Source: Branchipolynoe longqiensis
Taxonomy: Eukaryota; Annelida; Polychaeta; Phyllodocida; Polynoidae
NCBI GenBank assembly: GCA_030323885.1
Contig: CM059187.1
Location: 122,851,593-122,915,592 of the forward strand
Reading direction: 5' to 3'
Length of the DNA: 64,000 nucleotides
Shown here: piece after piece, positions 1 to 64,000 of the stretch
Layout: the number at the start of each line of letters is the position of its first letter
How positions within the stretch are numbered: the first letter of the stretch is position 1
The notes under the pieces: generated by a model
What the model saw: the letters and a program-made list of their open reading frames with translations, nothing else
The model's database searches: none
What the model was told of the DNA's origin: nothing
Position numbers and translations under genes: made by a program

Positions 1-99
1 GATGACCTAATGGATAGAGGTAACTAGCCGGTGACTTAGTGGCTGGGGAGTAGGCCTAGATGGGATATTCGGGCTTATTATACCAGTATAATGGCATAT

Positions 100-333
100 A
101 TGTATATATATATATATCTGCTATGTAGTGCATTATTGAAATACATTCCCTTCTCAGTTTGCACTGCAGTTACATATCCAATACCCATCATCGATATGCT
201 TCCCATTACATTAATATTTTCCCATGGTGGCGCCACCTGCGATGAATACTGAAACGAAGTTCTCTGCACTGTGCCCCAGAATTATAGCCACTTGTGCAGA
301 CATACATAAGTGGTTATAATTAAGATATGTACC

Positions 334-364
<31 letters not shown>

Positions 365-384
365 CATATGCATATATATATGTA
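100..384. repeat. AT microsatellites around unique AT-rich DNA
   Basis: Alternating TA runs lie at about 100-117 and 337-384. Between them is about 220 bp in which I recognise nothing. The short ORFs here are low-complexity Tyr/Ile runs from TA translation, not genes. Confidence 0.9.
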
Positions 385-584
385 AAGTTTTACAATTACA
401 TGAGCCTCACAGATGATATTCTCACGCATATTCGACGCACCACCTACTGTCGTCAGTCTTAATCTCATTGCTCCAACTTATAGCATAATATAGTAGAAGG
501 GTGGTCAGGAAAAGCATTACCTGTGTCATATTATATTTATAACATCGCTATATTGCAATATAATTACTATATATATTCCAAGAG

Positions 585-777
585 GAATATATTTACATAT
601 ATACGTACCTATATACATAGGTATACATATAAACATGTATATCCATAGATATGTTATATATGTATATATATATATGTACGCGTATACATGTAATAGAATA
701 CATGATGTATTGGATGTACAATAGCCGATGATACAAATCAATGTGCTCTAGAGGCGCCCTTAAATCAAACCAACTTT

Positions 778-823
<46 letters not shown>
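585..823. repeat. (TA)n/(TACA)n microsatellite cluster
   Basis: Degenerate TATA/TACATA tracts culminate in a long TA run at 780-820. A MITE begins immediately after, with TA at its border. Confidence 0.9.
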
Positions 824-1000
824 CAGTAAACCTCTGGATACTGACCCCTGCACAGATCGACCACTCCCCTACATCGATCCCTTTATTTGGGTCCCAACAA
901 TAAAATTGTAAGGATATTCTAACTCTCTAAACCGACCACCTCCCGAATTGGACCACTTAAAGTCGGTCCCATGGTCGGTCGATTTAGAGAGGTTTTACTG
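824..1000 (+). mobile_element. pogo/Tigger-like MITE, copy 1
   Basis: This 177-bp element has terminal inverted repeats of about 24 bp (CAGTAAACCTCT at the left, AGAGAGGTTTTACTG at the right) and is flanked by TA on both sides. Three further copies lie at 7611-7801, 10935-11112 and 16178-16345. A CAGT terminus plus a TA target is typical of pogo/Tigger-type Tc1/mariner elements. It has no coding capacity. The superfamily is inferred from the termini only. Confidence 0.8.
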
Positions 1001-1196
1001 TATACATATGCATATACACAGACGGAGATATATATATACACAACTTAACAACGTTCATGGCGGGATAACACGTTTTCTCAAATAACATTTTATAAAGGCA
1101 CTAAAGTATCAGCAGGCGGAAAAGTAGCGCTAGTGTTTCTACACGCGTTGTCTCCGTTCACAAACGCACAGACAGTGACGTGAAGGTCATAAGAAG

Positions 1197-1690
1197 ATGC
1201 TTCTTTTGCAGTGGAGGGGGCGTGAGGTGGGTGGGTGGAGGGGCGGGGTATTCTGCTCAGTGTTGACGTGTTTAGTGTTATGGCGTAGTTTGGGCGCGTG
1301 GCGTCGGGTAGGCAACGGGTGTGCTGGAGGCGTGTTTGTAATGCACTTGTCACAGACACGGCTTGGCTTGCAGTCGGGGGCTTGTTAGGGCGGGGTGGTG
1401 TTGTGGTCTGGGGGTGGGGGTGGCTGGTGGGGGTGGGAGAGAGCAGTGAAGGTGGGAGAGAGTGGAAATGTGGGGGGGGGGGGGGAGGAGGGTGGCAGGG
1501 TGTGGTGGGTTGTGTGTGGGAGCGTATGTGGTGTGACGGAGGACGGGGCGAGGAGGGGCAGGGCAGGGTGGGGAAGGGCATGGCAGGGCGGGGCGGGGCA
1601 GGGCAGGGCAGAACAGGGCAAGATAGGGAAGGGTAGGACAGGGCAGAGCAGAGCAGGGAAGGGCAGGGTGGGGCATCGTAGGACAAATGT
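1197..1690. repeat. G-rich tract with GGGCA minisatellite
   Basis: The plus strand is strongly G-rich. It includes a G run near 1471-1486 and degenerate GGGCA/GGGCG pentamers at about 1555-1680. Many G-tracts could fold as G-quadruplexes. Long ORFs on both strands here are compositional artefacts (Pro/Ser/Cys or Gly/Trp repeats). A short AT/AC microsatellite follows at 1700-1742. Confidence 0.85.
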
Positions 1691-1703
1691 GTATCTTCAG
1701 GAT

Positions 1704-1744
<41 letters not shown>

Positions 1745-1905
1745 GTATGATGTGCGTTTCTGAAGGTTCATATTATGTTGAACTAGGTCTCTTTACAAGC
1801 TCAGTCAGACCAGAAAGAATGTCACTTTCCTACATCCGTTGGAGCACAACATTGGTTGTTCGACCTCTAGTGGGTTATCATCGCCCACTCGGAGCCTCGT
1901 TCGTG

Positions 1906-1992
1906 GTGAGCAGGTCAAGAGCAGATCAGGAACAGCTCAGAAGCAGGTCAGTATCAGGTCAGGAACAGGTCAGGAACAGGTCAGGAGCAATC
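1906..1992. repeat. short CAGGTCAGGAA minisatellite
   Basis: About seven degenerate tandem units of 10-12 bp read as AGGTCAGGAAC. The DNA from here to about 2550 is G-rich. A C run lies at about 2508-2518, and I recognise nothing else there. Confidence 0.75.
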
Positions 1993-2559
1993 TCACACTG
2001 CGAGTCCGGCGGGCCGTCGTCTCCAGGGGCGGGTGTCCGGTGATGAGAGGTGAGTCTGTGTGCGGGGAGTGGTTGTGGGGGAGGGGAAAGGGGTGGCTGG
2101 GGCGGTGGGCGCGGAAGGGGGTGCAACAATCCCTCATCGGCCGCCTGTGTAAAAACAGTGGCGCCAACAGCTGCGGGTGTAACTGTCAGAGATGGTACCT
2201 CCTCATCCAGCACCAAACCGTGGTGGGTGGGGACGGGGGGTGGCTGGGTTGAGCTACTCGCCGGGGTCAGGGGTAATACACCTGGCGGCCGGAAGCGTCG
2301 GCTTATCGTGGGGGGTTGTATGGTATGGAGGCGCATACCTGGGCGGGTGGGGAGCGTGCTGCTTAGTAAACACAGGAGCCTACACCGGGGTATGAGTGTT
2401 AGTGTGTAGATAAGTAGAGATAAGTATAGATAACACAGGAGCGCCATGGTGAACTCTAGCCGGGTCGTGTCCTGTAGGATATCTGCCGGTGTAAGACGAA
2501 ACAAAGACCCCCCCCCCCCGACCCGCCCACGGTGGTTGTGTAATCTGAAGGCTTGGTGT

Positions 2560-3726
2560 ATTGCTTATAGCTCAGGGATCATATAGCTCAGTGATAACTC
2601 AGAGATCATATAGCGCAGTGACAGCTCAGTTATATCTAAGTGATTATATAGCTCAGTGATAGCTCAGTTGGACTTATAGCTCAGTTATAGCTGAGTGATC
2701 ATGTAGCTCAGTGATAGCCCAGACATCATGTAGCTCAGTGATAACTCAGTTATAGCTCAGTTATAGCTCAGTGGTCATATAGCTCAGTGATCGCTCAGTT
2801 CTAAGTAAGTGATTATGAAGCTCAGTGATACTGATAGCTCAGTTATAGCTAAGTGATTATATAGCTCAGGGATAGCTCACTGATTGCCCAGAGATCATAT
2901 AGCTCAGTGGTAGCTTAGTTACAGATCAGTTATAGCTCAGTGATCATATAGCTCAGTGATAGCCCAGAGATCATATATTGATAGCTCAGTTAAACTTATA
3001 GCTAAGTGATTATATAGCTCAGTGATAGCTCAGTTATAGCTCAGTGATCATATAGTTCAGTGATCATATCGCTCAGTGATGGCCCAGAGATGATATAGCT
3101 CAGTGATAGCTCAGTTATTGCTAAGTGATTATATAGCTCAGTTATACTTATAGCTCAGTTATACTTATATCTCAGTTATACTTATAGCTCAGTGATCATA
3201 TAGCTCATTTATAGCTCAGTTATAGCTCAATGATAGCCCAGAGATCATATAGCTCAGTGATAGCTCAGTTATAGCTAAGTGATTATATATCTCAGTGATA
3301 GCTCAGTTATAGCTCAGTTATAGCTCAGTTATCATATAGCTCAGTGATAGCTCAGTTATAGCTCAGTTACAGATTAGTGATCATATAGCTCAGTGATAGC
3401 TCAGAGATCATATAGCTCAGTTACATCTCAGTTATAGCTCAGGGATCATATAGCTCAGTGATCATATAGCTCGTTATAGCTCAGTTATACCTCAGTGATC
3501 ATATAGCTCAGTTATAGCTCAGTGCTCATAGAGCTCAGTTATAGATCAGTGATCATATACCTCAGAGATAGCTCAGTTATAGTTCAGTGATCATATATAT
3601 CAGTGATCATATAGCTCAGTGATCATATAGCTCAGTTTTAGCTCAGTGATCATATAGCTCAGAGATAGCTCAGTTATAGCTCAGTGATCATATAGCTCAG
3701 TTATAGCTCTGTGATCATATAGCTCA
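2560..3726. repeat. AGCTCAGTGATCATAT satellite array
   Basis: This is 1.17 kb of short, irregular tandem repeats combining three modules: 'atagctcagtgatcat', 'atagctcagtt' and 'agcccagagatcat'. Modules are 9-20 bp and shuffled, with no single fixed period. There are no unique spacers, so it is not a CRISPR array. There is no coding potential. Confidence 0.95.
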
Positions 3727-3829
3727 GAGTTTCATGATATACGGTCGCTCATGATAACTGGACCTGCTACTACTACTACAACTACTACTATTACTACTAT
3801 TACTAATAATATTAGTAGTATGAGCAGAC

Positions 3830-4143
3830 GCACGGACATCGTGAAGTACACTTCCGGTCACGGATTTCGATTTCCGGTCGAGTAAAACTAATGACTTACA
3901 ACATTGATACTTGTCATTTCCTAGCCTGGCGCTTGGCATTACTACTAATACTAGGATAGGGCAAGGACTGGTTAGCTCAGTATCAGGATAATGTGACTGA
4001 GTGGGAAATATGGGTCATGCTCCCAGTGGACCTGGACTCGGAGTGGGGCAGCACTACAAAGTCACCATGAATACACACTGTCAAGAGTCTGTATCCGTCC
4101 TGACATGATCTTATATGTTGCTAGGATGTAAAACAACAACGAA
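3830..4143 (+). mobile_element. SINE-A copy with decayed tRNA-like head
   Basis: The body matches the window's commonest SINE: the tRNA-like B-box region (tttccggtcgagt), 'ttgatacttgtc', 'ggatagggcaaggactgg', 'gcagcacta-aaagtcacca' and a tail 'ggatgtaaaacaacaac'. The A-box part is eroded. An ACT trinucleotide run precedes it at about 3772-3812. Confidence 0.8.
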
Positions 4144-4212
4144 CATACGAAGAGACTTCCGGTCATGGAGTTATATTTCAAATAAGTCCACCAAGGGTGG
4201 ATATGTAGATAA

Positions 4213-4572
4213 TGGTTTGGTCGTTGGAGTTTTACTTCCTGGCAACATCTAAGATGTAGCTAATGCACTGCACATGATCTATGCCACACTTGTTTTTGGG
4301 GATGTCTGATTGCTTGTAGATGGTTTGTAAGTCCTTTCGAACCATCGATGGTTCGTAGGACTTGTGACAGTGCACCACTCATGGCATCTTTATAGTGCTG
4401 CTCGACTGGAAGGTCTCACCCGGTCAGATTGTATTGTCTTTACAAAATCCTAGTAATACCGGGTGTCAAGATAGGGAGAGACAGGTATCAATTTGGTAAA
4501 CCTTGAGGCTGATTCAGTTCAGGTTCGATTCCAAACCCTCTCAGGTGGGAAGCGGACGCTCAAACCTCAATT
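4213..4572 (-). mobile_element. degenerate SINE-A copy, reverse orientation
   Basis: It begins with the reverse-complement tail 'gttggagttttacttcctgg'. The 'tttatagtgctgc' block and an eroded tRNA-like head near 4520-4570 follow. It is heavily diverged, so it is an old insertion. Confidence 0.65.
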
Positions 4573-4590
4573 GACAATGCAATCTGGTTT

Positions 4591-4697
4591 GTTAAAGTTG
4601 CATAGCCGGATGAAAGCATGACATTTCCAGAATCAAAACCCAAATTTCATCCTTTAGCTTCGATACTGATGCATTTGTTGTTGCCTGGATGTGCACA
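4591..4697 (+). mobile_element. truncated TTAA-MITE fragment
   Basis: It starts at TTAAAGTTGCATAGCCGGATG, the terminus of the 350-bp TTAA-MITE family, and is lost after about 105 bp where the next TIR element begins. Confidence 0.6.
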
Positions 4698-5003
4698 CTA
4701 AAGCCCAGTACACACCTCCCGTATAAAACCTAAAACTGCCCGTTTCGCGACAAAGTTTGAGGTTTAGTCAGTTTCAGTCTTTAGGTATGTGACCCCCTAT
4801 CACACCAGAGCCTCTGATTCACGACTTAAAACTCAGTTTCAGGTTTTATACGGGAGGTGTGTACCGGGTTTTATAAGATTCGAAAAATGAATCAGGCAGT
4901 TTTAGTCGGGAAACGTGACGGGTCGGGTTGTAATGGGTACCGTCAAGGCAGTCAGTTTTAGCGCGTGAATCGTATATGGGAGGTGTGTACCAGGTTTAAG
5001 TCA
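4698..5003. mobile_element. TIR element with an extra internal terminus
   Basis: The left end (CAGTACACACCTCCCGTATA at about 4707) is inverted at the right end near 4976-5000 and again inside at about 4843-4868 (TATACGGGAGGTGTGTACC). The element therefore carries three copies of its terminal motif, suggesting a solo end joined to a full short element. It has no coding capacity. Confidence 0.65.
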
Positions 5004-5059
5004 ATTGAATAGAGTATGTGCCGGGTTCTCTAGATGCCATAGGAAGGACTGAAGATGAG

Positions 5060-5290
5060 ACCCAGCACGCCGGGTCAGAGCTACCGGCTTACTCAGAGGA
5101 AGGCGGGAATGGTAGGCCTACCCCTTCACTATAGAACCTATACTTTAAAGTCACTGTGCACCTATAACCACATGCCTCCTGATAATCAAACTTGGTGAGT
5201 TTATCGCCATACATTTGTTGTTGATGTATATCAAAGTAAAATTGTCGTAGCAAATATTTGACATGAGATAAAATACCATTCACTGTATCA
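5060..5290. repeat. diverged dispersed repeat, member 1
   Basis: The segment around 5155-5205 (acctataaccacatgcctcc then tgataatcaaacttgg) resembles 17770-17820. Flanking parts also look related. The family is unknown. Confidence 0.4.
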
Positions 5291-5332
5291 CCAACTCCTC
5301 CTACCTTCCGCCTTGTAAGCTGTAGATGTGAC

Positions 5333-6511
5333 CTGGTGTAGGACGTTCAAAACACTACCCCGTTCAAAACACTATGGTAGTGTTTTGAACCTAAGTTCAA
5401 AACACTATGGTAGTGTTTTGAGCTTACGTTCAAAGCATTACTGTTAAGTTCAAAACACTACCCCGACGTATTACGTCCAAAAGACTACCCAAGTTCAAAA
5501 CACTAGCACGATACGACATTGGGGACAGTAGTGCCACAAAATGTAACCTACTGGTACATAGTGGCATATGCGGACCGTACTATGGCGGTTGAAGCACATA
5601 CTAGGAGTTTTATGTCCTGGCAACATCTAAGGTCATATCGGGATGCAGGTACTAGTAGTACACACTGATAGCGCTCTGGCCTCTGCATCACGTATTAGTA
5701 TACACTGCTAGTGCTGTGGCGTTTAACAATGTGTCAGTAGAATGTGCTGATGGTGCTCTGGCGTTTGAAGAACATATTCGTAGTATATGCTGCATACTTC
5801 CCCACCCTTCTTCATACTTCCTTAGCTTATTGCATACAGCCCCACTCTACTGCCTAGTGCAACATCGGATGTGGTGGCCTAATCGGTAGAGCGTGGGCCT
5901 CACATCTGGAAGGTCGGGAGTTCGGTTCCCAGTCGAGTCAAACCAATGACTTTAAAATTGATACTTGTCGCTTCCTAGCCTGGCATTCGGCATTAATAGC
6001 ATAGGGCAAGGACTGGTTAGCTCAGTGTCAGGATAATGTGACTGAGTGGGGTATCGGGACATGGTGCCTGTGGCCTGATTTCCCAGTGGGCAGCACTATA
6101 AAGTTGCCATGAGTGTGCACTGTCACATGTCGCTACCCATCCTGGTATGACCTTAGATGTTGCTAGGATGTAAAACAACAACCAACAACAACCCCAACTG
6201 CCCCACCGGACTGCATACTTCCTCACCTTACTGCACACTTCCTTACCCTACTGCATACTGCCCCACCCTACTGCATTCTTACCCACCTCAGTGAATACAC
6301 CCCCACCTTACTTCATACACAGCAATTATGGTCGTGTTTTGAAGTTAAAGGTAGTGTTCTGAACTTACGTATAGTGTTTTGAGAGTGGCCAAGGTAGTCT
6401 TTTGAACCTACCTTCAACTAGGTTGAATGCACTACCATAGTGTTTTGAACCTAGTTTGAAAACACTACCATAGTGTTTTTGTGGGGTAGTGTTTTCAACT
6501 TACTACACCGG
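5333..6511. mobile_element. TIR element with palindromic subterminal repeats
   Basis: The left end CTGGTGTAGGACGTT and the right end, read inverted as CCGGTGTAGTAAGTT, form TIRs that continue into AAAACACTACCCC. Both ends carry repeated palindromes in which CAAAACACTATGG is followed by its inverse. They lie at 5346-5470 on the left and 6335-6500 on the right. The ~1.18-kb body contains a SINE-A fragment (about 5603-5655, minus) and a fuller SINE-A. No transposase ORF remains. The superfamily is unknown. Confidence 0.7.
5865..6197 (+). mobile_element. SINE-A, near full length
   Basis: The tRNA-like head has A box TGGCCTAATCGG and B-box region GAGTTCGGTTCCC, internal RNA polymerase III promoter sites in this class. 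The SINE-A body follows, ending in 'gatgtaaaacaacaacc'. It sits inside the 5333-6511 element and therefore inserted later. Confidence 0.9.
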
Positions 6512-7062
6512 CATGCTGTGTCTCACTCTCAACCTCAATCCATCATGAGGAACCAGTGGAACTCAGAACACACATATTATTGTCTGAGGTTGTCTGATAT
6601 AAAATATCGTCGAAGACTCCCCAAAACAAAAGCCTTACAATTATTGTATATCCAATATTATCTTCCGTGCTAAGACTAGTAAGAGTAACTCCCCTGATAG
6701 TCTGAACTGTCCTGTGTACTTTCTCTCCGCCGCGACTGTACCAGAAGTCCCTGTCTCATCCGCCGTGCTGCCGCAAATGCTCTAGCGACGACTAAGGATT
6801 GTGAGATGATGCGTGGTGATTTCAGAGCAGCTCCACAAAGGGAAGACTAATTGGATCGTTGTGGCGCCGATATGCCTCGACAGCAGCTTCAACGGTGTCA
6901 GATCAGAGAGGTCCGCAGTGTGGTGATGGCAGTAAGAGCCTGCGACATTGTAGGCTGAGCTGGTTGTTAAGCAAGACAACCCCGCACCCCCCACTCCACC
7001 CTCACCCCAACTCCTAACTACCACCACTACCACCGTCCCACCTGTCATGCATGCTGTGTTTG
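6512..7062. other. no recognisable feature
   Basis: This is 550 bp of mixed-composition sequence. I see no repeat family, TIR or credible coding region. Confidence 0.5.
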
Positions 7063-7421
7063 TTTATTGGAAGGTAACCATGCCAAAAGCAGCCAGATAG
7101 CACACCACACAGCTACATACAAGCCTATGATATATAAATAGGAGTAGGCTAGTCTAGTAATAAGAGTAGAAAAAATAAAGCACATATATGCCAAGAAAAT
7201 CCCAAAATATTAACATACACTACTAACCAGACCAACCAACTATCTATCTGCTACTGAAATACGGGCAATCAAATACCTTATCAGCAGCTACTGTGTGATA
7301 AGACAACACCAACACTACAGCTGGCCAGCATTGAAAACAAGCCTGAATACCCAGGCTTATATGCTATGGACAGTATAAATACAGCCTCAATACAAAAATT
7401 AAATAAACAAATAAAAAATTG
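7063..7421 (+). mobile_element. 5'-truncated LINE 3' end
   Basis: This is the reverse-complement equivalent of 33190-33545, the last ~350 bp of the LINE at 33-39 kb. Shared blocks include 'ccatgccaaaag-agccagata' and 'ctatggacagtataaata'. It ends in an A-rich tail at 7391-7421. 5' truncation with an A-rich tail is the classic LINE insertion signature. Confidence 0.85.
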
Positions 7422-7494
7422 GGGTTTTGCGCCCTAGGAACATATATATGGATAGTGATAAGCCCGTTATCGCATGTAATAATACCTGGAGTGG

Positions 7495-7560
7495 GTGGCA
7501 CTACCCCTCCCCCCTCCCCGGGGTCGGGGGGGGGGGGGTACCAGCAGGCTCCCCCGCCTC
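7495..7560. repeat. C/G homopolymer-rich tract
   Basis: A CCCCTCCCC block is followed by a G run. It could form a hairpin or G-quadruplex. ORFs crossing it are artefacts. Confidence 0.6.
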
Positions 7561-7610
7561 CTACGCGGGGCCTCTCCTCCACTAGCTCGGAGGAATCATA
7601 TACATACATC

Positions 7611-7801
7611 GAGTAAAACCTCTCTAAATCGACCGACCATGGAACTGACCTTATATGGTCGATTTAGGGAGCTAGTCGGTTTAGGGAGTCTTTATATTGT
7701 CACAATGGTATTTTATGGGCGATAGTTTGGGACCGAAATAAAGCGATCGATATCGGGGAATGGTCGGTCTGTGGAGGTGGTCAGTTAGAGAGGTTTTACT
7801 G
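7611..7801 (-). mobile_element. pogo/Tigger-like MITE, copy 2
   Basis: Same family as 824-1000 but in opposite orientation. The ends read (C)AGTAAAACCTCTCTAAATC and AGAGAGGTTTTACTG, and TA follows the right end. Confidence 0.8.
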
Positions 7802-7825
7802 TATGTATATGAATATATATATATA

Positions 7826-8040
7826 CCAATTTGTGACAGTGCACACTCATGGAGATGGCGACTTCATAGCGCCGCGCCACTGTGATACCGTGATGTGGCA
7901 CTATGACCTGATGTCCCCCTCAGTCAGATTATCGTTAGTCAGGTTTCTCTCTATCCTAGTACGTAGTAGTACGATTGCCAAGTATCGGACAGGGTACAGA
8001 CAAGTATCGATTATCCAAGACTTTGGTTTGACTTGAGGGT
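7826..8040 (-). mobile_element. truncated SINE-A copy
   Basis: It starts inside the body (ttgtgacagtgcacactcat) and runs to the region next to the tRNA-like head (tttggtttgacttgag). Internal blocks are scrambled and diverged. Confidence 0.65.
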
Positions 8041-8490
8041 CACTGTGATTAAACACACTTGTCCGGGTTACTTAGGACCTTGTGGATAAATGATTCACTA
8101 GCGGCTAGGCCCTGTTTGTCTTACACTCACATCACATCAAACTAGTTATCAAACCGTCCGACGCCGTTCTAAGACGGGCTGTGGTCAGGGTAGAACGTGG
8201 CTGCAAGACAATTTTGGGTATGCTCAAAGGTCTGAAGCAGCATTCCATTCTGGCCCATCTATTCCTTTCGTAAACAGACTGTAAAAAGTTGCTACTACGT
8301 CCATTCCGTTCGCACACAGTTTGAACCCGTTCAGCAATATTTTCAAGAACGTAGTGGGAACTAGTTTGGTGTGATGCGGGTATAAAGTGTGCAGTTCTGA
8401 TTGTGTCAGTTATGTGTGGACATCTTGTCAAACATAATCGCGTGTCCTGTTAGCATGTTCCTCAAAACCAGGATTATATACCAAAAGGAC

Positions 8491-8812
8491 CGGACATGGT
8501 GAATGAATCGGTGGAGCACATGCTTCACGGGTGAAAGGTCGGGAGTTCGCATCCCAGCCGAGTCAAATCAATAACTTGCAAAATTGATACTTGTCGCTAC
8601 CGAGCCTGCCGCTTTGCATTAATAGGATAGGACAAGGACTGGTTAGCATGGTATCATGATAATGTGTCTGTGTTGGATATCGGGTCATGCTGACGGCAGC
8701 AGCTCTCCCACTGGTGCAGCACTATAAAGTCACCATGAGTACACACTATCACAAACCGGTACCCGTCCAGATATGACCTTAGATGTTGCTATGACGTAAA
8801 ACAACAAAAACA
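8491..8812 (+). mobile_element. SINE-A, near full length, diverged head
   Basis: The tRNA-like head begins at cggacatggtgaatgaatcg, with B-box region gggagttcgcatccc. The complete body ends in 'gacgtaaaacaacaaaaac'. Confidence 0.85.
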
Positions 8813-8815
8813 GAT

Positions 8816-9490
8816 ATAGCAAAGGTAAATTTGAGTAACCAAACTGTGAATGGGAATTAGGGTGTGTGTGTGTGTGGGTGGGGGGTTTGGTGTTACGTTC
8901 TAGTAATGTCTGACGACGGGTAGGGCGTTTTGCGTTCTAGTAACATGTGAGGACGGACACAAGATATATATATATATATATATTAATGACGCAGCACATT
9001 CCTGCTTGCTTTATAGTGTGACCCCGTGTTCGTACCCTGCCACTGGCACCATTACCAACTGTAACGCTCACATACAATAATCCCGGTACTTCACTGTGCA
9101 GATAAGCGCTGAGCCCTCTATAAGCTTGTGTGCTACTCCTAGTCGTCCAGCTCTATAGATAAGCAGATAAGCCATGAGAGTGAGATCCACCCCGGGATCA
9201 GAGGTGCCTGGCCGGGCATGCGCCGCCGGGGAGACCCCAGCGTCCATCACCGGCTCGCCCCACCTGTGGCGGCTGTCCCCTAACTCACGCCGAGCGTTAC
9301 GCCACCTGGAGGCGTAGCATTCAGCGGATACCTGGCGGCTGCTTACATCCCACTTAGTGCAGCCCGCCTAGAGTGGGGGTGAGGGGGTGGGGCGGGGTGA
9401 GGGGGGATTGGGGGAGTGGGGGGAATGGAAACCCACTTCCAAATAGCTTACCTAACCTAAGTTTCACCAACCGCAAACAAAGATCACCTA
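8816..9490. other. no recognisable feature; short microsatellites
   Basis: It includes a TG run near 8862-8880, a TA run at about 8964-8983 and a G-rich tract at about 9370-9422. I see no gene or repeat family. Confidence 0.5.
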
Positions 9491-9493
9491 ATA

Positions 9494-10004
9494 CAGTATA
9501 ATCCCATTAAACCAAACTTGAAGGGACACGAGGAATTTGTTTGGATTAACCGATCATTGATTTAACCAAGCTTTGGCTTTGACTTTGACTTGGCTTTGGC
9601 AAAAACGCGGGTGGATTATGAATGTAATATACAATGTATGTGGACACTTTGATTATTGCTTTGCTTTGATTATATTATAACCCCGTTAAACCAAGATCAG
9701 TTAAACCAAACGATTGGTTAATCCAAACTTTTTTTGGCGGCCAGGCAAAATGCTACCATTTATCATATAAAAAAGTTGGTGTGGTCTCAGATGACCTTAT
9801 AACCACATACAAGTTTGGTTTAACCATACCGGAAGTCATCTGGGGTCCGACAATTTTGTTTGGATAAACCGTTAATTTGGATTAACCGACTTTGGTTTAA
9901 CCAACTTATTTATATGATAAATGGTATTTTGCCGGGCCGCCGAAAAAAGTTTGGATTAACCAATCGTTTGGTTTAACCGAGCTTGGTTTAACGGGGCTAT
10001 ACTG
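9494..10004 (+). mobile_element. composite pogo-like MITE, copy 1
   Basis: The outer ends CAGTATAATCCCATTAAACC and (inverted) CAGTATAGCCCCGTTAAACC are flanked by TA. A second left terminus (TATAACCCCGTTAAACCAAG) lies inside at about 9675. The unit is thus an extra left-end segment fused to a full ~320-bp element that is itself rich in GGTTTAACC/GGTTAATCC inverted motifs. The same architecture occurs at 31194-31673. Confidence 0.85.
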
Positions 10005-10037
10005 TAGATACTTACTTGGACGCGGCTAGTGAATGAG

Positions 10038-10097
10038 TGGTGTTGGTTGGTTGTTGGACTTTTACATCCTGGCAACATCTGAGGTCATATCAGGATA
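10038..10097 (-). mobile_element. SINE-A tail fragment
   Basis: It contains only the 3' part (gttggttgttgg, tttacatcctggcaacatct, gaggtcatatcaggat). The next TIR element follows directly and may have interrupted it. Confidence 0.75.
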
Positions 10098-10104
10098 GTT
10101 ATGT

Positions 10105-10487
10105 CAAAGACCCTATAATACTAAGACGGCTCACTCCCTATCTCTCCCATGGTAATGTAAATTTCGCATTGCCATCTTGTGGTCGGCTTGATCGGCCCAG
10201 CTGCTGGTTGGTGTTTCACATGTAAACACATACAATTATATTATACATGAGATAGGTAAGTATGAATATACATCAATATGAAATTGCTATGAACAAATAC
10301 ACATCATCATCAGCATCATAATAATCATCGCCATCATCACACATCTTTCACATTCATATATGCATTTATACATATAATATAGCAACTGTTTAACCAAGAG
10401 AACAGCCAGCGCACCAAGTGGTGGGTTTGATCATTTTGATTACACAGTACAGGCTATGTGAGCCGTCTTAGTATTATAGGGTCTTTG
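10105..10487. mobile_element. TIR element with 7-bp TSD
   Basis: The 383-bp element has perfect TIRs of about 28 bp, starting CAAAGACCCTATAATACTAA. It is flanked by direct repeats GTTATGT at 10098-10104 and 10488-10494. Termini and TSD length are closest to hAT-like elements, which normally have 8 bp. A lone terminus of the same family lies at about 15152-15170. It has no ORF of note. Confidence 0.8.
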
Positions 10488-10520
10488 GTTATGTGCTGTC
10501 TCACGATGCTCGACATGGAC
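10488..10520 (+). repeat. inverted duplicate of 13933-13972
   Basis: The stretch gttatgtgctgtctcacgat, continuing to 'gctcgacatggactc', recurs inverted at 13933-13972 with about one mismatch. Confidence 0.8.
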
Positions 10521-10589
10521 TCGGCAAAGCAAAGAAACAAGAGGTAAGAAGCATCTGCATTGCAAGCCACTGGACATATCCGGATAGCA

Positions 10590-10752
10590 ATCAGAGAACT
10601 AAGTTGAGCGCCTGCCAAGTTGAACATCTACCTCCCGTGTTGATAGGTCGTGGGATTCAAACACTGGTCGAGGCAAATCCATGACTTAAAAATTGATGAT
10701 TGTGTCGACCTAGTGCGGTGATTGGCGTTGCTAGGATAGGGCAAGGACAAGT
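10590..10752 (+). mobile_element. SINE-A 5' fragment
   Basis: It carries the tRNA-like head remnant (tcgtgggattcaaacactgg) and the first part of the body up to 'ggatagggcaaggac', then stops. Confidence 0.65.
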
Positions 10753-10934
10753 GGAATGCGGAAGAGCAATTATTTCTGATTGAAATTTCCGCTCTTTAAT
10801 CAACTGATGTACACAGCTTTTTGTTTATTTTTAATTGTGGAAGTTAATACTTATTGGAAAAGCATAATGATAATAGTAGTAGTATGGCTTTCTGATTATT
10901 TGTAATCAGATAATTCTTATGCGGGACACATATA

Positions 10935-11112
10935 CAGTAAAACCTCTCTAATCGACCGCCTCCACAGATCGATCACTCCCCTATATTGATCACATTAATT
11001 GGGTCCCAGTAATACCATTGTAAGGATATACTAAGTCCCTAAACCGACCACCTCCCTAATTCGACCACTTAAAGTCGGTCCCATGGTCGGTCGATTTAGA
11101 GAGGTTTTACTG
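10935..11112 (+). mobile_element. pogo/Tigger-like MITE, copy 3
   Basis: A 178-bp copy with both termini. TA precedes the left end. A retroposon tail (TCATCATCAT) abuts the right end directly. Confidence 0.85.
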
Positions 11113-11521
11113 TCATCATCATCATCATGCTGTCGGTCGCGATGCGACAAAGAGTGCTTTCATTACTTGACTGCCGCTCTCCATCTACATTTCATGAAAG
11201 CTGCTTGCAAAAGTGTTGAAGTGCTGCTGGCTTTTGCAAGTTACCAGTGGCACTCTCTCGGGGAGCAAATAGAGGTCTCACACCGGCAAGAACATGTCCA
11301 GACAGGTGCAAAACTATTTGTCCCTGCAGTGGCTGGTCGGGAGATTTGGGAGTTCCATACATCAACCGCCCTTGATGCTGCCACAGTGGCATGGTTTTCT
11401 GTTCAGGGTTTGCTCCCTTAGCCTTCGGTTCTGTCAAGAACCTGTACCACAAGGCAGTGGTTTACAACTCTGCAGGGCAGGGGCTTCAAACTCCCTGAGG
11501 TATTGCAATACCTGCATACCC
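11113..11521 (-). mobile_element. LINE-tailed short retroposon, copy 1
   Basis: Read on the minus strand, the element ends in a LINE 3' tail (tcgcatcgcgaccgacagca) and an (ATG)n repeat. Its 5' body is about 330 bp and unrelated to the LINE C-terminal coding region. The same design occurs at 12380-12746 and 41633-42112, and the tail matches 54590-54978. This is how SINE-like passengers borrow a LINE tail. The short ORFs are not conserved between copies. Confidence 0.75.
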
Positions 11522-11745
11522 ACTTTTACTGTATATATATATATATATATATATTTATATACATATGTATATGTATATATATACATGTATATATATATGT
11601 ATGCATCTCCGATCTTTTAGTGCAGTGCTGTCCTATCTCTGCTATATATATAATATTACATATATATCATACAAATATATACCTGAGTTACATATATATA
11701 TATAATTATTTCTTTAATTTAGGTTTCAGATTAGTACCATGCCAA
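11522..11745. repeat. AT microsatellite cluster
   Basis: TA/TACATA tracts with short unique breaks continue the microsatellite at the 5' border of the preceding retroposon. Confidence 0.85.
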
Positions 11746-11844
11746 GTATATCTTTTTATTTTATTTTATTTATACTTGTTGATTAAGTAGTTAACCAGTA
11801 GTCTTCTACATTCCACTATTCCGCTGTGCATTGATCTAGATCCT

Positions 11845-11995
11845 AGTTTTGCTGAGCACTGGGCAGCCCTTGTAATTTGTGTAACATACTTGGTTTGACT
11901 TGGTCGGGAATCGCACTCACGACCTCCCGTGCAACACCACAGGAGGTAAGGTCTTTGAGCCATTATCCAGGAGATTCCAGAGTTACATAACATGT
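11845..11995 (-). mobile_element. tRNA-derived SINE fragment, possibly SINE-A-related
   Basis: The segment tgagcactgggcagc...tttgacttggtcgggaatcg...acgacctcccg has the layout of an antisense tRNA-like SINE head. It diverges from SINE-A elsewhere. Confidence 0.45.
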
Positions 11996-12324
11996 GGTGA
12001 ATGCTTTAAGGCAACTAATGCAACTATTACTATAGTATTAGTGGAGTACATAATATATTACATAACACAGGTAATGAACTTTGGACCATGGACCAGGTGC
12101 TCTTGTTGAATAATCAATGTACCCCACTGCATTATGTACAATTATGCATCTTTTGGAAAATCATTATTCTTCACAAGTATAGATTAGGCTATTGATTAGC
12201 ACGATTATATATCACATGCAAAGCATTATAACATGCAATTATCTAACCAGTGGATTATATCGCACAGATAATGGCTTTTTTTAAGTTGTCTAGTCACATG
12301 GTTTTTAGTTTCTGTCATTGTCTT

Positions 12325-12326
<2 letters not shown>

Positions 12327-12378
<52 letters not shown>

Positions 12379-12379
12379 T
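12327..12379. repeat. (TA)n microsatellite
   Basis: A long uninterrupted TA run directly abuts the tail of the next retroposon. Confidence 0.95.
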
Positions 12380-12746
12380 ATCATCATCATCATCATGCTG
12401 TCGGTCGCAATGCGACAAAGACTGCTTTTATTTCTAACCGCCGCTGTTCTGTGCGGTTGTGCATTTCATAAAAGCTGCTTGCAAAGTGTTGAAGGGCTGC
12501 TGGCTTTTGCAAGTTACTAGCAGCACTCTCTCGGGGAGCAAATAGAGGTTTCACACCGGCAAGAACACGTCAAGACAGGCGCAAACTATTTGTCCCTGCA
12601 GTAGCTGGCCGGGAGATGTTGGGAGTTCCCTTCATCACCACCCTTAATGCTGCCACGGAAGCATGGTTTTCTGTTAGGGTTTGCTCCCTTAGCCGTTGAT
12701 TCTATCAAGAACCTATACCACAAGGCAGTGGTTTATAACTTTGCAT
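12380..12746 (-). mobile_element. LINE-tailed short retroposon, copy 2
   Basis: Same (ATG)n tail, LINE-derived tail and body as 11113-11521, with a few small deletions. Confidence 0.75.
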
Positions 12747-12980
12747 ATATATATACATATATACATATATATATATATATACATACATATATTGTATGGT
12801 GATTGTTATGGTATATCTTATTTTAATTTCAAGTAACTTTGATGTAGAATGACTGACTTCGGAAATATTTAAAGTGGAACCATGCCAAATTATTGTTGGC
12901 ATGCTTGTCAAACTACTGACTTCATAGGGTTCAACAGTAACACACTATCTTAAATTGACATAGTATGCCCTTCTGTGTAA

Positions 12981-13730
12981 TACCCCTGTCACACTACAAC
13001 GTAATGAGCCAATGTGAGCCTAACGTGGTGATATTTCATCATTACGTTGATGTACGTTTGATTACGTTATGATGACGTCATAATGAAGTTAGAGTGACGT
13101 CGAGCTACGTCATGTTACGTCGTGTTACGTCGGCGCGCGTTGAGGTTTTGAACCTGTTCAAAACTTTCGACGTATCTCGACGTGAAGCCGTTACGTCGGG
13201 ATGATGTGACAATGACGTTAGGTAGACGTTCCGCGATCGTTATAGCAGCGTAAATGACGTTAGAGTCACGTTATGTCACGTCAGACCGATGGCCCGGGTG
13301 GGAGCAACGTGTGGGCAGCGTTTTGCATGTTACGGTCACGTTACGGTCACATTACGGTCACGTTACGGTCACGTTACGGTCACGTTACGGTCACATTATG
13401 GTCACGTTACGGTCATGTTACGGTCACGTTACGGTCACGTTATGGTCACGTTACGGTCACGTTATGGTCACGTTACGTCCACGTCGCACCCGTTACGGCG
13501 ACGTTACGCTCACGTTACACTAACGCCCTGTCATGTCGCCAATTACCCCTCCCCTCTAACATTGTCACGTTACAGCTAACGTCACGACGTACACCGACGT
13601 TACTTTCACGTAACGCTCACGTCAACTACGCGGCATTCACATCCACAATCTGCGATAACTTCGACGTGATATCATTATTTTCACGTTGTGGTTACGCTGA
13701 CGTAGTCACGTCGTAGTGTGACAGGGGTAT
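12981..13730. mobile_element. ACGT-rich TIR element, copy 1
   Basis: The termini TACCCCTGTCACACTAC and their inverse (GTAGTGTGACAGGGGTA) bound 750 bp saturated with ACGT cores such as CGTTACG, TGACGT and ACGTCA, roughly forty by eye. A perfect TGACGTCA lies at 13073-13080. The inner part is an 11-bp tandem array. Copy 2 is at 62329-62998. There is no transposase. The ORFs across it are repeats of Gly-His-Val-Thr type and are not credible. Confidence 0.85.
13329..13475. repeat. 11-bp tandem array CACGTTACGGT
   Basis: About thirteen units of 11 bp, with few variants (CACATTACGGT, CACGTTATGGT), sit in the centre of the ACGT-rich element. Confidence 0.9.
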
Positions 13731-13932
13731 TACAACCAATACTTAATAAGTACACCAGTATCTAATTTGGGGAGTTAGGTTCAAATCTAGCTAACTGTTT
13801 TGCTTTTGAAAATTTGATGCTTTTATCGGGCAATGCACATTTAAAGCAAACAATATGTATGGGCTTGCAATGCAAATGCTTCCTACCTATTGTCTATTCT
13901 TACCTATTGTCTATTTGTTTTCCTTTCTAGGT

Positions 13933-13972
13933 GAGTCCAGGTCGAGCATCGTGAGACAGCACATAACTTCCA
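13933..13972 (-). repeat. inverted duplicate of 10488-10520
   Basis: The reverse complement reads gttatgtgctgtctcacgat then gctcgacctggactcac. It matches the sequence next to the 10105-10487 element, with one or two differences. Confidence 0.8.
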
Positions 13973-14052
13973 GGCTTTCCTCTGGTCCCTCCCAGCTGTT
14001 AGTTTAGTGTTGAACGGTGTTTGTCAATGTTTATCAGTGTTTATTGTCAGTG

Positions 14053-14382
14053 ACCGGGCACGGTGGCCGAATCGGTAAAGCGCGGGCCTCGTGTCGCAAG
14101 GTCGGGAGTTCGTTTTCCCGGTCGAGTCAAACCATCAAATTTATACTTGTCACTTCGTAGCCTGGCGCTCAACATTAATAGGATAGGGTAAGGACTGGTT
14201 AGCGTGACTGGATAATGACTGGATAATGTGACTGAGTGGGATATCGGGTCATGGTGCCAGCAGCCTGATTTCCCAGTGGGGCAGCACTATAAAGTCACCA
14301 TGAGTGCACACTGTCACAAGTTGGTATCTGTCCTGATATGACCTTAGCTGTTGCCAGGACGTAAGACTCCAACAACCAAACC
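14053..14382 (+). mobile_element. SINE-A, well-preserved copy
   Basis: It begins CCGGGCACGGTGGCCGAATC, with A box TGGCCGAATCGG and B-box region GGGAGTTCGTTTTCCC, and has the full body. It ends 'gacgtaagactccaacaacc'. A short duplication (actggataatg) is present near 14208-14230. Confidence 0.92.
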
Positions 14383-14650
14383 AATCTTATTGCCGGGGCA
14401 CACTGGGCAGTTGCCCCGTGGCCTCATGGTTTTAGGGGCTCTGAAATTGATCTAGACAATTAAACATTGAGGTTCAAGAGCGGTAGCGTTGTGAAATTGG
14501 GGGCTCTTTGTATGCAAAACGAATGTTGAATTTGGATAATAAAATCCATTAGTGTTAGAGGCGAGGTTCACATATGCATATATGCATATTTGCATATATT
14601 CATATATTCATATATGCATATATATATATTTATATACACATGTGCATATG

Positions 14651-15119
14651 ACTCAGCCTCACGAAAACGGGCCAATCGGTGGTCAAGTGAAGATGTCAGC
14701 ATCGCAATTCTTAAAAGTGTAGTGCATTTCTTTGTTTCATATTAAATTATCCTGGAAACAAATAACGTTGTTGTATTTTCTCGACCTTTACATTCAGTAT
14801 AAATTTAAGGACTTTCCAACATCTCTGTCAATGCTAAACTATAATTATACCGATCGACGCCGACATCCAATGATCGACGCCGACAACTTTAACAGATGTC
14901 GGCATTGCAATTCTTAATGTCCCGTGCATTTCTTTGTTTTATATTAAATTATCCTAGAAACAAATCAGGTTGTTGTATTTTCTCGACCTGTACATTCAGG
15001 ATAAATTTTAAAACTTTCCAACACCTCTGTCAATGCTAAATTATAATTAGACCGATCGACTCTGACATCCATGCTTGACGCTGACAACTTCCACCAATTG
15101 GCCTATTTTCGTGATCCTG
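14651..15119. mobile_element. TIR element with 203-bp internal direct duplication
   Basis: The ends TCACGAAAACGGGCCAATCG and (inverted) TCACGAAAATAGGCCAATTG form TIRs of about 30 bp. The interior is a direct duplication with period ~203 bp: 'gatgtcagcatcgcaattc' at 14692 and 'gatgtcggcattgcaattc' at 14895. It has no coding capacity. AT microsatellite sequence lies on the left. Confidence 0.8.
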
Positions 15120-15151
15120 ACCCATATATACTTTTGTTTGTTTAACGACCC

Positions 15152-15665
15152 CCAAAGACCCTATAATACTAAAGGGTGCATTCCTTACACGCGTAATGCA
15201 TAATGCGAATGCGAATGTGAATGCGACAAAAAATCGAAACGCCTTGAAACCTATGAGCTACATTCCTTACACGCGTAATGCGAATGTGAATGCATTTTCC
15301 CGATCGGTCCATGTAGCGATCGGTGCGTAATGCGTTATGCGTCAAGCTGGGTGTGAATAGAAACCTGAGTCTGATGTGTCCATTAGTTTAATACCAGGAG
15401 AGGCAACTGAGCATTACGGAACAGTCACACACAGGGGTGCTTATTGGAAACACATGGTGAGCTGGGCACCCGGGAGACACACAGTTAGGGGAAAGCTAAG
15501 AATGCTACCATATGCACAGAAATATGAATACTTATCTATAATTTGGTTATAATAAAGGTAGGAACCCCCATGTGACGTCCAAAAAGTTACATAGATATAC
15601 ATGCAATATTTGGTCATATACAGAGCAGTATGGAGAATAATTGTTTATTTTTATTTTTTAAATAT
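15152..15665 (+). mobile_element. GCGAATGCG-type MITE copy, right end replaced
   Basis: After a lone terminus of the CAAAGACCC family (15152-15170), 'attccttacacgcg' begins a segment collinear with 39100-39610 up to 'aaatatagccagtcat'. The right TIR seen in the 39.1-kb copy is absent. A large inverted repeat follows instead. Confidence 0.75.
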
Positions 15666-16107
15666 AGCCAGTCATTCTGAAATGCGGGCTACTCACCAGG
15701 CTCGCATTTGCCACCATTTGCGGGGCCGGGTTCCCTGCTGTAAGGCGTCGCTAGGAGACATCAATTGCGACTCTCCTAGCAACGATGCAAGGAACGTTCC
15801 AATCACTTTCCAAGAGCTCACAGCTTTATTCTTATCCTAACTAACAGAGTTGTTTCAATTAACAATGATCAAACCCCTTCCCTGTAATTTAATGAAAACA
15901 AGTTTAGAATTCCGACAATAAAAGCCTAAATCTCATCTAAAACATCAGAGTGTGCATAAAGTACGTCTGACAGGTCGACCTTCCATCATTGCTAGGAGAG
16001 TCGCAATTGACATCTCCTAGTGATGCGTTACAGCAGGGAACCCGGCCCCACAAATGGTGGCAAAGGCGAGCCTGGTGAGTAGCCCGCATTTCAGAATGCG
16101 AGCTAAT
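15666..16107. repeat. large inverted repeat, ~125-bp arms
   Basis: The left arm at about 15670-15790 (aaatgcgggctactcacc, gccgggttccctgctgtaa, ctcctagcaacgatg) is inverted at about 15988-16100. The loop is roughly 190 bp. Each arm contains a smaller hairpin (ctaggagacatc ... gactctcctag). Only low-level ORFs are present. It may be a foldback transposon. Confidence 0.8.
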
Positions 16108-16177
16108 CAGCCCAGCCTGCATTTCCATCGGTCGAGTAGTCGCGCCCACTTCATATGCATATATATGCTTATATATA

Positions 16178-16345
16178 CAGTAAAGGCTTTCTCTCCACAG
16201 ATCGACCACTCCCCTATATCGATCGCTGTATTTGGCTTCCAACAACACCATTCTAACCATATTGTAACTCCCTAAACCGACCACCTCCCTAAATGGACTA
16301 CTTAAAGTCGGTTCCAAGGTCGGTCGATTTAGAGAAGTTTTACTG
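16178..16345 (+). mobile_element. pogo/Tigger-like MITE, copy 4
   Basis: A 168-bp copy with a slightly damaged left terminus (CAGTAAAGGC) and right end AGAGAAGTTTTACTG. Confidence 0.8.
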
Positions 16346-16377
16346 TCCATATAATAAATGCGGATGTGCATGTTATG

Positions 16378-16502
16378 GCGTATATAGCCAGATGGTAATG
16401 CATACACCACACCCCCTGTGTATATATAGCCAGATGGCTATGCATACACCACATCCCCCTGCATATATATATATATATATATATATATAGCCAGATGGCT
16501 AT
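16378..16502. repeat. short tandem repeat with AT core
   Basis: Three units contain 'tatagccagatggctatgca' and 'acaccac-ccccct', about 55 bp each. The last is expanded by a TA run. Confidence 0.75.
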
Positions 16503-16749
16503 AGGTTACAGTGTATTTTTCTGTGTGTGATTTCCCGCCAAGACCATCTGCCAATTCGGAACAGTGGCTTAGACCCCTCTGGCAAACTGCAGAGCCTCAG
16601 GACACAGGCATCATTGGGAGTCACGGTGCGACATTTAAAACTCCTTGTTAAATATTTATAGTTTATTTTCTATGCTGCATAATTAGTTGCATGACATTTA
16701 TGTAATAAATTAGTTATACGCATTAAGCATGGCGCTCTGTATTCCTTCC

Positions 16750-17068
16750 AGGATGCCGTGTATCGATAGAGCAGAGGCCTTCCTTGTGGAAGGTCAGGAG
16801 TTCAATTCCCGGTCGAGTCAAACCAATGACTTGCAAAATTGATACTTGTCAGGTTCCTAGCCAGCTGCTCGGCATCATTAGGATAGGGCAATAACCGTCT
16901 CGGTGTCAGGAGAATGTGAATGAGTGGGATATTAGGTCATGGTGCTGGCAGCCCAGTCTCCCAGTGAGACAGCACTATAAAGTCACCATGAGTGTGCACC
17001 ATCTCAAGTTAGTACCTGTCCTGATCTGACCTTAGATGTTGCCAGGATGTAAAACTCCAACAACCAAT
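16750..17068 (+). mobile_element. SINE-A, near full length
   Basis: The head is atgccgtgtatcgatagagc, with B-box region ggagttcaattcccgg. The full body ends 'gatgtaaaactccaacaacc'. Confidence 0.88.
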
Positions 17069-17069
17069 C

Positions 17070-17955
17070 AGCCAACTCTCTATAGATTAAAATAGGCTGT
17101 AGGTGCAGGGTCTGTCAGATACTAGCTATATAAAAATAAAGGGGGGGGGGGGGTCTTCAAACTGCGTGCAAATAGATCAGGTCTTGTCACCTTCATTGGG
17201 ACAAAATGGCATAATTGTAATCACGCATACGAAAAAAAGAAAAAGGAAAAAAGGCTCCAGGAGTGACTGCTTTATTAAATTGACTTAATATTCCTTCTAT
17301 CCACGAAAACAATATTTACCGGCTGCATCAGTATTGAAGTTGCACATATCAGAGTAAACATAGGCAAATGTTTGTATTGAGAAATGTGATGTTTTGATTA
17401 GAGTAAACATCTTTAAACTTGCATAGATCAAACCAGTGTATTTACATTGTTAAATATTATGAACATTGTTGCAAACATACGAGACACCATTCTGAAAGCG
17501 GAACTAGACTTCATCTATTTGATATTCTGTTGGTGCATCCTATTGTTTGAACTATCTAAGCTCTTAAATGCACCCATACCAACCAGAGTATAGAACCCTG
17601 CCTTTAGAGGTGATTTCAGTCTATCAGTATCACCCTGATGCCATATTGCAAGTCACCGTCCGCTGGTTCCCGAGGAGGAGCTGAAGCTGCGTCTCGGCGT
17701 GTTTACCCACCGGAAGTTGGGTACATTCTATCTTTCACTACAATGTATGAGCCCAATCCTTTAGAACAATTCACTTTGAACCCATAACCAAATGATTCCT
17801 GATGACCAAACTTTGTAGCGGGTCTTGTCCTGCATTGGGTTGCAGAGAAATTGTGCTAAGAACTATTATACATTAGATAGGTTACCACTTCCGGTGTGTG
17901 TAGCGTGTAGTACTGCAGTGCGATTCACTTATACAGTTATAGTTATACCCTTTCT
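17070..17955. other. mostly unrecognised; one dispersed repeat member
   Basis: A G run lies at about 17141-17153. About 17680-17880 is related to 5060-5290 (acccataaccaaatgattcc then tgatgaccaaacttt). I recognise nothing else. Confidence 0.45.
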
Positions 17956-18281
17956 GTTTGTTTGTTGTTGTTTTACGTCCTAGCAACATCTAAGGTCATA
18001 TCTTGATGGGTACCGACTTGTGACAGTGTGCACTCTTGGCGACTTTATAGTGATGCTCCACTGGAAGACCAGGCCACCAGCACCATGACCTGATATCCCA
18101 CTCAGTCACATTATCCTGACACTGAGCCAACCAGTCCTTGCCCTGTGCTAATAATGCCGAGCGACAAGTATCAATTTTTAAGTCATTGGTTTGACTTGAC
18201 CAGGTTTCGAACCCACGACCCCACGATCTACTAACACGGTAGAGGGACGCTCTAACTCATTGGGCCATCCCGTCTGGTCCT
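17956..18281 (-). mobile_element. SINE-A, near full length
   Basis: It runs from tail (gttgttttacgtcctagcaa) to tRNA-like head (tcgaacccacgaccccacga ... gggccatcccg) on the reverse strand. Confidence 0.88.
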
Positions 18282-18361
18282 ATACCCTATCTGACTGGGG
18301 AGTGCAAAATTATCGTTGCTGTCTCGGAAGTGTCATATTAGTGGGTGGCATCTTCTAGATT

Positions 18362-18697
18362 AGTTGGTTGGTTGTTGGAGTTTTACATCCTGGCAATATC
18401 TAAGGTCATATCAGGACGGGTATACCGACTTGTGACAGTGCACAATCATGGTGACTTTATAGTGCTATCCCACTGGGAAATCAGGCCGCCGGCACCATGT
18501 CCCAATATCCCACTCAGTCACATTATCCTGATACTGAGCCAATATATCCTTGCCCTATTCTATTAATGCTGAGCACCAGGCTAGGGAGCAGCAAGTATCA
18601 ATTTTTAAGTCATTGGTTTGACTCGACCGGGAACCGAACTCCCGATCTCCCACATGGTCGGACCGCGCTCTATCGATTCGGGCACCGCGCCCGGTGC
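18362..18697 (-). mobile_element. SINE-A, well-preserved copy
   Basis: Only ~80 bp from the previous copy and in the same orientation. The head ends 'cgattcgggcaccgcgcccgg', close to the perfect copy at 14053. Confidence 0.9.
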
Positions 18698-18699
18698 AT

Positions 18700-19428
18700 C
18701 TTCTGCGACCAATGAGGGAATTGGGTGGGACACACAGACACGTCTGCTCACACAAGGGCATTATGTGGGACATGTGGGCTTCAGAAAGTGGATAGGTCCT
18801 ACTGGAATGTGGTTCCATTCGTTACAGGGGGTGGTCGGGGGCGTGCAGCTGGAAGGCATTGAATGCGGCCTGAGGGCATGGCATCTGTGCCTGAGGGCAC
18901 AATATGGAATCTTGAGGCCTGGAGGAGCCCCTCCCTGAACTATGGTGGGATGTGGTATATTCTAGTATAATATTTATAGCATGAAGCAAATATATCAGTA
19001 TAAGAATATATATGTAAAATATCATGTACTTATATATATATAGAAGGCACAGCTATTTACCGATTTTGATAAGTGCCTGTATTTCTTATTTATTTATTGC
19101 TATACTATATGCTGCGGGACAACTCTAAGAATTGACACTGGCGCCATCACCCGGCCAATTATGCTGTCCGCTCGCTGGGTTATTGGCACTCCGTGTATGA
19201 ATTTGAAAGCTCTATTCTGTAATGATATATACCTATATCCTATATATGCATCCAATAGGGATATATGTATATTTCCTATTTATACATAATCTATGACGTT
19301 GTATATAGCGGATTATATATATTCTGTAAAAATATATCGTATATCTATATATCATATAACCATATATATATATTTCCTTATACTTATAGGAAATTACCTA
19401 TTTCTGTGTATATGTCGGAATAGGCCAT
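18700..19428. other. AT-rich DNA, no recognised feature
   Basis: The first 250 bp is mixed composition without a match to other regions. The rest is AT-rich with scattered TA tracts. Confidence 0.45.
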
Positions 19429-19783
19429 GTTAAAGTTGCATAGACCGATGAAAACATCAAATTTTCTAAATCAAAACACTTATCTAGATTTGATTCTACA
19501 AATTCAACTTAGACATTGGGGCACTTATTAAGCATTTGTTGTTGCATAGAAGGGTGTAATAAGACAATAGAAACCGCTACAACTGAAGTCTCTGGTGTCA
19601 GAGTTTTGGTGTGCTTGCCAAAATTATTTTGGCATGTGTTAACATCAAATATCTCCAAACTTAGCCATTTAAAATTAAAGTTATTTCAAACTAAAGTAAA
19701 GTAGATTATAACGATTAGTATAACATATTCATCTCAGAAAATAGCAAAAACTCAAAAGCATCGGACTATGCCACTTTAATGAT
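19429..19783 (-). mobile_element. TTAA-MITE, full-length copy
   Basis: The termini TTAAAGTTGCATAG and (inverted) TTAAAGTGGCATAGTCCGATG are about 350 bp apart. If TTAA is the duplicated target, the element starts AGTTGCATAGTCCGATG. TTAA targets are used by piggyBac and Kolobok superfamilies, and assignment here is inference. No ORF is shared between copies. Confidence 0.85.
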
Positions 19784-20182
19784 TGTTAAAAAAAAAAAGG
19801 GGAAATCCACCCTCATTCGCACCCACATTACCCAGTATTCTCACCGACCACAAACACTCACAGGTGTCCAACAGGTGCAATACGAATGGTCTAAATTAAC
19901 ATGTACAGGACAGTGTTTAATCGGAAACATTCAAATGTCCGCGAAACATTTCTTCGTTTCTTCTTCAAATATATCTTTTAAAGGATATTATAATTCAGGA
20001 CCAGATTACAAACCGTAACCCTCGAGCTGGGTAGTGTTTATATGTATGAACACATGTTAGTGGCAGACACATTTATGTCGAGGCACAGTCATGTGGGACC
20101 GGGGTGAGGCGAGGTTGGGAGCAGCCGATGACCCCTCACACAGCCCTCCGACCCGCCGCTCCACGCCTGAGCGCCCGAGGAA
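19784..20182. other. no recognised feature
   Basis: An A run at 19789-19798 is followed by mixed sequence. An open frame at 19779-20018 has no recognisable domain and starts in the A run, so I do not call it a gene. Confidence 0.4.
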
Positions 20183-20470
20183 CCTGAGCACCCTCAGGCA
20201 GACTGCTCCACTTGACATGTTCAACCAGTTTCGCTGTCAGTGAGCACATACTCCCACCCCTCCTGAGAACCATGAGGCAGACCGCTCCACTGGACATGTT
20301 CAACCAGTTTCGCTGTTAGTAAGTGCCCCCTACCCCCTCCCCCCTCCAACCCTCCAACCCTCCAACCCTCCTGAAAACCCTGTGGCAGACTGCTCCACTG
20401 GACATATTCAACCAGTTTCGATGCCTGTGAGCGCCTGAAACCCCTCCCCACCCACCATCCCCTCCCCCCG
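20183..20470. repeat. three-unit tandem repeat
   Basis: The block 'gcagactgctccactggaca' with 'ttcaaccagtttcg' recurs at about 20197, 20276 and 20383. Spacing is uneven because a CCTCCAACC run is inserted. Confidence 0.85.
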
Positions 20471-20689
20471 GCAGGATTGTCCTGTATAGTGTGAATGGGC
20501 AACTAGATTTAACATCGCACGATCAGCTTCGTTTTTTAAAGTGTTTTCCTTAAAAGTTATTATTTAGATAAATATATTCGGATTATCATTTTATTCTTTT
20601 TTTTGCATTAATTGATTGCACAAGGAAGATCTCAATCGTGAACAATTAGCCATCCTCGTTCCACTGTACTTTGCGTTATCTTAGTCCTG

Positions 20690-20760
20690 CTGAGCACCAG
20701 GCTAGGTAGCGACAAGTATACATTTTTAGAATCATTGACATGCTACACCACTCAGAAAAC
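20690..20760 (-). mobile_element. SINE-A internal fragment
   Basis: It contains only 'ctgagcaccaggctaggtag', 'cgacaagtatac' and 'aatcattgac' of the body. Confidence 0.6.
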
Positions 20761-20929
20761 TCAGTTCATTTGACCGTCCGGTTTAGTCATGATAAACTGC
20801 TTTGCTTTAGTTTCAGGGAACTTGTATTGTTATAGGTTAGCATTTAACGGTATTTGAAGTTAAAGGCTTCAAGAGGGATTTTGGAGTGCACACTGATATA
20901 CTGGCCATGTGATTTTGTCGTCGGGGGGG

Positions 20930-21190
20930 GGGGGTGATGAACATGGGAAATGTTGCGCCTAGAACGGTAATCGAACCCAATTATCTTGGATGTTGGTCAG
21001 TGTTCTAACCATTACACCACCTAGGCTCCGTGATTTCATCACCCTATCCATAGCTACCTGCTCTATGTGGCTCCTTCCCTGGAAGGTTAATGCACACTAC
21101 TACACTCGACCTCCTGCAATTGTAAGTCTTTTAAATGGGTTACATCCATAAGTCAGCTTAATGCTTACAATTACATATATACAGGCAAAA
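20930..21190 (-). mobile_element. SINE-C-type tRNA-like repeat with long leader
   Basis: The reverse complement contains a tRNA-like block with A box TGGTGTAATGG and B-box GGTTCGATTACC. It is preceded by a leader that includes 'gacttacaattgcaggagg'. In the dimeric loci that leader is the tail of the preceding unit. A G run marks its end at 20925-20935. Confidence 0.75.
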
Positions 21191-21214
21191 GAAGTCTGTT
21201 TTATATAACGACGA

Positions 21215-21520
21215 CTCTATCTAAAGCACTTTGATTTTTATCATCGGCTATTGGACGCCAACCATATGGTCATTCTGACATATTCTTTGGAGGAAAACTG
21301 CTGTCGCCACATAGACTACTACTCTTTCTGATAAGCAGCAATGGATCTTTTACATGCACTTTCGCACAGAGAGGACAGCACATACCACAGCCATTGGTGA
21401 ACCAGTTGTGGACCACTGGTTGGAACGGAAAATAACCCAAACTGCAAATGGGTGCACTGAGCAGGAATCGAGTAGATGGGCTGAACATTCTACTGCCTGA
21501 GCTACGTCCCGCTCCCCATA
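21215..21520 (-). mobile_element. SINE-D, resembles mollusc-type SINEs
   Basis: The block 'ggatcttttacatgcacttt', 'aggacagcacataccacag' and 'tggaccactggttggaacgg', followed by an antisense tRNA-like region ending 'gagctacgtcccgctcc', resembles a SINE that I recall as common in mollusc genomes (unverified). It is the only copy in this window. Confidence 0.65.
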
Positions 21521-21529
21521 TGTACAGGC

Positions 21530-22533
21530 AATGCAATGCACCTTCTATGAAGGTACCTGAACCTGTCTCAAAAGGTGATAACTCTTTCTTTTTTTCCTCC
21601 ATTGTAACGATTGACACAAAACAGCACAGAAACAGTTACACTGAAAATACAAGAACATTTGCTTCAAATCAATATGTATTCTATTGAGATTATGAAACAC
21701 CATGTAAAAAACAAATCAGTTTATCCTGAGCAAATGCATAAGCAGATAGTATGTTGATCGTTACAATGGACAAGGTTTTGTCCCATATTGCTTAGCACCT
21801 TTTGAGACAGTCTCATCTATGTTCTCAAGAATTATCCCAGGAAACAATCAACATTCCCTTTAACATATGGATATTTCGCTTGATACTAGAGGTGCTAGGA
21901 TATCTTAGTCTTAGTAAATCGGTGTTTATAAAAGTATATATACTCTTGTAAGTTGTATATCATCTTTTTAAATACACTTAAAAATAACACTCGTTTTTAA
22001 TTCTTTAAAATAAGAATATGCATTGGTTTCATTCGACTGAGAATCGACCTTCAGACCTAGAATCATACATAACATTGCTAGATTTGCTGGAGCGTTTGCC
22101 CAGGCATCCATTTTGAATTCATTGTTGATTTTAGCTTATTTTACATAAGTGTTGATTCATTTCTTTAAATGTCACTCCATAATTCACATCGCATTTCGAA
22201 GATTCATTAACAGAAATATAACAAGTGTTAAAACTTATTTAATAAATAAAAAAGATATCTCAGTTTCAAATAGCTGACAACGTGAGGTTATTTATTAATG
22301 AATTGAATAAGTCCAAGGGTCTGGCCTATATTTAGCCTAGAATGTACTTACATTATAGAGGCAGTTTGATATTTCCTTGCTCTGTGTCAAGTTGACTATT
22401 TTACAAGTATAAATCCATTATCACATCCTGACAGCTATTTTGCAGTAACCAGCAGTAAGTAATCTAGTAGTACCTCGACTCGCTATTACCATCAGTCCAC
22501 AACAGTGTTCCCACACATATTTCTCTTTGGACC
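21530..22533. other. AT-rich unique DNA
   Basis: One kilobase without a visible repeat, TIR or credible ORF. Confidence 0.5.
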
Positions 22534-22861
22534 ACCGGGTGCGATGGCCGAATTGGTAGAGCGCGGCCCTCATGTGCGGCAGATAGGGAGTTCGGTTCCC
22601 GGTCGAGTAAAACCAGTGACTTATGACATTGATACTTGTCGCTTCCTAGCCTGGCATTCGGCATTAATAGGATAGGGGAATGACTGGTTAGCTCAGTGTC
22701 AGGATAATGTGACTGAGTAGGATATTGGGTCATGGTGCTGGCGGCCTGATTACCCATTGGGGCAGCACTATAATGTTCCCATGGGTGTGCACTGTCACAA
22801 GTCGGTAGCCATCCTGATATGACCTTAGATGTTGCAAGTACGTACAACTCCTCAACCAAAC
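22534..22861 (+). mobile_element. SINE-A, well-preserved copy
   Basis: The head ACCGGGTGCGATGGCCGAAT has an intact A box and B-box region GAGTTCGGTTCCCGG. The body is complete. Confidence 0.9.
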
Positions 22862-23185
22862 ATGGACCCAGCTGTAAAGGCAGGGTATATGAGTCTGTCT
22901 ACTCGGCTGTTTTTCTTTACATTGGAGGAATAGTGGGCACTTGTTCAAATTATCTGTTGTCTGAATTTAAAAAAAGATATTCTATTCTTAATACTCATCG
23001 CCTGTGTTGATTTCGAATACTCCGGAGACGTGTTATTTTTCGTTTCTTTTGGCAATTTTAAAGATTTATTTATTAGCCTCTGCCAATCTGATATAACTGT
23101 TTGACCACCCTGAAGAGTACTATTTCATTTCGTAAGATTACATTCATGCATGCAAAGTACATGCATACATGCCACGACGTGGCGA

Positions 23186-23305
23186 CATAGGAATCGACAA
23201 GTATCAACTTTGTAAATCATTGGTTTGACTCGACGGAGAATAAAACTCCCGACCTTCCGCACGGGAAGCCTGCGCTCTGCCGATTCGGACATCGCGTCCT
23301 GTGCA
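23186..23305 (-). mobile_element. SINE-A head half
   Basis: It covers the 5' third on the reverse strand (tttgactcgacggagaataa ... gccgattcggacatcgcgtc). AT and AG microsatellites follow at 23320-23425. Confidence 0.8.
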
Positions 23306-23966
23306 TGCACACACGCATGTATATATTTATATATATCTGTAAGTATATATACACCTCTGCGAGCATGTGCGAAACTCTCTTTTTGTATGTATATATATAT
23401 ATATATATGGAGAGAGAGAGAGTATATTTAGCTATTTATTCTTCGGAGAATCTATTCAGCGAGCTGTTAGTAAATTAGTCCCTATAGCCCTGACACAACC
23501 CAACCAACGCCTGGAGGATGTTCCTACCTGTAAGTGAGCGGACCGTGGGAACACGCCCCCCAGGTGCACGGTGTCATCAGCCTCACCTGTTCCCGCCATT
23601 TACCTGCTCAGGTAACCAGTGACCCAGAGGTCACTGGGTCGGGTCGGAGGGAGGGTGTGGGGGTGGGAGTTCCTGTTACTTACCTGGTAAAGAAAGGAAG
23701 TGAGCAAAGACATATTATGCAGAATAAGGCGGGCGACCTGTAGTTGTAATATTGTCATTTATAGTTCACCACTAAGGGGCGGCGGTGTCTCATAGTCTGA
23801 TCAACTCCCTTTACCGGGTGTGACAACTATTTTTCTTGAACATTTATACTGCCTATCATGGATAAGTCTGAATAGACTTGTTTTCACCATTAGACACTTT
23901 GTCAATAGAAAGCCTGAGCCTACACTGACCCAAGGGATTTTTAACCTCCCACACCACATAGACATG

Positions 23967-24669
23967 GGCCCATATGTATGTGTCCGGGTTAGCGGTTGTA
24001 ACCCTGCGTCGTGCGGATTTATCGGCGAAAACTGCATATGTATGTGTCGGGGTTAAACTAACTCGGTGACCCTAAAGTCGCCTGCACTAACCCCAAGCGA
24101 AACCAGGGTTAAACGTGGGATTATGCCCAAATCTATTCAATGCGACCATATTTAACAGAATTAGATATGCAATAAGTGAAATTTTATCAATTTAACCCTA
24201 AATTCGAACCGTTATTAAGGCTACCGCCGCATTGCTGGAGATATTAATAGTGTCGAATCGACGAATGTAAAGTAAACAAATCGCCGCCGCCGCATGGATG
24301 TCGATATCCATACTGTTCGCCGCCACCGCCGCCGAATCGGCGGCTAAATATTAGGCCCAAATCTATTCAATGCGACCATATTTAACAGAATTACATATGC
24401 AATAAGTGAAATTTTATCAATTTAACTCTAAATTCGAACCGTTATTGAGGTTGCCACCGCATTGGCGGAGATATTAATAGTGTCGAATCGACGAATGTAA
24501 ATACGCACACAGGGGTTCCCCAAATCTATAAATAACTGAAACGTTAGCTAACTCAGGCGCGCTTTGGTCACATACATCCCACGTGACACATTTGGAACTC
24601 CGGGATTAGCTAACCCGGCACCCGCCTTTAACCCCGGTGCAGTTAAAAAGTGAGACATACATATGGGCC
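23967..24669. mobile_element. TIR element with 3-bp ATG TSD, Harbinger-like
   Basis: The 703-bp insert has TIRs GGCCCATATGTATGTSTC (17 of 18 matching) flanked by ATG at 23964-23966 and 24670-24672. A 3-bp TSD and GGCC termini recall PIF/Harbinger, whose usual target is TWA, so this is tentative. The interior holds a 146-bp direct duplication, GCCGCC-rich spacers and repeated 'gggttaa' motifs. No transposase is visible. Confidence 0.85.
24125..24500. repeat. 146-bp direct duplication inside the TIR element
   Basis: Copies at 24125-24270 and 24355-24500 (gcccaaatctattcaatgcg ... gaatcgacgaatgtaaa) differ at only a handful of bases. An 84-bp GCCGCC-rich spacer separates them. Confidence 0.9.
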
Positions 24670-24849
24670 ATGATATGAAAGCAACCGGCCTTTGATGACG
24701 CTGTAAGTTATAAATGGTGGTGGAAATCCAAATTGGTAGAGGTGGGGGCACAGGGAATCGAACCGCTGACCTTCAGATTAGGAGTCCTACCAAGAAAAAA
24801 GTTAGACACTCTAACCACTCCACCACAGAGAACACGACCAACTGCCACT

Positions 24850-25460
24850 GAGAATAATTTCTCAGGGGGGTCTATTGTAATTTCATATCGTAGCATGCCG
24901 GGTTGGAAAGTAGGGCAAATCCTCGTATGACAAAGTAATTTTGAAGGGTTTAAATTAGGTCATATAACCTATTTATTTCTACCATTCTGTTCCATATGTG
25001 ACGTCACAGAATTATTACGAATACCCATTCGGCACTCAGAGTAGAATGGGCAGATGAATCCTAACCTCCTGTGTTCAAGCTAACTTACCTGAATCTAGGG
25101 TGTGATCTTTCATAAAGATATATCAAATTTTCAAGTTTGGAATACATGTTTAAATCACGTGACGAGTTATTTAAATCACTCTTATCTAGCAGAAGTTCAA
25201 TCTGCTGGATGTATGTGTACTGGGACATGTATCTATCTGCACCTAGCACCTGGTGGCACGTGTTGATGTTCAGTTCGCTTAAGTAATCTGGGCCTTGCAA
25301 ATAAAATTAATCATATTAGGATGGATACTGACTTGTAGCAGTGCTTTCGTGTTGTATAACTCGTTATGTGAATATTATTTGGAATGGAGTCCACCTGCAT
25401 TGCTTGTATGCTATTAACCTATACACATGCCTTTGTGTTGCTATATGATTAACGTGGTTA
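24850..25460. other. no recognised feature
   Basis: AT-rich mixed sequence. The small ORFs lack domains. Confidence 0.45.
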
Positions 25461-25819
25461 GTTAAAGTTGCATAGTCCGATGGTTTTGGGTTTCTAACAC
25501 TTTTCGGAGATAAATATATTAAATTGATTGTTATAATCTACCTTACTTTAGTTTGAAGTGTCTTTTATTTTAAATCGCTAAGTTTGGAGATATTTGTAGT
25601 GAAAACATGTCAAATTAGTTTCAGCAAGCACGCCAAAAGTATGACACCATAGGCTTCTGCAGTAACTGGTTTGATTAAATTGACTCATTGTTCCCTTTTA
25701 TGTGGCACCAAATGCTTAATAAGTGCATTAGTATCAAAGTTAGATATGGAGAATCAAATTTTGATAATTGTTTTGGTTTTGAAAATGTTATGCTTCATCG
25801 GACTATGCAGCTTTAATAT
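25461..25819 (+). mobile_element. TTAA-MITE, full-length copy
   Basis: Both termini are present (TTAAAGTTGCATAGTCCGATG and CATCGGACTATGCAGCTTTAA), about 355 bp apart. This is one of the best copies for defining the family. Confidence 0.92.
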
Positions 25820-26254
25820 GTCTCAAGGCCAGTAAGGACAATACATGACTCAGTATCATTATAATATAACGGTGCCTGCGAGCCACCAGACTGATAAAAT
25901 ACGACATACGACAGAGTGCTATTATTGTCTAACTTTGTACTTTGGTCCAGCAGACCGACATGCGCTCCGGTAGGGGTACTTCTTATGTTTGTATTTACTT
26001 TCTTTGACAATTGCTCATTAAATTGGGCAGGAGCTCCTTGGCTACCAGCTACATGCTCCCAATACGGGGAGCTACCGACTCAAGGGGTCACGTCCGCGCG
26101 TGCTCCCCCACTATCTGTCTCACTCGCGCTTTCTACTGCTGCTCCACGGGGGAACTATGTATTCAGCACCAGCACAGGATATCGCACTCAGTCACAGTAT
26201 TAGTACACAGAACTACCCATTGTTCGCTCTATTCGAGAAAAAAAATCCAACCAC

Positions 26255-26430
26255 CAGGTAAGGAAGCGACAAGTATGCAATTTGGAAGTCCTTGGGTTGA
26301 CTTCGTCGGATATCGATCCCATGACCTGAGATCGTTCTTCTCACCTGGAGATCGATCATATGATCAATTGGAAAATCTGTTGTGCGAGAAGGCTACGCTC
26401 TACCAACTCAGCCATCCCGTCCGATTATCT
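26255..26430 (-). mobile_element. diverged SINE-A head region
   Basis: It contains 'gaagcgacaagtatgcaatt', a degenerate B-box area and 'gctctaccaactcagccatcccg'. An extra ~50 bp lies within the tRNA-like part. Confidence 0.6.
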
Positions 26431-26550
26431 AACACAGGGGAATAATGAGGTTCATTGGAGTATCACGGCAGTATATCTGACCAGGCATGGTATGTGTTTG
26501 GCTCAGTGCCAGGATAATGAGACTGGGTTACCAGATACCAGGTTTTGTTT

Positions 26551-26975
26551 GTTTGTTTGTTGTTGTTTTACGTCCTAGCAACATCTAAGGTCATATCAGG
26601 ACGGGTACCGACTTGTGACAGTGCGCACTCATGGCGACTTTATAGTGCTGTCCCACTGGGAAACCAGGCCGCCGGCACTATGACCTGGTATCCCACTCAG
26701 TCACATTATCCTGACACTGAGCACACCAGCAGATACCAGGTAATGTTCCCGCCAGTAAGGAATCCAACTTCGGCAGCACTAAATAACTCTGCACCGTCAC
26801 AACAGATACACATCCAACAAGCCAGTCCTTTCCCTATCCTATTAATGCAAAATGCCATGCGACGTAGCGAAAGGTATCAGTTTTATTACTCAGTGATTTG
26901 ATTCGGTCAGGATTTGAACCCACGGGAAGCCATACATAAATATCCCTTACCTTGTTGACCATCCCATTTAGTCAG
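26551..26975 (-). mobile_element. SINE-A with ~90-bp internal insertion
   Basis: It runs from the tail (gttgttttacgtcctagcaa) through the body, is interrupted at about 26727-26818 by unrelated sequence, then resumes with 'agtcctttccctatcctatt' and a decayed head. Confidence 0.8.
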
Positions 26976-27060
26976 AGCGGGTGGGAGTGGGGTGTGGTTG
27001 TAGGGGGGAGGTAATTATTAATCATAAACCTCATCCTACCTCCTCCCTACAATCGCAACG

Positions 27061-27360
27061 ATCTCTGTGGCGGAGTGGTTAGAGTGTCTGACTTTTTTCT
27101 AGGTCAGACTCCTAATCTGAGGGTTGGCGGTTCGATTCCCCATGCCCCCAGCTCTGCCAATTTGGATTTCCACCGCTGTGTATAACTTACAGCATCATCA
27201 AAGGCTGGTTGCTCTCATACCATGTCTATGTGGTGTGGGAGGTTAAAAATCCCTTCAGTCTGGAAAAGTGTAGGCTCGGGCTTGTTATCGACCAGCAGTG
27301 GAATGAGGAAGACCAGTCGTCTATGACTGAAATTTCCCCTGCTTAAACAAATAATGGACA
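27061..27360 (+). mobile_element. SINE-B, full length
   Basis: The tRNA-like head has A box TGGCGGAGTGG and B box GGTTCGATTCC, widely spaced as in class II (Leu/Ser-like) tRNAs. The body (ccaatttggatttccaccgc, ggtgtgggaggttaaaaatc) ends 'cccctgcttaaacaaa'. Other copies are at 32571, 49385, 52643, 58146 and 23822/24670. Confidence 0.92.
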
Positions 27361-27699
27361 CAATAGAAAACAACAACAAAAATCTAATTCTGCTTCCAGT
27401 CCTGATGGCCAGAGTCCCGGTACTAAAATGTCATTGGTTCTCCCCGAGTGCCTATGGTGTGCAGTGATTTAGGAGACCCTGGACGGGACTTGAACACATG
27501 TTAACAGGCGTAATAAGCAGTGATCTGTAGTCACGTGATGTATTGCTTTTCCTAATCTCATTTCTGCTGTGCTAACGTCTGTCTTCTCTCTAGAGCTGTT
27601 GGGGTAAGAAAGCAATATACAGAATGAATTCAGGTAAAAGCTTCTCTAATCAGCAATCTGTCCACTAGCGTTTCACACTGATTACCGACTGGGGTATAG

Positions 27700-27703
27700 A
27701 TAG

Positions 27704-27740
<37 letters not shown>

Positions 27741-27741
27741 C
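27700..27741. repeat. (TA)n microsatellite
   Basis: A TA run of about 40 bp sits at the left edge of an AT-rich tandem-repeat region. Confidence 0.9.
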
Positions 27742-27779
27742 TGGAGGTAAGGCTGATAATAAAGGGGGAGCGTTTTTTT

Positions 27780-29200
27780 AGTATCCCAACTATTACCTAT
27801 ATATTAAGAATATGTGTAGCTTTTTTAGTAATACTTATAAAAAATTATATTTTATTCTCATAAGCAATGTTTCATAAGATGAATTTTATATTACATTGTA
27901 GTGGTCTGCACTCACCTCTCAGGCAATGAGCCGCATAGACAGGTAGGAGTGGCTAGTGTGGTGACATCAGGGAGCCTAGGTGGTGTAATGGTTAGCACAC
28001 TGGACGGGAATGCAAATAGATTTGGGGTCGAGTCCCGCTTTAGGAGCAATATTTCCCATTTTCATCACCCCCCACGACACTGGTGCCATGACCAGGATCC
28101 TGTAAAGCTATATGCTGTATAGTTGTTGAACCTACCCTGTGTATATATATGTAAGTGCATTGCCTGTATGTATGTAATTGTAAGCATTAAAAGACTTACA
28201 ATTCCAGGGGGATGAGTGTAGTGGTCTGCACTGACCTCTCAGGCAAGGAGCAACAAAGCAGGTAGGCGGGGGTAGTATGGTGACATCAGGGAGCCTAGGT
28301 GGTGTAATGGTTAGCACCCTGGCCCAGAATGCAAAGAGATGTGGTTCGGGTCCCGCTCTAGGCGCAATATTTCCCATTTTCATCACCCCCACAACAATAT
28401 CAATAACAATGCAACAAGGATGTCCAATATATATTGTATTCGTATAACCACTGTTTTATATAACTCAATGGATTTTATATTAGATCAGTACGACTAGCAC
28501 AAGTAGTATCTGTTTAGTGATTGTTTGATATAACTCAATGGATTTTATCAATTGATTTGAGTTTAGATACTTATGAATACCAGAAGTGTTATCTCATAAG
28601 CACTGTTTTATATAACTCTGTTTTATATAACTCGATGGATGTTATATTAGATCATTAACAATACTGCAAGTATTACCACATAGGCAATGTTTTATATAAC
28701 GTAATGGATTTTTATATTATATTAAGTAAGAATACCACAAGTATTAGTTGTGACATTTTACAATCAATGGGCATGGGATATAGTTAACAGCAATGGGTAT
28801 GACTATGAGATATAGTTTACAATCATTTTATCGAAGATATTTAATTCTCAGAAGCAAAGGTTGAATCTTATTAAGTGGATGTTATGTTACGTCATTAACA
28901 ATACCACAGGTATTACTTATATTAGTCAAACATTTAGGAATTCATTTATCTTTTTTAAAAAGCAATTTTTTTCTATTACATTTTCTTTCTCAGAAGAAAG
29001 TATATAGCATAATTCAAAGGATTCTATGTTAGCCAATTAACAATACCATAACTAGGCATTAACGACACGGCAAAAAGTAGCTATATTGGTCAGTACTTAC
29101 AATAGTTACATAATATCTTAATATTTGAGCGAACTTATAATAAATAATGAACAGAATTAATGCTTAAACTTACTCAATAGATTTCATGTTACCTTTATTA
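27780..29200. repeat. degenerate AT-rich tandem repeat, interrupted by SINE-C dimer
   Basis: Units of roughly 80-100 bp share 'gcaatgttttatataact', 'caatggattttatatta' and 'attaacaataccacaagtat'. About eight degenerate units are visible. The SINE-C dimer at 27897-28416 sits inside the array. Confidence 0.75.
27897..28416 (+). mobile_element. SINE-C head-to-tail dimer
   Basis: Two copies of 'gtggtctgcactgacctctc' (27902 and 28221) lie about 320 bp apart. Each is followed by a tRNA-like block (A box TGGTGTAATGG, B box region GGGTCGAGTCCCGC) and 'atttcccattttcatcaccc'. The first unit's tail (accaggatcctgtaaagc ... gacttacaattccagg) runs directly into the second unit. The second unit is cut short after its CACCCC end. 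Confidence 0.88.
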
Positions 29201-29334
29201 GTTTAGTAACATTAGATCTTCTCCTAATCCCTTTAGTCTAGGTCTGATAATTAATTACTCTGCTCCTGCCTCAGTTCATTATGGGGGAGACTTGTTATGC
29301 TCCAGTGCACCGCTGACCTATTTAATTTCCCTGA

Positions 29335-30330
29335 ATTCCTCTCTCCCTCCCTCCCCCCCTCCCCCCTCCCTCCCTCCCTCCCTTCCTGCCGCTCATCCTC
29401 CCCATAACAACCAACACATTTCCGGCGTGCTTTCCAAGGGTACATTATCTCAAATAGAAAAGATAAATCTGGCCCTAATCCACTCATCTGTATTTGAAAC
29501 AACATATCAAACTCAGCATATCCATCCAAGATATATTATTAATACACACATCATTTCGAAAAACATGCGTAGTCATATAATATAGCAGTGCATAATTGGG
29601 AGTGGGTGGGGGGGGGGGTACTTCAAATGCAGGGGGAGCTAAATGTTGAGGCCTATTTGAAATCACTGCGTGTAACCTGTTCCTCTTCCAACTTCCTCTT
29701 CCACTTCCTTCTCCCTCCTTCTACCTTCCTCATTCCTCCTCCCTCCTCCCTCCTCCCTCCTCCCCCTCCCCGTTTCCGCCTCCCATCCCCTTCCTCCTCC
29801 CTCCTCCCTGTACTTCTCCTTCCTCCCTCATGTCCTTCTCCTTCCTCCCCCTCCCTCATTTCCCATCCTCCCTCCTCTCCTCCTCCCTCATCCTCCTACT
29901 CTCTTCTCCTCTCCTCCTCCTCCCTCCCTCTTCCTCAACTCCATTCCTTTCGCTCACCTCGCCTCCCTGTCCCCTCTCTTCTCCTCTTCCCTCTCCCTAG
30001 TCCTCTCCACTCCCTCCTCCCCTCCCCTACCCTCCCTCCATCCCCCCTCCTCCCCCCCTTTCCTTCTTCCACCCGCCCTGCTCACTGCTCACTGCTGAGT
30101 GGAGAACCCCCATCAAGGCGCCCTGGCTCATTGCCCATGTCGATGTCCCACTAATCCAATGGTGGCGGGCGCACACATCCCACTAATTGCAGTGTCCGCA
30201 CTCACAAACCACCCGCTCCTGAATCCCCCCTCCCTTCCAATACTCCCTCCTATGGCCACATTCAGGAGTCACCCCCTTCCTGCTCCCCTCCAACCAACCC
30301 CACCCCACCCTTCCCCCCTGCCGCTCCACC
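29335..30330. repeat. pyrimidine-rich (CCT/CCTCCC) tract
   Basis: CCTCCCTCC-type repeats at 29335-29400 and 29690-30075 are separated by ordinary sequence with a G run at 29609-29617. C-rich sequence trails to about 30330. The complementary strand has G-quadruplex potential. The 188-codon Ser/Pro ORF across it is compositional. Confidence 0.85.
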
Positions 30331-30647
30331 CTACCGTTATTACTCTATTATAAATCAGTGGCATTGCACGAGCAGCTCGGCGCAGACCTGAGTCACTCGC
30401 CCGGGTTGTCTGAGAGGCGTTCTCCGCCAAGAAGGGTGGGGAGGGGATGTATAATTAAAGTCGTCAGCTGCTTCATTAGGCCGCCCTGTTTGTTTAAAAG
30501 CCCCCAGAGGTAAGTGTTAGAACTTTTATTGCTGCACCCAGCCTTGCTCGCCCCAACCCAGAACCGACTCAGTCCGGCTCAAGTATCCATGCTTTATGTA
30601 TGTATTTTATATATATAAATATATATTTATATATGTATATATATGTT

Positions 30648-30681
<34 letters not shown>

Positions 30682-30689
30682 GGCCTACT
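30331..30689. other. unrecognised sequence and (TA)n tract
   Basis: Mixed sequence to about 30595, then TA/TATATG microsatellite at 30598-30680. Confidence 0.6.
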
Positions 30690-31015
30690 TTGTTTAAACG
30701 ATGGTCTCGAGTTTCTCTCATTTTCAGAGATAAATATATTAGATTGATCGTTACAATCTACCTTATTTTGAAGTAACTTTTAATTTACATAGTTAGCTTT
30801 TGAGATATTTGCATTGCAAACATGCACAATTAATTTGCGAAAACTCTTGTAGTAACAGGTTGTATTAAATTGCATCAGTATTCCATTCTATGTGGCGACA
30901 AATGTTTAATAAAATCACCAGTATGTAAGGTAGACCAATATAATCAAATTTAGATAAGTGCTTTGGTCTTAAAATTCGATGTTTTCATCAGACTACAGCT
31001 TTAGCGTTATCTTAT
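30690..31015 (+). mobile_element. TTAA-MITE lacking its left terminus
   Basis: It starts at 'acgatggtctcgagtttctc', after the family's first ~15 bp, next to the TA tract. It ends with 'gttttcatcagactacagct'. Confidence 0.8.
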
Positions 31016-31039
31016 CCGATGAAAGCATAATATTTTCTT

Positions 31040-32037
31040 GGTGGTTTTAAAAATGGGAAATACTGCATCTGGAGCGGAATTCTGGAGATAATGTGAGACC
31101 CCTTTCACTAGCTAGGCTCCCTTTTGCAATGATCTTATCCGCGCCTACCTGTCTATATGATTCCTTGCCTGACAGGTCAGTGCAGACTACATACAGTATA
31201 ACCGGGTTAAACCAAACTTGAAGTGACCCTAGAATTTTGTTTGGATTAACCGAGCTTTGACTTTGACTTTGACTTGGCTTTGGCAAAAACACGGGTGCAT
31301 TATGAATGTTATACAATGTATGTAGACAATTTGATTATTGTGTTTTATGTATATACAGTATAACCCCATTAAGCCAAGCTTGGTTAAACCAAATGATCGG
31401 TTCATCCAAACCTTTTTTGGTGGCCTGGCAAAAAACTACCATTTATCATATAAAAAAGTTGGTGGGGTCTCAGATGACCTTATAACCACATGAAAGTTTG
31501 GTTTAACCATACCGGAAGTGGCCTGGGGTCCGACAATTTTGTTTGGATTAACCAATAATTTGGTTTAACCAACTTTTTTATATGATAAATGGTAGCATTT
31601 TCCGGGCTCCCAAAAAAAGTTTGGATTAACCGATCGTTTGGTTGAACCGAGCTTCGTTTAACGGGGTTATACTTATTACACTTGTCTCTCCCTTAAATGC
31701 TTTATGCGCATAAGTTGTTTAATGCGTACAACAACATACATACACTTACATGCAATGTAATTACACAAGTTACAGTTACATAAAGATACATAGGTGTGAA
31801 CAACCATACAGTGCACAGCTTGTACAGGATCCAGGCCAGGGCAGCCAGTGTTATGGGGGGTTGCATAAACGGGAAATATTCCACCTAGCGAAGGTTCAAA
31901 CCGACACCACATTCCATTCCAGGGCCTAGCCTGCTAACCATTACACTACCTAGGCTCCGTGGTGCAATCGCCCTATCTACGGCTACCTATCAATGCGTCT
32001 CCTTGCCTGAGAGGTCAGTGCAGACTACTACAACATT
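31040..32037 (-). mobile_element. SINE-C head-to-tail dimer split by composite MITE
   Basis: On the minus strand, unit 1 (31855-32037, antisense A box ccattacactacc) continues through its tail (31674-31855, caggatccaggcc, acttacatgcaatgtaatt) into unit 2 (31040-31193). The composite pogo-like MITE interrupts this dimer between 31193 and 31674. Removing it restores the spacing seen at 27897-28416. Confidence 0.85.
31194..31673 (+). mobile_element. composite pogo-like MITE, copy 2
   Basis: Left terminus CAGTATAACCGGGTTAAACC, a second complete left terminus at 31356 (CAGTATAACCCCATTAAGCC, preceded by TA) and right end GGGGTTATACT. It has the same fused architecture as 9494-10004. Confidence 0.88.
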
Positions 32038-32125
32038 TACAACACCAAAACAAGTATCTAGGTTTGAGCCTAAACATTGGCATTATGTGCTGGTGTAGGC
32101 ATTTAGCATTTCTTTGAGGCTTTAA

Positions 32126-32396
32126 GCGAAAATTCCATTTATGCGGTATGCGGCATGTGAATGGGCATGCGACATGCAATTTTCGGTCTTATTTGCTCCA
32201 AATGTGTGAAGGAAAGTCAAACTTCCTGTTTGCTCTATGGCAAATGGAGCAGCATTCGCATTTGTATTCGCACCAATCAATCCATTGATCGATCGGCTTT
32301 CATTCACATTCGCATTTGCATTCGCATCCACCATGCATTTACATGCTTTTCTATTTTTGTTGTCGCATTCGCATAGCACATATATGGAATCTCAAC
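32126..32396. mobile_element. short GCGAATGCG-type MITE
   Basis: It begins GCGAAAATTCCATTTATGCG after TTAA and ends GGAATCTCAAC before TTTA. The interior carries GCATTCGCATTTGCATTCG arrays. Terminal pattern and target match the 39100-39722 element. Confidence 0.75.
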
Positions 32397-32570
32397 TTTA
32401 GTCCTTCGCTATGTCAAAACTCTGCATCTTCGACAGGACGGTAACAATGGGATATACATAATGGAGCTACTGCATATTGCGGTTGGCTTCCACTGGTGTG
32501 TACATGCAAGTTACTTTCCATGCCGTCATTTTAATTTACGCCACAAATTGGGTAGTTTTTTTTTTGGTGG

Positions 32571-32872
32571 TGTTCTCTGTGGCGGAGTGGTTAGAGCGTC
32601 TGACTTTTGTCTAGGTCAGACTCCTAATCTCAGGGTCGGCAGTTCGATTCCCCATGCCCCCAGCTCTGCCAATTTGGATTTCCACTGCTGTGTATAACTT
32701 ACAGCGTCATCAAATGCCGGTTGCTCTCATACCATGTCTATGTGGTGTGGGAGGTTAAAAATCCCTTAGGCGGGTAAAAGTGTAGGCTCGGGCTTTCTAT
32801 CGACCAGCAGTGGAATGGGGAAGACCAGTCGTCTATGAATGAAATTTCCCCTGCTTAAACAACTAATGGACC
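32571..32872 (+). mobile_element. SINE-B, full length
   Basis: Same boxes as 27061-27360. It is followed by an A-rich stretch at 32874-32898 that may be its tail. Confidence 0.92.
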
Positions 32873-33186
32873 AAGAAAAAAAAAAGAAAAAAAAAATTAA
32901 AGTAGAGTAGTTTCTAATGATTTATATATGCGAGGAAGGGAAAAAACCAGTACAAAGAAGTTTGAATAGATTGCACTTGAAATTGTAGTGGGTGGGATCT
33001 GTAAACAACACATTAGGTAGGGTGAGAAATTAAAGTTGCATGGTCCGATGGTTTTGAGTTTCTGTCATTTGTCTGAGATAAATATATTACATTGATTGTT
33101 ATAATCTACCATACTTTCAGTTTCAAGTAACTTTTATTTCACAACGCTAAATTTTGAGATATTTGAAGTGTAAACATGTCAGATTT

Positions 33187-33584
33187 TGTTTTTTTTGTTT
33201 TTTTGTTTTTCTTTTTTTTATTGAGGCTGTATTTATACTGTCCATAGCATATAAGCCCGGGTACCCAGGCTTGTTTTCAATGCTGGCCAGTTGTAGTGTT
33301 GGTGTTATCTTACCACACAGTGGCTGCTGATAAGGTATTTGATTGCCTGCATTTCAGTAGCAGATAGATAATTGGTTGGTATGGTTAGTAGCCTATGTTA
33401 GTTTTTTTGGATTTTCTTGGTATATATGTTTTTATTTTTCTACTCTTATTACTAGACTAGCCTACTCCTATTTACATATCATAGGCTTGTACGTAGCTGT
33501 GTGGTGTGTTATCTGGCTACTTTTGGCATGGTTACCTTCCATTGGGCATCCCGCTGGTGGGCCGTGACATATCACATGCCCCTT
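33187..33584 (-). other. LINE 3' UTR and A-rich tail
   Basis: Non-coding on the minus strand after the ORF2 stop at 33585. It contains the conserved block seen at 7063-7421 and ends in AAAACAAAAAAAC-type sequence at the junction with the host MITE. Confidence 0.85.
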
Positions 33585-36448
33585 TCAGTGCAGCTTACTG
33601 GGGTTTCCTAGCCTTATTTTGCACAGATATTTTTTGTAAGTTTTTAGGTCAGGAATTTGTCGTTCCTTTACCGTTTGGGCATTCCACAACTTGGCAGCCA
33701 TTTCCAGCGTGCTTCTCTCATGAGCTTTTATTCGGCTTCTGGTCTGCTTTAGTAGGGGTGCATTATTTGCTCTAGTAGCCCTTTGTGGTTCTGTTAGAAG
33801 TTTACTGTTTTGACTATAGCTATATGCTAATGTTTTCAAATGAATTATTCTCCTATTTTCTAGTAGTTTCACTTTGGTTCTTTTGTGTATGTCATAGGTT
33901 GGGTGCAGCTTGTCTACTCCTTAGACAGATTTTTAGGGCTCTGTATCTGGCAGTGTTTGCAGTTTTTTTAGTAGGTTCTTTTTCTCGCACCCATGTAGTT
34001 TACATCTCCATAGTCAAAATAGGGGAGCACCATGCCCTTAAAGATTTTTATTGACATTTCTTGTGTCATGTAGTCTCTTAGCTTTGCAAATAGCCACAGT
34101 TTGTGGTTTACTTTTTGTATAATTTATTTATACATAGGTTGTAGTTTAGTTGGCTGTCCAACTCAAGGCCTAGGTATTTGTAATGGTCTACATTTTCTAG
34201 TGTTTGGTTTCCTAACTTACAGTGTAGTTTTCTTTCTGGCATTTGTTTATGCGAGAAGAGAACTGTTTTTGATTTGCTTGTGTTGATGGTTATTTTGTTG
34301 GACTCACACCACTCATCTAGTTTTAGTAGGAGTTTATTTAGTTTAGTTATTACCTCCTCCTCTGTGGTGCCATTTGCGTATATGACTGTGTCATCTGCAT
34401 ATAGTTGGAGGCATTCAGTTTGCAACCATTTTTCAAGGTCGTTTATCTAGATTATAAAGAGTAGTGGCCCTAACACTGACCCGTGGGGTACACCACATGT
34501 GACAGGTTGGTTGTCTGATCTAGTGTATTGTTTATTTTTTGTTTTCTGTTGCCTGGTTGTTCAGGTAGCATCTTATCCAAGTCCATAGTGTTGATTTTTA
34601 TGCCCCATGTTTTTTAGTTTTTCCAGTAGTAATCTTGTGGTCTACTGTGTCAAATGCTTTGCTGAAGTCAATGAAGCTGCTCCACTATTGTTTTTGTTCA
34701 TTGATGCCATTATGTCATTTGTTAGTTACTATGTTTTGATGTGGAGTGCAGTTTCCTGAAGCCCCCTTGTCTTCGTTTAGTATATCGTGTATATCATTTT
34801 TTCCAGGTGTACATCTGAAGTGTCTATGGTAACACTTTTTCAATGAGCTTGCCTGGGGTTTGAAGAATTGATATTGGCCTGTAGTTTCCCATGTTTTGTT
34901 TGTCTCCCCCCTTGTGAATGGGGGTGATGGTTGCCATTTTCCAGGCTGAGATAAAACGCCCCTGCTCAAAGGAGATGTTGAATAGGTCTACTATGGTGGC
35001 CGGGATGGCTTGGAGTGCCTCTTTCAGTACTTTGGTTGGTATTTCATCTATTCCACTTGGTTTATTCGTGTCTATGTCATTTATTAATTTTTTTACTTCT
35101 ATCATATCTGTTTTGCAGGTGGGGATTTCGTTCTCCACAGTTCCTGATCTGTTTTCCCATCTTTTTTTGAATTTTTCTGACAGCTTTTTCCCTATTGTGG
35201 CAAAGTGTCTGTTCAGTTTGTTTGCTGCATCTTTGTCTGTGAGCATTGCCCCTTCGTTATCTTGGAAGTTTGTATGCTCTTCTTTGTTATTTTTTGGGAA
35301 TAATAGGTTTACATTTTTCCAGAATTTGTTTGTGTTGCTTCCCCAGTCTTTGTCCAGCTTTATTATGTATTTCTTTTTTGCTGTTCTCACAGCTTTGAGA
35401 CAGTTGTTTCTGGCGATGCGGTAGGCCAGTTTGTCTTCTATTGTTTCTGTGCGTTTTGCTTTATCACCCAGTTTACTTTTGGTTGTGATGAGTGTTAGCA
35501 GGTCTTTGTCTACGCAAGGGTCTTGGTTTTTTTGTACTTTTATTTTCTTCATGGGACACATCTCATCAATTGATTTTCTTATTTCTGTGATGATGTTGTC
35601 CCAATAGATATCGACATCATCTCTGTTTTGTGTGATGTTGCTTATGTTTTGGTGCAGATGATTTTTTAATGTATCTTCTGAGTAGTTTTTTAAGGACCTG
35701 CCCATTTTGTATTCATAGTGATTTGTGCTTTTAAGCTTTTTCCTGGTTACATATACTAGTTCGTGGTCGCTTATACCCCAGCTTCTAGTGCCCCATTTTG
35801 TGGCATGGTTTGAGCTGGTTAATATTAGGTCTATTGTTGAGCTATTGTTGCTTAGCCTTGTGTTTTCAGTGATGAGCTGCTGCAGGCCTAAGATCTTGAT
35901 GGTGGTTTGCAGCATTAGTTTATTTTTGTCATTGCTGCTGTAATTCACATTGAAGTCCCCTAGAACAAAGATTTCTGCATTTGTTGATTTTTTTACAGTG
36001 TTTATGCTCTTTTCTAGTTCTTCAAGGAATACTTCAATTTCACCTGACGGTGGCCTATAGAGGCTCGCTATGGCTACATTTGCTTGCTTTTCATTTTTTA
36101 TTAGGCACCCTAGTAGCTCTATGTGCTCATTTGAGAGATTTGTTGGTTTTAGCTTTTCAGTGTCTAGGTTTTTGGTGGCTTTGCAGTAAATGGCAACCCC
36201 TCCACCTTTCTTTGTTTGGTTCATTGCATTAATGTGCTGTCTGTCATTACGTACAAGCCTATATCCGTCTATATTGAGGGTGTTGTCTTGGTGCTTGTCA
36301 GTGAACCATGTCTCTGATAACGTTAGTACATCTAGATTGTCTTTTTTAGATGCATTTTTATTATGTCTATTTTATTGGATGCACTCTGGCAGTTTAGGTG
36401 GGCGAAGTGTGTGCCCCTTCCCAGTTTGCATTCAATCTCTTCTACCAT
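33585..36448 (-). pseudogene. LINE ORF2: endonuclease and reverse transcriptase, frameshifted
   Basis: ORF2 makes the element's endonuclease and reverse transcriptase for target-primed reverse transcription. The start chosen is the ATG at 36448, because the endonuclease N-terminus (THFAHLNCQS) follows at once. A frameshift near 36345 breaks the frame before LSETWF. The longest intact stretch (36224-34824) has KGGGVAIYC, VLGDFNVN, TIDLILTS and ISDHELV, which carry the endonuclease's catalytic Asn, Asp and His signature, then reaches RT motif NYRPISIL. Downstream, FIDFSKAFDTVDH (about 34675-34640), a GS-LGPLL-like block and YADDT (34401-34387, catalytic Asp pair) are present but separated by frameshifts and stops. 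The C-terminus (33872-33585) has a conserved basic region with KLWNAQ. Coding length is about 950 codons, normal for this class. Confidence 0.93.
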
Positions 36449-36772
36449 ATTTATTTTACTTTAAATAATATTTTTAGGATAGTGGTTGCTTGATTTCGCG
36501 ATTTTTTGATTTTGTTTTGATTTTATTTTGGCTTAGTGATTGATGGATTCGGGGTGTATGTGCTGGTGCATACAGCACACATGGCCCCTTTTGATAGATA
36601 GTCATGCATACCTCCATTACTTTTACCTGTGCGCATAGAGGAAGACATGAACATAAAAGTGTGTATTAGTTGTACCTGATTATACTTATGATTTAGGGTT
36701 TGGTTAGTGAAATTTTTCAATTACTTCTTGTTTTCTTATGACATATTTGTTTTTGCTCGATAATTTATTTGT
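36449..36772 (-). other. LINE inter-ORF spacer
   Basis: About 320 bp on the minus strand between the NADAR ORF stop and the ORF2 start. A 65-codon open frame (36720-36523) shows no domain. Confidence 0.6.
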
Positions 36773-37246
36773 TTATTTATTAGTATTTGCTTCCTTGCAC
36801 AGGCTTTCCTTAATTTTTTGGAGGATGTTCCCCATTTTATTTTTGTATCCTTGTTTTACTGTTTCGCCTTCACTGGCGCTGTCCAGGTACCGACCTGAGC
36901 CCCAATATGGGCATTTTGTGCATTCCCTGAATGCATTTCCTGGAGCATTTATTAGTTTCTCCTTCAGGCTTTCGTTTTGTGTGAATTTTGCGCAGACGAT
37001 GTCCTCCAGCACATTTTCATTGGTTTTGCACCAATCCTGTGTTCTCCATATCTTCTTTGCCATTGCCTTGATGGTATATGGATTTTCAGTGTTGTCTATC
37101 ATTCTCATTATGTCGTGTTTCTCATGGTATTTTGCCATTATTGAGCTGTAGTATTGCTCTGCTGATGTATATTTTTTACCATCCTTTCCAGTGATTTCAC
37201 ACTTGTAGAGATTGCTCAAAGGGGAGTTGTGTCCTTGGAAAGACAT
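36773..37246 (-). CDS. NADAR/YbiA-like domain ORF within the LINE
   Basis: An intact 157-codon ORF that reads as a complete NADAR domain (N-glycosidase fold of the YbiA family). Visible landmarks: residues 3-14 FQGHNSPLSNLY (family F-x-SPLSNFY); 26-33 YTSAEQYY (family Y-x-SxEHYYQ); 55-65 NPYTIKAMAKK (family NPxxAKxLG); W72; 79-98 with ED-x3-AKFTQN-x6-L (family M-x6-KFxQNxxLxxxL); 106-118 FRE-x6-WGSG (family LVE-x7-WGIG). Family length is ~150 residues, so nothing is missing. The ATG lies just before the domain and overlaps the end of ORF1 by 31 nt in another frame. It is therefore either a separate overlapping ORF or the C-terminal part of ORF1 cut off by a frameshift. Known NADAR enzymes cleave N-glycosidic bonds in riboflavin intermediates or remove ADP-ribose from guanine in nucleic acids. 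The role here is inference. A K-rich C-terminus (residues 132-157) follows the domain. Confidence 0.9.
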   Translation of the reverse strand: MSFQGHNSPLSNLYKCEITGKDGKKYTSAEQYYSSIMAKYHEKHDIMRMIDNTENPYTIKAMAKKIWRTQDWCKTNENVLEDIVCAKFTQNESLKEKLINAPGNAFRECTKCPYWGSGRYLDSASEGETVKQGYKNKMGNILQKIKESLCKEANTNK

Positions 37247-38296
37247 GTGTGTTCCCTAGTTGCTGCCTTCTCAGGTGTGATTTCTGCTATTTCTATTTTA
37301 TCAAATTCGTTGGGCTTATAGATTTTTCCATTTACCTCTATATTGCATCCTTTCATTTTGATTGACTTTATTTTTTCGTTTTTGTTCTCCATTGCAAGTG
37401 TGTACATTTGTTGTACCGTTTTCTCATTTAGCATTTTGGCTTCTGATCTGACCGGCCTCATTGTTACCTTGCTGTAGCTTTCTTTTGACTGGAGCATTTT
37501 TTTTTTCTGGAAGAGTTCTTTTTTGTGTGACTCCTTTTCCAGCTGGATTTTGATGCTCCTTGGTCTGCTTGTGATTTTTTCGGTGTTTTGGGTTTCTGTA
37601 TCTTTGGTTTCCTTGTCTTTATTTTTGTCTGAGGTCTGCTCGTTGTTGTCTGTGGTTTTTTTTTGGTGTTGCCTCTTTTTTCATTTTCTTTCCTAGACGG
37701 AAGGCTTTGGTCACTACCGTCCAGCCAAAGTCACAGTCTGCTTCTTTTAGCATGTTTGTGACAGTTTTCTCCATGTTTTCGTCTTCTTTTTCCGGGATGC
37801 CATGTACTATGATGCTGAGTTTTTTCCCATCACTTTTTGTTGCCTCTGTTTGGGCTGTATCCGTGGGTGGCTTCCTTTTGTCCATGGGCGCAGTCCTGGT
37901 ATTGTTTATACCTTTGTTTTCATTTGTGATGTTCGTTTGTTCTTTGAGCTTCTCAAACTCAGATTTGTACCACGTGCATTCTATTTGCAACGTGTTGTAT
38001 GCTACCTGTAGTGCCTGCAGTTGGTTATGATATTCATTGTCATTGTCGTTGTCCCTTGGTTTTGTTTTGTTTTTTCCAACATTTCCATTGTCATTCGTGC
38101 CGTTTCCGTCATTTACTTTTATATCCTTTTTGTTTTTGCCCCCCTTCGCTAATTCTTCTTTTACTGTTTGGATTACCAGTCTCACTATCTCATCCTTATC
38201 CATATGCTTATCTCCGTGTTCCGTTATTTCCACACGCTTACCTCCATGCTCCGTTATTTCCATTTCGTTATCCTGTTTGTCGTCCTTTCCCTCCAT
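37216..38296 (-). pseudogene. LINE ORF1: coiled-coil and RRM-like RNA-binding protein
   Basis: ORF1 proteins of LINEs bind element RNA as multimers and act as chaperones. The start is the ATG at 38296 (MEGKDDKQ). The first ~95 residues are charged and Lys/Glu-rich. A likely coiled coil follows (LQALQVAYNTLQ), then an RRM-like region with SIIVHGIPE and TKAFRLGKK, similar in layout to L1-type ORF1 proteins. The frame is lost at an A8 run (about 37659-37666) and resumes in the next frame (PRSIKIQLEKE ... ATREH) until the stop at 37216. A one-base slip in the A run is the simplest cause. The 3' end overlaps the NADAR ORF start. Confidence 0.85.
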
Positions 38297-39002
38297 TTTT
38301 AACGACTGGTTATCTGTCGTAGTGTTCTAGTGAACAAATTTTTTTTTTTTGGTTATGAGTATTTGTAGGGACATGAAACGTCGAAAAACGTCGAAAAACG
38401 TCGAAAAACGTCGATCGGCGGTATTACATTGAATTTTGAAATCGTTTTTCACAAATCGACGTACTGCACCTTACTGCAACAAGCAACAGCGTTCACTCAA
38501 ACATAGTTTAAAAGAGAACAGGCCATAGACTCAGTGTATACAAATACTATTTGTGTGCTGGTGAGTGACAGCTGGTGAGTGATAATAGGGGAATCTATCA
38601 GTTCACTCAACTCAACAGTGGTTTTGAGTCATTTAGACATTATAAAGCACACACACACACACCTCAACAGCAAAGCAAAGTATATGGGTGATAATATGCC
38701 ATGGTACTTAGCTGTGAGTGATAGTACATTCGTTGTACCAGGTGATACAAATCCTGGCAATCTGTAGCCTTGTTTTTGCCGTTTTCGGCGATTCCCGCCG
38801 TACCTAACGGTCGATAGGGATGTTTTGATTTTGTTTTTAGTGTATTCCTGCTTACAGGTCTATCCTGTAGTATCCTGGGATGTTTGTATAGTATCCTGGG
38901 ATGTTTATGAGGAAAATCCGCTTAGTCTTGGTTTTTTATGCACACTTTAGTATATTGGATTCGCGATAATCAGCGTCCGCGTAAGATTAACGTACACTCA
39001 CG
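38297..39002 (-). promoter_or_regulatory. LINE 5' UTR / probable internal promoter region
   Basis: About 700 bp upstream of ORF1 on the minus strand. It includes a triple CGTTTTTCGA repeat (38378-38412), a (TG)n tract (about 38648-38662) and a duplicated 'aacatcccaggatactat' motif (38880-38910). Promoter function is expected for a LINE 5' UTR but is not shown by sequence. Confidence 0.55.
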
Positions 39003-39099
39003 GTCGCCAAAACTCTGACACCATAGACAACTGCAGTAATAGGTTCTATTAAAGTGGCTCAATATTCCCTTCTATGTGGCAAGTTCAGCAGTATCTTAA

Positions 39100-39722
39100 G
39101 CTAGGATTCCTTACACGCGGTATGCGGTATGCGAATGCAAATGCGAATGCGGCAAACAATCGAAACGCCTTGAAGTCAATGGGCTGCAACCCTTACATGC
39201 GGTATGCGAATGCGAATGCGAATGCGAATGCGACAACTCGATCGGTCCCTGTAGCGATCGGTCCGGCATGCGGTATGCGGCACGCAGGGTGTGAATAGAA
39301 ACCTGAGTCTGTTGTGTCCATTAGTTTAACACTAGGAGAGGCGACTGAGCATTACGGAACAGTCTCACAGAGGGGTGCTAATTGGAAACACATGGTGAGC
39401 TGGGCACCGGGAGACATACGGTTAGGGGAAAGCTAAAAATGCTACCATATGCACAGAAATATGAATACTTATCTATAATTTGGTTATAATAAAGGTAGGA
39501 ACCCCCATGTGACCTACGAAAAAGTACATAGATATAAATCCAATATTTGGTCATATACAGTGCAGTAAGGAGTATACTTGTTTATTTTTATTTTTTAAAT
39601 ATAGCCAGTCATGTGCCGTCTGCCGCATGCCGCATACCGTGTAGAAGGAATCTTCCCATTCGCATACCGCATACCGCATGCCGCATGCTGCATGCCGCAT
39701 ACCGCGTAGAAGGAATCTCAGC
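39100..39722. mobile_element. GCGAATGCG-type MITE with TTAA TSD
   Basis: The 623-bp element is flanked by TTAA at 39096-39099 and 39723-39726. The TIRs are GCTAGGATTCCTTACACGCG and (inverted) GCTGAGATTCCTTCTACGCG, extended by GGTATGCGG repeats. Subterminal GCGAATGCGAATGCG arrays are present at the left and GCATGCCGCATACC arrays at the right. The central ~400 bp matches 15173-15665. It has no transposase. Confidence 0.9.
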
Positions 39723-39929
39723 TTAACTTAGATATGTAGAATCAAATCTAGATAATGGTTTTGGTTTTGAAAATGTGATGCTTCATCGGACTATGCAGCT
39801 TTAATATTATATAATGTATTGTTAGTGCTATGGTCCATCCTAAAAATGTCAGTCGCAATCATCGGATGATGTGCAACATCCAGAAGCGGCGGAATATTTT
39901 GTGAATAGGAAGGTGGACCGGCTGCACGT

Positions 39930-40224
39930 GTATGGTGGTGGACTGTGGGGTGGCTGGGTGGTGGAGTAGTTGTGGGGTGGTGGGGGGGGGGGGCTTATGT
40001 GACTGTGAATATTGGTTACGCGTGCAGTTCAGCTGTGGCAGTTCCCAACGTCCCATCTGTGGGTGTGCTACTTACACGTGGGGCGGTCTGTGGTCAGGCC
40101 CTCCATGGGGGTACATGGGGAGTGGGGTGGGGGTGCTGGGGAGGTCGTGTGTGGGTAGGGAATGTCGGTGGATGTGGGGGAGGGGGGGGCTACCCGTGGG
40201 TGCTTGTAGATTTCGGTTTATGGG
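39930..40224. repeat. G-rich low-complexity tract
   Basis: GTGGTGGGG-type sequence with a G run at about 39980-39991. ORFs here are compositional. Confidence 0.7.
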
Positions 40225-41200
40225 TGGAAGCGTTAATCTCTGAGTGTAGGATTATGTATGTGGGTGTAGGAGCATGTATGTGGGTGTAGGAGCATGTATG
40301 TGGGTGAAGGGGTTTGTATTTGGGTGAAGGGGTATGTATGTCGGTGAAGGGGTTTGTATGTGGGTTTAGGTTTATGTATGTGGGTGTAGGGGTGTGTATG
40401 TGGGTGAAGGGGTGTGTATGTGAATGTAGGGGTATTTATGTAGGTGTAGGAGCATGTATGTGGGCGTAGAAGCATGTATGTGGGTGTAGGGGTGTCTATG
40501 TGAATGTAGGGGTATGGATGCAGGTGAGGGATCATGTATGTGGGTGTAGGGGTTTTATGTGGGTGTAGGGGTGTGTATGTGAATGTAGGGGTATGCATGT
40601 AGGTGTAGGAGCATGTATGTCGGTGTAGGGGTGTTATGTGGGTGTAGGGGTGTGTATGTGAATGTAGGGGTATGGATGTAGGTGTAGGAGCATGTATGTG
40701 GGTGTAGGGGTTTTATGTGGGTGTAGGGGTGTGTATGTGAATGTAGGGGTATGGATGTAGGTGTAGGAGCATGTATGTGGGTGTAGGGGTTTTATGTGGA
40801 TGTAGGGGTGTGCATGTGAATGTAGGGGTATGGATGTAGGTGTAGGAGCATGTATGTGGGTGTAGGGGTTTTATGTGGATGTAGGGGTGTGTATGTGAAT
40901 GATGGGGTGTGTATGTGAATGTTGGGGTATGTATGTAGGTGTAGGAGCATGTATGTGGGTGTATGGGTTTTATGTGGGTGTATGGGTTGTATGTGGGCGT
41001 AGGGGTATGTATGTGGGTGTAGGGGTATGTATGTGGGTGCCTATACGGGTTTGCGTCTATGTGTGTGGGTGTTTATGTGGATTTGCGGTGTGTAGGTGTG
41101 TGTGTAGAGCTGTGGGTGGGGATATGGGTGTCTCGGGTGTTTGGGGGTGTGGATATGGGTGTGAATGTGTGCGGGTGTGGGGTATGCGTATGATATTGAC
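40225..41200. repeat. GTGTAGGGGTATGTATGTG minisatellite with ~79-bp higher-order unit
   Basis: Short units of 12-20 bp (gtgtaggggtgtgtatgtg, gtgtaggagcatgtatgtg) form a higher-order repeat visible from the 'ttttatgtgg'-type module at 40553, 40633, 40711, 40790 and 40869, a spacing of 78-80 bp. It decays into TG-rich sequence by 41200. A G-rich tract follows at 41220-41395. Confidence 0.92.
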
Positions 41201-41596
41201 TGTGTGGCTTAATGGATGGTAGTGGGGGGTAGTGTCTGTGGTTGAGTGTGGGGTGGGGGGTGAGTGGAGGGCTGAACATGGGAATGCAGACGTAGGGACA
41301 AGCCGTGCCTGTCAATACGAAACATCACTGTTGCCATCTCGAAGGTCAACCCGGTGGGGGAAGGGGGGCAGGGAGTTGGGAGGGGGGGATGGGGTGTCTG
41401 CCATCGTCCCCGCTGAATACACCACAACCACTCTCCCTGTGCGCGTCGCAGTAGCGCGTGTGTGACGTCACGTGGGAGGTAAAGTCTGGACAGTGGGGGC
41501 TACTTACATTGACTGTTGACTGAAGGTTACGATGACATACCGGTGGGCTCCTACCACGCTCTTTCATTTCCCTGATAACAACTCTTTGAGTTTTTA

Positions 41597-41632
41597 TACT
41601 CGCACAATTCGTTATACATCACATATATATAT
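41597..41632 (+). repeat. inverted partner of 45493-45527
   Basis: The segment actcgcacaattcgttatac then 'atcacatatatatat' is inverted at 45493-45527 (tgtgatgtatagcgaattgt). The pair brackets the retroposon, the DIRS element and the palindromic element. A compact hairpin of the same sequence is at 45738-45790. Confidence 0.8.
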
Positions 41633-42112
41633 ATCATCATCATCATCATGCTGTCGGTCGCGATGCGACAAAGACTGCTTTCATTACTTGACTGCCACTC
41701 TCCATTTAGCTCTCTGCTGTGAGAGTTGCGTCCATGAGTCGGTCTTAATGTCTCTCAGCTTCAGGTTTCATTCATGAAAGCTGCCTGCAAAAGTGTTGAA
41801 GTGCTGCTGGCTTTTGCAAGTTACCAGCAGCACTCTCTCGGGGAGCAAATAGAGGTTTCACACCGGCAAGAACATGTCAAGACAGGCGCAAAACTATTTG
41901 TCCCTGCAGTGGCTGGTCGGGAGATGTTGGGAGTTCCATACATCAACCGCCTTAATGCTGCCACAGTGACATGGTTTTCTGTTTAGGGTTTGCTCCCTTA
42001 GCCTTCGGTTCTGTCAAGAACCTGTACCACAAGGCAGTGGTTTACAACTCTGCAATGCAGGGGCGTCAAACTCCCTGAGGTATTCCTATACCTGCTATAC
42101 CTGCATACAAAA
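41633..42112 (-). mobile_element. LINE-tailed short retroposon, copy 3 (longest)
   Basis: It has the same body as copies 1 and 2 but retains about 110 bp of LINE C-terminal sequence before the (ATG)n tail. On the minus strand, 'aacctgaagctgagagacat' matches 'aacctgaagctaagagacat' at 54848-54867. This copy shows the body-to-LINE-tail junction most clearly. Confidence 0.82.
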
Positions 42113-42233
42113 ATGTATATATATATATACACGCTATATATATATACACTCAATATATATATATATATTTATATATTTATATACATATATATATATATAT
42201 ATATATTGAGGGTATTTTTTTTATATATATATA
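42113..42233. repeat. (TA)n microsatellite left of the DIRS element
   Basis: TA tracts with TACATA and TTTATA interruptions and a short unique break (about 42207-42220). Confidence 0.9.
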
Positions 42234-42276
42234 TTTTACCTCGGTACAACGCCTCGGCTACTGAGGCCGAGGGAGA
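42234..42276 (+). repeat. left inverted terminal repeat of the DIRS-like element
   Basis: It begins TTTTACCTCGGTACAACGCC and ends GAGGCCGAGGGAGA. It is complementary to 45138-45181 with a one-base indel, and itself contains the hairpin CCTCGGctactgaggCCGAGG. Confidence 0.93.
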
Positions 42277-42955
42277 GGAAGCAACATCCGGTTTCAGCAA
42301 TTAGCATATTCCGCTCATAACTGGAGGAACGTTACGAGCAGCTCAGCAGTTTTTACCACGGATTTACTCACTACTACTGTAAGTACCGGAACATAAACTG
42401 GTATATTGGTTCATGAATGTTAATAGCACACGCTTATAAGCTTTTTAAGACAAAGCTTACTTGTACTAAGTAACTTTTACAAGCGTTGTGTTTATCCGGT
42501 GCCGTAGTTCGAGGCATCCATTTTATTTTTGCCGCCCGTTGCCGAACGGAGAGACATGTTGGCTGGAGTCATTTCGTCGCTTAGATAGCATTTATTTTTG
42601 CCGCCCGTTGCCCAACGGTGAGACATGTTGGCTGGAGCCATTTCGTCGTCATGATAGTTTTTTCTGAGGCGTACCTCCGAGTTTCATAATATTTTCTCCA
42701 ACTTGTTGGCGTTGAAGCCACAGGGGGGAGAAGTCTATGATACAGAGAGTGTGGGTGGGACAGTACACTGGTCCCTACCCCTCGATTCGTTTCGGTTCGG
42801 TTCGCCGACCGTTACGCTTTCGTGATACCTTAGCTTACTCACGCCTGGTATAAAACTGATGTAAATACAGTTTTCTTACCCTATAAGGGCTACATGCCCC
42901 TTCCACACTGTTCCACTGGTTCAGTTATTCCTTGAGTTCGTGCTAAACACCCTTT
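42277..42955 (+). other. DIRS-like leader with 69-bp tandem duplication
   Basis: A non-coding leader between the terminal repeat and the first ORF. Two units with period 69 bp (gccgcccgttgcc-aacgg at 42531 and 42600) each contain 'agacatgttggctggag'. The first bases (ggaagcaacatccgg) recur inverted at about 45395-45410 in the neighbouring palindromic element. Confidence 0.8.
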
Positions 42956-44083
42956 TTGGTTGTTTTCAGACGACTCGAGATGGCCGCGAAGCGGGGTAGC
43001 AAAGGTGCTCCACACACGCTCAGCCAGGGGGAAGCGACCCCGGGTCTCTTATCGGGCGCGTCACGTGACCGCTCCCCAGAGCCAGGGCCTTCCCAACCAG
43101 ACCCCAATGAGCAGATGGTGAGGCTCATTCGTGAGCAGATGCAACAGCTGCTCCCAACACCGCCGCCTAAAACGACCACTAAAGCCAAGGGCAATTTCGA
43201 ATGCCTAATGACAATTTCCAAAGCAGGACATGCAAACATCCAATGGTGGATGCAACATTTAATTAATTCCCATAATCCCATCCGTATGGATGAACCTAAC
43301 ACAACAGTCACTACTGATGCATCATTAGAGGGTTGGGGCGCCCACAGAGATAATGAAGCCACAGGGGGCCGCTGGCTAGATAACGAAATTGAAGATCACA
43401 TAAACGTCCTAGAATTAAGAGCCATCTATCTAGGTCTCACAAGTTTAGTTAAAATACAAAAACTTACTGTCCAAGTGTTAACGGATAATACTACAGCAAT
43501 GGCCTATATCCGTAACATGGGAGGGACAAAGTCCTCGGCTTGCAACGCCATCGCAAAACTCATCTGGGATTGGGCAGAGAAACAACACCTTTGGATAACA
43601 GTAGCTCATATCCCAGGTACACTAAATACATTAGCCGACAATAAAAGCCGACATTTCCATGATCATTTAGAATGGTCACTCAGTCCCGACATATTTAAGA
43701 CAATTTGTCATCAATGGGGAATTCCAGACATAGATCTTTTTGCCTCTCGTAGGAACAAAAAACTTGATAAATATGTATCCTGGCATCCAGAGCCACACGC
43801 TTGGCGAGTGGATGCCTTTTCTCTTATTTGGAATAACGCATTTTACTATATTTTTCCACCATTTAGCCTAATCAGCAGGGTAGCCAGAAAAATCAGGCTG
43901 GACAAAACCCATGCAGTACTGATAGTCCCGGACTGGAACACTCAGCCATGGCGAGCCATAGTGCAGTGGGAAGCCAAAAACTTTTTAAGATTCCCACGCG
44001 GGCCAATAAACCTACAACATCAAGGAAAAGTGACAACCCTCGGGGACGTGTCCACAACCCCGTTACTGGCATTCCTTTTCTAA
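42956..44083 (+). CDS. DIRS-type RNase H protein (RT deleted)
   Basis: Intact 375-codon ORF. Residues 1-80 are polar and Pro-rich, possibly the remnant of a Gag/RT N-terminus. At about 81-100 (FECLMTISKAGHANIQWW) begins the linker that normally follows reverse transcriptase in DIRS polyproteins. RNase H follows with acidic residues D121 (TTDASLEGWGA), E153 (NVLELRAIYLG), D177 (LTDNTTAMAYIR) and D228 (LADNKSR). The DIRS-typical C-terminal region comes next (DLFASRRNKKL, VDAFSLIW, PPFSLISRVARKI, VLIVPDWNTQPW). No RT motif is present anywhere, so the protein should cleave RNA in RNA:DNA hybrids but cannot copy it. The start at 42956 is the first ATG; an internal ATG (M9) in MAAKRG is an equally likely start. 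It overlaps the recombinase ORF by 136 nt. Confidence 0.9.
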   Translation: MVVFRRLEMAAKRGSKGAPHTLSQGEATPGLLSGASRDRSPEPGPSQPDPNEQMVRLIREQMQQLLPTPPPKTTTKAKGNFECLMTISKAGHANIQWWMQHLINSHNPIRMDEPNTTVTTDASLEGWGAHRDNEATGGRWLDNEIEDHINVLELRAIYLGLTSLVKIQKLTVQVLTDNTTAMAYIRNMGGTKSSACNAIAKLIWDWAEKQHLWITVAHIPGTLNTLADNKSRHFHDHLEWSLSPDIFKTICHQWGIPDIDLFASRRNKKLDKYVSWHPEPHAWRVDAFSLIWNNAFYYIFPPFSLISRVARKIRLDKTHAVLIVPDWNTQPWRAIVQWEAKNFLRFPRGPINLQHQGKVTTLGDVSTTPLLAFLF

Positions 44084-45042
44084 GAGCGTATTTACAAAAA
44101 TACGGACTTGATAAAATCACCCAAGAAAGGTTGATTTCCCATGCCTGGAGGCCAGGAACTGTTAAAATGTATACCACTTACCTTAAGAAATGGGGAGTAT
44201 ATTGTTTAATACAAAAGGTTAAACCGATGGCTCCTACTGTCGCGCAAGTAGGCCGATTCCTGCGCATGTTGGAAGATGATGGACTTGGTTATGGGGCCAT
44301 AAATGCGGCGCGCTGCGCACTCTCCATTATTGTACCAAGAATAGAAGGACAAACCATTGGCAAACACGAAGTCATTCATTGGATCATGAGATCAATCTAT
44401 GAAAGAAACCCCCCAAAACCGAAATATAGTCGGTTTTGGGATGTTTCTACAGTATTCAAGCTTTTCCAATCTTGGCCTGAAAATAAATTTCTCACTATCC
44501 AACGCTTAGGCTATAAAGTAGCAGTATTATTACTTTTAGTAGCAGGACATAGAGGACAGACAATTGTAGCCCTCTCCTTGCAAGGCCTGGATATTGATAA
44601 GAAAGAGGCCACGTTTGATTTGGACATACTGTTAAAATCAAACAGGACAGGAGATCCACTCTCCTCCATCCATCTCGATAGCTTTCCACAAGATAGGAAA
44701 CTTTGTGTAGTTGCCGCCATTAGGACATATATATCCAAGACTAAGGGAATACGAAATTCCAAGCAGCTACTTGTGAGCTTTATTAAACCGCATAAAGCCA
44801 TCTCACGCGACACACTCGCCAGATGGACTATTATTATACTCAAATTGGCCGGCATAAACACAGAACGCTATGCGTCGCACTCTACAAGAGGGGCCATGGT
44901 CTCCAAAGCAAGAAAGTTAGGAATCTCAGTTCGCAGAATCCTGATACACGCCGGCTGGAAGACGGCCAAGTCGTTTGCTAAACACTACAACAAACGAGTC
45001 GAAAAACCGAGCGGGGTGGCAACCCGCCTACTCACCAACTAA
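43948..45042 (+). CDS. DIRS-type tyrosine recombinase
   Basis: Intact 364-codon ORF in a different frame, overlapping the RNase H ORF. It is predicted to integrate the circular DNA form of the element in the nucleus. Residues 40-135 look like the SAM-like core-binding domain (WRPGTVKMYTTYLKKWG). The catalytic domain contains R202 (AGHRGQTIVAL), H311 and R314 (HSTRGAMVS), W337 in the H/W position (HAGWKTAKSF) and the nucleophile Y347 (FAKHYNKR). All expected catalytic residues are present and no stop or frameshift is seen, so the protein may be functional. The true start is uncertain because DIRS recombinases can be reached by frameshift or internal initiation. Related Crypton elements also use such recombinases, but the adjacent RNase H argues for DIRS. 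Confidence 0.93.
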   Translation: MASHSAVGSQKLFKIPTRANKPTTSRKSDNPRGRVHNPVTGIPFLRAYLQKYGLDKITQERLISHAWRPGTVKMYTTYLKKWGVYCLIQKVKPMAPTVAQVGRFLRMLEDDGLGYGAINAARCALSIIVPRIEGQTIGKHEVIHWIMRSIYERNPPKPKYSRFWDVSTVFKLFQSWPENKFLTIQRLGYKVAVLLLLVAGHRGQTIVALSLQGLDIDKKEATFDLDILLKSNRTGDPLSSIHLDSFPQDRKLCVVAAIRTYISKTKGIRNSKQLLVSFIKPHKAISRDTLARWTIIILKLAGINTERYASHSTRGAMVSKARKLGISVRRILIHAGWKTAKSFAKHYNKRVEKPSGVATRLLTN

Positions 45043-45137
45043 CAAGATCGGGTGAGATGTACAAACTTTTGATATTACTACTGATACTATTATATGTTCA
45101 TCAGATAATTGAGGATAAAAATGAGGCTACGTAAAGG

Positions 45138-45181
45138 TCTCCCTCGGCCTCGAGTAGCCGAGGCGTTGTACCGAGGTAAAA
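45138..45181 (-). repeat. right inverted terminal repeat of the DIRS-like element
   Basis: It reads tctccctcggcctcgagtag ... ccgaggtaaaa, the inverse of 42234-42276. Confidence 0.93.
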
Positions 45182-45183
45182 TA

Positions 45184-45497
45184 GTATAGTTATACGAATC
45201 TTACCTGGGTACAGATGATGGATAACTCTTGTTTTCCCGAGGTACAAGCCTCGGGTAATCGTGGACTAGGGCCCACCCGCCACACCCTACCACGATTATC
45301 ACGTTCGCTTGTGCCAAACGAAAACATCAGATTTCCATCATTAAGCTCGTTTTTATCCTGAATAATTAGGTGAAGATTGCTGAACCCGGATGTTGCTTCC
45401 TTCTCCCTAGTCCACGATTACCCGAGGCTTGTACCTCGGGAAAACAAGAGTTATCCATCATCTGTACCCAGGTAAGATTTGTATAACTATACTATAT
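45184..45497. mobile_element. palindromic non-autonomous element related to the DIRS termini
   Basis: Arms of ~86 bp (45184-45269 and 45410-45497) are inverted copies: outer part 'cttacctgggtacagatgat', inner part TTTTCCCGAGGTACAAGCCT continuing GGGTAATCGTGG. The inner unit (45232-45444) resembles the DIRS ends: TTTTMCC, GGTACAA and GCCTCGG are shared, followed on the inverted arm by GGGAGAAGGAAGCAACATCC, as at 42271-42290. It has no ORF. It abuts the DIRS right end with only two bases between. Confidence 0.82.
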
Positions 45498-45790
45498 ATA
45501 TATATGTGATGTATAGCGAATTGTGCGACCTGGCCACCCTGATGCCAGCAATGTCTGGTCAGCACTCCCTCGGGACCCGTGCTGACAGTCCGATTTTAAA
45601 TGTTGAGAAAAAATCCTCTAGTGCTACTGACACTGGTCTACATCTGGTGGAGGCGAGGAGAGAAAGTGGAGCCACCGGTACAGTGTTGGTCTTACGGGGT
45701 ATAACAATAATAATAATAATAATTAACCCTTACATATCTTTATACTCGCACAATTCGAGATATATGATGTATAGCGAATTGTGCGAGTTT
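45498..45790. other. retroposon 3' remnant with (AAT)n tail and a hairpin
   Basis: At about 45530-45705 lies GC-rich sequence ending 'ggtataacaataataataat', consistent with a retroposon tail. At 45738-45790 a hairpin (actcgcacaattcg ... cgaattgtgcgagt) repeats the bracket sequence of 41597. Confidence 0.55.
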
Positions 45791-47210
45791 CTGATACTCT
45801 CTGTGTATGTTCAGTTTACGTTGACGTACGTTATACACACGTTAAGGGTAGGTCGGGATAGGTTGGAACTCGTTAGCCGTACGCTCAGCCTGTTGGGAAT
45901 GTGCAGTCCGCGTACAGCCAACGGATGCATAAAGTACTCCAAACATACTTCGAACATATGCCTGCCATATCTCCAGCATACTTAACATATGTGCCATACT
46001 TCTAGCAATGGAGTAATGTACGTAACGTTGGTCAGCATACCATCAGCATATGCAAACATTTTGCAAACGTTTTGTGAGGCACATGAATGCTCTCAATAGG
46101 TCAGAGATACATACTGCATTCGTTACGTATGTTGTGTGTACATTGTGTGTATGTTTTGTGTATGCCCATTTTTATCCCTCGCAGTGCGAAAAGTTCTGCC
46201 TATTTTGATTTGAAATTTATTTCAACACGTTACGCAAACAGTGTGACAGACGTTACATTACTATTCACACATGAGTGATATCAGGGTTCGCCGAACATAA
46301 TGGACTGCTGTAGGTATATATGCTGTAGAAGAATTATACGAGTATAATAACCCAGAAGATCCCTCCTTCCCCCCATCACTCACTCAGTTCATGGAATAAT
46401 GGAGTCTGCCCTAGTCATCTACTGCTCCAGCCTCCCCAACCTCAGCTCTTATGGTGACACCACCACCCCTTCGCACTGTAAGTGTAACCGGCACTCACTG
46501 TACAACTGTTATATATGTATACCGAGCGAGCGAGGACTGAGGCGTGAAATGCGATACTGTGTATCAATATGTTCTCTCTCTTTCTTGGTTGTCCATCGGT
46601 GGCGATGACGACATCACCTCATCATTTGTTGTGAACTCGCCGATGACTGATGAGTCCAATTTGTGTTCGGAATGTGCAGTGGAATGTTGGATATGTGTGC
46701 ATAGCGTATGCGTAGCTGCTGTCAGAGAGACTGGTAGATGAAGGAGTGACAAACTTTTCTCTGCTGATGCTTTTGTGAATAGCTTGAGATTTACGATCAC
46801 TTTCAAACTGCGTTGTGCCTTTGCGAATAGATGCAACAGCATGAACTCCCGTCCTTGGCCACTATTGCCCAGGTTGTATTATTGATATTGCATTTTGTCA
46901 GCTTGTATATATGGCAGTCCTTCAACCTTTTCCTCTGACCACCTTGATTTCTGCATCCTTATACAAGTTCATAGTAGAAGACAGCTTTTAATATTATGTG
47001 TAGAGACATTGTTGGCATATCTTTAAACATCTCACGCTGGCACATCACCACTGGCCTCACGGTCAGCTCTCGCAATGTCTAAGTACAGGCCTGAGGAGCT
47101 TGACTCTGTTCCAGCCGGCCTACTCCAACCCGAGGCGTTGGCGTCTGTCACGTGACGGTCAAAGTTCACGCCCCGCATTAATTAATCGATGGTGGTCAGT
47201 CAATAATGTT
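45791..47210. other. no recognised gene
   Basis: It contains scattered ACGTACG and CATATG palindromes (45815-46040). An open frame at 46564-46842 (minus) has a few Cys/His but no domain I can name. No repeat family is identified. Confidence 0.4.
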
Positions 47211-47214
47211 TCCG

Positions 47215-47272
47215 CCGGCGGTGTGTGGGTGTGTGGGTGTGTGGGTGTGTGGGTGTGTGGGTGTGTGGGTGG
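47215..47272. repeat. GTGTGTGG minisatellite
   Basis: Six perfect units of 8 bp. Confidence 0.95.
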
Positions 47273-47358
47273 TGTTCCAAGTATTAGTCATGGAAAGCAT
47301 GCAATACCAGTGGTATATGCAGAGTTCATTGCTGGTGTATATGGCAAGGGTACCAGAT

Positions 47359-47945
47359 TAAAGTTTCATAATCCGATGGCTTTGAGTTTCTAACATTTTC
47401 TGAGAAAAATATATTAGGTTAATCGGTATAATCTACCTGACTTTAGCTTGAAGTAACTTTTATTATAAATGGATAACCTTTGGGATATTTTAAGTGTAAC
47501 GTTAACTTGTCTAACACAGTAGGTTTCTGCAGTTGCAGATTATATTAAATTGCCTCAATATTACCCTTTATGTGATGACAAATGTTTAATAAGTGAACCA
47601 GTATCTAAGTTACAGATCGTCGGGTGAGAATTAACCAGGCCTATGTCCATTTTCAGAATTTCTTTTTATTTGTACATAGAACCCATATTAGATATAATAA
47701 GCTTTATTTCCCAAACCCAAAGCTCAATGTATAGAGTAAGGGAGTGTCTTGGGGGGTTATGTCTTGATTTCTGGGTTGGGGACATCAAACTTATCAACTC
47801 TGAGATGGGTTTTATGTATACAATCTTTTTCGGAAACTGGACATCGGCCTGATTAATTCTCAGCCGACGAAAATGTACAATCAAATCTACATGATTGTCT
47901 TCGTTTAGAAAAGTTGATGTTTTCATCGGACGATGCAGCTTTAAT
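47359..47945 (+). mobile_element. TTAA-MITE split by a foldback element
   Basis: Left piece 47359-47617 (TTAAAGTTTCATAATCCGATG ... agtatctaagtt) and right piece 47870-47945 (tcaaatct ... tcatcggacgatgcagcttt). The gap is the 252-bp palindromic insert. Confidence 0.85.
47618..47869. mobile_element. 252-bp foldback element
   Basis: The ends CGTCGGGTGAGAATTAACCA and (inverted) CGTCGGCTGAGAATTAATCA begin an imperfect palindrome spanning nearly the whole insert: 'acatagaacccata' and 'acataaaacccat' also pair, as do 'cccaaaccca' and 'ccccaaccca'. No clear TSD beyond a few A/T bases. Confidence 0.85.
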
Positions 47946-47954
47946 TCTACATCA

Positions 47955-48248
47955 AATAACCAGAATTACAACAGGCACTATTGCGCATAATTGTTGGCGT
48001 CATTATGTTCCTTTTGAGTGTGCGAAGTAATTTCTAAAGGAACTCAACCTTCGGCTTCTATCCATTAAAATTTACTACTCAGGCTATCTCAGACATGCGT
48101 AAGTATAATCAGGTGTTTTGAATATTGCATTATTGCATTATAGGAAAGCTATGCATGTATAAAACCAAGACAGTCTCATATTACAGCCTGGGATTACATC
48201 GTGACATCATACTTTAAAAAGTATATCTTTCAGAACCCCACATAAAGA

Positions 48249-48250
<2 letters not shown>
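47955..48250. other. no recognised feature
   Basis: About 300 bp of unique AT-rich sequence. Confidence 0.45.
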
Positions 48251-48329
<79 letters not shown>

Positions 48330-48362
48330 CTATGCATATATATACATATATATATATATATA
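48251..48362. repeat. (TA)n/(TGTG) microsatellite
   Basis: About 110 bp of TA with TGTGTA interruptions. Confidence 0.95.
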
Positions 48363-48381
48363 AACATTCACACTAGAAGTG

Positions 48382-48725
48382 TTATGCACTAAATATATCC
48401 AATTTATGTCAAAGGGCATATCTTCCAAAACCGCATATATAGGAAGAGTTCAGGCGCAAATCCCTGTAAACGGGAATCCCAAAATTGACTTAACCTTATT
48501 AAAATTTACCTGAAGGTAATTTTCCTTCTCACTAATTCCATGTTGGTTTTGTAGAAATTGTTATAGAGCAATGAACAACAAAAAAGAGGAATGTTAAAAA
48601 CATACCCTTTTGAGGGTTTGATTCCAATATTTCCATACATTTTTGGATTGGCGTTTACAGGGAGTTACGCATGAACTCTTCATATGCACATTAGCCCTAG
48701 AGCTGCTATGCACTAAACTATATAT
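48382..48725. mobile_element. foldback element flanked by TATGCACTAAA repeats
   Basis: Arms at about 48430-48483 (gaagagttcaggcgc, tccctgtaaacg, aatccc) and 48645-48690 (inverse) pair across a ~160-bp loop. TATGCACTAAA occurs directly repeated outside the arms at about 48382 and 48709, which may be a target duplication. Confidence 0.65.
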
Positions 48726-48744
48726 TTCTTTTATATAGATATAT

Positions 48745-49384
48745 ATATATTTGATTGATATGGTATATATTCTGCCCATTGCATGTAAGCTCCCATGAGG
48801 GTGCTTGTTTTCAATGCTGGACAGCTGTGAGGAATGTTATGGCGTATACCCGGGTTCTGGTTCCGGGTTAGTATGCGGGACATCCACCAGCATTTATTTA
48901 AGTAGTTAGTATCTATGTTGGTTTTTTTAAGGTTTTTTACGTATAGCTTCCTATCATATAACTAATAGCATAGCCTAGAATGTACATCTAGTGAGATGGT
49001 AATAGGCTTATGGATGAGGACGTGTTCCCAGAATGTGTTTGTTTGTTTCCTTTGCAGCTTTCCTTTCACTTCTCCTGTCCTTAGTTAGTGCCTAGATGTG
49101 CCAGAACTCATCCATGCTCTTCGGGACTGCGACCAGGTGGGTCGGCTGTGGTGCTAATTTGTTAACCGTAGTTCTAACAGCATTGTCCCTAACATTTGGT
49201 TTTACCACCTTCCTTTCACATGTGCCCTGTCCCTAGTTGGTACCCGGGTGCGCCAGAACACACCGTTACCCTTCGGAACTGCAACCTGGCGGCGGGTTGT
49301 GTTATATCCAATTCATGTCCAACCTTATACCTCATCCCAAGCCGGAACCATGTGCATACCCTGAGCAGTGTTCCCTGGTTCCCT
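48745..49384 (-). mobile_element. LINE 3'-end relic, second subfamily
   Basis: The plus strand reads 'ttgttttcaatgctggacag' and 'atatggtatatattctgccc', a diverged form of the 3' end at 33225-33300. Further upstream (on the element) lies a two-unit repeat of ~143 bp (cctttcac ... cttcgggactgcgacc and cttcggaactgcaacc). SINE-B begins immediately after. Confidence 0.65.
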
Positions 49385-49607
49385 GTGTGTATGTAACGGT
49401 GGTTCGATTCCCCGTGCCCCCACCTCTGCCAATTTGGATTTCCACCGCTGTGGATAACTTACAGCCTCATCAACGGCCAGTTGCTCTCATACCATGGATA
49501 TGTGGTGTGGGAGGTTAAAAATCCCTTGGGTCGGTAAAAGTGTAGGCTCGGGCTTTCTATCGTCAAACTGTCTAATGGTGAAAACTTATCCATAATAGGC
49601 AGTATAA
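49385..49607 (+). mobile_element. SINE-B truncated at its 5' end
   Basis: It starts at the B box (ggttcgattccccgtgcccc) and runs through the body. The tail continues with 'gtctaatggtgaaaacttat'. Confidence 0.88.
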
Positions 49608-50007
49608 ATCTTCAAGAAAGAAAAACCCGGCACTGACTTTTCTAACCCAGCCATGTTTTGCCACAAACAACAGGGGAGAGCGCCCATGGCTGGCGCATTA
49701 GAATGTTCTTTGTTGGAGTCAGGAGGAGATATGTTGCCATGGTTCTTTGATGTGAGTGTTTGGTCCGAGTCCAGGCTGTAATGGACCTGTCGCCCTCTGC
49801 TCAATGCCATGTCTGACCTCCAGGAGGGACTTTTCCATTGCCGAGGCTTATCTTACCTTTTTTTCTTTCTTTTTTTCTTTGGATGCTTAATCTTTCTTCT
49901 TTTATCTTTGGTGCTTCTTCTCAATGGCTGGAATGGTATGGTGCTGAGAATTGATCGATTTGGAAGCCATCATCGCGCCTTGTTTTGTGTGGTGGGCTAT
50001 GTATTTA
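49608..50007. other. no recognised feature
   Basis: 400 bp of unique sequence with a T-rich stretch at 49857-49900. Confidence 0.4.
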
Positions 50008-50341
50008 GTTGGTTGGTTGTTGGAGTTTATGTTCTGGCAACATCTAAGGTCATATCAGGATGGGTATCGACTTGTGACAGTGCACACTCATGGCAACCTT
50101 TATAGTGCTGTCCCACTGGGAAATCAGGCTGCCAGCACCATGACCCGATCTCCCCCTCAGTCACATTATCTGGACACTAAGCAAACCAGACCATGCCTTT
50201 TCCTATTACTGCCGAGTGCCAGGCTATGAAATGACAAGTATGAATTTTATATGTCATTGTTTTGACTCGACCAAGAACTGAACTCCCGATCTTCCGCAAT
50301 CGAGGCCCGCGCTCTACCGATTCGGCCACCTCACCCGGTCT
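50008..50341 (-). mobile_element. SINE-A, near full length
   Basis: It runs from tail (gttggttgttggagtttatg) to head (ctaccgattcggccacctca then cccgg). Confidence 0.9.
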
Positions 50342-50349
50342 GTTTCTTT

Positions 50350-50933
50350 GGATGCTTAAAGTCCATTGGAAAACATCAAATTTTCAAACCCGAAACAGTG
50401 ATCTAAATTTGAAGAGCTCTATTCCAAAACGGGATATGCGCCAATGTAAGAAATAAGCTTGCAATCCCAATGCCAAGCTCGTAGCTTGTGATTTGGAAAA
50501 GAGCACTTCATATAGATAAAGAGCTCTTCATATTATAAGCATATATGAAGAGCTAGGAGCTAGGAGCTTGGCATTCGCATTGCAAACTAATTTCTTTGAT
50601 CGGCGCTTATCGCGTTTTGGAAAAGTGCTCTTCATTTGCTTCTACCTACCTAACTTAGACACTGGTGCACTTATCAAAGAGTTGTCATCACAAATAAGGG
50701 AACACCGACACAATTTACTAGAAACTGTTACTGCAGAAGCCTATGGTGTAAGAGTTTTGGCATGCCTGCCCAAATTAATTTGGTATGTTCCCACTTCAAT
50801 ATCTCAAAATTAGCCACTTAAAATAAAAGTTACTTCAAACTGGAGTAAGGTAAATTATAATGATCAACCTAAATATATTTATCTCAGAAAATGACAGAAA
50901 CTCAAAACCATCGTACTATGCAACTTTACTCTT
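50350..50933 (-). mobile_element. TTAA-MITE split by a 223-bp foldback element
   Basis: Pieces at about 50350-50410 and 50638-50933 rejoin to the family consensus. The left terminus is diverged (ttaaagtccattgg), the right is 'accatcgtactatgcaactt'. Confidence 0.85.
50411..50633. mobile_element. 223-bp foldback element with ATTT TSD
   Basis: Imperfect TIRs of ~65 bp: GAAGAGCTCTATTCCAAAAC on the left and (inverted) GAAGAGCACTTTTCCAAAAC on the right, continuing to 'gcaatgcgaatgccaagctc'. Direct ATTT flanks lie at 50407-50410 and 50634-50637. Confidence 0.82.
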
Positions 50934-50939
50934 TCTTCT

Positions 50940-51230
50940 TTTATCTTTGATGCATCTTCTCTATGGCCGGAAATGCTATGATGTTGAGACGGAGAATTGC
51001 TCGATTTGGGAACCCTCCTTGCGAATTATTATGTATGGTGGGCTATGTATTTATGTAGCATTGTTATTTTATTAGGTAATATGCTGCACCTTACGAATTA
51101 TACACATGTTGTAGTTATGGTGTGCTATTTATTGAATGTACGCCATATCGACATGGATGTGTGATTTGGTACTGTGATGAATATGGTTTTTGACATGTCA
51201 AATGCTGTCATAAATCATGTTTCATTCACT
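50940..51230. other. no recognised feature
   Basis: About 290 bp of AT-rich unique sequence. Confidence 0.4.
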
Positions 51231-51805
51231 ATTTGGACCCCAGTAATACCGAGCGCTGCGCTAGGTAGCGACTAGATAAAAGATTCACCCGTACTTCCAG
51301 TACAGGGGTGAACGACAATGTAGTGTAAATACAGGCGAAAATAGCTTTAGTATGGAACAGGAAGTAGAATGCCTGCCTCCAGTATCAAATGGATACTTAT
51401 ATCGGCACAGAGTTGGTGAAATGGGAGAGAATGCAAAAAGCCAAAATGGTGGCCATAGAACGCCATCGATTTCACTTTTAAATTGCATTAAAGTATATGT
51501 TTTATTATATTATCCAACTCAAAAGTAGCTGGTAAATATGAAGATGTACATAAAGAATATATTGTGCTTCTTAAATTAAGAATTTACCAGCTCAGTTAAT
51601 TTCCCCAGCATGTCAAAATTCTTCACCAGTTTTTCTAATGGGTTGGTTTTCACCCCTGTACTGGAAGTACGGGGTGAATCTTTTATCTAGGTAGCGACAT
51701 GTAGAAAAGTTGCAAGTCATTGCTCTGTTGGTGGCAAAGCCATCAGTTGCTGCGGACAGAAAGCAGGCACTCAACTCATTTGGCCATCTCACCCAGTCAG
51801 TAATC
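51231..51805 (-). mobile_element. SINE-A remnant split by a MULE-like element
   Basis: The sequence 'ccagtaataccgagcgctgc' then 'gctaggtagcgac' before the insert, and 'ggtagcgacatg ... catttggccatctcacccag' style head sequence after it, form a degenerate SINE-A. Confidence 0.7.
51273..51689. mobile_element. TIR element with 9-bp TSD, Mutator-like
   Basis: The 417-bp element begins TAGATAAAAGATTCACCC and its inverted right end begins identically. The TIRs continue through CGTACTTCCAGTACAGGGGTGA for ~38 bp with a single-base indel. It is flanked by perfect GGTAGCGAC at 51264-51272 and 51690-51698. A 9-bp TSD with long TIRs is typical of Mutator-like elements. It has no transposase. Confidence 0.9.
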
Positions 51806-52190
51806 AGGAAAACCCACCAGGCGATACAGTGACTACACCCTACGATTGGCATCCATTTCGCTGCCACCCTGCTGCAAACCTGCCCGATTTGAGCGATGGC
51901 ATCCAATCACAACTCCACCCTTCTAATCGCTCCCCATCACCGACTCCTGAATCAGTATCAATCAATTGCGGCCCTATGGTGCAAGCCACTTTTAGGCGGC
52001 GGATCTCTGTTGCGTGATACATCACTTAGTGTTGAGAATAAGTCGTTGTTTTCAATATAATGTCATGATCATATAACTCATTGCAAGCAGGCAGATGCTG
52101 CCGGGAGATGGCGTTGGTGAGCTGGGCATGAATTAGGTTTTGTGTCGGTATAATTTCCTCTTCCATATTCAGGAGAATGACATTAGAATA
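51806..52190. other. no recognised feature
   Basis: Mixed unique sequence. The overlapping small ORFs on both strands have no domains. Confidence 0.4.
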
Positions 52191-52529
52191 GGTTGGTTGG
52201 TTGGTTGCTTCTTGGAGTTTTGCGTCCTGGAAACATCTAAGGTTATATCAAGCGGGTACCCACTTGTGACTTTGCAGACTCATGGCGACTTCATAGTGCT
52301 GCCCACTGGGAAATCTGGACGCCGGCACCATGACCCGATATCCCACTCAGTCATATGTTCCTGACACTGAACAAACTAGTTCTTGCCCTATCCTATTAAT
52401 GATGAGCGCCAAGCTAGCAAGCGAAAAGTATCACTTTTATAACTCATGGGTTTAACTCGACCGGGAACTGAACTCCTGATCTACACACGCGAGGTCCACA
52501 ATCTATCGAATTGGTTGTGGCGCCCGGTG
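52191..52529 (-). mobile_element. SINE-A, near full length
   Basis: Complete from tail to head (gaccgggaactgaactcctg ... tggcgcccgg). Confidence 0.88.
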
Positions 52530-52642
52530 TATTATACTAGTGATACACTCATGTCGATTAAGCAACAGAAATACACATATAATGTTGCATGCACATTTAA
52601 TTAAATATAGAGTTTCTTCAACATCTGTTATTTCATCAGGAT

Positions 52643-52946
52643 GTTTTAAGCGGCATGGGCAGCTGGAATCGAACTTTCTTGAAGATTTATACTGCCTGTC
52701 ATGGATAAGTCTGAATAGACTTGTTTTCCCCATTAGACAGTTTGTCGACAGAAAGCCCAAGCCTACAGTTTTCCCGACCCAAGGGATTTTTAACCTCCCA
52801 CACCACATAGACATGATATGAGAGCAACTGGCCTTTGATGATGCTGTAGGGTATACACAGCGGTGGAAATCCAAATTGGCAGAGGTGGGGAATCGAAGCC
52901 CTGATCTTCAGACACTCTAACCACTCCGCCACAGAGAACACCACTG
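52643..52946 (-). mobile_element. SINE-B, near full length
   Basis: Antisense tRNA-like boxes near 52888-52930. It provides the uninterrupted junction 'cacatagacatgatatgaga', which confirms the insertion site at 23966/24670. Confidence 0.9.
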
Positions 52947-53333
52947 CACTACAGTAGGTCAAGGCCGGCTCACTCCACTTTGGGTCGTATTGCTGACCCA
53001 CCTGTCGCGGCCCATTTCGCAAGGCGATGTTTGATAGGTTTTATGCTGGCCAGAATTGTAAAGATTCGAGACCACCACTTCTCAGACAGTCAAAGGTCTA
53101 TTAAATCAGACCATGTCTGGCTGATGCAGTGTTCTCGAGTAAGACTAACAGACAGCATTCTTTTTTCTTTAAACAAAAATTTTAAAAATGTTTTAAAATC
53201 CCTGAATACCACAAGGTGTGGGTGAGGATTAAACCTGTATAGCCCGATGAAAGCATCGCATTTTCAAAATCAGAACACTGACCTATATTTGATCCTACAT
53301 CTCCACCTTTAGTACCCATGCACTCATTAATGT

Positions 53334-53677
53334 AATTAAAGCTGCATAGTCCGATGAAAATATCCAATTTTCAAACCCAAAACAATTATCTAGATTTGAT
53401 TCTACATATCTAACGTAGATACTGGCACGCTTATTAAACATTTGACATCACACTGAAGGGAATACAGATGCAATTTACGAGAACCTGTTACTGCAGATGT
53501 CTATGGTGTCAGAGTTTTGGTGTGCTTGCCAAAATTGTACTTCAAATATCTCCAAAATTAACCACCTAAGATAAAAGTTACTTCAAACTAAAGTAAGGTA
53601 GTCTATAGCGATCAATCTAATGTATTTATCTCAGAAAATGACAGAAACTATAAACCATTGTCTATGCAACTTTAAGG
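53334..53677 (-). mobile_element. inner TTAA-MITE
   Basis: Full length: ATTAAAGCTGCATAGTCCGA at the left, 'attgtctatgcaactttaag' at the right. Confidence 0.85.
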
Positions 53678-53858
53678 TGACACTAAATGACTTAAATAGA
53701 AGCGGTTACTGCTGAAGTATATGGTCTAAGGATTTGTATGTGCATATCAAAATTAATTTGGTCTGTTTTAATTTCTAATATCTCCAAAGGTAGCCATTTA
53801 AAATAGAAGTTATTCAAATTAAAGTAAAGTAGATTATAGCAATCAATCTAATATATTG

Positions 53859-54036
53859 TCATGGGGGTGATGAAAATGGGAAATATTGTGTCTAGAGCAG
53901 GACTCGAACCCACATCTCTTTGCATTCCGGGCCAGTGTGCTAAACATTACACCACCTATGCTCCCTGATATCAACACACTACCCATGCCTACCTGTCTAT
54001 GTGGTTACTTGCCTGAGAGGTCAGTGCAGACTATTA
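53859..54036 (-). mobile_element. SINE-C monomer
   Basis: It carries the best B box of the family on the minus strand (TGGGTTCGAGTCCTGC) and A box TGGTGTAATG. Leader block: 'acctctcaggcaagtaacc'. Confidence 0.85.
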
Positions 54037-54099
54037 CAGTATTTTTCTCACAAATAACAGATAGTCAAAACCATCGTGGTATGCAATGTTAAACGTAGA

Positions 54100-54365
54100 C
54101 ACGGAGACTCCAATGACTTAAAGAATTATACTTGGCGCTTCATAGTCAGGCGCTTGGCATTATTAGGATACCACAAGGACTGGTTGGCTCAGTGTCAGGA
54201 TAATGTTACTGAGTGGGATGTCAGATCATGGTGCTGGTGACCTGGTCTCCCAGTGGGGTAGCACTATAAAATCGCCATGATTGGAAACTCTCACAAGTCG
54301 ATACACATCGTGATATGACCCTAGATGTTGCCAGGATGTAAAACTCCAACAACCAACCAAACTCC
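54100..54365 (+). mobile_element. SINE-A lacking its head
   Basis: It begins at 'ctccaatgacttaaagaatt' and is complete to the tail 'gatgtaaaactccaacaacc'. Confidence 0.85.
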
Positions 54366-54455
54366 AACAACCGTCTCCAAAATTAGTCAGTTCTCATAAA
54401 ACTTACTCTGAACCAAAGTAAAATAGGCTATAATTGTCAATCTGGTGTATTTATT
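54366..54455 (-). mobile_element. TTAA-MITE fragment
   Basis: It contains 'tctccaaaattagtcagtt' and 'ttactctgaaccaaagtaaa', the family's central region. It ends in 'gtgtatttatttca' at the next retroposon. Confidence 0.65.
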
Positions 54456-54978
54456 TCATGGAAGCTGCCTGCAGAAATGTTGAAGTGCTGCTGCCTTTTG
54501 CAAGTTACCAGCGGCACTCTCTCGGGGAGCAAATAGAGGTTTCACACTGGCAAGAACATGTCCAGACAGGCACAGAACTATTTGTCCCTGCATGCCTTCA
54601 TGATGCCACATCTGTGTTCAATCATGAGGCTAACCTGGAAGGACAACGTGACAAATAAGGAAATACTCAAATGGACGGGGCTGCCCTCTATGGAAGATTT
54701 TCTGATCAAAATAATCTCCGGTGGACTGGACACCTCATGAGGATGTCATCAGACAGGCTACCAAAGCAGATCCTCTATTCTCAACTGTCTTCTGGTTACA
54801 GAAAGAGAAGGCGCCCTCGTCTCCGGTTCAAGGATACCATCAAGAGAAACCTGAAGCTAAGAGACATTAAGACCGACACCTGGACATCACTCTCACAGCA
54901 GAGAGCTAAATGGAGAGTGGCAGTCAAGTAATGAAAGAAGTCTTTGTCGCATCGTGACCGACAGCATGATGATGATGA
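54456..54978 (+). mobile_element. 5'-inverted copy of an RTE-like LINE
   Basis: At 54456-54590 is the retroposon body in the orientation opposite to its own tail. 54590-54978 is a LINE C-terminal coding region and 3' end with an (ATG)n tail. This inverted-5' arrangement is what twin priming produces during LINE insertion. Confidence 0.7.
54600..54931 (+). pseudogene. C-terminal segment of an RTE-like LINE reverse transcriptase protein
   Basis: The frame ending at 54931 contains RWTGHLMRMSSDRLPKQILY, then the basic block RKRRRPRLRFKDTIKRNLK and W-TSLSQQRAKWR before the stop. This is the zinc-knuckle-free C-terminal region commonly found after the RT domain in RTE-type and related LINEs. The 5' part is in a different frame (LTWKDNVTNKEILKWTGL), so there is at least one frameshift. 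RT catalytic motifs are not included in this truncated copy. Confidence 0.75.
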
Positions 54979-55284
54979 TGGTGTATTTAACTCTAAGGCC
55001 AATCTAATACTGAGCTAACCAGTTCTTGCCCTATCCTATCTAAGTCGGGGGGGGGGGGTAATTTAACCAAAGGACTATTCAACAATAAGACTAAGTATCG
55101 ATTTGGTAGTCAACCCACTAGTTGGTGTGGAATTTATTCGATATCCGCTACAATAACCATTTAAAAGAAGAGGAGGCGCGACATTAAAACGTGAGGGAAA
55201 AAAAATAATGGGAAAATTAAATCGTCCATCAGATAGCATGTGTGGCTTGGGGTATGGTGCGGTGGGGGTGGGATGGGGGTGATG
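54979..55284. other. SINE-A scrap and unique sequence
   Basis: A SINE-A fragment (ctgagctaaccagttcttgc) lies at about 55010-55045, followed by a G run at 55049-55058. The remainder is unrecognised. Confidence 0.5.
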
Positions 55285-55638
55285 TGGGAGTGAGAGTGCT
55301 TGACTGCGCATGCTCCAAGTTATACTGGCTGTGAGCTGTGCCAGCTACCTGCTTTACTGTCTGCACTATGCTATGCTGGTCACTTGCCAACAACACTATA
55401 AGCAGCCTTTTACCCACTGTAAGTGCTTTCAAATAGAATATTACATGCATATATGTGTGTGTGTGTGATTGCTATATTAGGGGGGGGGGGAGGGTGCTTG
55501 ACTGCGCATGCTCCAAGTTATACTCGTTGTGAGCAGTGCCAGCTACGTGCTTTACTGTCTGGTCACTTGCCAACACCACTATAAGCAACCCTTTACCCAC
55601 TGCAAGTGCTTTCAAATATAATATTGCATTGCATATAA

Positions 55639-55670
<32 letters not shown>

Positions 55671-55690
55671 GTGTCTGTGTGATTGCTATA
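55285..55690. repeat. direct repeat of ~190 bp, two units
   Basis: The block 'gcttgactgcgcatgctcca' recurs at about 55297 and 55497. Both units continue through 'gtgccagctac' and 'gcaagtgctttcaaata' to 'gtgattgctata'. The second lacks about 20 bp. A partial third unit is at 55845-55890. Confidence 0.85.
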
Positions 55691-55716
55691 ATCTACTTCA
55701 TATATATATATCTATA

Positions 55717-55747
<31 letters not shown>

Positions 55748-56145
55748 GTCTGTGTGATTGCTATAATCTAATAATAAAAAGTGAGATAAGGTGTGAGCTA
55801 TTGGATATTTTTCAGATAAGAATTCTGATATATGATATATTAAAATATATGCGAGTGCTTTCGAATAGAATATCACATGCATGTATCTACATACCTAATT
55901 AATAATAATAATTATTATTATTATTATAGTTATAATAAAAATGAGATTATGAACCAGTGGATATTTTCAGCTGACAATTCTGAAATTGGATATATATACA
56001 TGAATATATATGTATATATAGTTATATATATATAGTTACTTGCTGTCTGGGCTGGGCTGGGGTGTGTACATAGCCATACATATCGTATATATATATATCT
56101 ATGCATATCATTCATATATATATATACTATTATATTTATGTGGAT
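55637..56145. repeat. AT and AAT microsatellite cluster
   Basis: TA runs at 55637-55670, 55700-55748, 55990-56035 and 56080-56130, and a TAATAAT/ATTATT palindromic run at 55900-55928. Confidence 0.88.
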
Positions 56146-56429
56146 ATAAATATCGAAACTATCAACATGTTGTATTATTCGTTCAATATTCATCCCTATA
56201 CAAAACCACTAACGGTGTGCTCCTCCAACACTGGCTCAGTTCCACATGACTGATTTCTCTCCTGTAGCCAACACTACCGCTCAGTTTCAAATGTATGCGT
56301 GCATGTGTATGGACTGCTGAAAATGTGACATGGCCTTTGTGCACTAAGCTGAGTGTTTATTACGTGAGAATCCAAATCAGTAGTTGTGCGTTTGACAGTG
56401 ACGCTGGTCATACATTTGTTTTGTTGGAT

Positions 56430-56735
56430 TGTTGGAGTTTTACATCCTGGCAACGTCTAATATCATATGAGGATGAGTACCGCCGTGTGACCGTGTGCAC
56501 TCATTGTGACTTTTTAGTGCTGCCCCACTGGGAGACCAGGCTGCCAGCACCATGACCCAATAGCCCACTCATTCCCATTATCCTGACACTGAGGTAACCA
56601 GTTATTGCCTTATCCTAGTAATGCGAAGCGCCAAACTAGGTAGCGACAAGTACAAATTTGGTAAGCCATCGATTTGACTCGCCTGTGAATATAACTCTTG
56701 TGACCTTCCGCAGGGGGACCACACGGGATGGCTGA
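56430..56735 (-). mobile_element. SINE-A, head truncated
   Basis: It runs from the tail (ttgttggagttttacatcct) through the body to the start of the head at 'gcagggggaccac'. Confidence 0.82.
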
Positions 56736-56739
56736 ATGA

Positions 56740-57012
56740 TTTGATTGTCCATCTCCCGTTTTGGTAGATCATGGTGTTCGAAACCGCCGGTTTTAACCGT
56801 GGCCGTGTCAAACCAATGACTTAAAAGTTGATACTTAAATCATTGTCAGGATAATGTGACTGCGTGGGATATTCGGTCATGGTGCTGGCGGTCTGATTTC
56901 CCAATGGGACAGCACTATAAAATCGCCACGAGTGTGCACTGTCACAAATCAGTACCCATCCTGATATGACCTTAGATGTTGCAAGGACGTAAAATTCCAA
57001 AAACCAGCCAAC
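56740..57012 (+). mobile_element. SINE-A with internal deletion
   Basis: The head (gatggctgaatgatttgatt, B-box area gtgttcgaaaccg) is followed by the body with ~60 bp missing after 'gttgatactt'. A second head fragment in the opposite orientation follows at 57013-57065. Confidence 0.8.
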
Positions 57013-57246
57013 CAACCTTCCACAGTGGAAGCGTGCGCTCTAGCGATTCGACAACAGAGCCCGGTAGGTGGGTGGTGGGTGATGGGTGGCGGTGAGTGGT
57101 GGGTGGTGGCCAGGAGCGGTAGGAGTATATAGGTCAAGTGAGTCACCTCTATGTGGTGGAGAGGTGGTGTACTGGCTGCTGGCGACCGGGACCTTCAAGG
57201 AGCAGGAGGCCTGGGGCCAAGGGGCCGTCAGTTTACTGTCCCATCA

Positions 57247-57585
57247 ATTGGTTGGTTGTCGGAGTTTTACGTCCTGACAACATCTAAGGTAATATCAGGA
57301 TGGGTACCGACTTGTGACAGTAAGCACTCATGTGGATTTTATAGTGCTGCCCCACTGGGAAATCAGGCTGCTGGCACCATGATCCGATATCCCACTCAGT
57401 CGTATTATCCTGACACTGAGCTAACCAGTCCTTGCCCTATCCTATTCATGCCGAGTGCCTGGCTAGGAAGCGACAAGTATCAATTTTATATGTCATTGGT
57501 TTGACTAGACCAGGAACTAAACTGCCGATCTCCCGCATGTGAGGACCGTGCTCTACCCATTCGTTCAGCATGCCCAGTATCGTCC
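57247..57585 (-). mobile_element. SINE-A, near full length
   Basis: Complete from 'ggttggttgtcggagtttta' to the head (ccgcatgtgaggaccgtgct). Confidence 0.9.
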
Positions 57586-57629
57586 CATGATGCGCCGTCA
57601 TATTCTCCGTGCTGACACTTTATTTTCTT

Positions 57630-57972
57630 AAAGTTGCATAGTCCGATGGTTTTGAATTTCTGTCATTTCCGGTGATAAATATATTAAGCTGATCATTATT
57701 ATCAACTTTTCTTAGTTTGAAGTCACTCTTATTTTAAATGAGATATTTCAAGTGCAAACATGCCAAATTAATTTTGGCAAGCACGCCAAAACTCTGACAC
57801 CATGCACTAATGCAGGAACATGTTATATTAAATTGACTCAGTATCCCCTTCTAATTGGCAACAAATGCTTAATAAGTGCATCAGTATCTAAGTTAGATAT
57901 ATTGAATCAAATCTGGATAATTGTTTTGGGTTTTTGAATTCGATGTTTTCATTGGACTATGCAGCTTTAAAT
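57630..57972 (+). mobile_element. TTAA-MITE, full length
   Basis: TTAAAGTTGCATAGTCCGATG on the left and 'ttggactatgcagctttaaa' on the right. Confidence 0.92.
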
Positions 57973-58145
57973 AATCTCATAAAAAAACAACCTTTTTCAT
58001 TTTTATGACCATTCTTATATTTGTGCATTGCTTGTTTTGGGGGAGTTTTCAGTTGGGTTGGCGCGCTGAAGGCTGCAAATCTGCAGCACTGTATGTGCAC
58101 CGCTGAAAAGCTGTCACATGTGGTCGGGAGTTGTCTTCCGATGGG

Positions 58146-58455
58146 TGGTGTTCTCTGTGGCGGAGTCGTTAGCGTGTCAGACTTTTTTTCTAGGTCAGAT
58201 GCCTAATCTGAAGGTCAGTGGTTTGATTCCCTGTGCCCCCACCTCTGCCAATTTGGATTTCCACCGCTGTGTATAACTTACACAGTTACAGTGTCATCAA
58301 AGGCCAGTTGCTCTCATACGATGTCTATGTGGTGTGGGAGGTTAAAAATCCCTTGGGTTGGTAAAAGTGTAGGCTCGGGCTTTCTATCGACAAACTGTCT
58401 AATGGTGAAAACAAGTCTATTCAGACTTATCCATGATAGGCAGTATAAACCTTCA
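58146..58455 (+). mobile_element. SINE-B, full length with longest 3' tail
   Basis: Boxes as in 27061. The 3' part continues 'caaactgtctaatggtgaaa' and 'gacttatccatgataggcag', as in the 23822 and 52643 copies. Confidence 0.9.
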
Positions 58456-58459
58456 AGAG

Positions 58460-58865
58460 CATTCTTAGGCCAACCACCCCCACCCCCATCACCACCCTCC
58501 CACACCCACACCCACCACACGTCATTCTCTATGTGCATATGTTCAGAGGGAACTTCAGTCGAGGATTAATCATGTTGCGACTTGGAATGGGAAAACAATC
58601 AAGCGACAGATGGACTTGACAAATCTTTGATCTGTTTTAGTATAATTTCCAGGAGAGTTCAGGCATATATGTTCCACCATCTATGCATGAATGTTTGAGC
58701 AATGGACGGCAGTAATTATTATGAATTGAATCGCGTCGCACGCAAATACATGAACTAAGTGTTTGTGTGTGTGTGTTTGGATCGAAGACATGTGTTTGTC
58801 CACAGACCACATCTCTTATGGGGATGTGCCTCAGTTCTTTGATCTCACATTGGATTATCATAACG
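58460..58865. other. no recognised feature
   Basis: A CACCCC-rich start (58470-58520) and a TG run at 58766-58776. Otherwise unique. Confidence 0.4.
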
Positions 58866-59218
58866 GCTGGTTGGATGGTTGTTGGAGGTTTACATCCTGG
58901 CAACATATAAGGTCATATCAATATGGGTACTGACTTGTGACAGTGCGCACTCATGGCAAATTTATAGTGCAGCCCCACTGGGAGACCATCCCACCAGTAC
59001 CATGCCATGATATCCCACTCCGTCACATTATCCTGACACCGAACCAACCAGTCCTTGCCTTATTCTAATAAAGCCAAGCACCTGGCTACGAAGTGACAAT
59101 CATCAATTTTTACGTCATGAGTTTGACTCGACCAGGATGCACAAACATGGGTTCAGATCCCACAACCTACCAACACGGGAGACGGATGCTCAACTCATTC
59201 GGCCATCCCATCTGGTCT
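58866..59218 (-). mobile_element. SINE-A, full length
   Basis: It runs from the tail (ggttgttggaggtttacatc) to a head with an extra ~20 bp between body and B-box area. Confidence 0.85.
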
Positions 59219-59650
59219 TCATCAGAACGGCGAGAGTTAGCATGGAAATGTCACTATAATTATGAAGGTTTTCCTGATGTAATTGAGAGAAATCCAACGC
59301 AGCCTTGAATCGAAAATAAACCACCAACATTTATTCGAGCCAAAATATCCTCATTAATCTGTGCTCAATATATATGTGGTGATTTAGACTACAGGGACAA
59401 TGCATAGATGAGTACTGCATTTAATTGCGATGATTGCGTCATACATTGCATCTAGATGGAGATGGATGTGAGCTGGTCTGTAATGCACCGAGCTAATGAA
59501 GTCCTAAATGCAGGTGGTGGCGTCATTTCAAACTGGACTGACTGCCCAATTCCCGCACTGACTCTAAAAGTGAATGCATGTCAATCCCTTGGGTATAAAT
59601 GAACATTCACAAACATGACTTAATAATAATATGCCTATTGCACTGCCAGG
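59219..59650. other. no recognised feature
   Basis: About 430 bp of unique sequence. Confidence 0.45.
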
Positions 59651-60472
59651 TAACCACTAATACCTCCACCACCCACATCCGCACCCACATCTATACCCAC
59701 CTACCATACTCACACCAACTCATACTCACACCAACACCCGCCCACACCACCCACACTCACCAACACCCGCCCACACCACCCACACACACCAACACCCGCC
59801 CACACCATCCACCCACCCACCCACAACAACCCGCAACCATACATACCATCCATACTCACTCCCACCATCCACACGCCTCACACCACCCACACTCTCCCAC
59901 ACCCACCCACACCATCGCACACCCACCCACCCACAACAATGCGCAACCATACATACCATCCATACCCACTCACACCATCCACACCCCTCACACCACCCAC
60001 ACTCGCCCACACCCACCCACACCATCCACACCCACCCACCCACAACAACGCGCAACCATACATACCATCCACACCCACTCACACCATCCACACCCCTCAC
60101 ACCCACCCACACTAGCCCACACCCACCACACCATCACACCACCCACCCACAACAATGCGCAACCATACATACCATCCATACCCACTCACACCATCCACAC
60201 CCCTCACACCACCCACACTCGCCCACACCCACGCACACCATCCACACCCACCCCACCACAAAAGCCCGTAACCATACATACCATCCATACCCACTCCCAC
60301 CATCCACACCCCTCACACCACCCACACACGCCCACACCCACCCACACCATCCACACCCACCCAGCCACAACAACCGCAACCATACATACCATCCATACCC
60401 ACTCACACCATCCACACCCCTCACACCACCCACACGCGCCCCACCCACACGCCCACCCACGCCCACTAACAA
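59651..60472. repeat. CCACACCCA array with ~109-bp higher-order unit
   Basis: CCACC/CACACC short repeats organised in a higher-order unit marked by 'caaccatacataccatcc' at about 59834, 59944, 60053, 60160, 60270 and 60378 (spacing 107-110 bp). The 294-codon open frame through it encodes only Pro/Thr/His repeats and is not credible. Confidence 0.93.
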
Positions 60473-60477
60473 CCAGC

Positions 60478-60702
60478 CAGTAGCGTAGCTACAGGGGGGG
60501 GGGGGGGGCAAGCCAGTAACCAATCCCCTGAGCAGATTCTTCAAAAGTGGCACCTGTTCAACAATTGCTTATAATTTGCTGATTTTGGATTTTAAATACA
60601 AAATATAAATGCATGATGATTTTTTAATTATTTAGGATCCATAAATGCGTCCTTTCTATGTGCAAAACCCATGGCTTTAAAACCTAGCTACGCCCCTACA
60701 CA
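60478..60702. mobile_element. hAT-like MITE
   Basis: The ends CAGTAGCGTAGCTACAGGGG and (inverted) TGTAGGGGCGTAGCTAGG enclose ~225 bp with a long G run at 60496-60510. CAGTRGCGTAGC termini are characteristic of many hAT MITEs in animals. The TSD is unclear. Confidence 0.65.
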
Positions 60703-60712
60703 TATCTCAAGC

Positions 60713-60960
60713 CCAGGCCAGCCCAGCCCAGCCCAGCCCAGCCCAGCCCAGCCCAGCCCAGCCCAGCCCAGACCAGCCCAGCCCAGCCCAGCCCAGCCCA
60801 GCCCAGCCCAGCCCAGCCCAGCCCAGCCCAGCCCACCCCAGCCCAGCCCAGCCCAGCCCAGACCAGCCCAGCCCAGCCCGGCCCGGTCCAGCCCGGCCCG
60901 GCCCGGCCCAGCCCCGGCCCGGCCCGACCCGGCCCAGGCCCGACCCAGACCATACCAGAC
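60713..60960. repeat. (CAGCC)n minisatellite
   Basis: About 45 units of the pentamer CAGCC, decaying to CGGCC and CAGAC at the right. All long ORFs across it are artefacts. Confidence 0.96.
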
Positions 60961-61635
60961 CAGACCAGACCACCAACACATAGGTCTATTCCTGCTCTCC
61001 GGCGCCTTTGACATCCATGACGGGGTCACGTGACGCGAGGTGTAATGATAGGGTGACGTATGTGACGTGGTGGACCTTGGTAGTAGCGTCGTAAATTAAC
61101 TGGTGGACAGAGAAGCTGCAACAGGGACCGGGGTGGGGGAGGGGCACGGGCCGGGGGCTAGGGGGGGGGGGGGGGTTCGGGTGAAGGCCGACTGAGCACA
61201 TCAGTCACACACCATTTAACCAGGTCCATTTTCCGGGTAAAGTCCCCAACGGGAAAAATGTCCCGCCCCGCCTACAAGACACTGGAGTGCCGCCCACCTG
61301 CTACCTGCAGTCAAAGCCCTACCTGTCCACACCCACAAAACACACCTCTGCCCATGCGCAGGCGATAATAAATACATCAGGCTAGTGATTCTATACTCAG
61401 CCACGATCTGCGCAGGTGTACAGCTACTCATGCGCGCGCCACCTAGCGGGTGCGTTTTCTATCAAAGGGCCCATAGGTGAACTGCGTGGAACAGAAAGGG
61501 TTTTTCTCGCTCTGTATAAATATATGGCACGAGAGGCGACAGATGGGATAGCCCAGCCGACACAGTGCCCACCAACCTACCGTGGTTGCAGATTCGAGCC
61601 CCCCCTCTATACTAAATAATATGATCATAACAGGT
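60961..61635. other. no recognised gene; G run
   Basis: GC-rich unique sequence with a long G run at about 61161-61175. Confidence 0.45.
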
Positions 61636-61785
61636 TATATTATACATATGTAATATTTACAATATATATATAATATTTATATAATATATATATAGATAAT
61701 TCATATAATATATATTGTATATGATACACATAGTATACAGATAACATATAGCTATACAGATATATATATATATATATATATATAA
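61636..61785. repeat. AT microsatellite
   Basis: TATA-rich tract ending in a TA run at 61761-61783. Confidence 0.9.
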
Positions 61786-61955
61786 GACTCCCCTACGAAA
61801 TGAAAAGGAGACCAGCAGATTGGAGGCAAGTGACGATTCAAACCACTCGAGCAGTGTCGAAAGCCGCCGGGCCCGCAGCAAGGGCAGCGGATGACGGGAA
61901 TTGGACAATATCAACTCGAGTCGAATCAAATAATAATAATAATAAATAATTCTCC
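61786..61955 (+). mobile_element. retroposon 3' remnant with (AAT)n tail
   Basis: GC-balanced sequence between two AT tracts ending 'gagtcgaatcaaataataat' and further AAT units, suggesting a LINE/SINE 3' end. The family is not identified. Confidence 0.5.
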
Positions 61956-62328
61956 GAGCGTTTATATGTATATAATAGATTATATATAATATATATATAT
62001 ATAGATATATATTGAGTTCCAGTATAGCAAATGAGCAAATATTAAAATGCATTTAAATAGACCAGATGTATATGACAATCCCCAATTGTAACATTCACAT
62101 CCTATTTTGAGCATTGTAAGGGATACATTAGCCACAGTTTAGTATGCAGTGACAATGTCCCAGTATTACACCCGATTGCTTGTCCCCGCTGGCCTCATTG
62201 GTGGCCTGGCTTTGTATGGGGCCCATAACTCATGACGTCACCACCGGATGTAGGGGCGTGTCACCCACGTCAAATCATTCGATTGCTATCAATGTTCGGT
62301 GATATCTTGAATGATTCTATTAGTATTA

Positions 62329-62998
62329 TACCCCTGTCACACTACGACGTAATGAGCCAACGTGAGCCTAACGTGGTGCTATTTCATCATTACGTTGATG
62401 TACGTTGGATTACGTTATGATGACGTCATAATGACGTTAGAGTGACGTCGAGCTACGTCACATTACGTCGTGTTACATCGAATTACGTTGAGGTTTTGGA
62501 CATGTTCAAAAGTTTCGACGTAGGTCGAACGTAAGGGTTTATGTTTGCCGTACGTTCTGTTCACGTTCAGCGAACGTCAATGACGTTAAACGGACGTTAT
62601 TCCAACGCTCCTCACTACGTTCAACTACGTTGACCCCCATTAAACCGGGTGCAAATGCCCACTGGGCGTAATGGGAACGTCAGGACAACGTCAGGAGAAC
62701 GTCAGGAGAACGTCAGGAGAACGTGCATTCAACGTACGTTCAACGTATCATGACGTAGCGAACGTCATGTAACGTTCTTCTGACGATTGAATAACGTTCA
62801 TAACGTTCCGTCAGCGTCATTACGTTGACCTCTCTCGTCGAACGACGGTATCACTACGCTTTACCGACGTTGCTCTCTCGTCCACTACGCTGCATCCACG
62901 TTCAACTTGTGCCCAAATTTGCATACTACGCTGAGAAGTTCAACGTTCTTCACGTTCTCCCTACGTTGACGTCGTTACGTCGTAGTGGGACAGCCCCG
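62329..62998. mobile_element. ACGT-rich TIR element, copy 2
   Basis: TACCCCTGTCACACTACGAC on the left; the right end (CGTAGTGGGACAGCCCCG) is slightly damaged. The first ~190 bp is nearly identical to 12981-13170, including TGACGTCA at 62421-62428. The interior differs and holds an 11-bp array of GAACGTCAGGA at about 62677-62722. ACGT cores are again very dense. Confidence 0.85.
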
Positions 62999-64000
62999 TC
63001 CCGCAACACGCTGCAATTGTTTGCGGATATTTTTTTTTCGGTGCTGGTTTGTATACCCGTGTGGCTGTGGCTGTGTGCGTGTGTTTGGGCACCTCTGCTA
63101 ATTAACCCATTATAATATTGGCTGCTTCGTTTAAAGGTTAAAAAAAATGTAATTAATAATTTAGATGCATATGGGGAGTCAATTTGTAATGCGCCTCTTC
63201 TGTGACAGGGGCCGCTGGTCCCTGAGGAGGGACCAAAGATTGGACCTGGTGTGTTCGCTCAACCGGAAGTGGGCATTACTCCAGTGTGCTTCATACCCTC
63301 ACCTCCACGCTAGCCTAGCCTGATTAGAGCAGGTTCGCCATCAAATTGCTAACCTGGGTATACACAATTTCGGTCATTGCATAGGAAGAAGAAATTAGTA
63401 TGAAGTGAGTTGATCATAATATTACCAGAGAGGACTGGGAAGAAGGCAGGCGGAGAACCGATCAAGTTGTTGTTAAAAGTCTGGAATTAATGTGCCTTAA
63501 TTGATTGTCCATGTTGATTGCAACATGGGTAATTGAGAGCGCGAAACCACACCACGCAGTAACTATGGATGTGATTGTGGCACCATCTGCCATTGTCTCA
63601 GTAACGAAGTAAATGGCTGCAGCCGACGTGCCATCTAGCATAATTCTCATAAACAAATCGTGACGTATTGCGATGCTAACTTACTTCGACCAGAGCGTTT
63701 CAATCGATAGGACGTGTATTTCTCCAGCGTAAATTCACCGTCCCACCCAACCGAACTACTGTAGAAATTTGTCTCTATAGGGTTAAGTGCCTGGAAACCT
63801 CAAAAACTCTAACATCAACATTGTGACTCAGAAACTGTAACGAGCTAGAAAGAAAAATAAATGCCACTTTATACTGTATTGGTTTTGTGTCGCTCAATTA
63901 TACTTTCATGTCATTAATATCCCTATATATATATATATATATAAAGGCCGGCTACAGTACAAAGGAACAAGAACAAGAGAAAGTAGTGTTATGAGTTATA
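62999..64000. other. no recognised gene
   Basis: One kilobase of mixed sequence with a TA run at 63926-63942. No repeat family, TIR or domain-bearing ORF is visible. Confidence 0.45.

Follow-up and report, generated by a model that had tools for sequence, protein, structure and literature searches.

On its minus strand, the window (the 64,000-nucleotide stretch of Branchipolynoe longqiensis DNA analyzed here) encodes a NADAR domain at 36773-37246. Relatives, the predicted fold and related loci show that this domain forms the C-terminal end of an ORF1 protein of type II (LINE-1-like), behind a coiled coil, an RRM and a CTD. ORF1 proteins of the same kind recur in further LINE families of this genome, where the domain is under purifying selection. 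The acid pair of the active site is kept throughout, in a pocket whose ADP-ribose grip has been rebuilt.

NADAR identity and fusion to ORF1

The match to the Pfam NADAR family (PF08719, E 2.9e-20, 73.6 bits against a cut-off of 35.1) is far beyond chance and bears out the preliminary description, which had assigned the frame to this family from its motifs. Two solved structures are matched by sequence, the P. nicotianae NADAR (8bau, E 3.3e-6) and E. coli YbiA (2b3w, E 0.002). The domain has the NADAR fold, and E125, the Glu of the last strand that marks the YbiA subfamily, is present in the window and in 20/20 LINE NADARs. With 69.6 bits the window misses the equivalog cut-off (73.7) of TIGR02464, the riboflavin-intermediate N-glycosidase; among its relatives, P0001 exceeds that cut-off (76.2), and P0003 and P0004 score 63.7 and 65.9.

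A search of 5.8 billion proteins gave six relatives (P0001-P0006) out of seven candidates, and a joined ORF1-NADAR query gave another six (P0007-P0012) out of 4933, all six with a Pfam NADAR. ORF1 runs into NADAR in a single frame in five of the first six (P0001, P0003, P0004, P0005 and P0006; the sixth, P0002, is a C-terminal fragment) and in 6/6 of the second set, in proteins of up to 537 residues. Because the relatives join ORF1 to NADAR in one frame, the NADAR is not an ORF of its own. A separate NADAR gene between ORF1 and ORF2 was thus rejected, and the intact NADAR frame of the window is, by comparison with these relatives, to be read as the last third of ORF1. The preliminary description had seen a complete ORF with a place of its own between ORF1 and ORF2. 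The open frame is indeed there, on the same strand and within one LINE; the three-ORF order does not hold, since the NADAR belongs to ORF1.

In the full-length relative P0007, a coiled coil, an RRM, a CTD and the NADAR are predicted in succession. The predicted fold of this ORF1 type matches human LINE-1 ORF1p, which makes it a type II ORF1. In a final profile search, eight of nine proteins carried a Pfam NADAR; the ninth, P0016 (271 residues), is a type II-like ORF1 without one. Both the joined-query and the final profile search used queries that contained NADAR and are thus biased toward NADAR-bearing relatives, so that the frequency of NADAR-less ORF1 proteins is not readable from the 8/9.

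The LINE copy in the window

The ORF1, NADAR and EN-RT sequences of the window element all lie on the minus strand (Table 1). It is a LINE, with an ORF2 that contains an AP endonuclease and an RT. Its frames are broken: one frameshift falls where ORF1 passes into NADAR, a second one separates the two frames of ORF1, and ORF2 has several. The copy is dead. The second ORF1 frame and the NADAR frame overlap by 31 bases, and in P0005, P0007 and P0008 the corresponding junction reads TREHTWGVSFQGHN in one frame. The ATG at 37246, which lies within this junction, looks fortuitous.

Table 1. Parts of the LINE in the window and of its truncated second copy
Feature	Positions	Strand	Basis
ORF1, first part: ATG at 38296, coiled coil, first half of RRM	37619..38296	-	Open frame; prediction for full-length relative P0007
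ORF1, second part, after frameshift: second half of RRM and CTD	37216..37680	-	Open frame; matches the pre-NADAR part of P0003, P0004, P0007-P0012
NADAR domain, which ends ORF1 in relatives; frame open from the apparently fortuitous ATG to the stop	36773..37246	-	Pfam PF08719; PDB 8bau by sequence
ORF1-NADAR junction, frameshifted relative to relatives	37240..37260	-	Window: TREHTCLSK in one frame, MSFQGHN in the next
Spacer from ORF1-NADAR stop to ORF2 start (~320 bases)	36449..36772	-	ORF2 ATG at 36448
ORF2: AP-type endonuclease and first part of RT; frameshift near 36341-36352	34824..36448	-	Pfam, open frames
ORF2: remaining RT, in two further frames	34108..34675	-	Pfam RVT_1 and RT motifs
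Probable C-terminal part of ORF2, in another frame again	33585..33920	-	Open frame with no match in Pfam; assigned from its location, after the RT and before the 3' end
A-rich 3' tail (T-rich on the plus strand)	33185..33220	-	Sequence; match of the second copy stops here
Second copy of the same LINE's 3' end, 5'-truncated	7068..7418	+	91% identity over 352 bases to 33194-33541

For ORF2, Pfam detects the endonuclease on 34824-36371 (Exo_endo_phos_2, E 9.1e-12; Exo_endo_phos, E 4.8e-11) and RVT_1 on 34108-34446 (E 8.3e-10); the RT motifs lie at 34634-34675, 34456-34497 and 34369-34410. By these motifs (GVPHGSVLGPLLF, YADDT) we take the RT to have a CR1/L2/Jockey-type look rather than an L1/Tx1-type one. 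The stretch 34824-36371 has no match among PDB sequences up to E 1 and none in NCBIfam. No long direct repeat pair, as LTRs would give, is found among the repeat families listed (20 of 24) for 32800-39000. There is also no clear target-site duplication of the element, the best end-to-end matches being T runs.

A short interspersed repeat at 33030-33190 adjoins the 3' end of the LINE and has nine more matches in the window, at 74-87% identity. Elsewhere, 42947-45042 on the plus strand holds a retrotransposon piece that is presumably DIRS/Ngaro-like, with an ORF that weakly resembles RNase H (RVT_3, E 0.018) and overlaps with a tyrosine-recombinase ORF (Phage_integrase, E 1.2e-4, under the Pfam cut-off).

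NADAR-bearing LINE families in the genome

The genome (1.85 Gb, 1914 contigs) was searched with NADAR, which yielded 1798 first-look candidates; 150 were scored, and all 150 lie over the cut-off. The three best matches are of host type. Two of these domains stand in tandem in one open frame on C3 (L001 868-1959; G000 C3:44965504-44966595) and a single one in an open frame on C18 (L003 1432-2031). All three keep the standard pocket residues K50, R79 and D130.

The loci read are a non-random sample of 32 of the other 147 scored matches, beside 115 more scored matches: the 20 best-scoring after the host matches, with long flanks, and 12 chosen for unlike match ranges, with about 1.6 kb each. In 32/32 of them, on 16 contigs, an ORF1 of this same type ends in NADAR. 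They form at least six families, B to G (examples are L033, L022, L069, L071, L075 and L078); families F and G are represented by one locus each, and D to G are known from ORF1 sequence alone. The families are 50-65% identical to one another in the NADAR, compared with 32-52% over the remainder of ORF1. The 20 best loci are those of families B and C. NADAR lies inside an open frame of at least 399 residues in 15 of these 20 and in a shorter one in the other five; downstream on the same strand, an EN follows in 18/20 and an RT in 19/20.

The window's own family is absent from the 32 loci read (0/32). The NADARs of the 20 best loci are of B or C type (L021 has no tblastn match at 1e-5), and 11 of the 12 unlike-range loci match the window NADAR at 20-32% identity, the remaining one giving no match. 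In family B, for example in L033 (2757-5034, ORF1 forward), about 2.3-2.8 kb separate the NADAR stop from the endonuclease; in the window copy, by comparison, ORF2 starts some 0.3 kb after the NADAR stop. By its motifs (GVPQGSTLGPLLF) the family B RT, too, is taken to look CR1/L2/Jockey-type rather than L1/Tx1-type. Against NCBIfam, the family B ORF2 gives only a below-cut-off match to a group II intron RT.

These loci bear on whether a single LINE copy might have captured a host NADAR gene once, to no functional end. In its favor, the window copy is dead, and no domain other than the NADAR is still whole in it. Yet the fusion recurs at 32 loci on 16 contigs, which add six or more families to that of the window, and is subject to purifying selection (below). 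Moreover, the family representatives differ by 35-50% in NADAR protein sequence, which one recent event cannot explain, and the NADAR domains of the host, three in number, stand among viral ones in the tree and away from 15 LINE NADARs. A one-off, functionless capture is accordingly very improbable. The preliminary description had held that the LINE itself carries the NADAR, as opposed to a one-off insertion of host DNA, which agrees with these findings. It had also proposed a search of this genome for LINE copies with the order ORF1-NADAR-ORF2: NADAR-ended ORF1 was found at the 32 loci, all of them in families B to G and none in the window's.

Selection on the NADAR domain

In families B to G, the NADAR is under purifying selection, and its constraint equals that on the RNA-binding core of the protein. 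With the GY codon model in IQ-TREE, omega is 0.34 for the N-terminal/coiled-coil region (13 rows), 0.13 for RRM-CTD (13 rows) and 0.12 for NADAR (14 rows), each value being one ratio per region that includes neutral decay on the end branches. The dN/dS comparison across copies that had been proposed at the outset thus speaks for a maintained domain in these families. Nei-Gojobori estimates for pairs of B and C point in the same direction (for L033-L022, NADAR dN 0.32 and dS 2.3), with synonymous sites near saturation. Pairs within a family have few differences and are noisy; in L022-L023, for instance, RRM dN lies above dS.

Active-site residues

Residue numbers are anchored on the 8bau chain, and the ADP-ribose contacts are those given in the consulted part of PMC11543638. 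The LINE set comprises 20 NADARs: 11 of the window's group (window included), six of families B to G and three others. The non-LINE set comprises 65: three host domains, 21 of 28 viral loci (near-duplicates and partial matches being left out) and 41/41 prokaryotic sequences, one of them archaeal. P0002 and P0005 (fragments), P0016 (no NADAR), 8bau, 2b3w and a second family B copy are not counted. All tallies refer to related sequences and are not counts of independent events.

The putative catalytic center is conserved. E43 and W89 are invariant in both sets (20/20 and 65/65 each), E125 is found in 20/20 LINE and 64/65 non-LINE sequences (one gap), and K75 in 20/20 and 63/65. Other contacts differ between the sets. 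Lys at K50 is found in 7/20 LINE against 64/65 non-LINE NADARs, where the viral share (21/21 Lys) is so partly by construction, as one of the two viral search patterns permits just Met or Lys here; the prokaryotic set was fetched without this constraint. The position is Met in 11/11 of the window's group, window included, and Lys in 6/6 of families B to G. R79 is Arg in 2/20 LINE versus 60/65 non-LINE sequences and is acidic in B to G. D130 is Asp in 1/20 versus 63/65, with Cys in 11/11 of the window's group and Asn in 6/6 of B to G. W133 is Trp in 13/20 versus 64/65 and is replaced by Phe or Tyr in B to G. R93 is variable outside LINEs as well and is little informative. The acid pair (E43, E125) is thus kept, while the diphosphate grip has been rebuilt, differently in the window's group and in families B to G.

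The more distant ORF1-NADARs P0014, P0015 and P0006 carry Lys, Ala and Thr, respectively, at the K50 position. Given these residues, K50 has probably changed more than once among LINE NADARs.

Four residues are reported as critical in YbiA, and their SNA-3 homologues E251, D343 and W346, as well as W514 and D559, were mutated (PMC9303266, in the part consulted); in our reading, the critical YbiA Asp would correspond to D130.

These residues also bear on a module that has given up catalysis and serves as a reader of nucleic acid or ADP-ribose, or as a protein-contact domain that aids the assembly or localization of the ORF1 protein. The replaced diphosphate pocket residues of the LINE NADARs would suit such a module. 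On the other hand, E43, E125 and W89 are invariant in all 20 of them, which is unexpected if catalysis has been abandoned, and a non-catalytic role is considered unlikely.

Another possibility is that the NADAR, tethered by ORF1p, acts against host defence and removes the marks of host ADP-ribosyltransferases from guanines of LINE RNA or cDNA. Guanine-ADP-ribose is hydrolyzed by NADARs, eukaryotic ones included, as excerpted from PMC11543638, and NADARs in the polyproteins of animal RNA viruses are proposed to counter host ADP-ribosylation in the section used of PMC9503650. Families B to G fit this in part, as they keep E43, K50, K75, W89, R93 and E125. However, the acidic R79 and the Asn at D130 speak against it there, as does the loss of K50, R79 and D130 in the window's group. 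At K50, where Arg also works in vitro, the window has Met; the counterpart in the E. coli C7 NADAR, K95, is essential for guanine-ADP-ribose hydrolysis according to the portion seen of PMC11543638, which weighs against the simple form of such an eraser in the window's family. Overall, we deem an ADP-ribose eraser unlikely; in families B to G, it is still plausible from the residues kept.

Origin of the LINE NADARs

In a tree of 41 NADARs, 15 of them from LINEs, the window's group forms one clade (10 rows, 100/99), and families B and C group together (100/99). The three host NADAR domains are nested among the viral sequences (24 rows, 100/99) and are separate from all 15 LINE NADARs. With the host domains placed there and the window's group forming its own clade, capture from the NADAR genes of the host finds no support, and a recent one seems unlikely. 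A single clade of all 15 LINE NADARs is borderline rejected (p-AU 0.045), with long branches involved.

The ORF1 part upstream of the NADAR is homologous between the window's group and families B and C (hhalign 97.3%, E 2e-11), and the ORF2 of the window is 30% identical to that of family B (E 3e-63). The homology of both proteins suggests, short of proof, a long shared history of ORF1 with its NADAR in the window's group and in B and C.

Relation to known systems

The preliminary description knew of no LINE with such a cargo. This has been overtaken: NADAR was reported in 2025, as a Repbase hit, in ORF1 proteins of several Crassostrea gigas Tx1 LINEs (PMC12477816), which share with the window LINE a YbiA-type NADAR in ORF1. 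The same source, in its main text, devotes one sentence to the oyster elements, describes an Ectocarpus Gypsy lineage in which a YbiA-type NADAR is likewise part of a retrotransposon protein, but of Pol, and suggests a role of NADAR in the processing of the RNA intermediate. Among the open-licence literature matches listed, no other paper links NADAR to retrotransposons. In the main texts of PMC11543638, PMC11125620 and PMC9503650, the string "transpos" (or "transposon" and "retrotranspos") is absent.

The type II ORF1 of L1, CR1 and L2 LINEs has the coiled coil, the single RRM and the CTD in common with the window's ORF1 (PMC4120745, as far as consulted); the window type differs by a NADAR after the CTD. 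The same survey covers the ORF1 proteins of 448 elements of the Jockey superfamily and lists RRM, CCHC, PHD, esterase, coiled-coil and CTD domains; its main text never uses the term "NADAR". The NADARs of animal RNA viruses are likewise found on an RNA-copying parasite with its own polymerase in animal hosts, yet in a polyprotein, whereas the LINE has its NADAR in an RNA-coating ORF1 protein (PMC9503650, in part). The NADAR hydrolases, namely the P. nicotianae NADAR (8bau), E. coli YbiA (2b3w) and the DarT1-linked NADAR, differ in the ADP-ribose pocket, whose K50, R79 and D130 are mostly replaced in LINE NADARs. As far as searched, the novelty lies in the architecture, in its occurrence in seven or more families within one genome, in the selection on it and in the rebuilt pocket, the cargo itself having already been seen in the cited part of PMC12477816.

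Proposed role

Our favored reading, to which about even chances are given, is an N-glycosidase-like NADAR borne by ORF1p, for which, in the window's group, an altered substrate, or binding without efficient cleavage, would be likelier than the activity of a standard guanine-ADP-ribose hydrolase. Human LINE-1 ORF1p coats its element's own RNA. By analogy, the ORF1p of these LINEs would coat the RNA of its own element, and the NADAR would thereby be carried into the LINE ribonucleoprotein and may act there in cis on the nucleic acid. As the E43/E125 acid pair, W89 and K75 are kept, an N-glycosidase-like working is proposed, in which a ribosyl adduct would be cleared from bases in the RNA or cDNA of the element. 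The replacement of the diphosphate-gripping residues in the window's group makes binding in the manner of free ADP-ribose improbable, and the substrate is probably bound otherwise. For the window's family, the residues observed favor either a substrate that has changed or a NADAR that binds but does not cleave efficiently. Against this ORF1p-borne enzyme count the Met at K50 in 11/11 of the window's group, the scarcity of D130 (1/20) and R79 (2/20) among LINE NADARs, and the existence of P0016, a type II-like ORF1 without NADAR.

A bolder form of it, which is speculative and quite unlikely, would have a new N-glycosidase evolve within LINE ORF1 proteins and strip a non-standard ribosyl mark or lesion from the element's own RNA or cDNA, in self-repair or against restriction. 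The grip would then have been rebuilt in two distinct ways, by K50 to Met and D130 to Cys in the window's group and by an acidic R79 and D130 to Asn in families B to G. We know of no retrotransposon with such a self-repair or anti-restriction activity. On the host side, ZAP reportedly restricts retrotransposition.

Significance

The roles of extra domains in LINE ORF1 proteins and those of animal NADARs are both poorly understood, and the fusion ties the two questions together. The rebuilt pocket amounts to a clear biochemical prediction. Since selection keeps the NADAR fusion in several LINE families of one genome, ribosyl marks on bases may matter to retrotransposition in invertebrates.
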